From: a virus
Reading direction: 5' to 3' (one strand)
IMG/VR virus record: IMGVR_UViG_3300017751_000066
Span: 1 to 38,101 of that record
Length of the DNA stretch: 38,101 nucleotides
The notes beneath the pieces are model-generated. The model was not told the DNA's origin. It did not search any database and was given only the letters and a program-made list of their open reading frames with translations. A program made the position numbers and the translations under genes. Shown in pieces: positions 1-38,101 of this stretch (position 1 is the first letter of the stretch; each line of letters begins with the position of its first letter).

Positions 1-1
1 A

Positions 2-259
2 TGGTATGATAAGGTGTGGGTCCTTGACTCTCAGTGGGGTGATAGAGCATCCATGATAAAGAGTGAGGCTCTGCTTAAACAAGGAGAGACCGTGTTTATA
101 TGGCCAGAAACACTAGGTAAGAAATATAAAGACTTTAATGATTTAGCTCGAGCTGCTAATAAAGATGAAATTAGTTGGGCTTGGATACAAAAAAATACCT
201 TCGAAGGACTCGAAGGTATTGTTAAGATGACTGAGATTAAAAAGTATACTAATGCTTAA
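2..259 (+). CDS. DNA primase-like protein, C-terminal fragment (5' end outside window)
   Basis: The reading frame is open to the left edge, so only the last 85 residues are present. The segment WVLDSQWGDRAS...KSEALLKQG...VFIWP...KDFNDLA has the layout of the second half of a TOPRIM domain as in phage DNA primases: a hydrophobic strand ending in an acidic residue, an Asp-containing helix, another strand, then a K-D-x-N-D motif. A primase would make RNA primers for lagging-strand synthesis at the phage fork. A GTG at 14 is an internal codon, not the start, because the frame continues upstream. It converges on the next gene with stops overlapping (TAA at 257-259). The family call rests on a short motif match; another TOPRIM protein is possible. 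Confidence 0.6.
   Translation, partial: WYDKVWVLDSQWGDRASMIKSEALLKQGETVFIWPETLGKKYKDFNDLARAANKDEISWAWIQKNTFEGLEGIVKMTEIKKYTNA
189..220 (-). terminator. Intrinsic terminator for the minus-strand gene, embedded in primase coding sequence
   Basis: Arms at 194-204 and 210-220 are perfect 11-bp complements around a 5-nt loop (205-209). Seven A residues at 189-195 become a T-run after the hairpin on the minus strand, so the structure terminates leftward transcription coming from the gene that ends at 256. On the plus strand no T-run follows. It lies wholly inside the primase coding frame. Confidence 0.7.
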
Positions 260-690
260 ACTCCTTTGAGTGCTGGGTTTTCTGACTGTGCAAGATAACC
301 ACGGAAAGTTTCATTAAGAGCAGCAAGATCAGTAGCTACTTTTGATACACGACGTTGCTCACCACTCATCTTATCAAATAGAGTGTCAGCTTCAGCATTA
401 CCAATTGCATAGGCAATAGAGTTAGGATCGTTACTATCATTAAGCTTTTTAAGAAACTCATCACCTGAGTTAATCCAACCTTTAAGTGTATTAACCATTG
501 CAGCATTTGCTTGACCAATTGCTTCTGCAGCTTTAACAGCAGGATCAACTTCAGCAACTTCTGTATCTGCTTCCATGTCTACATCAAAATCTTCTGATGA
601 AGTATCATCGTCAAGCTCTGCATCAAATGCCTCTTCATCCTTAATATCTTCATTAAGGACCTTAAAGAATCTCTTTTCAAATTTACTCAT
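256..690 (-). CDS. Acidic hypothetical phage protein
   Basis: Not recognised. 144 residues starting MSKFEKRFFKVLNE. The N-terminal third (about residues 14-50) is very acidic (runs of D and E), followed by an Ala-rich, probably helical C-terminal half. The upstream-extended frame (to 726) is rejected because a late-promoter box (CTAAATA on the minus strand, 696-702) ends 5 nt before the ATG at 690, the spacing seen at many genes here. No Shine-Dalgarno sequence precedes it. A highly acidic small protein under a late promoter could be a scaffold-type or DNA-mimic protein, but nothing in the sequence proves this. It is followed by an antisense-embedded terminator. Confidence 0.75.
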   Translation of the reverse strand: MSKFEKRFFKVLNEDIKDEEAFDAELDDDTSSEDFDVDMEADTEVAEVDPAVKAAEAIGQANAAMVNTLKGWINSGDEFLKKLNDSNDPNSIAYAIGNAEADTLFDKMSGEQRRVSKVATDLAALNETFRGYLAQSENPALKGV

Positions 691-695
691 GTCAA

Positions 696-717
696 TATTT
701 AGTCTCGAGACTAAATA
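696..717. promoter_or_regulatory. Perfect 22-bp palindrome forming divergent late promoters
   Basis: A perfect inverted repeat centred on the CTCGAG at 704-709. Each arm ends in a T4-type late box: CTAAATA on plus at 711-717 (7 nt before the ATG at 725) and on minus at 702-696 (5 nt before the ATG at 690). The two boxes share one palindromic core, so the divergent genes are probably co-regulated. Confidence 0.75.
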
Positions 718-724
718 ATAATAC

Positions 725-1051
725 ATGAATGTTGCAAGTAATCCGTATTATGTAGGAGCTGCGAAGGATCCTATCAATCAACAAATGGATCTTGGTGGTC
801 AAGAACGTATGTATAAAGATCAAGAACAATTCCAAAAAGCAGATTCTATTTTACCTCATGAATTAGAAGGTATTATAGAGGTTCTTGGAAATACCTTTGT
901 ATCACTTGCAGATCTTCAACGTATGCTCGAGAATGTTAAACAGAATGAAACTGTTGACAGTAAGCATGTAAGTCAACTACAAGACAAAATTGATCAAATT
1001 AATAATCTGATTCTTGAACTACCAGAAGAGCTTAATAAAATATCGCTATAA
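725..1051 (+). CDS. Hypothetical protein with C-terminal coiled coil
   Basis: Not recognised. 108 residues. The N-terminal part is polar and Gln-rich. From about residue 45 to the end the sequence is strongly helical with leucines and isoleucines at heptad-like spacing (LEGIIEVLGN..., LQDKIDQINNLILEL), consistent with a coiled coil and oligomerisation. The late box CTAAATA (711-717) lies 7 nt before the ATG. It is the first of a run of small plus-strand accessory genes. Confidence 0.75.
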   Translation: MNVASNPYYVGAAKDPINQQMDLGGQERMYKDQEQFQKADSILPHELEGIIEVLGNTFVSLADLQRMLENVKQNETVDSKHVSQLQDKIDQINNLILELPEELNKISL

Positions 1052-1054
1052 CAG

Positions 1055-1082
1055 TTGACTATCTTATAAGATAGGTTATACT
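1055..1082 (+). promoter_or_regulatory. Sigma70-like promoter with a palindromic operator candidate
   Basis: TTGACT (1055-1060), a 16-nt spacer and TATACT (1077-1082) form a near-consensus host-type promoter; +1 would fall near 1089, about 3 nt before the ATG at 1092. A perfect 16-bp palindrome (1059-1074, CTATCTTATAAGATAG) fills the spacer, exactly where a repressor would block RNA polymerase. Probably an early gene promoter. Confidence 0.6.
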
Positions 1083-1091
1083 TACTAGTAT

Positions 1092-1463
1092 ATGGTTAGA
1101 TCACTATTTATTACCGCAGTTGTATCTGCTTTGTTTGCTTATGGTTTAGGTGCATGGTTAAATTTCTGGCAAGGGTTTGCTCTTGCAACAGCAGTACAGT
1201 TTGTTGTGTTTTGGTTTATTAATAACCTTAACGTTACTAATAAGGAAGCTCTATATGCAGAGTTTGAAACTGAAATGGATGCTGTATTATCGTTGAGTAG
1301 GGTTTCTACCACTTGTGTATGTGGTGATTATACTTTTGATGTAGATGTCTTTGCTAATACAGAGAATGTATTCAGATGCCCTAAGTGTAACAATAATGTA
1401 GAACTTGGAATGATGAAGACACCTATTCTACAAACTAACCCGGAAGAGGTAACTGGTGAATAA
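1092..1463 (+). CDS. Small membrane protein with two TM helices and a zinc-ribbon-like tail
   Basis: 123 residues. Two hydrophobic segments (about residues 4-22 and 26-44) joined by a very short turn suggest a helical hairpin in the inner membrane. A soluble C-terminal domain carries C75-x-C77 and C96-P-x-C99, a zinc-ribbon-like pair of Cys knuckles. The likely topology places both termini on the same side, probably the cytoplasm. A host-type promoter with a palindromic operator precedes it, which suggests early expression. Possible jobs include membrane-located takeover or superinfection control, but the sequence does not show which. No named family recognised. Confidence 0.75.
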   Translation: MVRSLFITAVVSALFAYGLGAWLNFWQGFALATAVQFVVFWFINNLNVTNKEALYAEFETEMDAVLSLSRVSTTCVCGDYTFDVDVFANTENVFRCPKCNNNVELGMMKTPILQTNPEEVTGE

Positions 1464-1466
1464 ATA
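1460..1466 (+). promoter_or_regulatory. Late promoter box ATAAATA
   Basis: ATAAATA overlaps the stop codon of the upstream gene and ends 5 nt before the ATG at 1472. With T4 late geometry the transcript would start at the A of the ATG. Confidence 0.6.
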
Positions 1467-1471
1467 CGTAT

Positions 1472-1753
1472 ATGAATAAAATTATACTATCATTTCTGGC
1501 ATTGTTCCTTATAAGCTGTGATGGTACATATACATCTTATTCATATACCCCTGTACCCACTACTACCGTATATAGAAGTTATACTCCAACGTATTATCAG
1601 CATACTATCGGTTCTCGTTACTACGGTTCACGACATTACCCACCGTATATCTCTTATCCACGTAGGTCATATTGCCCTCCAACAGTACACAGGCATGTAT
1701 CACAACCTGTACGTGTACGAACTAGCAAATATAAGAGTAAGACCACACCGTAA
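1472..1753 (+). CDS. Tyr/Pro-rich lipoprotein
   Basis: 93 residues. A short positive start (MNK), a hydrophobic stretch and a lipobox L-I-S-C place the lipidated cysteine at residue 16, so this should be a signal-peptidase II lipoprotein. The mature chain is rich in Tyr, Pro, Ser, Thr and Arg (YTPTYY, HYPPYISYP, CPPTVHRH), basic and low-complexity. The residue after Cys is Asp, which in E. coli favours inner-membrane retention. Small Pro-rich phage lipoproteins are often outer-membrane spanins (Rz1-like). No matching inner spanin is evident next to it, so that is only a candidate role. The late box at 1460-1466 suggests late expression, fitting lysis or envelope modification. Confidence 0.75.
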   Translation: MNKIILSFLALFLISCDGTYTSYSYTPVPTTTVYRSYTPTYYQHTIGSRYYGSRHYPPYISYPRRSYCPPTVHRHVSQPVRVRTSKYKSKTTP

Positions 1754-1778
1754 GGAACTCCGATATAATTAAAGAGTA

Positions 1779-2024
1779 ATGAATAAGAACATAACTCTTA
1801 ATAAAAAAGACGGTACTACAGAAGAAATGACTCAAGAAGCTTTTGCTCGATGGGCTTGCTTAGTTGAAGGTATTCAAGCAGTAGATCAAAAGCTAGTTGA
1901 AGCGAATGTATCAGATAAAGATACTAAGTGGGTTAAACCGTTAGCGTTTGAGAAGTATATTCAAGAGAGGTTTCATTCTATGTTACGAGATGTTGAGGTT
2001 GAGCATGAGCTAGGTAATATCTAA
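1779..2024 (+). CDS. Hypothetical 81-residue protein
   Basis: Not recognised. The start MNKNITLNKKDGTTEEMTQ is followed by a helical region with Trp residues (WACLVEGI, KWVKPLAFEKYIQERF) and an acidic end. A TATAAT hexamer (1764-1769) lies 9 nt upstream of the ATG but lacks a convincing -35 box at the right spacing, so the promoter is weakly supported. The gene lies between the lipoprotein and tRNA-Asn in the small plus-strand accessory cluster. Confidence 0.65.
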   Translation: MNKNITLNKKDGTTEEMTQEAFARWACLVEGIQAVDQKLVEANVSDKDTKWVKPLAFEKYIQERFHSMLRDVEVEHELGNI

Positions 2025-2026
2025 GG

Positions 2027-2054
2027 TTGATTTAATACAAACTAAAAATAAATA
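2027..2054 (+). promoter_or_regulatory. Possible promoter for tRNA-Asn
   Basis: TTGATT (2027-2032), a 16-nt spacer and TAAATA (2049-2054) make a weak sigma70-like promoter about 20 nt before the tRNA. The same region contains a late-type ATAAATA (2048-2054). Either could start the tRNA transcript. Confidence 0.4.
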
Positions 2055-2074
2055 CTTTAAGTAAAAGATTTTAT

Positions 2075-2149
2075 TCCGAAGTAGCTCAGCGGTAGAGCGG
2101 GTGGCTGTTAACCACTAGGTCGTAGGTTCGAACCCTACCTTCGGAGCCA
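2075..2149 (+). tRNA. tRNA-Asn (anticodon GTT)
   Basis: Complete cloverleaf: acceptor TCCGAAG (2075-2081) pairs with CTTCGGA (2139-2145), discriminator G, and an encoded CCA at 2147-2149. The D arm is GCTC/GAGC, the anticodon stem GGTGG/CCACT (one G-T pair) with loop CTGTTAA, giving anticodon GTT, and the T arm is GTAGG-TTCGAAC-CCTAC. AAC/AAT codons are frequent in the large Asn-rich tail genes here, so the tRNA may support late translation. A small 5-bp hairpin (2158-2171) follows; it has no T-run. Confidence 0.95.
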
Positions 2150-2184
2150 ATTTAACTGTTGCATAAGCAACAAAATACTATACA

Positions 2185-2191
2185 ATAAATA
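2185..2191 (+). promoter_or_regulatory. Late promoter box ATAAATA
   Basis: ATAAATA ends 4 nt before the ATG at 2196 of the beta-barrel gene. No Shine-Dalgarno sequence lies between box and start. Confidence 0.55.
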
Positions 2192-2195
2192 CGAT

Positions 2196-2915
2196 ATGCT
2201 AAAAACTATTATATTAACAACGTTGGCTGCAGTTGGTTTTGCCTCTGCAGATGTTACTGCACTTCCTCTAGAAGTATTCTCTACGTATAGGGATACAGAT
2301 GTCTGGCGCGGTGCTAAGTTTGGTGACAGTGATAAAGTAACAGGTGTAAGTACTGCTTATGAATTTAACTTTGCACGATTGGAAGCTTCTTATTCATATG
2401 CTGATAACTCTGAGCTTAATAACACTAATCTATCAGTTGGTTTTGTTCGGGACTTCTCTCTTGAAGGGTTGGGTGAGTTTACTGCAGGAGTAGCCTATAA
2501 GCGATACACTGGAGGAACAGATCTTGCTGGTGATGTAACTAGTGAAATTGGTGTTTCATTTGCTAAAGAGGTTTTCAATACTAATATTACAGGCACACAA
2601 TACTTTACTACTGAAGGTAATGGATTGGGATACTTTGAACTTACAGCTAAGCGCTCTATTAACCCATTTCCATATGTGCTTGACAATCAAGTATTTGTTG
2701 ATCTAAGTGCTACAGTTGGTTATAGCTTTGATGAGTCAGAGTTTACCCACACTCAACTAACACTTAGTAAAGATTATGATTATAATTACTTCGGTGGAAT
2801 TACTCTTACCCCTTTTGTTTCATTTGTAAATGTTGCATCTGATACAGCTGGTACCATCTATGCTGGTTCTGATGATGAGACACTTACAGGAATCTCCTTT
2901 TCAAAGAGCTTCTAA
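2196..2915 (+). CDS. Putative outer-membrane beta-barrel protein with signal peptide
   Basis: 239 residues. MLKTIILTTLAAVGFASA is a classical Sec signal peptide with an A-S-A cleavage site near residue 18. The mature part is a chain of amphipathic strands with alternating polar and hydrophobic residues and Gly/Tyr/Asn turns (FARLEASYSYADNSE, LSVGFVRDF, FTAGVAYKRYTG). It ends in ISFSKSF with a terminal Phe, the usual beta-signal read by the BAM complex. It is thus likely inserted in the host outer membrane as a barrel of roughly 8-12 strands. It is preceded by a late box and followed by a strong terminator. Possible roles are receptor masking, superinfection exclusion or altered permeability; a porin captured from a host is another explanation. 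The precise family is not recognised. Confidence 0.7.
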   Translation: MLKTIILTTLAAVGFASADVTALPLEVFSTYRDTDVWRGAKFGDSDKVTGVSTAYEFNFARLEASYSYADNSELNNTNLSVGFVRDFSLEGLGEFTAGVAYKRYTGGTDLAGDVTSEIGVSFAKEVFNTNITGTQYFTTEGNGLGYFELTAKRSINPFPYVLDNQVFVDLSATVGYSFDESEFTHTQLTLSKDYDYNYFGGITLTPFVSFVNVASDTAGTIYAGSDDETLTGISFSKSF

Positions 2916-2940
2916 AGTTACATAACAATACAATACTAGT

Positions 2941-2974
2941 AAAAAAGCCTAACCGTCTGGTTAGGCTTTTTTTT
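2941..2974. terminator. Bidirectional intrinsic terminator
   Basis: GCCTAACC (2947-2954), loop GTCT and GGTTAGGC (2959-2966) form an 8-bp perfect stem, with six A residues before it and eight T residues after it. It serves both the plus-strand barrel gene and the long minus-strand structural operon, whose last stop codon (2973-2975) touches it. Confidence 0.9.
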
Positions 2975-5900
2975 ATTCGGTATAATCTTTAAAGTTACCT
3001 ATAAGGGTAGTATCTGTAGGAGTGAATCCAGTTGGATAAAAACCTGCAGAGCTTTCTGCATCAAGTATCATACGATCAACAGCATTACGGTTACGAGCTT
3101 GTCCAAAGAACGACCCACTAGCGTTTGTAGTTAGTAATCCAAATAACACTAATTCATTATTAAGTAAAAACATTGCTGGGCTTCCTGAATCTCCACCTAC
3201 AGCTAATTCATACCACGATAAGTATGGTTCTGGTGTACCAGTTGTATAATTTGAATATTTAGCATACTGATCTCCATGATAATCACTAGTATTATTATCA
3301 GTAAAGCTACTATAATTAATAGAGTAAAGTGTTCCTGCTAATGATTTTTCTTCTTGATCTGTACGTAGATATGGACAAGCAGCTGAATCAGGAAATATTA
3401 CAGTATCTGATACCGGGCTAATTATATTTGTATTAAAATACTTATAACTATCTGCTGGCAACATCTTAAGTGGTTCAATAGCTGCTGGTAGTGCTGAATC
3501 TAGAAGAGCAACACCGAAATCACCTTCATTGATACTAGAACCTGGAAAATCCATAGTCCCTACAATTTCTCTTACATATTGATTATTGCTTCGATCAACA
3601 AAGACTACTTCATTACCAACTTGATAATTAGCATGTTTTGCATATAAAATATGTTGTGGTGTAATTGCAACACCTCCGAGTTGTGTACCACCTCCTTGAT
3701 TTATTCTACTATTCCAAGCAACTATACCGGTACTACCGAAGATACCATGCAATGGGTTACCAGTATAACGTGTTAGATTTTCTTGTGAAGTATAGTCACT
3801 AAATATATCAACATCTGTAAGAGGATTATATGCACCGAGTAATGAATTAATGTTGCTCTTAATAATAGTCAACATATCATCTGTACCAGGCGCTGGAGGT
3901 GGGGATGGTTCAGGAGATGGTTCAGGAGCCGGTGGAGAATATACCGGTGGTGCTGGTATAGGTGTTTCTGTTATAAGATCCGGGGTTGGAGTTATTGGCA
4001 CTGGGGTAGGTGTTGGCTCTCCGGGTTCTGGTACCGGTGTAGGTGTTGGTGTTGGTGGGGTAGCAGTAGGTGTCTGAATTTCCGGTGAATTAGAAATTGG
4101 ATCTTCTGGGTCTGGGGATGGAGCAATAGGTGTAGGTGTAGGTGTTACCTCAGGAGATGGTTCATTTTGAGGAGTAGGCCATGGTGTTGTTGGTGTATCA
4201 GTGGGTGTTGCTGTCGGTGGTGTAGGTGTTATTTGTGTAGGTGTAGGCAACTCCGGTGTAGGGGTAGGCAACTTACTATTAGACATCGATACAGAAGGAG
4301 TAACAAATGGTGCACCTGATTCAGAAGGAGATGGTGTAGTACTTGGTGTAGGACTTGGTGTAGGGCTACAGATAACTGGGCAGTTGAGAGTGTAAGTCCA
4401 GGTTGGTTTATCATTAACTGGGCTTTGAATAGTCATAAATGCCTCATCTTGATTAAAACGTGGTACAGAGTGAGTAATACTACCTGAAAGAGTTGAATTA
4501 ACTACCGGGTAACCATCATCTGCAAGAGTAGTACCACTTATGTCAGTCTTTTCCTTATCAATAGCATTTATGAATACATGTCTCTGTGAACCATTAAAGT
4601 TAAATTTACTATGACCAACAAAACCAGTATCAATTACAACTGCACCTTTGTATGTGACAATAAATCTATCTGGACCATCTTCTGTTCTATAGTTAAGAGT
4701 AATGCACCTTGTAAACAAGTTAGAAGGAGTAACAGAAGGCGAAGGAGTAACACTCGGTGTAGGTGATCCGCTAGGTGAGTTACTTGGTGTAGTACTAACT
4801 GACCTTGATACACTTGGTGTAACACTTGTTGAAGGTGAGTTTGATGTAGATGGGCTTGGTGTATCACTAGGAGTAACACTTATTGAAGGAGTATTACTAG
4901 GTGTTTGTGTTGGTGTATTAGTAGGTGTTGGAGTTGGTGTTGAACTCGGAGTAGTAGAAGGGGTTGGTGTATTAGAAAGTGATGTGCTAGGTGTTGGAGT
5001 GTTCGAGTTACTTGCAGTAGGGGTTGCAGATCTCGTAGTACTTGGTGTTGGTGTAGCTACAAAGCTTGAAGAAGGTGTAGTACTTGGTGTTGGGGTAGGT
5101 GTTGGTGAAGCAGATACTCCTGCTAGTTCAATTTCAAGAATTCTATCAGCAGCACCCGGTGAAAGGTATATATCATTACCAATTGAAGTACCTAATGTAT
5201 ACCAACCAGTTGATGCTCCAGAAGCAGAAAGTGCAAGCACAGTTGAAATATCCTCAAAACCGATAGAGTCATCTGTAGGATCAATCCAGATAAGATAAGG
5301 AATATTCCAAGGAGTAGAGTATACCTTACCATCACCACCTAGTACTGAACCGAAAGCAGCAGCATTTTCTGTATCTGCATCTGATTCTAACCCACCATCA
5401 AGCATTGCGTCAATAATAGTTTGTGGATATGGAATCTCAGTTGCTGAATCATCTGAAGTATCTATTTTAAGAATAGAACGTGCTCTACTACCGTGCGCAT
5501 AAATACATCCATTACCAGCCAATGCACCATATGCATACTTATTAAAGTATGTCTTCTTTAAAAGCATTGTATAGTTAAAAGAATCATTGTCAATAGGTGC
5601 GTTACCTGTAATGTAATCACTTCCCCATGTTGAAACACCAGTAGAGGTGTCAACAATATTGATACGGGAGGCACCATATGGCATACCATAAATCTTACCA
5701 TTATTACCTGCAACACCACCTAATAATGCATCGTAGAACTTAAGAGCAGTACCACCAGCTTCGGTAGCATAAGATGTCCTTGTTGTATAGATAGCATCTG
5801 TCCTCGGTGGAGTAGCCCAAACAATACTTGCTTCCTTACTATCTGTATCTGTATTAACAACTGCCCATATTGAACCACCGGTATAAGAAGGTATATAGAC

Positions 5901-6350
5901 TCTATTGTTATAATATGCAGGACCACGACATTGAAGATTATGCCCTGGAGTGTAACCAGTTACTTCAGCAAAGGTAGGAGGATCTTGAGTAGTATCAATA
6001 ATCAACGGTGCTGAAGCATTATGTGGACCTGCATAAATTTTACCATTTGGTGCTATAGCACCACCAACATACTTTTTAAATGTAGAGTTGTCAAGACTTG
6101 TAATATCGTATTGAACTTGAGACTCATCTGAAAGATCTGTTACTGTAACATTATCAGAATCATAAGGTATTAAGTATAACAAACCATCATTACCTTTAAC
6201 AGCACCACGATACATAATGTTGCTACCAACAGAAATATCATCACCTATAACACCATAATCTAATGAACCAGCTGGCAACGGAGTTGAAGTTGGTGTCGAA
6301 CTCGGTGTTAAAGAAGTTGGAGGTGTCGGAGTTGGAGTGTTTGAGCTCAT
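2973..6350 (-). CDS. Giant virion adhesin: seven-bladed propeller, PT-rich linkers, DTGFVG domain and trypsin-like protease
   Basis: 1125 residues. Residues 1-28 are Pro/Thr-rich. About 46-410 contain seven copies of a blade motif ending in N/D-G-K-I/V-Y ([41 protein letters not shown] and others), a seven-bladed beta-propeller. About 412-546 is a mucin-like Pro/Thr/Ser linker. About 547-659 is a beta domain with IDTGFVG that is also present in the next protein upstream. About 660-822 is a second PT-rich linker. About 825-1125 is a chymotrypsin-fold domain with His906 (AKHAN), Asp944 (EGDFGVALL) and Ser1055 (GGDSGSP), a full catalytic triad in the correct order. It is the last gene of the tail-fibre operon and lies next to fibre genes, so it is probably a tail or capsid surface protein that binds and cuts a host surface protein. 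No signal peptide is seen. Functional role is inferred. Confidence 0.85.
3885..4373 (-). repeat. Low-complexity PT-rich linker, C-terminal copy
   Basis: Codes for about residues 660-822 of the protease chimera, made of P-T, P-S and T-P steps with occasional Glu and Asp. The DNA is a degenerate array of short GT-rich units, likely to expand and contract by slippage. It separates the DTGFVG domain from the protease. Confidence 0.8.
4713..5114 (-). repeat. Low-complexity PTS-rich linker, N-terminal copy
   Basis: Codes for about residues 413-546 of the protease chimera, built from TPSxTPS/TPTPT units with more Ser than the second linker. It separates the propeller from the DTGFVG domain. Opposite-strand open frames here are by-products of the codon pattern. 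Confidence 0.8.
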
Positions 6351-6353
6351 TTT

Positions 6354-7733
6354 TTATACAATGTTTGGAAAGACAACCTTACGTAATGCTTCATGTTGTC
6401 GAGTTAAACCACACAGGTAACTATCTTCAGTACCGCAAGATAGAGTGTAGTAGGGGCAACCAACTAATGTTACCCAATCAGAGGTTGATAGTGGTGCATA
6501 CACACTAACAGTAAGTCTAGACTTATCTGTATCTTTATAGAAGCTACTAAGACTAGCAGAAAGAGAATCACGTACAAAAGGATAACCATCTGGAGCTGCT
6601 ATTTCAAAAGCATCTGGTATTTGATTAATCTTATTTGAATTATCATAAGCAGTTCTAAAAGTCTGTCGTGATGTTCCACCATAATTAAAGATTCTACTAC
6701 CAACAAATCCTGTATCTATCTTTGTCTCACCATCATATTCATAGATAAACCTATATGGGTTACTTGCTGAAGCCCATTGTACTTCTACATCACCAATAAA
6801 TGCAGATATACTATAGAGAAATGTATTAGGATAATAACTGTTGCTAATAACAGTACCACTATCACTAAGACCACCAGTGGCACTTAAACCACAATAAACA
6901 TCTGGACAACCTATTGCAGGCTCTATACCTAAAAATGGTAAACGTTGTGGAGCTTCAGCATCTGGTGGTAGTTGTGGGGTATCTCCAAGTGAATTGTAAT
7001 CTGGTTCAAATGGAACCATTGGTGTTGAACTTATAGTAGATGTTGTTGTAGCATCTGTGTTACCTTCAACGTGAAAATTTGTAATAATAACATCACCGTT
7101 AGTATTATTAGATGTTAAAGGTTTAATAATAGTAACTCCTGGTCTAAATGTACCACCTTCGAAGTATTCAACCTTAGGTATATCTACGTCTAATATATTA
7201 GTGTAGAAAGTATCTGCTTCTGCTTTGTAATCAACACGTAATTTCCGACCATAGTTACCAAGACCTGCTCTCAAAGTCTTTGGACCATCACTCTTAATGT
7301 CAAATGCACTAATTACTGCAGTAGTTATAAAGTCATATCGTTCACCTGATAAACCTGAACCTCTTACAGTAATGCTATTTGCAGAAAGACCAGCACTAAG
7401 ACCGTCTCTTAAAGAAGAATCAATGTATTCGGTATTAGCAGCAAAGACACCGAGTGAATCAATACCAATACCAATAACACCACCATTCATACCTTGAGCT
7501 GAAGTAGGTGCAAATACTGTACCACCACTATATCCAAGATCTAAACCAACACCACCACCAGAAAGACTGTAACTTGCATCTTGCAAAAACATATTGAAGC
7601 CAAACTCATCTGTAACATCATAGTTAGTTAACTGATAGGTGAAAGACCATGTAATGTCATACTCTGGAGATAGCCCATCCTCGAATACAGCTACAGAAGT
7701 AGCAGAAAGTGGAAGGTCACTTGGATATACCAT
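6354..7733 (-). CDS. Virion surface protein: lectin-like N-terminal domain plus DTGFVG domain
   Basis: 459 residues. The N-terminal half (about 1-215) is Gly-rich beta sequence (SLSGGGVGLDLGYSGG, GIGIDSLGVFAANTEY) that resembles a concanavalin/L-type-lectin sandwich; this fold call is tentative. A Pro-rich hinge (about 225-265) follows. About 300-430 align by eye with the middle domain of the downstream protease chimera: PYRFIYEYDGETKIDTGFVG against [20 protein letters not shown], later DGYPFV against DGYPVV, ending in a Gly/Asn-Cys-Pro. Several C-terminal Cys suggest metal or disulfide stabilisation. The start is supported by TTAAATA 5 nt upstream (7739-7745). The stop lies 3 nt before the next gene, so both are co-transcribed and probably sit on the same virion structure. 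Confidence 0.7.
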   Translation of the reverse strand: MVYPSDLPLSATSVAVFEDGLSPEYDITWSFTYQLTNYDVTDEFGFNMFLQDASYSLSGGGVGLDLGYSGGTVFAPTSAQGMNGGVIGIGIDSLGVFAANTEYIDSSLRDGLSAGLSANSITVRGSGLSGERYDFITTAVISAFDIKSDGPKTLRAGLGNYGRKLRVDYKAEADTFYTNILDVDIPKVEYFEGGTFRPGVTIIKPLTSNNTNGDVIITNFHVEGNTDATTTSTISSTPMVPFEPDYNSLGDTPQLPPDAEAPQRLPFLGIEPAIGCPDVYCGLSATGGLSDSGTVISNSYYPNTFLYSISAFIGDVEVQWASASNPYRFIYEYDGETKIDTGFVGSRIFNYGGTSRQTFRTAYDNSNKINQIPDAFEIAAPDGYPFVRDSLSASLSSFYKDTDKSRLTVSVYAPLSTSDWVTLVGCPYYTLSCGTEDSYLCGLTRQHEALRKVVFPNIV

Positions 7734-7738
7734 ACACT

Positions 7739-7745
7739 TATTTAA
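7739..7745 (-). promoter_or_regulatory. Late promoter box TTAAATA
   Basis: TTAAATA on the minus strand ends 5 nt (AGTGT) before the ATG at 7733, so the lectin-like and protease genes can be transcribed apart from the fibres upstream. Confidence 0.65.
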
Positions 7746-7782
7746 TCTTGTGTATGTTGTTTACAAGCAGATAAATTTAATA

Positions 7783-9399
7783 TTACATTCCCCACTCAAA
7801 CTTTACCAGACCATCAACAGTATCAATTGTAGCTTCATTAAATGCACCTGATCCAGCACCAGGAACATTATCTGCACCCCAGTAAGAAGCTGTAGCACCA
7901 ACTTCCTCATCGTTGTTAACTGTTCTCCAACCACCACGACCACCAGGTATGATGTAACCACCTACGATATAATTACTAGTTGCAATAGTACCGCTGTTAA
8001 CAGATCTATCATTAGGAGGAGTAGTACCAGACTCATAATAGTCTGCACCATCACTAACAACTAAATCTGCTCCACCACCACCTATTGCAATCTTGCTTGG
8101 CAATCCATCAGATTGTATAGTAGTCTGTCCTGCTGCTACATACACGTCAAATGCAGTACCAATAGGAGCAGAAAGTATAGCATAAGAAGTGGCAGCAGCA
8201 CCACCAGTACGGTTTCCACCTTTAGCGCCTGATCCTGTTACCCATACTTTTGTATATTCAGCTTTAGTTGTAAATGTTGTTCGTCCATTGGCAGATAGTG
8301 CTGTAGAAGCAGTAAAGGTCTCTATACCAGGTATAGGTAATCCCACCTTTACATCACTATCAAACACGGATACTGCAGTATCTGTAAAATCTACCCCTGC
8401 TTTTTGAGCAGTTAACCCTCCACCGAAGGTAACACTCGATGTAGTGATAGTATCAGCAAGTGATTTAATAATATATACTACACCCTTGGTTGTATAAGTA
8501 GCAGAACCAGTACTTGTAAGAGTACTATTAGTAAATTGTATTGGTTCATCTGTACCAACATGAACTACATCTGTATAGTCTGGAACTCTGAAGTTAACAG
8601 CACCACCACCGTATTGTGAACCAATAGCAGCAGAAAGATCTGGATAATCTGCACCTGCAACTAACTGTCCATCACATTTAAGCCATCCAACAGGTATTGT
8701 AGCACCACTTGCAGCTGCCACTACTGTACCAATAGGAATAGCTGCAGAAGAGTTAAAGTATAGAGAGGCAGTATTTAATGGTGCTGACCAACTAAGTCTA
8801 CCACTACTATCTGTTCCTAAAAAAGCATTATTAGCAAGACCACCTACTGGGAAATCATAATCAACAGCATTAATTTTAAGCTTCTGAGGGAGTGAAAGGT
8901 GTGTAGCGGAGTCTGTATTAATGATATCAGTCTTAATTTGACCCGCACTCAAAGAAATTCTACCACCAACAAGCTCGAGAGAGTTACCAAGGGCATCAAC
9001 ATCGAAGTCTCCAGCAGATAAAGTACCTACAGCAATAGTACCAGCACTATCATCAATTGTTATTGTACCATCTGCAGCTTCTAAAATACGAGCAGCTGAG
9101 AGCCAACCAGCAGCAGTACTATTCTTAATGAATAATGTGTTATTTGTTGTGTTAAAGACATAATCACCATTTTCTATCTCTGTAGTAAGTGATGTATGAT
9201 CTGCAACAGCACCTTTATACAAATTACCCACAACATGACCTCCTTGTGTTTGACTATCTCCTACATATAGCCTATGCCAGTCTGTAGTATAACCTAATTC
9301 ACCCTCTGATAAGGTGACTAAAGCTCGGTCATCATTTGTTCCTTGACGAACAATTAGTTTAAGAAGAGTGTTTTCGAGTATTTCGATTTTCTTTGCCAT
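7783..9399 (-). CDS. Tail fibre protein with Mtd-like N-terminus, tail-collar domain and Gly-rich tip
   Basis: 538 residues. Residues about 12-60 (LIVRQGT...TLSEGELGYTTDWHRLYVGD) match the short attachment module found at the start of phage Mtd-type and other fibre proteins. About 220-285 is a phage tail-collar domain (IPIGTVVAAASG...GWLKCDGQ...YPDLSAAIGSQYGG...FRVPDY). The C-terminal about 180 residues are Gly/Ala-rich beta sequence (VWVTGSGAKGGNRTGG, IAIGGGGADLV, GGYIIPGGRGGW) typical of glycine-rich adhesin tips. It is probably a trimeric receptor-binding fibre. The next gene in the operon has the same N-terminal module, so both likely attach to the same socket. No chaperone gene is obvious beside it. 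Confidence 0.85.
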   Translation of the reverse strand: MAKKIEILENTLLKLIVRQGTNDDRALVTLSEGELGYTTDWHRLYVGDSQTQGGHVVGNLYKGAVADHTSLTTEIENGDYVFNTTNNTLFIKNSTAAGWLSAARILEAADGTITIDDSAGTIAVGTLSAGDFDVDALGNSLELVGGRISLSAGQIKTDIINTDSATHLSLPQKLKINAVDYDFPVGGLANNAFLGTDSSGRLSWSAPLNTASLYFNSSAAIPIGTVVAAASGATIPVGWLKCDGQLVAGADYPDLSAAIGSQYGGGAVNFRVPDYTDVVHVGTDEPIQFTNSTLTSTGSATYTTKGVVYIIKSLADTITTSSVTFGGGLTAQKAGVDFTDTAVSVFDSDVKVGLPIPGIETFTASTALSANGRTTFTTKAEYTKVWVTGSGAKGGNRTGGAAATSYAILSAPIGTAFDVYVAAGQTTIQSDGLPSKIAIGGGGADLVVSDGADYYESGTTPPNDRSVNSGTIATSNYIVGGYIIPGGRGGWRTVNNDEEVGATASYWGADNVPGAGSGAFNEATIDTVDGLVKFEWGM

Positions 9400-9404
9400 G
9401 ATTT

Positions 9405-10421
9405 TTAGAATTTGAAGATTGGGATTGCGAAGTTACCTTGATCACCAGAAGCTATCTGAATGAAACCTGCTGATGAAAGAGCAATTGCAACGGAAGCTGA
9501 TCGATCACTATTAGCAGATAAAGCATTAATAACAGTCTCACCTGTAGCACCTGGATTCTCTTCATTAAGTGAACCGAAGAAGATTTGACCATTACCAGAT
9601 GTATCTGTTCCAGAGAGATTCTGTTCAATTGCTGTTGAAGAAGATGTCACACGACCATACTGATCAATTACAGATTGATTAAATGGCTGAGCAGTGTTTG
9701 CTCCAACTGTAGCTTGGTTGAGAACGTTACCTGAAACATTTAGAGTTGCACCAACACTGGATGTACAGAGAGCATCAGCTTGAACTGATTGTGCTGGTAA
9801 TGTATTAATTTGCAATTGCCCTGCTGGGAAGCAGAAAGTGGAGGTAGCATCAATTGCAATATCAGAACCACTACCACCGCATAAACCATTACCTAATACA
9901 CTTGATGTTACTGTTCCTCCAATTACTGAAAGTGCACCTGTTATTGAATCAACTGTAATGGTTGATTGATCTACATTTGCTGAAAGACCATCTGGAGTAT
10001 AAAGTAATCCACCCTTATCTTTAGCAACATCACCACTTAAAGAAGAAATACTAACTGATCCTGGTTTAATTGACAGCTCATTACTTGCATTATATTGAAG
10101 ATTTAAATCATCTGGTCTAGATCCAATAAATGCCCAGCTAGATAACGTTGCATAATCAGTTCCAGACAATTGGTAAAGTAAATTATCTTCATATACTAAA
10201 TCACCTTTAACAGCTGTATTTAAGTTAGTACGAGTATTAACACTTAATGGTGCATGTGTAATGTTACCTGCTGGTGCACCACCTAGAGTAGCTCCATCAC
10301 CAATAAAAGTGCGCTTTGTATCGGTAGTATAACCGAGCTCACCTTGCTCTAGAGCAACTTGCTTACGTTGAGAGTCTGTTCCTCTCCTTATTTTGAGTTT
10401 GACGATTTCGATATCAGGCAT
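9405..10421 (-). CDS. Tail fibre protein sharing the Mtd-like N-terminal module
   Basis: 338 residues. VKLKIRRGTDSQRKQ...LEQGELGYTTDTKRTFIGDG (about 7-45) is the same attachment module as in the next fibre gene. The rest is Ser/Ala/Gly/Asn-rich beta repeats (TSSVLGNGLCGGSGSDIAI, GALSVIGGTVTSS), typical of a trimeric fibre shaft. The last residues FAIPIFKF are hydrophobic. No collar or Gly-rich tip is visible. It is 5 nt from the downstream fibre gene and forms one operon with it. It could be a half-fibre or adaptor; receptor specificity cannot be inferred. Confidence 0.8.
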   Translation of the reverse strand: MPDIEIVKLKIRRGTDSQRKQVALEQGELGYTTDTKRTFIGDGATLGGAPAGNITHAPLSVNTRTNLNTAVKGDLVYEDNLLYQLSGTDYATLSSWAFIGSRPDDLNLQYNASNELSIKPGSVSISSLSGDVAKDKGGLLYTPDGLSANVDQSTITVDSITGALSVIGGTVTSSVLGNGLCGGSGSDIAIDATSTFCFPAGQLQINTLPAQSVQADALCTSSVGATLNVSGNVLNQATVGANTAQPFNQSVIDQYGRVTSSSTAIEQNLSGTDTSGNGQIFFGSLNEENPGATGETVINALSANSDRSASVAIALSSAGFIQIASGDQGNFAIPIFKF

Positions 10422-10440
10422 TGTCTTAAATTGTTAAAGT

Positions 10441-11043
10441 TTAGGCAGTTCTATGCCAAGCATATAGGCCAAAAGCTGGGGGAATATTGTTATGTGGTGT
10501 GTTACTACCTGCTGTTTCTGAGTTAATATCAGCATTTGGTGTTCTTGCTTCATTATATGAAACACCCTGACCCATTGCATCTTGATCAATACCATTAGCA
10601 TTACTAATTGGTAAGTCATGGTTATGAGCTGGTAATTCTGCTGTTGTAAGTGTGTGATCATACTCACCTACAGTATCTGCCCCTGCAGGAATAGTACCTG
10701 ATTGAGAATTAGCATCAGATCCTGTACCAACAGCAGCAATAAACCTACCCTCTGCTACTCTTACCCACGTTGTACCAGCAAACCGTTGTGTTGGATTAAC
10801 ATCATCAACAGAAAACATAACAGAACCTACTGGGAAAAGTGCTTTTGCTGCAGCAGTTGCAAAATCAGACCCTAATGTACCACTAATATCAATCTCATCA
10901 CGACCTAGTCGCAAACCTGATCTATTACCGAACCCATCATAGATGTACTCACTACCTGTAGCAGGTAATGGTTCGCCTTTAGCGTGAAGCACGCCTGTGT
11001 AGGTGTCACTTATATTTGTATTGGTAAGAGAGGTGCTTGCCAT
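10441..11043 (-). CDS. Short tail fibre/baseplate protein with gp10/collar-type C-terminus
   Basis: 200 residues. Residues 69-110 (LFPVGSVMFSVDDVNPTQRF...GTTWVRVAEGRFIAAVG) match the C-terminal receptor-facing domain of T4 gp10/gp12-type and collar proteins. This is followed by the typical LTTAELPAHNHDL (about 137-147) and a final HNNIPPAFGLYAWHRTA, with His residues that usually bind metal in such trimers. The N-terminal 60 residues probably attach to the baseplate. A TATAAATA box (11049-11056) ends 5 nt before the ATG, fixing the start. It heads the fibre group. Confidence 0.8.
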   Translation of the reverse strand: MASTSLTNTNISDTYTGVLHAKGEPLPATGSEYIYDGFGNRSGLRLGRDEIDISGTLGSDFATAAAKALFPVGSVMFSVDDVNPTQRFAGTTWVRVAEGRFIAAVGTGSDANSQSGTIPAGADTVGEYDHTLTTAELPAHNHDLPISNANGIDQDAMGQGVSYNEARTPNADINSETAGSNTPHNNIPPAFGLYAWHRTA

Positions 11044-11048
11044 ACATA

Positions 11049-11056
11049 TATTTATA
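11049..11056 (-). promoter_or_regulatory. Late promoter box TATAAATA (T4 consensus)
   Basis: Full 8-nt T4 late consensus on the minus strand, ending 5 nt (TATGT) before the ATG at 11043. It drives the short fibre gene and probably the fibres after it. Confidence 0.75.
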
Positions 11057-11077
11057 TGGGCAGCGTCAAATAGCTAA

Positions 11078-13039
11078 TTAAATTTGTATAAAGCCACTCT
11101 TATTGTATGCATTTTGTACTTTACTTTCAACATTCACCTTAACAATATTCATAAGTTTTACCTGAAGATTGTATATTAGCTCAAAACAACGATTTATAGT
11201 ACCAACTACATTTTCTTCGTTAGTATGTAGATATAAGTTCTCAATTTCTTGTGTTAATAGTAGTTTAAAGTCTACATCATAGTTATAATTATCTAGCTCA
11301 AGAATATCATTAACATATTTACCAGTAAATTTACCAACTATGTTATTTTTTAACGTTAGTGTATCGTTAATTACTTTAAATAACTCTGTATTAATAACAG
11401 ATGCTTGAATAAATGCGTCATCATTGAGTGAGAATCCTGCACTACCATAGTTATTGTAGTTTTCATCCTTAATAACACGCTGATATGCATCACCAGTAGG
11501 CTCATTGAAGAAATATAACCTACCAGTCGTTAGCATAATAGCTCGGTCATACGAACTAATACCTGGGAATAGGGAAAATGAAGTGATACTATCTTCTAAT
11601 AACCCGTCAACTGCTTTAATACCTGGAAGAGCGTTAGTTTCTACTCCAAGATTCCATATAAAATCAGCATTATTAAAGTTAATATCATTAAAGTTCCATC
11701 TATTGTTGATAGTAACAGCAACATTATCTATAACTTCTTCTTCTATTGCATTATTAAGTAAAAATAAACGCTCTGACCTAAATTTACCTATAACTTCTTT
11801 CGGTCTAGTCTTGAACTTTTTATAGACTGTCTTATTTGTACCAAAATACCAGTAATTACTATCAGTACCAGAAAAGGTAAGAGAGTTAACCACTTCATCC
11901 AGTGCAATTCTATCATCTAGAATGAACTCTTCTTTAAACTTATAGCCATCACTATACCTATATAGATATAATACACGGTTAGTTATACCATCTGTAGTAA
12001 TATCTCTATATGTTATAACATACAAGGAATTAAAGTCAGGATCAAAAGCCATAGCACCCATAGTTTCAACATTAAAGTTGATTGAGGTAATTCTAGTAAT
12101 AAAGTTAAACTCATTATCATATAATTTGATAACTTTATTACCAGAATCAAATACAGCTACTTCTGATTTATTTGCTGCTAATAGAGTTGGCTTTTTAAAC
12201 TTAGTCTGTCTAGATGTTCCACCAAAACCTCCAACTAACTCGAGAAAGTTCCTTGTATTACGTAATGAGCTATCGTTGTTATTATATCCAGCAATATCAT
12301 ACCTAATAACAACGTTCCTAGCTTTATCAGACACGTACAGTGAGTCCGGTGTTGATGCTATACCTCCAATTTCTCCAAATGCAAGGTCATTACCATCCAT
12401 CTCATAACCGGTAGAATCCTCTATAACTACAAGATCAGTATCTGAACCAGTAAGACTAATTAAATTTGTTTTTGTAGCAGCAAAAAGTGAAAAATGAGTT
12501 AAATACTCTAGATTAGTTTGCGCTGTAGCAGCTACTACATTACCAAATGCACTTAAATAGTGGTTGTTTGCAAACTTCTCATTAGATCTAAACTCCGGTG
12601 TATCTACATCACTAACATTAACAGTAAATTCAGTTGATGTAGGTGTATCAACAGTTGCATATCGTATACTATCAGTGAAAGGAAGCTTATTAGAAGCTAT
12701 AAACAGTTTTGAATATACATATGTATTATTATCACGTATGTTATCCAATTTATACTTGAATAAAGAGTAATCTAAGTTATCATTTAGACTAAAAATGCAC
12801 TCATCAGTAGTATTTGGAAGTGTAAGATCTACATCTGCAACAACTCTATCTTGAAAGTACTCGGTATAGAAGAGATCTGTTGAATAAGTTCCTTTTGGTG
12901 TAAGTGTTTTACCTGATGACACCTCTTTTGCAACACCATCTACAAGCTCAACAAAGCCATTAAAGTCAGAACCAGTTAAAGTAAACTGATCACCAGTAGT
13001 GTATACCTTTTTATATGAGTTGAAATTAGGAATCGCCAT
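11078..13039 (-). CDS. Large virion protein with NHL-like beta-propeller
   Basis: 653 residues. The middle (about 160-420) has repeated strands with NHL/propeller features: IASTPDSLYVSDKARNVVIRYD, LLAANKSEVAVFDSGNKVIKLYD, MAFDPDFNSLYVITYR. The N-terminal about 130 residues are beta-rich, and the last about 90 (IENLYLHTNEENVVGTINRCFELIYNLQ) are helical. It probably belongs to the outer baseplate or its fibre-attachment ring, because it sits between the baseplate wedge genes and the fibres, where T4 has gp8-gp12. Its start overlaps the previous gene's stop by 14 nt, so translation is coupled. No specific T4 homologue is recognised. Confidence 0.7.
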   Translation of the reverse strand: MAIPNFNSYKKVYTTGDQFTLTGSDFNGFVELVDGVAKEVSSGKTLTPKGTYSTDLFYTEYFQDRVVADVDLTLPNTTDECIFSLNDNLDYSLFKYKLDNIRDNNTYVYSKLFIASNKLPFTDSIRYATVDTPTSTEFTVNVSDVDTPEFRSNEKFANNHYLSAFGNVVAATAQTNLEYLTHFSLFAATKTNLISLTGSDTDLVVIEDSTGYEMDGNDLAFGEIGGIASTPDSLYVSDKARNVVIRYDIAGYNNNDSSLRNTRNFLELVGGFGGTSRQTKFKKPTLLAANKSEVAVFDSGNKVIKLYDNEFNFITRITSINFNVETMGAMAFDPDFNSLYVITYRDITTDGITNRVLYLYRYSDGYKFKEEFILDDRIALDEVVNSLTFSGTDSNYWYFGTNKTVYKKFKTRPKEVIGKFRSERLFLLNNAIEEEVIDNVAVTINNRWNFNDINFNNADFIWNLGVETNALPGIKAVDGLLEDSITSFSLFPGISSYDRAIMLTTGRLYFFNEPTGDAYQRVIKDENYNNYGSAGFSLNDDAFIQASVINTELFKVINDTLTLKNNIVGKFTGKYVNDILELDNYNYDVDFKLLLTQEIENLYLHTNEENVVGTINRCFELIYNLQVKLMNIVKVNVESKVQNAYNKSGFIQI

Positions 13040-16000
13040 AGTTTATAAATTTTACGTCGTTAATAGTAACACCTACAGGTGCAAATTGACTAGCTTCTGC
13101 AAGAATACTTGTTTTTAACTGCTCTCTTACTGCAATATCTGTAATAGATAAATTACGAACAACAATATCTATAAGATTAGATGAATTTGTTCTATTGAAC
13201 TTAAAGAACTGTTGAATCTCAGCCTTAGAAGTACGTTGCCCTCCAGGGAGTGCAAGAATTAAATCATCAATCTTTCTATTTAATAGGTATAGAGCATAAA
13301 CTTCTTCTGTGTTAATGGCTCTATCGTAGATAAATGGGTTACGTATAGTAAGATCCTTGCTATAGTAGTATTCTGGTTGTTTTAAATATGTTGCAAGATC
13401 AAGATTACTTTGAAATCCAGTTGTACCTACAAAGAACTCATCTTGGAATATGTCTTGAATTTGAAACTTACCTGGTTGAATGGTTTGATTATCGTATAAG
13501 TCACCATTAATATATAAACTAACGTTACCTTGAAGAGTATCTAACCTATAAGTGAAGTTGTAGAAGCCAGGTTCGAAAGCACTAGGTGAGAATGAAATTG
13601 TCCTGTTAGTTACATCTTCTGAGTTAAGATAATTCTTTAAAGTTAGCTTAAAGTCAATTGAACTTTTATCATAAATGCGATTCAATGCATTGTAATTAGT
13701 AAGCTTTACATCTTTAGTATTAATTTCTTGTGTAACGTTACCTAAAGGTGCTGCGGTAAGAGTTGGAAATGTTCCCTTTGCAAGATATAAATGAGCATCA
13801 CTACCTTTTGCTAGTAATACAGGATATTTATATTGCACACCTCTAATATATTCATTAACCCAGTCAATAGATATAAACTCTCCTGCAGAAAGTGATACGG
13901 TTGTTCCAGGGTCAGCAGCAGGTACTGGAATATTAATGGTACTAATACTACCTGTAGTAGTAAATACACCACTAGTGTTAAATACAAAATATCTATTTGA
14001 TGTAACAATTGCAATAGTATCATCATTAATTGTAAAGTCAACTATTTCATCTTTTGATGTAAGGAATGTTTCTGGGCCTATCTCAGTATTGTGCTTAACA
14101 ATAAAGTTACTAACTTGATAGAACATGGTATTATTATTTTCCCATGCTGTTTTCTCACCAGGTAACTTGTAAATAGTGTTGTTCTGTTGAATAACATTAT
14201 CATACAAACACAACTCATCTTTATATACATCAAACTCTGCAGCAGACATAGAACTAACAGTCATTGTATTCACGTCCATACGCTTAACTTGCTGATCTGA
14301 CTGTAAGAAGTCTATATAATCATGATCCATCTGTGTAGCGAGTGTATCGATAACATCTGAACCACAATCTAGCTTAATATTATTACCTTGTGTATTAACT
14401 TTATAGTATAAATTACCAGCTGTTGCAACAATATAATCATCTAACGCACTTCTTTTCCAAACTTGCTTAATATTTGTCTTAAAGTCGACTTTATTAAGTT
14501 GTACAAAATCTGTATTGTAGATGTACATCGTTGGACCACTAACAACATGTATAAATGGTGTTACTGTTTGATCTTGGAATATACCAAATCCTTCATTAGT
14601 GTTATTACCAAGTAATTCAAAACCATACTTATTGTTTGTATCAAGATACATGTCAAAGCTAAGAGTAAACGACTTTGCTTGGTCAATATCCTTATGAACC
14701 TCAAAACATACAAACTCTTTACCTGCAAAGGTATACTCTGTACCGGTAAACTCTCTACAAATATTCTCTGTCTCACCTCTTACAGTTTTAGAAGTAGATA
14801 TACTATCAAAAGCTGAAATTAATGGTGATGAAGAATCAATAATTTCTTCAATATCTGCAGGACCTATTCTTTGATATTTAATATTGCTATTAGGTTCAAT
14901 AGCTGCATCACTTTTCTTATCAAAGAACTTCTCTCTTGTTAAAACTGTATTACTAATTGCTAGATCAACACTATCAACACTATCTAGGAATGAAGCTAAA
15001 AACCTTGCATCACTTGAAAGTGCTTGTAATTTTGTAATCTTATCAGGATAGTAATAACGATCAACCCAAACACCTGGTTCACCTAAAATTCCACCAGATA
15101 GCCAAGTACATAAATACCTACCATTATTGTATTGTGTAGTATTACTACGTTTAATAAAAATCTTATCTGCTAAAATAGGAGTAGGCCCAGAGAAAGCACC
15201 ATTGCTAGCGAAAGTGGTATCGTTGATGTTAAGCTTATCATAGGGATAAATTGAAGAGGGAGCAGTAAAATAAGTATCACTACCATTTTCCACATACACG
15301 TCTTTATCATAAAAATTATATAGTAATGTTAGCTTGCCTGAACCAGTTTCTTGATCATTACCGGAATCTATACCGTAGTAATCTCTAACATCAGTACCTG
15401 GTAATCCATACCTTGCATTAATCATGTTACTACCACGCTTTATATGGTTGAACTCTGATCTAGATGAATCTAGTGTAAAGTAATTAATAGGCATCTTATC
15501 ACTAGATATACTATTAGTATTAGTAACTAGCATATATTGACCAGCATCATCAAAAGAACCACGCTCAGTGTTTAATATTAGATTAGATGAATTTTTTACA
15601 TTATATGCTGCAAAGCTGTTATTGAGAAATTGCTTATTTTGATCAAGTGTGTAGTCAATATTAATAAGGTTAGTTACATTTCTATTTACTTTACCAACCT
15701 CCATAGGAACAAGAGTCAGAGTACCATCAATATTTGAAACTACTTGAAGTTTATCATCAATAAATTTAAAGAGCTGTAAGTACCCATCATCATCTAGCAA
15801 ATATCTGAATACATCAAGTCTTTCTTTTGTTATATCCTTGTAATTGTCTGTATTTTTGTAAAATATAAACTTATCATTATTATAGTTAAGATAGTAATCA
15901 AATATCCCATCGTTATGCTTAACACGTAGTAAGTTATTATTAAGAGCTTCTAATTCAAAAAAGTAGTTGTTTTCAAAATTACCCACTTCCTCAAGTGCTT

Positions 16001-16358
16001 TCAGACCAATTGGTCTCTGTGCCTCATCTGCCTTTACATTTTCATTAAAGATATAGAAGAAAGAGTCTGGAACTTCAGTAAGGGTTGGAAATTTAAGTTT
16101 TGTAACGAGAGATGTACTTTGATCCTCTTCAAGACTTGAAAGTTTAAAGTAATCTGAAAGAAGACCTTTATCCGACATTATAAAGGAAGAATAGTTGTTT
16201 ATTCTTGTGTCTTTTGCACCAATAAATGCATCAATATTATTAACACTAAATCCTTGCTCAAGCCTTGAAACATATTGCTTAAGATCAACATACTTATCAT
16301 TGTATTCCCCAGTAGGGAATGATATTGCACTAGTAGACTTGGTGTATGAGGAACTCAT
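13026..16358 (-). CDS. 1110-residue virion protein with LamG-like and propeller-like regions
   Basis: The late box TTAAATA at 16365-16371 is 3 nt before an ATG at 16361 and 6 nt before a second ATG at 16358. The latter (MSSSYTKS) fits the spacing seen elsewhere better, so it is chosen here. Around residues 530-640 (FTLSFDMYLDTNNKYGFELLG...) the sequence looks like a LamG/concanavalin sandwich, then comes a beta-rich part that could be a propeller. About 890-1045 is a second LamG-like domain (NFTYRLDTLQGNVSLYINGDLYD...VGTTGF...IRNPFIYDRAINTEEVYALY). A helical tail follows. LamG domains bind sugars or proteins, so a peripheral baseplate or fibre-anchoring role is likely. Confidence 0.75.
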   Translation of the reverse strand: MSSSYTKSTSAISFPTGEYNDKYVDLKQYVSRLEQGFSVNNIDAFIGAKDTRINNYSSFIMSDKGLLSDYFKLSSLEEDQSTSLVTKLKFPTLTEVPDSFFYIFNENVKADEAQRPIGLKALEEVGNFENNYFFELEALNNNLLRVKHNDGIFDYYLNYNNDKFIFYKNTDNYKDITKERLDVFRYLLDDDGYLQLFKFIDDKLQVVSNIDGTLTLVPMEVGKVNRNVTNLINIDYTLDQNKQFLNNSFAAYNVKNSSNLILNTERGSFDDAGQYMLVTNTNSISSDKMPINYFTLDSSRSEFNHIKRGSNMINARYGLPGTDVRDYYGIDSGNDQETGSGKLTLLYNFYDKDVYVENGSDTYFTAPSSIYPYDKLNINDTTFASNGAFSGPTPILADKIFIKRSNTTQYNNGRYLCTWLSGGILGEPGVWVDRYYYPDKITKLQALSSDARFLASFLDSVDSVDLAISNTVLTREKFFDKKSDAAIEPNSNIKYQRIGPADIEEIIDSSSPLISAFDSISTSKTVRGETENICREFTGTEYTFAGKEFVCFEVHKDIDQAKSFTLSFDMYLDTNNKYGFELLGNNTNEGFGIFQDQTVTPFIHVVSGPTMYIYNTDFVQLNKVDFKTNIKQVWKRSALDDYIVATAGNLYYKVNTQGNNIKLDCGSDVIDTLATQMDHDYIDFLQSDQQVKRMDVNTMTVSSMSAAEFDVYKDELCLYDNVIQQNNTIYKLPGEKTAWENNNTMFYQVSNFIVKHNTEIGPETFLTSKDEIVDFTINDDTIAIVTSNRYFVFNTSGVFTTTGSISTINIPVPAADPGTTVSLSAGEFISIDWVNEYIRGVQYKYPVLLAKGSDAHLYLAKGTFPTLTAAPLGNVTQEINTKDVKLTNYNALNRIYDKSSIDFKLTLKNYLNSEDVTNRTISFSPSAFEPGFYNFTYRLDTLQGNVSLYINGDLYDNQTIQPGKFQIQDIFQDEFFVGTTGFQSNLDLATYLKQPEYYYSKDLTIRNPFIYDRAINTEEVYALYLLNRKIDDLILALPGGQRTSKAEIQQFFKFNRTNSSNLIDIVVRNLSITDIAVREQLKTSILAEASQFAPVGVTINDVKFINYGDS

Positions 16359-16364
16359 CATACA

Positions 16365-16371
16365 TATTTAA
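16365..16371 (-). promoter_or_regulatory. Late promoter box TTAAATA
   Basis: TTAAATA on the minus strand, 3 and 6 nt before two tandem ATG codons (16361, 16358). Probably an extra entry point for the outer baseplate genes. Confidence 0.55.
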
Positions 16372-16392
16372 TCCTCTAACTTGAGAATCAAA

Positions 16393-16917
16393 CTACTCTT
16401 TTTCAAGAAACGTAGTGTAAGTACGTTTATTATACTTACTCTGTAAGTTAGCCACTGTATTGCTCGATGACAGACCAACCATTTGTGTATTCATAATACC
16501 CAATTTTTGAATATCATCATAATAAGATTCTCTTATCAATTTAATTGGCTGTGTAATATTTGCATAAAATCCATTATTAAAATAGATTAGAAACTGTGCA
16601 TTTATTTCTGTAAAATAGCTAGAAGCTGTAGGAACATACGTATGTATGTATTGATTTAAGATTGTTCCACCAACCTTACCATATAACACTTCATCTAATA
16701 TTGATTTCTTTTTGTAGTTAAATACAATATCCTTTTGAGCAAATTGAATATCTGTATCATCACCCCATTGAATATCCATTGTAAGAGCTTTATTTACAGT
16801 CTCATCAATACCAGTAAGTACAAAATTAATACTCGGTGCGCCTTTAAAATCTATTACATCAAGCGTGGTAGTTGTATTTTCTGTTATTGTGTCAAAATTA
16901 ATAAATATAGTGTCCAT
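16393..16917 (-). CDS. Small PKD-like virion protein
   Basis: 174 residues. INFVLTGIDETVNKALTMDIQWGDDTDIQF followed by YIHTYVPTASSYFTEINAQFLIYFNNG has the outline of a PKD/Ig-like beta domain (a WGD turn, then HxY and an F/T-rich strand), as in the larger gene upstream. The C-terminal about 50 residues are probably helical. Its ATG overlaps the preceding stop (TAATG at 16915-16919), so it is translationally coupled to the 971-residue gene and probably made in proportion to it. Function unknown; the context is the baseplate periphery. Confidence 0.65.
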   Translation of the reverse strand: MDTIFINFDTITENTTTTLDVIDFKGAPSINFVLTGIDETVNKALTMDIQWGDDTDIQFAQKDIVFNYKKKSILDEVLYGKVGGTILNQYIHTYVPTASSYFTEINAQFLIYFNNGFYANITQPIKLIRESYYDDIQKLGIMNTQMVGLSSSNTVANLQSKYNKRTYTTFLEKE

Positions 16918-19832
16918 TATACTGTAAGTTCGAAGGTTGCTTGATTTCTTGTGAAACTACCGTTTGCAGCAGATATGCTACCGAACATAGTACTTAGACC
17001 AAAAGTAGTTGTTCTTGTAACTCCACCATCTTCATATTTATATACATCGATAAGTGTTAATATATTATCAACCATCTTAAATGATGCATCAATCATATGT
17101 GTCATATCATTCATGTCATTAATAATATATGTCAACTTGAATATATCATTTCTCTTATTATAAGCAATATTTGGAGTGTGAACTTCTTGAGGTGTATAGT
17201 TTCTTGTAGTATTAAGTATACTATTAATCTCAAAATCACTCACACTTGATGAAAGAGGTGGTAATGCAGGGAATACTAACTTTGTAGTATTATTACTAAT
17301 ACTATATTCATATATCTCAGGGTATACAGTTAAATAGTTCCTTGCGATATCGGTACATTCATCTCCAGTGGTTTGAAATCTTGCAAAATAAACCTTTCCA
17401 GTCTCTTCTACATAGAATCGATTAGAAAATGCCTCAACTTTATCTGCACTATTAATACTATATAATGTATTAGATGTTGCTGGTTTGATAAATTTGCTTT
17501 CTTCATATTCAATTTTATCTATAACAAGATTACTATCTGTTTGCATAAAGATAGTATTCTGAATTAAATCAAAGTCGATAAGTGATTGATTTAAATCAGC
17601 TTGTACTGCAGAAGAGTATTTACCTACAACATTTTCAAGAGCTGAAGAAAGTGGTAATGAATAAGAGTATGCACCGTTCTTAACATATAACTTACCAGCA
17701 AGTGAATTTCTTTCTTCGTTGGTAAGGTGTACTGAATCAGCAGAAAGATCTGATAGAACAGTTGCTCCTTTAGGATCTGCTGTATCAAGGAATGTTAAGT
17801 TATCTGTATAATTAAAGTCATTCTTTAAATAAATATCATCTGCAAAATACCCACCATCATAACTAATATATGGAGCACCAGCAGAAAGCAACCCTCTTAC
17901 ATCAAAGAAGAAGTTGTAATCCACATCACTAGTCATTATATCAAGCTCAGCTTCTGTTTGAATATCTGAAAGTGGTGATTGGTTAGTTTCTAAAATAGTA
18001 TCTAATGGGAATGTACACTCTGCTAATACAGTATAATGATAACAAAGAGGAGCTGGAAATCCTGGTCCTAAACCAGTGAGTGGGTTAGGTAGAATATCTC
18101 CATCTAGGTAAGTAAATGCTCCACCATCTCTCCAAAATGGTTGTAGATTGCGTGTATCAACTAGTAAGTCTTGGTAAGGGTAAAACTCACGCATATAAAG
18201 TGTTAGTTCATCAGATGGTCTAGCTGTCATACCATTTGTAACTGACGTGAGACCAGATCTAAATGTATTACCACTAATACCAGTAAGAGAGTAGTTAAAC
18301 CCATATCCTTCAAATGGGTCCCAATAATCATACCCATCAAGAAGCAGATTTTTAACTACATTTGAACCCTCTAAGTTAATAGGCTTCAAAGGCTGGTATT
18401 TAAACAATGCATACTCATTACCAAAAATATCAGTTTCATGTTTATCGATTACTCCTTGATTATATAAGTCGGTAAAGTTAATCCTATAACTAATATCATT
18501 TTGATCTTTAAGCTGAGAATTATTACGCTCTTTTGTAGTATATGATTCAAATGTAGTGGTCTTGTTAGTAATCTTCGGATCACCAGCAGCTAATCCACTA
18601 GAGACATTCTTAACATTTTGACTATAATCAAATTTGTAATATACAGGGTAGCTACTTACTGGATTAACTGATACATTTCCAAACTTATCAGGATCTGGGA
18701 ATATAACAAACTCATTATTTAATACAGATGGATCAATACTATAGCTATAATTTTCTGCTTGTAGTTTGAATAGCCCAATATTATCAGGTGTAAAATTAAG
18801 ACCAATATCTCGGAGTAACTTTACGTCACCAGATTCAATTTGAGCCGCATCAGCACTTTGCAAGTTCATTGCATTAGCTGCAGGGGTATTTGCAGCAATT
18901 AGCAATCCTGATGTAGCAGGAACTGTAGTAGTATCGATATAGTAGATATCAGTACCTAAAAACTTACTAATAAGAGCACGTTTTAATGCATAAAACTCAC
19001 CCATGGGTATTCCACCCTTTTCATAAGCATTAAAGATCTCAACAAGCTCATTATCTGGATTACAGATAGCATCAAACTCTTGAGGTGAGATTGCCGGAGG
19101 ATTAACCTTAAATGATCTAATAGCACCTAAGAAATTCTCCTGACCAGACACTGCTTCTATTGCAAGTGGATCAAGATAGTACTTTGTATCAATGTTATTG
19201 ATATTATCTGGTACACCATCTTTAGGGAGGTCAAAATAATTGCCATACACGTCAACGAACTCTTCAATCTCAATACCAAGACCGTCTGTAATTCCTGTAA
19301 TGTCGAAAGTTTGTGCATTTAACGGATCCTCTGCAGTAAATAAGAAGTTGTAAATGTTATCAAAGATAGCTTTTTCTACTCCTGTTGTACTACCTTTTAA
19401 CTTATTACGATCAATAACAAATTTACCCTCATCGCGCTTCTTCTTATAGAATAGAGCTATATCTTTAAGTCTGTTAGCAAAGAATGGAATAGCTACATCA
19501 AGATCTACTGGATCGTTAAAGTTAATTTTTTCAAGGAATCTCTTTTCACTTTCCGTAGTATAACTAACAACTATCTCTTTAATGAACTGTTTGTAATATT
19601 CTGTGAATGCTACCTTTTGCTCTACCTCTGATCCTTGTTGCTTTGAATGCCAATTAGACAGGTATGAACTATAAAAGTTGCTATACTCCTCTGGAGCGTA
19701 GTCAGCCTGAGTATTATTAATGAAATCAAGAAACGAAAACGGAGTTACGTTATCTCTAAAATCACCGTTAGTTATCTCATCATTTGTGATGGAATATAGA
19801 ACAGATACTGTTGTGGCTGATTGATTAGACAT
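16917..19832 (-). CDS. Large baseplate-region virion protein (positional gp7/gp8 analogue)
   Basis: 971 residues, not matched to a named family. The N-terminal 170 residues are helical and charged (FFANRLKDIALFYKKKRDEGKFVIDRNKLKG), the rest mostly beta with many Asn, Asp, Ser and Tyr residues. By order after gp25-gp6 it sits where T4 carries gp7 (1032 residues) and gp8, so a wedge role is possible but unproven. It starts 8 nt after the preceding stop; no minus-strand late box is visible there, so it is read through from upstream. Its stop overlaps the next start. Confidence 0.65.
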   Translation of the reverse strand: MSNQSATTVSVLYSITNDEITNGDFRDNVTPFSFLDFINNTQADYAPEEYSNFYSSYLSNWHSKQQGSEVEQKVAFTEYYKQFIKEIVVSYTTESEKRFLEKINFNDPVDLDVAIPFFANRLKDIALFYKKKRDEGKFVIDRNKLKGSTTGVEKAIFDNIYNFLFTAEDPLNAQTFDITGITDGLGIEIEEFVDVYGNYFDLPKDGVPDNINNIDTKYYLDPLAIEAVSGQENFLGAIRSFKVNPPAISPQEFDAICNPDNELVEIFNAYEKGGIPMGEFYALKRALISKFLGTDIYYIDTTTVPATSGLLIAANTPAANAMNLQSADAAQIESGDVKLLRDIGLNFTPDNIGLFKLQAENYSYSIDPSVLNNEFVIFPDPDKFGNVSVNPVSSYPVYYKFDYSQNVKNVSSGLAAGDPKITNKTTTFESYTTKERNNSQLKDQNDISYRINFTDLYNQGVIDKHETDIFGNEYALFKYQPLKPINLEGSNVVKNLLLDGYDYWDPFEGYGFNYSLTGISGNTFRSGLTSVTNGMTARPSDELTLYMREFYPYQDLLVDTRNLQPFWRDGGAFTYLDGDILPNPLTGLGPGFPAPLCYHYTVLAECTFPLDTILETNQSPLSDIQTEAELDIMTSDVDYNFFFDVRGLLSAGAPYISYDGGYFADDIYLKNDFNYTDNLTFLDTADPKGATVLSDLSADSVHLTNEERNSLAGKLYVKNGAYSYSLPLSSALENVVGKYSSAVQADLNQSLIDFDLIQNTIFMQTDSNLVIDKIEYEESKFIKPATSNTLYSINSADKVEAFSNRFYVEETGKVYFARFQTTGDECTDIARNYLTVYPEIYEYSISNNTTKLVFPALPPLSSSVSDFEINSILNTTRNYTPQEVHTPNIAYNKRNDIFKLTYIINDMNDMTHMIDASFKMVDNILTLIDVYKYEDGGVTRTTTFGLSTMFGSISAANGSFTRNQATFELTV

Positions 19833-19840
19833 TATAAATA

Positions 19841-22075
19841 TTATTCGTTATTGAAGAGATCTAACCCTTCATACAGTGAGTTAGCAAAGATGTTAGACAT
19901 TATACCATTATCCTTACTCCAGTTGGTATATGAAGTAAGGGTATGTGAAAGTGTATTATTAGGATCGCTGAAGTTAATAATAGAATCTTCTATAGGTCCT
20001 AGTGAGCTGTTTTGATAGTAGAAAGAGTAAATATCCAATATACTTCTTCCAGCACCGGATAGTAGATTCCACCCCCACGAATCATTATAATCACTAAGAG
20101 AGTAGAATTGACTTGAAGCAGAAAGAGTGACACCACTTAATGCATTACCACATGCATCAACAGTAGCAACGTTTGGAAGTAAGTAAGTGTCTGCTGATAG
20201 TAAAGAACCAGTATCTGTTGAGTATATAAATCCATCCGTGGATGATATTGTTGGTGAGCTTGTAGCACTAATAGGAAGTGAAGTATTTAAAGTTACATAC
20301 TTACCACTGTATAGCTCATTAGCAACTATATTTGAACCAGCAACTATTATACTACTATTAGTTAATCTCTCACCTAAATTGTAACCATAGAAAGCATTGT
20401 TCTTATAGCCATATGACTGGTAAGTTGATTGATCTCTATTACGAGCACCAAATAGCTTTGACTTACTAATTGACAGTAAGTTGACTAATCTACTAAGTTT
20501 TGGAGGTAGGGAATATTTGTTAAGCTCGGGCAAGCTAAACATTTGTAATAAACCATTAAGCTGGTCAATATTACAAGTATCAATATCTGTATTATTATCA
20601 AAGAAGTTCTGAATCTTCTCATATGTGGCTTTACCTACTGAATCTTGAGAAGAGCTAAGATCACCAAAGATAGAGCCAATAAAGTCCTTCATCAATACCC
20701 TAGCATCAGAGAATAAAGGCTGTATTGCTATCTCTTTGAAAGACTCTTCAAAATCAATATCTTCATTCTGTTTTGCAATGTCAAAATAACTACTAGGGTT
20801 AATAGTAAAGGTATTACTTATACCTCTTACTTGGTATGAACCATTAACTATTGTACGGCCTGATAAAAATACATTATCAAGGGTGGTATTAGTGTTACTA
20901 ACAAAGTAGCCTTTGAAGAATCCACCCGATAGTAAGGATGAGAGAGATTGAAAGTATGGTGTTACTTCAATATCATATTCAGTAACACCATCTGTTAATA
21001 TAACATCAAGATCATAACCTCCCACAGCACTACTCAGTAATGGCATATTACGTTGATTAAAGTTAGCTTCATCTTTAACGTTAACAACAAAAGCTATTTT
21101 AGTACCAGCAAATTTTTCTGAACCTAGATCAAAGACTGTTGTAACATCTGCACCCTCACCGTCTAGTCCATTAGATGAAAAGGAAAGATCCCTATAAGTA
21201 TTATTTTCATATATTTCTGCAGATAATCCGTAGTTTGTAGTATTAGCATACTCAAAGATATCTCCTTGTTTATAGCCTAGTATAAGGTTGTAACGATCAG
21301 CAAAATCACTCTTAAAGTAAACTTCACCATAACCAGATAACCCTGCAAAGAATGCATCAGGATCTGTTGCTGTTGTATAAACCACTTCACCACTGCTTAA
21401 TTTGATATAGATATTAGTATCAATAGTTTCAACTTCATTTACTGGTAATGTTTCAACTGTACCATTTGAAGTTAAGATTTGAACAAAAGTAGAACTAGGA
21501 TATAAGTGACCATAAGTTAATTTATCATAACCTTGAGCAAAGTAATCATGATCTGGCCCAGCAGCTGAAGCATAAGGAACTATAGTTGGTAGTCCAGTTT
21601 CTAGTGATCTAAAGGAGTTATATCTATTAACAGTTATAGCACTTGCTATCTTACCTGTTGTATAGTATAAATTACCCCCACTGAGATAGTGGTCAGAATC
21701 ATCACCTGTCACTGAGATAGTTAAAGTATCTTCAATAAAGTCACTAATATTAACATCAGAGTGAAAAGTATCATAATACCCCTCTCCATCTTTATCATAA
21801 AGATAGCAGGTTACTTTATAACTACCTGGCTTACTATATGCATGAGATGCTGTAATAGCTTCGCTAGTTGTTGAATCTCCAAAATCCCATACAATTTTTT
21901 TATTACTTACAAAGTCTTCTATACCATCTTCCATATTTGGAACAAAGTACATTGGTGTAAATGGCAATGCAAAGCCATTTTTAGTCTCTTCGAACTTATA
22001 ATTGCGTGTGCAAAAAAAGTTGTAGAGCAGATCAAAATCCCCGGATTGGTCTAATGATAGTGAGCTAAGCGACAT
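19841..22075 (-). CDS. Baseplate-region protein with an N-terminal PKD domain
   Basis: 744 residues. A clear PKD domain covers about 55-110: WDFGDS (63-68), then SHAYSKPGSYKVTCYLYD (about 78-94). PKD domains are Ig-like adhesion modules, common in surface proteins. The rest is beta-rich until about residue 450; a helical region about 480-600 follows (FSDARVLMKDFIGSIFGD, LPPKLSRLVNLLSISKSKLFG), then another beta-rich end. The extended GTG start at 22081 is rejected because it would lie 1 nt from the late box TTAAATA (22083-22089); the ATG at 22075 is 7 nt away. It is the first gene after gp6, in the place of T4 gp7. Confidence 0.7.
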   Translation of the reverse strand: MSLSSLSLDQSGDFDLLYNFFCTRNYKFEETKNGFALPFTPMYFVPNMEDGIEDFVSNKKIVWDFGDSTTSEAITASHAYSKPGSYKVTCYLYDKDGEGYYDTFHSDVNISDFIEDTLTISVTGDDSDHYLSGGNLYYTTGKIASAITVNRYNSFRSLETGLPTIVPYASAAGPDHDYFAQGYDKLTYGHLYPSSTFVQILTSNGTVETLPVNEVETIDTNIYIKLSSGEVVYTTATDPDAFFAGLSGYGEVYFKSDFADRYNLILGYKQGDIFEYANTTNYGLSAEIYENNTYRDLSFSSNGLDGEGADVTTVFDLGSEKFAGTKIAFVVNVKDEANFNQRNMPLLSSAVGGYDLDVILTDGVTEYDIEVTPYFQSLSSLLSGGFFKGYFVSNTNTTLDNVFLSGRTIVNGSYQVRGISNTFTINPSSYFDIAKQNEDIDFEESFKEIAIQPLFSDARVLMKDFIGSIFGDLSSSQDSVGKATYEKIQNFFDNNTDIDTCNIDQLNGLLQMFSLPELNKYSLPPKLSRLVNLLSISKSKLFGARNRDQSTYQSYGYKNNAFYGYNLGERLTNSSIIVAGSNIVANELYSGKYVTLNTSLPISATSSPTISSTDGFIYSTDTGSLLSADTYLLPNVATVDACGNALSGVTLSASSQFYSLSDYNDSWGWNLLSGAGRSILDIYSFYYQNSSLGPIEDSIINFSDPNNTLSHTLTSYTNWSKDNGIMSNIFANSLYEGLDLFNNE

Positions 22076-22082
22076 ATACACT

Positions 22083-22089
22083 TATTTAA
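22083..22089 (-). promoter_or_regulatory. Late promoter box TTAAATA
   Basis: TTAAATA on the minus strand, 7 nt before the ATG at 22075. It overlaps the gap after gp6. Confidence 0.55.
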
Positions 22090-22104
22090 TCACGGAGCAA
22101 GGTT

Positions 22105-23949
22105 TTACAACCTCTCAATAACAACCTTATTAGGAATATTCTCTACATTATAAAAATAACCGTATTCAAAATCTTCAAGTTGGTAGTTTAATGATTGTAT
22201 AGCCCTGTCTGATTCTTTATAGTCTGGATTCCATACAACAAAGCTAAGATTTGCTATCTCTGCACTACCGTTAACTGTGTGTAGTGCTGTAACCCCCTGA
22301 ATATTGAGTAAGTCGTTAGTTAAACTCGCTACATCAATAATACTACCTAATTGCACTTTATTGAAGTAAGTATTAAACGTATTGTAAACTGCTGATTTAA
22401 TTGCACTATCATTAAGAGCTTGATTTTTATCAACAGTAATCCTTAAGAAGCTGTTTCGTATGATATCATCAACTGTATCTGTAGATGTAACACTTGAACC
22501 ACCTGCTCGAGATACACCAAAAGTAAAGGCCTTAAATAAAGCATCTGTTACTACAACGTTCTGTGTAATATCTTTCTTATTGTTGCAAAAGTCTGAAATA
22601 AGCTGTTTTTGTGAAGCATTAAGATAGTTAGGAGTCAAACCATTTAATGTAGGGTTACCTGCAGGTACAGTAAAGATGTATACATTGTTAAAAGATGTAG
22701 AAGCAGAAAATTGAACTTGTGAGAAGAGCATTCTTGCATCATCATTACCTTGGGCTAGACCATTGTCGTTATAGTAAGCTAGTACCTTTGATGTAAAGTC
22801 ATTATTTGATAAAACTTGCACATCTTTAGTAATATTGTTAAAGTTTCTATTAATTTGATATTGATAGTCTTCTTTAGTAACAAGTCGATTTTGTGAAGCA
22901 AATACTTTCGGTGCACTATTCTTAATATCATCTACTGTCTCAGCTAATTTAGGAGGTGAGGTTCTATTAGGGTTATTAAGAGTTAAGCTAGTTACATTGG
23001 CCGGTGTAATAAGGTTTTCATCCGCACTATAAAGTATTTCACTAATTGCAGTAAAATTAGGAGAAGCATAAAGATTAAAAGATGCACCTGCTAGTGCATT
23101 AGGACCAGTCTCACCAGCCTGGTTATCTGAAGTTACGTAAAAGATAAGAACTGTATCACTTTCAGTTAACTTTTTACCATTCTGATCATTACCAAATTTA
23201 AACTCGTAATTACCAGATTGATTAAGCCTCTTTTCATATCTCTTATTTTCAGCAGATTCTAAGAATAAAGAAGCTGTCTCAGACCATTGTGTCCATGTAT
23301 TAGTAGCAGCATCTTTTACAAATACACTAAAAGTATTATCACTAATAAACTTAGAGTTGTTAAGATTGTTAGTTGATTGAATAAACTGCTTTGAAGTAAA
23401 GCTATCTATAAGAATAATATTCTCATAAGGTTCACCAGTTGCTGTAAAAGAAGCTTCTTGAAGAGCTCCTTGATATAGTGTATTATTTGATGGTCTAACA
23501 GCCTCTAGAGCATTAGAGGTTACCTTCTCAAAAGTAATATCTTCTAATGAGATATAATTATTACCATTAACACCAACAGAGGCAAATCTAGGTACTGTAT
23601 ATACATTAGGGGTAATATTACTAGCAGAGAGGTTAAAGTTAAGTAGTGATGTTTGATCACCAAGCGGGCTGTAACCAATATTACCAACAAGCTTATTCAT
23701 GTTCTCATAAATAGTAGCTGTATTAAAGGTAGACTCGTTAGATGTAGTATTGAGCTGAAATAGTAATACATGATACATGTATGCTACTACATCGATGAAT
23801 GCACTAAAGTTAGAACCTTCAAAGTTCTGATCTGTAAACGTCTCGTTTTCATTCAAACGCTCAATGATAAGACTCTTAAGAGTATCAGCATCAAAAGTAA
23901 GATAGGCGTTCTTAGGAAGTTTGTAGTCTGTGAAATCTTCTAAGCTCAT
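22105..23949 (-). CDS. gp6: Baseplate wedge protein gp6 homologue
   Basis: 614 residues, close to T4 gp6 (660). Typical opening for the family: a short start, then LTFDADTLKSLIIERLNENETFTDQNFEGSN...FIDVVAYMYHVLLFQLN, i.e. an N-terminal helical part followed by beta domains including QNRLVTKEDYQYQINRNF (the baseplate-J-like core) and a C-terminal part with strands and DFCNNKKDITQNVVVTDA. gp6 dimers form the inner ring that joins the wedges. It directly follows gp25 in the operon, a T4-like order. The ATG at 23949 is 6 nt after a late box. Confidence 0.85.
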   Translation of the reverse strand: MSLEDFTDYKLPKNAYLTFDADTLKSLIIERLNENETFTDQNFEGSNFSAFIDVVAYMYHVLLFQLNTTSNESTFNTATIYENMNKLVGNIGYSPLGDQTSLLNFNLSASNITPNVYTVPRFASVGVNGNNYISLEDITFEKVTSNALEAVRPSNNTLYQGALQEASFTATGEPYENIILIDSFTSKQFIQSTNNLNNSKFISDNTFSVFVKDAATNTWTQWSETASLFLESAENKRYEKRLNQSGNYEFKFGNDQNGKKLTESDTVLIFYVTSDNQAGETGPNALAGASFNLYASPNFTAISEILYSADENLITPANVTSLTLNNPNRTSPPKLAETVDDIKNSAPKVFASQNRLVTKEDYQYQINRNFNNITKDVQVLSNNDFTSKVLAYYNDNGLAQGNDDARMLFSQVQFSASTSFNNVYIFTVPAGNPTLNGLTPNYLNASQKQLISDFCNNKKDITQNVVVTDALFKAFTFGVSRAGGSSVTSTDTVDDIIRNSFLRITVDKNQALNDSAIKSAVYNTFNTYFNKVQLGSIIDVASLTNDLLNIQGVTALHTVNGSAEIANLSFVVWNPDYKESDRAIQSLNYQLEDFEYGYFYNVENIPNKVVIERL

Positions 23950-23955
23950 TATAGA

Positions 23956-23962
23956 TATTTAA
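23956..23962 (-). promoter_or_regulatory. Late promoter box TTAAATA
   Basis: TTAAATA on the minus strand, 6 nt before the gp6 start at 23949. Confidence 0.6.
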
Positions 23963-23979
23963 TCTATGAGCAGTAGTTA

Positions 23980-24465
23980 TCAAACCAAAACGTACCCATC
24001 TTTGTTTAGAGTAGCATTTAAAGATAGGTTATGAATGTCTAATCTTGGTATACTAAAGTCAATGTTAATGATGTATTCAGCTTGATCAGGATTTTCTGTT
24101 ATTTCAAGCTTGTTAAGAGTAATACGAGGCTCTTGTATACCAAGATTGTTATAGATATAATAACCTAGAAAGTAGGAAGTTGTTGAATTAATAGGTTCAA
24201 ACAAATAGCTTCTAAAATCAAGACCAAGCGTGGGGTTAAGTAACTTTTGACCAGGTGTTGTTGTAAGAATATTCTTAACAGAATTAAGAACACATTGACC
24301 GTCTTGAATTTCATCCAAATCCTTAGCAGACGCATCACCATACAACTCAGGACTTAAAAAGCGACTAGTGTTTAAGTCGAATTTTATATCTTTATACAGA
24401 TACCCATTTTGAAGTGATTTCTGCTCACTATCTGGTATCTTTAAATTATCTAACCTTACTGCCAT
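23980..24465 (-). CDS. gp25: Baseplate wedge protein gp25 homologue (gp25/TssE family)
   Basis: 161 residues. The family's hallmark E-P-R motif is at residues 112-114 (IQEPRITLNKLEI), preceded by PGQKLLNPTLGLDFRSYLFEP, the conserved core of gp25-like proteins. gp25 contacts the first sheath ring and helps to start sheath assembly. The gene stops with TGA immediately followed by TAA, an unusual tandem stop in this TAA-dominated window. It has a TATAAATA late box, but 14 nt from the ATG, leaving a short leader. It heads the baseplate operon and is divergent from the next plus-strand gene. Confidence 0.9.
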   Translation of the reverse strand: MAVRLDNLKIPDSEQKSLQNGYLYKDIKFDLNTSRFLSPELYGDASAKDLDEIQDGQCVLNSVKNILTTTPGQKLLNPTLGLDFRSYLFEPINSTTSYFLGYYIYNNLGIQEPRITLNKLEITENPDQAEYIINIDFSIPRLDIHNLSLNATLNKDGYVLV

Positions 24466-24473
24466 AAAATGTG

Positions 24474-24487
24474 TATAAATATTTATA
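24474..24487. promoter_or_regulatory. Self-complementary late promoter TATAAATATTTATA
   Basis: A perfect 14-bp palindrome in which two full T4 late boxes overlap head-to-head: plus 24474-24481 and minus 24487-24480. The minus copy would drive gp25 (start 14 nt away). The plus copy lies upstream of a second, better placed box for the plus gene. Confidence 0.7.
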
Positions 24488-24494
24488 TGAGTGA

Positions 24495-24501
24495 CTAAAT
24501 A
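24495..24501 (+). promoter_or_regulatory. Late promoter box CTAAATA
   Basis: CTAAATA ends 5 nt (ATAGT) before the ATG at 24507. Confidence 0.65.
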
Positions 24502-24506
24502 ATAGT

Positions 24507-25031
24507 ATGGCTAAATCGAACAAATTCACAACTCTTTTGGAGTCTTATATGAGACGCAACCAACGTGGTGGTTTTCTTGTAGGAGATGTATTCAAGTTTA
24601 ATGATAACTTTAAAAGTGATGATGCATATAAAGATCTTGCTGATGTGGTAAAGAAGTGTATTGACTCAATGATTGATTCTGGTCTTAATATACGTGTTAT
24701 TAATATTAAAGACACATCACCTGCTAGATATCCTGCATCTGATCAAACATCTTCACTAGATGTTGTACTTGATATTGCACTAGACACAGGTGGAGGCCGT
24801 TATACAGATGAAACTTCAATTCCTTGCTGTCTTGGTAGTTGCGAGCAATATGCTCCAAACTTACCTCCTATTCCTGATGCACAGCGTCGTAAAGATACAG
24901 TTACAATTAAGCCTGAAGAAGTAGAAGAGAATGAAGAGAATCTTTCTAACAAGACTGATCGTGGAGATGGTAAGCTTTCTCAAACTGAACTTACTCTTAA
25001 GAAGGAGAGCTACACCCAGCAGTATCTTTAA
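24507..25031 (+). CDS. Conserved hypothetical protein of marine T4-like phages
   Basis: 174 residues. The opening (FTTLLESYMRRNQRGGFLVGDVFKFNDNF) and the core (SGLNIRVINIKDTSP...SSLDVVLDIALDTGGGRYTD) resemble a protein I recognise as widespread, but unnamed, in marine T4-like phages. A compact alpha/beta domain is likely up to about residue 120; the tail is charged and probably disordered. A late promoter at the canonical spacing suggests a virion or assembly function. Its stop overlaps the start of the small zinc-ribbon gene (TAATG). It is the only plus-strand block within the tail region, divergent from gp25. Confidence 0.75.
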   Translation: MAKSNKFTTLLESYMRRNQRGGFLVGDVFKFNDNFKSDDAYKDLADVVKKCIDSMIDSGLNIRVINIKDTSPARYPASDQTSSLDVVLDIALDTGGGRYTDETSIPCCLGSCEQYAPNLPPIPDAQRRKDTVTIKPEEVEENEENLSNKTDRGDGKLSQTELTLKKESYTQQYL

Positions 25032-25195
25032 TGCCTAAAGAAGTTGCTACTACAAAGTGGTGCCCCTGCTGTCATAGTTCGCAGAAGATAAAGGGGTTCC
25101 GCTCGTACTATTGTTACGAGTGTTGGAAAGCAGCAGGCAAGCCTAAAATAAAGCCATTATTTAAGGCAATGGATAAACCTAAGGGTAAGAAGTAA
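25031..25195 (+). CDS. 54-residue zinc-ribbon protein
   Basis: A small gene that begins inside the upstream stop (TAATG) and ends with TAA at 25193-25195. The protein has WCPCCHSS (Cys11, Cys13, Cys14) and YYCYECW (Cys28, Cys31), a zinc ribbon of the C-x2-C...C-x2-C type, followed by a Lys/Pro-rich basic tail (KPKIKPLFKAMDKPKGKK). Translational coupling suggests that it works with the upstream conserved protein; a nucleic-acid-binding role is plausible. The next minus-strand gene's stop codon begins on the adjacent base, so no space for a terminator remains. Confidence 0.75.
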   Translation: MPKEVATTKWCPCCHSSQKIKGFRSYYCYECWKAAGKPKIKPLFKAMDKPKGKK

Positions 25196-25453
25196 TTACT
25201 TCTTTTTCTTCCAACTCTTTCTAGCTGGACCCCTCTTCTTGTACTTCTTGTTTTTGATCTTCTTGCAAGCTGCATGAGTTGGTCTACAAGCAGGATATGA
25301 AGCACCTTTCTTTCCAGCCTTCTTACGCCCACAAGGACCCCCTGTCTTACAATTTACCCAACCTTTAAACTTCTTACCGGTCTTCTTATCGGTACGAGTC
25401 TTGAACCAGTCACGTAGGTTCTCACTTAATCGTAATGTCTCTTGCTGTGTCAT
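25196..25453 (-). CDS. Small basic Cys-containing protein (DUF5872-like)
   Basis: 85 residues, extremely Lys/Arg-rich. It contains LRDWFKTRTDKKTGKKFKGWVNCKTGGPCGRKKAG and YPACRPTHAAC. The W-V-N/D-C...P-C-G-R-K-K-x-G...Y-P-A-C-R-P pattern resembles a small family of unknown function often seen in marine phages and large algal viruses (I believe DUF5872). The four Cys could bind zinc. Its ATG overlaps the stop of the larger protein upstream, which has related short motifs, so the two are co-expressed. It could be a packaged basic protein; this is not shown. Confidence 0.7.
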   Translation of the reverse strand: MTQQETLRLSENLRDWFKTRTDKKTGKKFKGWVNCKTGGPCGRKKAGKKGASYPACRPTHAACKKIKNKKYKKRGPARKSWKKKK

Positions 25454-26886
25454 TATTTAATTTTACCACCACGGTTAACACATTTCTGAACGTATCCAGA
25501 AGCATAAGCTGAAGGCCATACATCATACTTACGCTTTGCTTTAGCTCGGCACTTAGCACGAAGCTTTGATACTTTCTTTTTCTTTTCAGCGTCTTCTTCT
25601 GGTAATCTTTTCTTTTTCTTTGAGGATACCTCTTCATCACCGGAGAGTTTACTAATAGCTTTATCAGCAGCTTGACCAGCTTGATCTAAACCTTTAATAG
25701 CAGCCTTACCAACACCCATTGCAGCTTGACCAGCTGCCTTTAGACCTGCACCACCAACCTCACCTGCAACAATAGCAGCTTCTTTACCAACTGCTTTAAG
25801 ACCACGTTTAGCTAATTTACCAATACCACCGGCAATAGCACCTATACCTTCTTGTTGAACTTCTTCACTCTCAGACTTCTTCTTACCACCCTTCATGTTT
25901 GCACACCAGTGATACATCTTCGCCTTCTCACCGCTAGCGTTTTTTGCTTTCTTACGAAGCTCTGTTACTGAACCATTACAACTAGCACCTGATTTCTTAA
26001 CTCTTCCTGGTCTACTCTTACCTTTCTTCTTACCATCCTTAAAGTTTTCTAATAACCCATCAAGCTCATTGCTAAGATCTTCAAATACTGACTCTTCATC
26101 TTCTTCACTCTCTTGTAGCTGATCGTTAGAAACAGCCATCGTCATACCTCTTGCAAACTTAATCTCTGATTTACCATTTCCTAGATCCTCTATATATGTT
26201 ACAGTCTTTACATCACCCTTCTTATTTGTATAGGTAACTTTAGATTCTGGCTCAAATGTCACCTCCGCAGGCTTTGCTGGCTCTGCTGGCTTTGCTGGCT
26301 CCGTATTAACTTGAGCTGGTGTATCCTGCTCCTTACTTGCTTGATTATAATCTGGATAAACCTCAAACTCAAGACCTTCAATTGGATGTATCTTACGTCT
26401 ACCAGATTCATCAAATGTAGTAAGTGATTTCGTATTATGTGTATCGTAATGGTAATCAATATCACCAATCTTGATTGGATATCCATAACCTAAAGCTTCT
26501 AATTTATCTAGGGTAGCTAACTTTTCCTCTGCTGGTGTTGCAGGATTAACATCAACTGGTGTAGTAATGCCTAAAGATGTTAATGCTTTTGATAGTAAAT
26601 CTTGACCTTCTTTATCATCAGTATACTTTGTATTACTACTACCTGAACTACTACCTGAACTACTAGATTGTCCTTTCTTTTTACCTTTCTTACCTTTTCT
26701 GTCTCCCCTACCAAATCCATCAGCTACTGCTGAAGCAGTTGCATCTACAGCCCCTGTTGCTTTAGGTGCTATATCTCTTGCTACAGCTCCAATAGCTTTA
26801 TCAGCTACCCCACCGATTGCTTTGAACAAACCTTCTTCAATCGCGTGCTCTTTAAGTAGCTTTATGTATAGCTCATCAAATGTCAT
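25453..26886 (-). CDS. Ala/Gly/Lys-rich protein with conserved marine-virus motifs
   Basis: 477 residues from the ATG at 26886, which lies 5 nt after a TATAAATA box; a longer in-frame extension to 27003 overlaps the divergent gene and is rejected. Amphipathic helical stretches rich in Ala and Gly lie at about 18-60 and 345-395, with a Lys/Ser linker between. Two small motifs are recognisable: SCNGSVTELRKKAKNASGE...MYHWCANMKGGKKK (MYHWCANM at 324-331) and the C-terminal KYDVWPSAYASGYVQKC (WPSAYASGY at 457-465). Both recur in marine phages and algal viruses with no known function. A modular internal virion protein is one possibility. Confidence 0.7.
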   Translation of the reverse strand: MTFDELYIKLLKEHAIEEGLFKAIGGVADKAIGAVARDIAPKATGAVDATASAVADGFGRGDRKGKKGKKKGQSSSSGSSSGSSNTKYTDDKEGQDLLSKALTSLGITTPVDVNPATPAEEKLATLDKLEALGYGYPIKIGDIDYHYDTHNTKSLTTFDESGRRKIHPIEGLEFEVYPDYNQASKEQDTPAQVNTEPAKPAEPAKPAEVTFEPESKVTYTNKKGDVKTVTYIEDLGNGKSEIKFARGMTMAVSNDQLQESEEDEESVFEDLSNELDGLLENFKDGKKKGKSRPGRVKKSGASCNGSVTELRKKAKNASGEKAKMYHWCANMKGGKKKSESEEVQQEGIGAIAGGIGKLAKRGLKAVGKEAAIVAGEVGGAGLKAAGQAAMGVGKAAIKGLDQAGQAADKAISKLSGDEEVSSKKKKRLPEEDAEKKKKVSKLRAKCRAKAKRKYDVWPSAYASGYVQKCVNRGGKIK

Positions 26887-26891
26887 ACATA

Positions 26892-26899
26892 TATTTATA
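26892..26899 (-). promoter_or_regulatory. Late promoter box TATAAATA
   Basis: Full consensus on the minus strand, 5 nt (TATGT) before the ATG at 26886; the same arrangement as at 11043. Confidence 0.75.
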
Positions 26900-26939
26900 T
26901 TAAGGAGAGTAAAATTCTCTTTATTTTTAGCACCTTTGA

Positions 26940-26947
26940 TATAAATA
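26940..26947 (+). promoter_or_regulatory. Late promoter box TATAAATA
   Basis: Full consensus on the plus strand, 5 nt (CTAGT) before the ATG at 26953. It is divergent from the minus-strand box 41 bp away. Confidence 0.75.
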
Positions 26948-26952
26948 CTAGT

Positions 26953-27519
26953 ATGGCTAAACATAATACAAGTTTCAAGAAAGATATTAAAAATCTTTCT
27001 CATCTAGCATTCTCAGTTCTTAATGAGAATACCAATGGAGTAATTGACGGCGGAGCTGCTTATAAGGGTGGTGATGTCGAGCATGATTGAGCGTCTCATA
27101 TTAAAGCTCCTCCGTTTGGGGAGTCAATTAAGAAGATCCTTCACCACAATCTTACTGAAGAGGGCATCGTTGAAGAGTATTACGTTGAGCATAACGGCAA
27201 ACTCGTTGGTCTTTTAGCAGAAGATGTAGAGATTGTTCACTTGATGGAGCATGGTGGTTCATCAGATGAAGAGAAAGAAGATGAAGAAGGTGGAAAACAA
27301 GAGTATAAAAAGGCTCTACAAACTTTTAATAATGATATGCATGAGTATATGGGAAACGGGGATTTTAATCCAGAAGGCCCGGTTAATGAAAAGGGACAAC
27401 CGGAAAAGCCAAATCCTGCAGACTATGGGTTAAGTGAAAGTGAAGAAGACGAAGAGACTGTAGTAAGTTCTGCACATGGTGCACGTCCTAAACTTCAAGG
27501 TGTACCCATCCTTAGGTGA
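26953..27519 (+). pseudogene. Conserved-looking gene interrupted by an in-frame TGA
   Basis: The frame opens at the ATG with a perfectly placed late promoter and reads MAKHNTSFKKDIKNLSHLAF...YKGGDVEHD, hits TGA at 27088-27090, then continues in the same frame without a shift as ASHIKAPPFGESIKKILHH...EYYVEHNGKLVGLLAEDVEIV to a TGA-TAG tandem stop at 27517-27522. The total would be 188 residues with one residue at the TGA; TGG (Trp) is one base away. Both halves look like protein-coding sequence (alpha/beta part, then acidic tail rich in Glu/Asp). It may be a nonsense mutant, a sequencing error, or a programmed readthrough. The 3' end overlaps gp44 by 8 nt. Function unknown. Confidence 0.65.
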
Positions 27520-28435
27520 TAGCTTTCTCAAGTGATACTAGACATGCAAATGCATTAATCTCTTTATCTACTACAAAAGCACTCTTATAGAGATGATCGG
27601 CAATTATGACGATCATCTCTTTCTTTTTCATATCAGGTAGATCTTGCTCATATAGAAAGTCAAGGAAGTTAGCCAATAGAGTATCGTAGTCACCTTGAAA
27701 CCTATCCTCATTCTCAATAAGATACTTACGTAGTCCTAGAGAGTTAGTTCTAACACCTTGCATAACTTTAGCCAGTAGCTCATTATCACTAGCATTAGAG
27801 TCAATACATAGCTCACCATCTACAATAGACTTTTGAATCTCATTAATAGTCTTACGAAGATCAGGGAAATGCTTCTTAACTAAGATAACAAACTTCTTCT
27901 TCTGCTCTTCACTTACCTTTACATTCTCAAGTCTAAGGATATTAAAGCATCGCTTAGCAGCTTGATCTACAACAGGTTTAAGGTCTAATGACTGACATCT
28001 AGATTGAAGAGCTGGAATAATCTTATGCTTATAGTTAGCAGTAAGAATAAACCTACAATACTTAGCATACGTCTCCATAGTATTACGAAGAGCAGCTTGA
28101 GCTTGAGGAGTTAATCCATCTGCCTCATCGAGGATAACTACTTTGATACCACCATCGAATGATTTAGTTTGAGCAAAGTTAGTAATATTATGCCGAATGA
28201 CATCAATACCAGATTCATCAGAAGCATTAATGTATAAGAAGTTACATCCAAGTATATCATTAACAATAATCCTAGCAAGAGTAGTCTTACCTGTACCAGG
28301 GCTTCCAACAAACAACAAGTTAGGAATCTCATCCTCAAATTGCTTAACAATACGTAAAGACTTATCATCTAAGATAAGATCATCCAGCTTATGAGGACGA
28401 TACTTCTCTACCCAAATCTTATCAAAATCAACCAT
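27512..28435 (-). CDS. gp44: Sliding-clamp loader ATPase subunit (gp44/RFC small-subunit family)
   Basis: 307 residues, close to T4 gp44 (319). It has an N-terminal WVEKYRPHKLDDLI RFC box, Walker A GSPGTGKTT (44-52), Walker B with DEAD (103-106), and the SRC motif (145-147) carrying the trans-acting arginine finger. With gp62 it loads the gp45 clamp on DNA, and in T4-type phages that clamp also activates late transcription, which fits the many late promoters in this window. It starts 2 nt after the dUTPase stop in a two-gene operon and is the only clear replication ATPase here. Confidence 0.95.
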   Translation of the reverse strand: MVDFDKIWVEKYRPHKLDDLILDDKSLRIVKQFEDEIPNLLFVGSPGTGKTTLARIIVNDILGCNFLYINASDESGIDVIRHNITNFAQTKSFDGGIKVVILDEADGLTPQAQAALRNTMETYAKYCRFILTANYKHKIIPALQSRCQSLDLKPVVDQAAKRCFNILRLENVKVSEEQKKKFVILVKKHFPDLRKTINEIQKSIVDGELCIDSNASDNELLAKVMQGVRTNSLGLRKYLIENEDRFQGDYDTLLANFLDFLYEQDLPDMKKKEMIVIIADHLYKSAFVVDKEINAFACLVSLEKAIT

Positions 28436-28437
28436 AA

Positions 28438-28860
28438 TTACTTACCTGATGAGCCAAAGCCCTTTTCACCACGATCTGATTCAACTGCAGAGCCTTCACT
28501 CACCTCAACAGGGAAGTTAGCATATACAACAAACTGCGCAATACGATCACCAGCCTTACCTTCATAGTCTTTATCAGTAAGGTTATAGAGCTTAATACCA
28601 GCATCACCACGATAACCTTGATCAATAATACCTGGATGAGGCATAATGCCATGCTTAAAGCCAAGACCTGAACGACCTTCTACTTTAACCCAGTAGCCAG
28701 GTTCAATAAAGGCAAACTTAAGTCCTACACCAACAACAGTAGATCCACCAGCAGGAATAGTAAAGTCTTCAATACAAGTAACATCCATACCAGTATCGCT
28801 ATCATGATTCTTATCAGGTAGCACAGCATCTACGTGAGTCTTTTCAAATTGTAACTTCAT
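28438..28860 (-). CDS. dut: dUTP diphosphatase (dUTPase)
   Basis: 140 residues. All five conserved motifs of trimeric dUTPases are present: SDTGMDV (I), GRSGLG (II), GIIDQGYRGD (III), GDRIAQFVV (IV) and RGEKGFGSSG (V). It hydrolyses dUTP to dUMP, keeping uracil out of DNA and feeding dTMP synthesis. The frame can be extended to 28905, but the ATG at 28860 (MKLQFEK) is the proper family start and lies just after a sigma70-like promoter. It is followed by gp44. An early promoter for dut-gp44 fits their replication role. Confidence 0.95.
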   Translation of the reverse strand: MKLQFEKTHVDAVLPDKNHDSDTGMDVTCIEDFTIPAGGSTVVGVGLKFAFIEPGYWVKVEGRSGLGFKHGIMPHPGIIDQGYRGDAGIKLYNLTDKDYEGKAGDRIAQFVVYANFPVEVSEGSAVESDRGEKGFGSSGK

Positions 28861-28868
28861 ATATACAT

Positions 28869-28896
28869 ATAATACTATAGGTATTGCAAAAATCAA
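28869..28896 (-). promoter_or_regulatory. Sigma70-like promoter of dut-gp44
   Basis: On the minus strand TTGATT (28896-28891), a 16-nt spacer and TATTAT (28874-28869). +1 would fall near 28862, about 2 nt before the dut ATG, so the mRNA would be almost leaderless. The promoter lies opposite the upstream region of the divergent gene that starts at 28917. Confidence 0.55.
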
Positions 28897-28904
28897 CTGT
28901 AACA

Positions 28905-28911
28905 TTAAATA
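28905..28911 (+). promoter_or_regulatory. Late promoter box TTAAATA
   Basis: TTAAATA ends 5 nt (TGTAT) before the ATG at 28917. It overlaps another ATG at 28911, which makes that earlier ATG an unlikely start. Confidence 0.65.
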
Positions 28912-28916
28912 TGTAT

Positions 28917-29399
28917 ATGGACGAAGTTAATAATGAGATTGATGATGCGGTAGACGACATCTTAACTCAGCTTAAAACCCAAAATCATTCTGTTACTAAA
29001 GAGGAAAAGCAAGAAGCTACTCTTGAAGTAGAGGATATTGAGGAGTTTCTATTAAAGCGTACTGCTACTCTCGTTGATGTATCTCTTAATAATGTTAAAG
29101 AACATTCTGACTATATTGCCTCTGCACCAGAAGCTAGAGACGCTGAGGCTAATGCAGCTCTCCTTAAGGCTGCTACTGGGGCAATAGAAACATTACAGAA
29201 GATCCATGCTAATAAGGAGAATAATGATGCCCGAAAAGAGCTCAAGGAAATGGATATTAAAGCTAAGAAAGAGATTAACACTGCTGACAATACAACAAGG
29301 CTAGCCCTCTCGCAGCAAGAGGTTATGAAGATGCTTATGGGTGAAGAAGAGCCAGTTCTTACTAAAGAAGATAAAGAGCAAGCAATTGAGTTAGACTAA
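28917..29399 (+). CDS. Candidate small terminase subunit (gp16-like)
   Basis: 160 residues, almost entirely helical and charged. The layout resembles gp16: an acidic N-terminus, a central helical hairpin (APEARDAEANAALLKAATGAIETLQKIHANKENNDARKELKEM) and a C-terminal stretch (NTADNTTRLALSQQEVMKMLMG) comparable to the V-F-x-G-S-x-x-E-L segment of T4-type small terminases. Small terminases form rings that recognise DNA for packaging. The start at 28917 is chosen because of the late box 5 nt upstream; the TTG at 28884 and ATG at 28911 are less likely. The family call is weak, and no large terminase is within the window. Confidence 0.4.
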   Translation: MDEVNNEIDDAVDDILTQLKTQNHSVTKEEKQEATLEVEDIEEFLLKRTATLVDVSLNNVKEHSDYIASAPEARDAEANAALLKAATGAIETLQKIHANKENNDARKELKEMDIKAKKEINTADNTTRLALSQQEVMKMLMGEEEPVLTKEDKEQAIELD

Positions 29400-29401
29400 T
29401 G

Positions 29402-29415
29402 AACTCCTAGGAGTT
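29402..29415. terminator. Short palindrome between convergent genes, possible weak terminator
   Basis: AACTCCTAGGAGTT is a perfect 14-bp palindrome between the stop at 29397-29399 and the minus-strand stop TAG at 29409-29407, which lies inside it. It could form a 5-bp hairpin with a 4-nt loop, but there is no T-run, so terminator function is doubtful. Confidence 0.3.
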
Positions 29416-31665
29416 GCTTTCAAATCTATAATCTCGAACTACTTGATCTCTTTCAGGGATCCAATTAGCCTTCTTCCTAACCGCTGGTATTCCGCCCTCC
29501 TTCCCAGGAGGTATCCAATACTCATAACTTAAGTTTCTGTTGGCAAGATTAGATTTCTCAACACGTAGCTTGTTGGCCTCAGCTCTATCCATGCCATTAG
29601 CAATGTTTTGTCTAAATTCTGCTCTAGCTTCTCTCTTGGTATCAACACGAAATTTATCTTCTGCCTTTATTTTAGCTTCTTGTTGTTCCTTTGTAGTAAG
29701 TACACGTTCACCACCACTCTGAACAAGAGCGACTGAAGTTTTAACTGCTTTATTTCCCTCTAAACTACCAGCATCGATATTGGCTTGAGAGAATGGATCA
29801 TCTTCCAAACTACCAGCATCGATATTGGCTTGAGAGAATGGATCATCTTCTATTGCTACCTCTCCTCCTGTATCAGCAATTGTAGGTGCTGCACCAAGTT
29901 TAGCCTTGATATCATTAATATTACCTTGACATAATCTTACTTCAAGAGGTCCTAGGTTATCGTGAGATATCTTTTTAACACTTGACCATTCAGTACCTTT
30001 AATATGTTTTTGTGTACCCTTGGGTATACCAAGTGGACCAAGTCCGTTAACATCCATAAAGTGTTGATAAGCACCAACAGTAAGATCAACATTAGCATCC
30101 TTTTGCCCATTCCAATCAATTACTTTATAATAATACCACTCACCGTTAGGAACGCGAAGAGCAGCAAAAAACTGATTTTTTAATTGAAGCTTTTTATATG
30201 TAGTAACTAGCGGTTTAACTTCTGGATCATTTACAAAATCCTTAAATAATGTTTGACTAATTGCTACCCCATCGTTAAGATAGTAGTTTGGTGCTCTTCG
30301 TGTATTATAAAGAGTCTCCATACCTTCAGTAGTTAAGTTATGTCTATACCCACGAGCATATGCACCTGGTATAATATATGCATTTGAGCTTGCTGCTTGT
30401 TCTGGTGTTATATTACCATTCAAAGCATCTTTAAGAAGTCTATCATCTGAACCAAAGTATGATATACCAATTCGGTAATCTGTCTCGTTCATATTATTAA
30501 TACCTTTGAGAGTCATAATATCACCAGCTAACTTACTGTAGTTCTCATACCATAAGATATTATTAGTTTCATCAATAAGTCCAGCAAACACTGAGTAGTG
30601 AGCTCTTACACCATTACCCTTAGGACTAAGATTGTAGACTTTAGATATAGCAATTGAACCATCTGAGATTGCATTACCAGCTGAAGGTACAATAGTTCTC
30701 GGTGGTAAAGCTGATACGTTACCAGTTTGACCTTTAAAGTTTTTATTATTATTAGTAGTTCGGTGAACCTTACCTGTACCATCAGCTTCAATATCTTTAC
30801 CATTAACACTTGCCACTCTATCTCCAGATGGGAATTGGCCATTATCATTGTATGGATTATATCGATACTTGTATTGAAACTTATCAAAGCATCCTCCAAG
30901 ACTCTCTTTAATCTTATTAAGGATCATTGATCCTGAAGCAGAGTAATCATTATAAGATTTGATATCTGGTGTATATCTATACACTTTATCTGTATTCCTG
31001 AATGATCGACCCTCTTGTGCAAGTTTATTAAGTTCTGAAATATTCTTTTTACCAGCTAATACTGCTTGTGTGTTTGTCCAAGCTTTGTTAGCAACACCAG
31101 TAATCTCAACAAACCCATCTTGAAATAATGCTGGTATCTTATTAAAGATTGTTTGATCTAAATCATCAAGCATGTTAGTCATTGATGCACTCATAGTACC
31201 TACTCCGAAGGTGTTACCTGAATTTTTTGTAGAAGCAGCTTGTGCCATCCTGCCTACACTATCAGAAGTTTGCAAAAATAAGTTGCAAGGTGAATTAAGA
31301 CAATCTTTAAGCTGTTGATTTAATGATTGTTGATAACCATCATCAAACATCGCTGGGGTATCAAATCTATTTTGCATCTCTCTTATAGAAGAAGCAAAGA
31401 TAGGATTATTAGATGTCTTCTTTGTATAATAATCTAAAGTAGACCAGTCAAGAAATGCACTGTTTAGAGTTAGATTCTTAATAAAGCTATCAGCTGCTGA
31501 TAGGTTACCATTAATAGCACTGTTGTATCCAATTGCTAAATCAAAATCTAACTCAAATTCTGGATCATCAACAATATCGCAAAAAGGGGTATTATACTTT
31601 AAGTATTCTTTACTTATAGCAATTCCCTGAAGCTTCTGATGAAGATTGTTACTGTATATTACCAT
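29407..31665 (-). CDS. Large virion/baseplate protein of unknown family (positional gp5 analogue)
   Basis: 752 residues. The N-terminal 200 residues are helical (MLDDLDQTIFNKIPALFQDGFVEI). The middle (about 330-590) is mixed alpha/beta; the stretch WYYYKVIDWNGQKDANVDLTVGAY could be a double-psi-barrel-like domain, a tentative idea only. About 605-635 hold a perfect tandem copy of the 15-residue unit EDDPFSQANIDAGSL. A charged C-terminal helix and a final YEYWIPPGKEGGIPAVRKKANWIPERD follow. It lies directly after gp53, where T4 has gene 5 (hub lysozyme), but no lysozyme motif was seen. Its ATG overlaps the gp53 stop (TAATG). Confidence 0.6.
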   Translation of the reverse strand: MVIYSNNLHQKLQGIAISKEYLKYNTPFCDIVDDPEFELDFDLAIGYNSAINGNLSAADSFIKNLTLNSAFLDWSTLDYYTKKTSNNPIFASSIREMQNRFDTPAMFDDGYQQSLNQQLKDCLNSPCNLFLQTSDSVGRMAQAASTKNSGNTFGVGTMSASMTNMLDDLDQTIFNKIPALFQDGFVEITGVANKAWTNTQAVLAGKKNISELNKLAQEGRSFRNTDKVYRYTPDIKSYNDYSASGSMILNKIKESLGGCFDKFQYKYRYNPYNDNGQFPSGDRVASVNGKDIEADGTGKVHRTTNNNKNFKGQTGNVSALPPRTIVPSAGNAISDGSIAISKVYNLSPKGNGVRAHYSVFAGLIDETNNILWYENYSKLAGDIMTLKGINNMNETDYRIGISYFGSDDRLLKDALNGNITPEQAASSNAYIIPGAYARGYRHNLTTEGMETLYNTRRAPNYYLNDGVAISQTLFKDFVNDPEVKPLVTTYKKLQLKNQFFAALRVPNGEWYYYKVIDWNGQKDANVDLTVGAYQHFMDVNGLGPLGIPKGTQKHIKGTEWSSVKKISHDNLGPLEVRLCQGNINDIKAKLGAAPTIADTGGEVAIEDDPFSQANIDAGSLEDDPFSQANIDAGSLEGNKAVKTSVALVQSGGERVLTTKEQQEAKIKAEDKFRVDTKREARAEFRQNIANGMDRAEANKLRVEKSNLANRNLSYEYWIPPGKEGGIPAVRKKANWIPERDQVVRDYRFESNS
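29762..29851 (-). repeat. Two tandem 45-bp copies inside the 752-residue protein gene
   Basis: 29762-29806 and 29807-29851 are identical except for the last base. They encode two copies of EDDPFSQANIDAGSL in phase. Near-perfect identity, including synonymous positions, points to a recent slippage duplication in a flexible acidic linker. Confidence 0.9.
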
Positions 31666-32042
31666 TACTGACTTTGTGTGATTTGCTGCAGCACATTAGA
31701 AATAAAGTCTGACTTTATAAATTTATACGGTGTATTGGCTTTAGCTTTAAATATATAGTCTGGTTTGTTCAAAAGGTAAACTACCCACCATAACTCAATA
31801 GTACCATACAACTGAAATGATAACATAGTCCATGGTTTATCACTAGTTAGAGTTATTTCATCAATAACGTTAGAGTCAATAGTCTCTGGAAAAATAACTT
31901 TGTTTAATAGATTATACGTATAAAAAGACTTACCATCATTATTAACAAGACCAACGTTAAATATATTTTCATATAGATTACGACTTAGCCCTTCAAGCTC
32001 TTCAACTTGATTTCTTTTTGCTCCATTGATTATTGTGCTCAT
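31665..32042 (-). CDS. gp53: Baseplate wedge protein gp53 homologue
   Basis: 125 residues. LTSDKPWTMLSFQLYGTIELWWVVYLLNKPDYIFKA carries the conserved W-x-x-L-S-x-x-x-Y-G-x-x-x-L-W-W...LN core of gp53. The T4 protein (196 residues) is longer, with a C-terminal LysM-like part; this copy is short. gp53 joins wedge units around the hub. It lies 2 nt after the gp48-like gene and overlaps the next start by 1 nt, so these three are translated together. Confidence 0.75.
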   Translation of the reverse strand: MSTIINGAKRNQVEELEGLSRNLYENIFNVGLVNNDGKSFYTYNLLNKVIFPETIDSNVIDEITLTSDKPWTMLSFQLYGTIELWWVVYLLNKPDYIFKAKANTPYKFIKSDFISNVLQQITQSQ

Positions 32043-32044
32043 AA

Positions 32045-33181
32045 TTAACTACCGAAAGATACTGTTCCGTTACTAATGTTTGTGTTAAATGCAGGTGACA
32101 TCATGGTATTACCATAATCACCTATAAGAGATTCAAATGTTAATGATACATTATATGCATCTGGTACTGGTACCGATATATCTGTTGTTACAACATTACC
32201 ACTCTTGTTAAGAGACGGTACTGTAACTGTAGAACGTCTAATAGTTCCGAGAAACTCAACACTCATATTACTAATATAAGCATATGGCATGGAAAATTGA
32301 CCAGGTACAGATATAGTATATAGCTTTGGTGGAGGTGTTCTTGAAAATGATGTTTTGTATGATTTATTCTGGAAAGTTAAAAGCCAGAGGAGCTCATAGT
32401 TCTGTTGAATAGGATTTTGTGTACCACGTTGGATGGTATTGATAAGCGGAAATGTTATAGTTTGAGACTCACCTGTCTGCCCTGTTTGAAAATATTTAGG
32501 TTTTTCAATATAAACACCTGGTTGTGAAATATTAAGATAACCTGTTGAAAAATTCTCAACGATTTCTGTTGCTCCATCAATTAAGCCTGTCAATACACTA
32601 TCTTTTTGTCTATCACCCCAAGTGCTACCAACACTTTGACTTATATTATACATAGGTAATCTATACTGAAAACCTGTAGGTTCAGTTAAGTAAATACCTT
32701 GTATAGAGTTAAGGTTATGATTTTCAAGAAGACCTGAGTCAGATTCTGTTATACCAGTGCCAGTAGAGCTTGTAAACTTATCTATCAAATCAGAAGCTTT
32801 TTGAAAGAGAGGATTTTCTGTCATTGTACCTAAAAGTGATTGAACTGTATCGTTACCGTTCAATACATCACCAGCTTGTTTAAGTGCTTTTTTTGAAGCA
32901 TTAAGGTAATATAAAGCACCAGATATAAGAGAGCTTAATCTCTGTTCTCGTTCAATAAGAAAAGCACATGGCTGTTTATCTAAAGCTACAGGTGATGCTT
33001 TTGGTCCTGAATACCAAGAAAAATTATTAACTACATCAATCACATTATTAGCAGGCTTAAGAAGTGGTTGTGCATCCTCATCCTTTAATTGTATAGTTGA
33101 GACACCATCTACACCAGGTGCAGCTATATCCACACCAGTTCTTGTAGTTGAATCTTCTGTATTTATTAGTAATGTGCTCAT
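32045..33181 (-). CDS. Tail-tube cap/baseplate protein (gp48-like)
   Basis: 378 residues, close to T4 gp48 (364). A disordered start, a helical section (FLIEREQRLSSLISGALYYLNASKKALKQ), then a beta-rich part with TGFQYRLPMYNISQSVGSTWGDRQKDS, NYELLWLLTFQNKS and a C-terminal IRRSTVTVPSL...VPDAYNVSLTFESLIGDYGN. The last stretch (a PDAYxVxLTF strand, then R/G-x-x-N) is typical of tube-like caps that start the tail tube on the hub. It sits between the tape measure and gp53, a T4-like context (29-48-54/53). Confidence 0.55.
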   Translation of the reverse strand: MSTLLINTEDSTTRTGVDIAAPGVDGVSTIQLKDEDAQPLLKPANNVIDVVNNFSWYSGPKASPVALDKQPCAFLIEREQRLSSLISGALYYLNASKKALKQAGDVLNGNDTVQSLLGTMTENPLFQKASDLIDKFTSSTGTGITESDSGLLENHNLNSIQGIYLTEPTGFQYRLPMYNISQSVGSTWGDRQKDSVLTGLIDGATEIVENFSTGYLNISQPGVYIEKPKYFQTGQTGESQTITFPLINTIQRGTQNPIQQNYELLWLLTFQNKSYKTSFSRTPPPKLYTISVPGQFSMPYAYISNMSVEFLGTIRRSTVTVPSLNKSGNVVTTDISVPVPDAYNVSLTFESLIGDYGNTMMSPAFNTNISNGTVSFGS

Positions 33182-33187
33182 TAAATT

Positions 33188-34828
33188 TTAAGTAAATTGT
33201 TCATTCTTATAAAACATATCAGTAAGTTTGTCTCGTTTTAAATCAATTTCCATAGGACCTGCTGGACTTTGACCTCCTTTAGCAGCTAGTGCAATAATAC
33301 CATTCTTAATTGCTACTAGAGTCTGAAGTTGTGCCTTTCCTAACTCTCTCATATCATCAAATACTTGTGCTGAACCAATATCAAGTGTAGAAGGCCTCAT
33401 AAGCTTATCAAGAGGTCCACCAGTCTTCAGAGCTAATACATCATCTTTACTATTAATTCTTACTGTCTTACCACCATGCATAATTACACCATCATTAATT
33501 TTTGGTTTTACTCCTGATGCAGCATCAGCAGGTGAAATGCCAAATGCATTCATCACCATACCTCCAATATTGGTTGTATCAAAATTATCTGAAACAATTT
33601 CAGCTACTTTTCTTCCTAACATATCACCAAGGAAATATGCTGGAAGAGATAATATTGGGACAGGTGCTACTAAAGCTGCAGCAAGAGCACCACCACCAAC
33701 TCCACCAATACCTTCTACAACTCGGTCACCTATTTTTTTCTTTAACACTTCAACTCCATTTTCTGGGTCATTAGCATATTTCTTTATATCGTGAGAAGCG
33801 AATGCTGTTTCAATAAGACCTCCAATAATAGGTATTCTCTTAGCTATGCTTTTTAATACAGGCTTTACTTTAGGTAATAAATGCTTTGCTATCATTCCTT
33901 TAGCACCTTTAGCTGTATTTATTACTGCTCCTTTGACTGTTTGAAAGGCCTGACCAGCTCTACCTGCAACAGCTCTTGTACCTCTGACAATAGTGTCTTT
34001 TGCTTGAACAACCTTACCACCAACAAACCTTGCAGCTTGAGTTGTTTTTTCTACTCCCTTAACAGCAACATCTTTTACAAACCCAGCACTTTTTTTCAAA
34101 AAGTCTAAAGCCTTTTGTCCGCCAGGAATAGACTTTACTACATTTTTAGCAGCGTTAACTACAAAGTCCTTTATACCCCTAAAAAAGTTTCCTAAGCTTC
34201 TAAATGCTGAAGTAAATGCACCTTTAAGAGCTTGTACTACTTTAGAGTTTTTGATTTTATCAAACACTTTACCTATAGCTCTACCAGCAGCTCTAAATGC
34301 TTTAAGAGCAGCTCGGCCAATACTACTAAGCACTTTTTTTGCTGCTTTAAATGCAGCTCTAAATGCTTTTATAGCTACATCTTTTAGCTTCTTAAGTAAT
34401 TTAGGTATTTGCTTTTTAAGATATCCCCACAGCATCTTTATAAATGGTAACAATGCTAGCCCACCAAGTAATTTATCAATAAAGCTCTTACCTTCTTTCT
34501 CTGCAGTTTTATTGCCGGTAGCTTCTTTTGCAGCGTTTGAAACATTACCTTCTTTCTTTACTCTAGATGTAGTGGATGACTTACCTGCTTCTGGACCTGG
34601 ATCAATAACATCTTTAAGAATTTTAAAGATGCTTTCATATCTAGATTTCTCATTAGATGATAGAGTTGGGCTAACAGCTTTAGCTTTTTTACCAGACTTA
34701 CTATCAACTACAACCCCTTTTGTTCTAGGATTACCAACAGCTGCACCTGCTGCAGCCATTTCTTGCTGAGCATTAATTATGCCCAACCCGTCCATTAAAC
34801 TTTCTAGTGCTGATCTTTCTTCTGCCAC
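33188..34828 (-). CDS. Probable tape measure protein (gp29-like), GTG start
   Basis: 546 residues, similar in size to T4 gp29 (590). A Lys/Ala/Arg-rich series of amphipathic helices (about 120-310: LKKQIPKLLKKLKDVAIKAFRAAFKAAKK) is followed by Gly/Ala-rich hydrophobic segments (VEGIGGVGGGALAAALVAPVPILSLPAYFLGDML) and a C-terminal INSKDDVLALKTGGPLDKL motif typical of tail-hub-associated proteins. The tape measure sets tail length and may form part of the DNA channel. It begins with GTG at 34828, supported by a TTAAATA box 5 nt upstream. It precedes the gp48-like tube cap. Confidence 0.6.
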   Translation of the reverse strand: MAEERSALESLMDGLGIINAQQEMAAAGAAVGNPRTKGVVVDSKSGKKAKAVSPTLSSNEKSRYESIFKILKDVIDPGPEAGKSSTTSRVKKEGNVSNAAKEATGNKTAEKEGKSFIDKLLGGLALLPFIKMLWGYLKKQIPKLLKKLKDVAIKAFRAAFKAAKKVLSSIGRAALKAFRAAGRAIGKVFDKIKNSKVVQALKGAFTSAFRSLGNFFRGIKDFVVNAAKNVVKSIPGGQKALDFLKKSAGFVKDVAVKGVEKTTQAARFVGGKVVQAKDTIVRGTRAVAGRAGQAFQTVKGAVINTAKGAKGMIAKHLLPKVKPVLKSIAKRIPIIGGLIETAFASHDIKKYANDPENGVEVLKKKIGDRVVEGIGGVGGGALAAALVAPVPILSLPAYFLGDMLGRKVAEIVSDNFDTTNIGGMVMNAFGISPADAASGVKPKINDGVIMHGGKTVRINSKDDVLALKTGGPLDKLMRPSTLDIGSAQVFDDMRELGKAQLQTLVAIKNGIIALAAKGGQSPAGPMEIDLKRDKLTDMFYKNEQFT

Positions 34829-34833
34829 ATAGA

Positions 34834-34840
34834 TATTTAA
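34834..34840 (-). promoter_or_regulatory. Late promoter box TTAAATA (decides a GTG start)
   Basis: TTAAATA on the minus strand, 5 nt (TCTAT) before GTG 34828. The canonical spacing supports the GTG over any internal ATG. Confidence 0.65.
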
Positions 34841-34850
34841 TCATAGAGCT

Positions 34851-35588
34851 TTAGTCTGCAGCCAAGAAACCTGCATCTATCTCTATAACCTTACCATCAT
34901 CAAAGGTGAGAGATTCTGTTTCTATTGATTTAGTACCTGAGATATAATCAATAATACTATTATTTAATGCAAGTGGTAACTCATTAACAATACTAACTCT
35001 CTCATAAACACTAATATCGTTAAAGTTTATAACTACATCACTGATCTTAATACTATCAATATACTTAACAATTTCGTAGATAAGAACTAGCTCTATACTC
35101 TGTGTCTGTTTCTGATCATCAGTAAGCTTACCAAACTCTGCAATTAATTTTGTATTAATCTTTGTATCAGTATCAAGAGTAGGCACTCTTAATGATACCT
35201 CAACACCATTAACTTCAATCTTCTTTGTAAGCTCAATTTCTTTAATATCGTATGGCTTAAGAGTTGATAGTTCATACTGCTGTTCATCAATTGAAAACTT
35301 ATCACCGATAGATCCCTTACGCAACTCAATAAGAATAGGAGCACGATCACATAGTAGAAATTTAATATCTTCTTCACAGTTATCTTTTATCATACTATTA
35401 AAGATACTACCAGTTTCGATAGAACCTTCAACACCATCAAAAGCAGAACGTAGCAGCTTCTTCTGCTGAGTAACATTAAACTGTTTAAATGTTGCTTTCT
35501 TGTTTGTAGATGGTACCTTAATAGAAATAGTATTTGCCTCACTTACCTCTTTTAGATCCACTAAAAAGTTCTTTACATCTGCCTTCAC
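34851..35588 (-). CDS. Baseplate hub-associated protein (T4 gp26-family, second copy)
   Basis: 245 residues from GTG 35588; a TTG at 35621 would give 256 residues but overlap the upstream gene by 29 nt. The opening ISIKVPSTNKKATFKQFNVTQQKKLLRSAFDG matches the LPSTGK...F-x-V-x-x-x-KxLL start of T4_baseplate-type (gp26-like) proteins, followed by FLLCDRAPILIELRKGSIGDKF and a helical end (ISVYERVSIVNELP). The neighbouring upstream gene has the same theme, so a duplication is likely. In T4, gp26 with gp28/gp51 helps hub assembly. The start codon is uncertain. Confidence 0.6.
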   Translation of the reverse strand: MKADVKNFLVDLKEVSEANTISIKVPSTNKKATFKQFNVTQQKKLLRSAFDGVEGSIETGSIFNSMIKDNCEEDIKFLLCDRAPILIELRKGSIGDKFSIDEQQYELSTLKPYDIKEIELTKKIEVNGVEVSLRVPTLDTDTKINTKLIAEFGKLTDDQKQTQSIELVLIYEIVKYIDSIKISDVVINFNDISVYERVSIVNELPLALNNSIIDYISGTKSIETESLTFDDGKVIEIDAGFLAAD

Positions 35589-35592
35589 ACTA

Positions 35593-36411
35593 TTAATTAT
35601 TCTCTTGTTGCTGTTTTGCAAGTCGATCGTTTTCTTCTTTTACCTTCTTATTATGGTGGTTCATAATAATTTTAGATTCTATTGGTGACATTTTAAAAAA
35701 TAGATCAGAGCCTGGGGTAATTACATTCTGGAAAAAGTATATCATATTATAGAACTGATCTAAGTCAGTAGTATAAATGTTACTTATAAAATCAATAACA
35801 CCATTACCAATTACATCTATACCAAATCGTTCAACTCCTATAGATTTATTCTCATCAATAATTGTAACATCTAAAAGATCACTAGCAATAGTATTTATAA
35901 ATTGTTTTATTCTACTAAAGATACTAGAAGGTAGATTATCAAGAACATCTGCTTGCTCTTTACTAGTAAGCTCATAGAAGTTGAGGGTCTTATCACCGAT
36001 AGTTAAATTCTTAATTGAACTCGTAAGTAAATCATCTACCTTATTAAAATATGATAGTGTAGGTAAGTCTAATGTAATATGTACACCATCTTCTATAAAG
36101 CTAGTCTCAAGATCTTTATAGTTAGATTCAAGTGAGTCAAGCAGTGCAACTAGACTAATATCTATTTGCCTTTCATTACTGTTAATAATTAACTTTTCAT
36201 CAACAAATAGCATTCTAATATAGATTAATATATAGAACCTATCAAAGATATTTAGATCAGCATCTAATACTGTACTCTCAAAGAAAGAATTAAGGCCTTC
36301 ATAGTCTTTATTCTCTGCAAACTTAGCTATAGTTAAATACTGTTGATTGCTAAGTTCAGGTATTCTACGTTCTTTACCACTTGGTAACCTTATCTTAACA
36401 CTAAAGCTCAT
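35593..36411 (-). CDS. Baseplate hub-associated protein (T4 gp26/gp51-like)
   Basis: 272 residues starting MSFSVKIRLPSGKERRIPELSNQQYLTIAKFAENKDYEGLNSFF, a beta hairpin then helices as in gp26-type proteins. The end IYFFQNVITPGSDLFFKMSPIESKIIMNHHNKKVKEENDRLAKQQ is the charged amphipathic tail of that family. The extended start at 36453 is rejected: it would overlap the tube-like gene by 40 nt, and the ATG at 36411 has AGGTAGGG just upstream, the best ribosome-binding-like sequence seen here. A late box lies 13 nt before the ATG. Confidence 0.65.
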   Translation of the reverse strand: MSFSVKIRLPSGKERRIPELSNQQYLTIAKFAENKDYEGLNSFFESTVLDADLNIFDRFYILIYIRMLFVDEKLIINSNERQIDISLVALLDSLESNYKDLETSFIEDGVHITLDLPTLSYFNKVDDLLTSSIKNLTIGDKTLNFYELTSKEQADVLDNLPSSIFSRIKQFINTIASDLLDVTIIDENKSIGVERFGIDVIGNGVIDFISNIYTTDLDQFYNMIYFFQNVITPGSDLFFKMSPIESKIIMNHHNKKVKEENDRLAKQQQENN

Positions 36412-36413
36412 CC

Positions 36414-37118
36414 CTACCTGGGAATATTTATATCGTAGTGTGAGAAAGTCCAACCTACAGACCTCTTAATATCACTCTCAGATAGCTCACCATAACTCAT
36501 TTGATCAGCTGCCATACTTACTGGCACACAATTATGAAAATTAGTTTGCTTACGTACTTTATACTCATGAAAACCACGTCTAGGGTTCTGAGATGATCCC
36601 CATTTATCACCATAGAAAGCATCTGTTCTAGAATACTGAGCAACAGTTATATTACATTTTATATCATTCTCACCATCTTCAATTAAGCCTTTATAAGAAG
36701 TAGCCACGATCCAAGGTCTAATAAAGAAGTCAAAAATATCTGTATTGGTTTCTAGAAAGTCAATAGAGAGTCCATTGGTACCATACTTACCTCTTGACTC
36801 TCCATAGTAACCTTGAATGAATCCACCTGCACCTCGTATATCGGTAGTGTTTACTTGTACATTTTCAGTAGGCATAGATACACCTTGTGCAAGTAAATAA
36901 CCTTCATCATTACTAGAGAACTTATCTATAAGCCCTGTCTCTACATGAAATGATCCAGGTTGGAAATCATCAAGAGTTTGTTTAATATTTGAGCCAACAT
37001 TAGTTAGAGTACCATCACCATCACGTCCAGAGAAATAAACCCCCCAAAGATTCTTGAGGGGAATATCACCGGCCCAGTCCTGGTGGACTTTGATCCTCTG
37101 TTTAATTGGCTGTGCCAT
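36414..37118 (-). CDS. Tail-tube-fold protein (gp19/gp54-like)
   Basis: 234 residues. The second half (LSIDFLETNTDIFDFFIRPWIVATSYKGLIEDG...IKCNITVAQYSRT...FHNCVPVSMAADQMSYGELSESDIKRSVGWTFSHYDI) has the strand and helix order of tail-tube proteins: a RPWI turn, an x-I-x-V-xQY strand, a C-terminal FxHYD strand. T4 gp54 (320 residues) has this fold and starts tube polymerisation. This copy is shorter, directly after gp19, so it may be a tube terminator or initiator. The last codons include a late box for the next gene. Confidence 0.5.
   Translation of the reverse strand: MAQPIKQRIKVHQDWAGDIPLKNLWGVYFSGRDGDGTLTNVGSNIKQTLDDFQPGSFHVETGLIDKFSSNDEGYLLAQGVSMPTENVQVNTTDIRGAGGFIQGYYGESRGKYGTNGLSIDFLETNTDIFDFFIRPWIVATSYKGLIEDGENDIKCNITVAQYSRTDAFYGDKWGSSQNPRRGFHEYKVRKQTNFHNCVPVSMAADQMSYGELSESDIKRSVGWTFSHYDINIPR
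36425..36432 (-). promoter_or_regulatory. Late promoter box TATAAATA inside the tube-like gene
   Basis: Full consensus on the minus strand inside the 3' end of the tube-like gene, 13 nt before the ATG at 36411. By T4 geometry the mRNA would begin AGGTAGGG, a short leader that itself reads as a ribosome-binding site. Confidence 0.5.
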
Positions 37119-37123
37119 CTATC

Positions 37124-37663
37124 TTACTGCTCTTTTGTGTAGTAGTGGTACGAAACTGTTGAGTTAACTTCAACTGTAGCACCGGTACCATCAGAGATAT
37201 TATAAGCAATGTTATCAATATTACGAATGGAAGCACCAACAAGCTTATATTGAGCTACTGGCTCAAGCTCTTTGTCGAGCTGTGCAAGTTGGATAAAGAA
37301 ATCATCATCTGGAGTACCATACTCACCAGTAGAGTTAAGGTCATCAAACACTGAACGAGAAGCACCTTCAAAGTAGTTACGAAGTTCACTATCAGCATCA
37401 AGATAGAAGTTAAGAGCATAAGCATCTGAACCTGGGTAGGTTGCAGCACCTGGAATGTTCAACTGAAGACCCATATAAGGTACAGGAACGTTAGTAATGT
37501 TACGTCCTGGAAGAGAAGCTGTCTTGACATATACAAGATCATTCTCACCAAGAGCTGGAACACCTTGAAGCTGCATTTGCGTTACCCTGAAGAGAAAGTC
37601 TCTTGAGAAGTCACGATCAGCTGCAGCACGATAGAAATTCTGAATTGTCTGGTTTACGGGCAT
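37124..37663 (-). CDS. gp19: Tail tube protein gp19 homologue
   Basis: 179 residues, near T4 gp19 (163). It has the family's FLFRVTQM...VYVKTASLPGRNITNVPVPYMGLQLNIPG and YALNFYLDADSELRNYFEG. gp19 hexamer rings stack into the inner tube through which DNA passes. A late box ATAAATA (37669-37675) 5 nt before the ATG fixes the start, and a terminator between gp18 and gp19 separates their transcripts. It precedes the second tube-fold protein by 5 nt. Confidence 0.92.
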   Translation of the reverse strand: MPVNQTIQNFYRAAADRDFSRDFLFRVTQMQLQGVPALGENDLVYVKTASLPGRNITNVPVPYMGLQLNIPGAATYPGSDAYALNFYLDADSELRNYFEGASRSVFDDLNSTGEYGTPDDDFFIQLAQLDKELEPVAQYKLVGASIRNIDNIAYNISDGTGATVEVNSTVSYHYYTKEQ

Positions 37664-37668
37664 ACTAA

Positions 37669-37675
37669 TATTTAT
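37669..37675 (-). promoter_or_regulatory. Late promoter box ATAAATA of gp19
   Basis: ATAAATA on the minus strand ends 5 nt (TTAGT) before the ATG at 37663. Confidence 0.75.
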
Positions 37676-37697
37676 GCGTTATACATGTAAATTGTAC

Positions 37698-37726
37698 AAA
37701 AAAAGAGGATGTCTTTCGACCTCCTC
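37698..37726 (-). terminator. Intrinsic terminator after tail sheath
   Basis: On the minus strand GAGGAGGTC, loop GAAA and GACATCCTC form a 9-bp stem with one mismatch, then seven T residues (complement of 37698-37704). It ends the sheath transcript before the separate gp19 promoter. Confidence 0.85.
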
Positions 37727-37752
37727 CTTTATGGTTTAAAACTATTGAACTA

Positions 37753-38101
37753 TTAGTTAGATACGATTTCCTCAAAATTCGTTCCTGTTCGAACAGCAGC
37801 GAAGTTAACGAGGATAAATTCAGCAGTACGTACTGGCTTAAGATAAATGTCAACAACAAGCTCGTTCTGGTCAATAACCTCTGGAGTGTTATTACGATCA
37901 TCACAAACAAGCATGAAGTCATATAGACCATCATCAGCTTTAACACGCTCAAAGAACGGTGTCAAAGTGTTAATAACCCTTGTACGTGTAAACAATGTAT
38001 TGTTCTCAAAGAGGAAGAATTGCATTGTCTTCTTCGTAATCTTCTCAAGATAGAGGAAAGTACGACGAACATTAACTCTATCAAAGGCACTTGGCTTTTT
38101 A
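37753..38101 (-). CDS. gp18: Tail sheath protein gp18 homologue, C-terminal part (gene continues outside window)
   Basis: The frame is open to the right edge; about 115 C-terminal residues are present. VNVRRTFLYLEKITKKTMQFFLFENNTLFTR, then LTPFFERVKADDGLYDFMLVCDDRNNTPEVID and VVDIYLKPVRTAEFILVNFAAVRTG, is the conserved C-terminal sheath core with its VR-R-FL-Y-x-E, NNTP-x-VID and K-P-x-R motifs. Sheath subunits contract on the tube to drive it into the cell. The ATG at 38025 is internal, because the conserved frame continues upstream. It is followed by a strong terminator. Confidence applies to the family assignment. Confidence 0.95.
   Translation of the reverse strand, partial: KKPSAFDRVNVRRTFLYLEKITKKTMQFFLFENNTLFTRTRVINTLTPFFERVKADDGLYDFMLVCDDRNNTPEVIDQNELVVDIYLKPVRTAEFILVNFAAVRTGTNFEEIVSN

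Follow-up and report, generated by a model that had tools for sequence, protein, structure and literature searches.

The palindrome at 696-717 and the genes on either side

Positions 696 to 717 of the window (the whole 38 kb stretch of IMGVR_UViG_3300017751_000066 that was analysed, 38,101 nucleotides) are occupied by a perfect palindrome, TATTTAGTCTCGAGACTAAATA, which separates two head-to-head genes, termed here A and B; the junction is referred to as locus a. Gene A (256-690, minus strand, 144 aa) starts with the ATG at 690, and gene B (725-1051, plus strand, 108 aa) with the ATG at 725. The mechanically called open reading frame of A opens at 726, but we placed its start at 690 because the proteins of relatives align from that position. 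Family searches with both proteins led to no convincing family: A has no match above noise, and B shows weak matches to families of unknown function only. The window itself is a fragment of an uncultured T4-like phage, with genes for a clamp loader, a dUTPase, baseplate wedge and hub proteins, a tail tube protein and the end of a primase. Its clamp loader is at most about 41% identical to those of named phages, the top matches including Methylophilales phage Melnitz, Pelagibacter phage Mosig and Prochlorococcus phage P-SSM4, and neither the locus a region nor proteins A and B gave any match among 50,697 named phage records at the limits used.

The palindrome comprises two outward-facing TAAATA boxes and a 10-nt core, GTCTCGAGAC (702-711). 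The box of gene A (696-701, minus strand) lies 5 nt from its ATG, and that of gene B (712-717, plus strand) 7 nt from its own. As the original prediction had stated, the repeat is perfect over 22 bp: its arms of 11 nt each are 100% complementary and no loop separates them. No other perfect palindrome of the window is as long, the runner-up having 9-nt arms. Among 300 first-order Markov sequences as long as the window, 5 contained arms of at least 11 nt, i.e. the chance occurrence of such a palindrome is uncommon, not extraordinary. The exact 22-mer has no match in the genome_contigs collection.

The window contains two outward-facing pairs of TAAATA boxes spaced exactly 10 nt apart, a number reached by none of 400 Markov sequences (mean 0.04 pairs per sequence). 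The second pair, TATTTATATGAGTGACTAAATA (24480-24501), has a core, TATGAGTGAC, that is not palindromic. It lies between the gene of a baseplate wedge subunit (23980-24465, minus strand, identified by family match, 14 nt from box to ATG) and a gene termed here X (24507-25031, plus strand, 174 aa, 5 nt from box to ATG); this junction is referred to as locus b. We take the baseplate gene to be gp25, the matching families saying baseplate wedge subunit only. A third divergent late pair occupies 26892-26947, with a gap of 44 nt, and between its boxes a hairpin-like GAGAG...CTCTTTATTTTT was noticed by eye. A tRNA-Asn (gtt) gene is located at 2075-2149, with a TAAATA box at 2049 just 5' of it; the next 24 nt contain no ATG.

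Boxes and cores in related contigs

The locus a comparison covers 10 contigs with A and B head to head (window included), which came from searches with proteins A and B, together with three from scans of longer contigs. Two further contigs stand outside this set, one without the start of A (L012) and one distant (L013, with a gap of 14 nt), and some loci were left out of the comparisons as duplicates or unrelated. Both TAAATA boxes, one per strand, and the 10-nt gap are kept in all 10 contigs, which agrees with the original reading of the element as two divergent late promoters for the genes starting at 690 and 725. Two contigs have the palindromic core, namely the window itself and a near-identical contig (97% identity in A, 98% in B). 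The cores of the other eight read GTCTCGGGCA, GTCTAGGGCA, TGCCCTCGAC, TGCTCTCGAC or GTCTCTGGTA, with one or two of five self-complementary pairs. Thus 8 of 10 contigs keep the boxes without the palindromic core, which is the pattern that the original prediction had named as refuting it, and selection on the palindrome or its central CTCGAG finds no support here. Among the six distinct cores, columns 3 and 8 are invariant; these correspond to G at -14 of promoter A (position 704, minus strand, read as C on the plus strand) and G at -14 of promoter B (position 709, plus strand). The same G is present in 62% of single late promoters of the clade, counted over 30 gene clusters. G at -20 relative to TAAATA reaches 50% over 30 gene clusters, a signal that has been weakly tested. 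We conclude that conservation at locus a extends to the two putative promoters but not to the palindrome.

At locus b, facing boxes 10 nt apart are found in 39 of 39 loci (out of 43 baseplate gene/X loci, four of which were left out as lacking the start of the baseplate gene). The 12 distinct cores have on average 5.7 of 10 bases in common, and GAC beside the box of X (3 bases) is invariant. The leader of the baseplate gene varies in length from 12 to 14 nt, while the gap stays at 10. One contig carries at this locus the identical 22-mer of locus a, an awkward fact for any reading of the palindrome as incidental. When viral contigs were scanned for TATTTAGTC-N4-GACTAAATA, 8 stretches were obtained, one at locus a of the near-identical contig and seven at the baseplate gene/X junction. 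We attribute the recurrence of the 22-mer to the half-site GACTAAATA common to both sides and to chance in the middle 4 nt.

Spacing between box and start codon

In the contigs of relatives, an ATG that opens a reading frame of at least 50 aa stands exactly 5 nt after TAAATA in 76 distinct contexts (a gene may contribute several), whereas 14 permuted hexamers average 5.8; in the window the corresponding numbers are 8 and 0.6. Some permuted hexamers have high peaks of their own, up to 43 for ATAAAT at 6 nt, of which 42 overlap or adjoin a TAAATA box; nearby boxes do not fully explain the peaks of AATAAT at 3 nt (21 of 30 beside a box) and ATAATA at 2 nt (11 of 23). Counted per gene, the distance is exactly 5 nt in 23 of the 33 clusters that have 4-7 nt between box and ATG, gene B with its 7 nt being a departure. 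A Shine-Dalgarno-like word between 9 nt before the box and the ATG is present in 4 of these 33 clusters, as judged from the first member of each. Late boxes with an ATG at 4-5 nt are common in the window, e.g. those at 1461, 2186, 7744, 11054, 24496, 26897, 26942, 28906 and 37674. On the minus strand, boxes at 7744, 16370, 22088, 23961 and 34839 read GATTAAATA, and GAT precedes the box in 20 of 75 single contexts; the idea that such boxes overlap stop codons was dropped, as the upstream genes end 11-38 nt before them.

In T4 the late box occupies positions -13 to -6 (excerpts of PMC2988020 and PMC1524935). If the same register applies, an ATG located 5 nt after TAAATA would place +1 at the A of the ATG, and the late mRNAs of the clade should therefore be leaderless. 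Among isolates, the peak at 5 nt recurs in Pelagibacter phage HTVC008M (11 cases versus a control mean of 1.2, in 140 of 147 kb), more weakly in Mosig (6 versus 2.0, in 140 of 141 kb), and with few cases in Melnitz (2 versus 0.2, in 100 of 141 kb). It is absent from T4 (3 versus 2.4, in the first 160 of 169 kb), P-SSM4 (1 versus 0.4, in 160 of 178 kb) and the KVP40 stretch (0, in 100 of 245 kb). The HTVC008M annotation starts two coding sequences with this spacing at exactly these ATGs and includes a late sigma factor. Leaderless genes are already known from phages, whose transcripts are stated in general to be often leaderless (excerpt of PMC5312081). A limited literature search found no description of leaderless late genes in T4-like phages, and in the excerpted text of the Melnitz paper (PMC9004378) the word leaderless stands solely in the title of a reference.

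Probable back-to-back late promoters and their relation to known systems

The explanation that we favour, with considerable confidence, is that 696-717 represents two overlapping and probably mutually exclusive late promoters of the T4 type, one per strand, with boxes 10 nt apart and predicted leaderless transcripts, and that the palindrome is incidental. Boxes with a TAAATA core, similar to TATAAATA, are present upstream of late-type genes, as in T4-type late promoters. The polymerase would consist of the host core and a gp55-like late sigma factor, tethered to the sliding clamp by analogy with T4, and would bind the element in one orientation or the other. A search of 26 records detected gp55 in 3, each from a distant relative; the window and 19 close relatives, which are all fragments, yielded none (0 of 20). 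By the T4 rule, as given in the same excerpts, transcription of A would start at about 690, with the A of the ATG as the first base of the mRNA, and that of B at about 723, with a 2-nt leader; each box would fall at about -27 to -22 of the opposite promoter. A distance of 33 bp between the predicted starts, together with the position of each box inside the opposite promoter, means that the two orientations should exclude each other. The footprint of the activated T4 complex is reported to be 13 bp longer at the upstream end (excerpt of PMC2988020), and with starts at 690 and 723 two complexes should therefore not fit. The mutually exclusive loading of polymerase that had been proposed for this element would thus follow from its geometry, whereas selection for exclusion, the other half of that proposal, is no more than a possibility. 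The palindrome itself can be explained by the half-site GACTAAATA carried by both promoters, which accounts for 18 of the 22 nt, and by the middle 4 nt being self-complementary by chance; judged from the relatives, the 22-bp symmetry is not kept as a palindrome.

A reading that goes further holds that the 10-nt gap itself is under selection, with the facing boxes forming one functional element, a bidirectional late promoter. We regard it as possible but rather unlikely, and the same reserve applies to its variants, in which each box aids the other (e.g. as an A/T-rich stretch upstream) or the arrangement enforces exclusive and balanced firing. Several observations speak for it. The gap is 10 nt at two unrelated gene pairs, and it persists through turnover of the core, which shows no insertions or deletions. 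Among 28 divergent late pairs in the window and the contigs of relatives, in which each box precedes an open reading frame, 21 have a gap of 10 and seven a gap of 41-52. In contig L199, an X that is 51% identical keeps the 10-nt gap with a different partner gene; that gene sits between X and the baseplate gene (L199, 1331-1364). At the gp4/gp48 junction of Vibrio phages (6 of 50 matching records) the gap is 10 in four records and 9 in two, namely nt-1 and K567, the inner gap of nt-1 having been read by eye (29 from the outer box). Finally, in the 30 clusters of single late promoters A/T is weakly enriched at -18 to -14, upstream of the box (z at best 2.1), a region into which the partner box partly falls; like the G at -20, this signal has been weakly tested.

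Against selection on the gap, the 21 cases derive from two gene pairs and are related by descent, so that few of them are independent, and the 44-nt gap at 26892 is equally unchanged in three close relatives. At 23 further baseplate-gene loci the gap is 10 in five (close relatives); among distant ones it is 38 in four, 9 in two and 23 in one, and 11 have no pair, some of these being cut off or having another neighbour (23 of 80 loci were examined, most of the others being contigs already counted or matches to no more than an internal portion of the protein). Of the gap-9 cases, the pair in L201/L203 has its left box 65 nt away from the corresponding ATG, and one beside X in L204 was not counted, the left gene having a nearer box. 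In L013, with an A that is 35% identical, the gap is 14 and the left box does not adjoin A, the divergent boxes of HTVC008M have a gap of 4, and those of T4 genes 26/51 abut or overlap. A scan of the collection for TATTTAGTC-N{0,30}-GACTAAATA gave 41 stretches, with inner gaps of 4 in eight, 30 in seven and 13 in five (counted by hand); it does not single out the spacing. A universal 10-nt spacing across T4-like phages was rejected: facing boxes with gaps of 0-30 included a gap-10 match in 3 of 10 isolates, and of these three the match is intergenic in KVP40 and inside genes in Mosig and S-SKS1. By these comparisons, a gap near one helical turn recurs among phages and is not universal. A speculative proposal is that a bidirectional late promoter of fixed geometry is in use in a clade of uncultured marine T4-like phages: two outward-facing leaderless promoters would be locked 10 bp apart as one element, each binding of polymerase would pick one transcript, and the gap, not the core, would be selected.

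Far less probable is a palindromic operator, bound by a dimeric regulator of phage or host that controls A and B, with selection for symmetry; the original prediction had likewise considered a shared regulator. The perfect 11-nt arms do exceed what two boxes require, and the identical 22-mer recurs at a second locus in another phage contig; at locus b, moreover, 1 of 12 cores pairs perfectly and 3 of 12 have 4 of 5 pairs. However, the other 8 of 12 cores have none or one of five, and the symmetry is lost in 8 of 10 contigs at locus a. Self-complementarity does not exceed that of randomly re-paired left and right halves at either locus (P=0.97 for 6 cores at locus a, P=0.47 for 12 cores at locus b). 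All cores with 4-5 pairs read GTC....GAC, i.e. two GAC half-sites, and the invariant bases are the G at -14 at locus a and the GAC beside the box of X at locus b. On these grounds a dimeric shared regulator finds no support here, and a conserved operator was rejected by comparison of orthologous sites (symmetry in 2 of 10 at locus a). A hairpin in DNA or RNA, whether as cruciform, terminator or processing site, is hardly credible, although a perfect inverted repeat can fold into one; we rejected it by position and lost symmetry. The element lies upstream of both predicted starts and would therefore be missing from both late mRNAs, it is not followed by a T run, and its symmetry is not conserved.

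With the back-to-back late promoters as the preferred explanation, an eye-catching palindrome is turned into testable statements about late promoters. Divergent late genes can have 22 bp of promoter DNA in common, and both this marine T4-like clade and a cultured phage of Pelagibacter have late boxes so near to start codons that the late mRNAs should be leaderless. If so, the structural proteins of such phages would rely on leaderless translation, and the clade would offer a natural set of promoters with fixed spacing and variable core for studies of polymerase competition. The element thus probably belongs with the T4-type late promoters, a known kind, and combines a back-to-back geometry fixed within the clade with genes predicted to be leaderless.

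The late promoters of T4 (dependent on gp55, gp33 and gp45, with TATAAATA at -13 to -6) are similar in having a short A/T box at the -10 place and in lying upstream of late-type (structural) genes on either strand, and no conservation is reported at the -35 place (excerpts of PMC2988020); in phage Aeh1, CTAAATA from -12 has been reported (excerpt of PMC1524935). The clade differs from T4 in its preference for G at -14 and in the ATG, which often follows the box at 5 nt, whereas in T4 the distance peaks near 28 nt (23-29, in the first 160 kb). T4 genes 26/51 (TATTTATAAATA) likewise form a pair of divergent late genes with outward-facing boxes, but there the 8-nt boxes overlap by 4 nt and the hexamers abut (gap 0), unlike the hexamers of locus a, which are 10 nt apart. 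The gp4/gp48 divergent promoter of the KVP40 type (TATTTAGTATCGAGTCTAAATA) resembles locus a in its outward CTAAATA boxes, its gap of 10 and a core that is not kept, and differs in its genes and in leaders with a Shine-Dalgarno-like GGAG. HTVC008M shares TAAATA-N5-ATG before 11 open reading frames, and in one divergent pair 5 nt separate box and ATG on either side; its divergent boxes are 4 nt apart as against 10 at locus a. Bacterial bidirectional promoters, as described in the excerpts of PMC12825309, have divergent starts too close for two polymerases at once; in contrast to the boxes studied here, their -10 element is common to both directions and their starts are mostly 18 bp apart, also 10 or 23. 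By the definition given there, 696-717 is not a bidirectional promoter, since its boxes are separate and its predicted starts 33 bp apart, but by analogy it may resemble these bacterial promoters in excluding a second polymerase.
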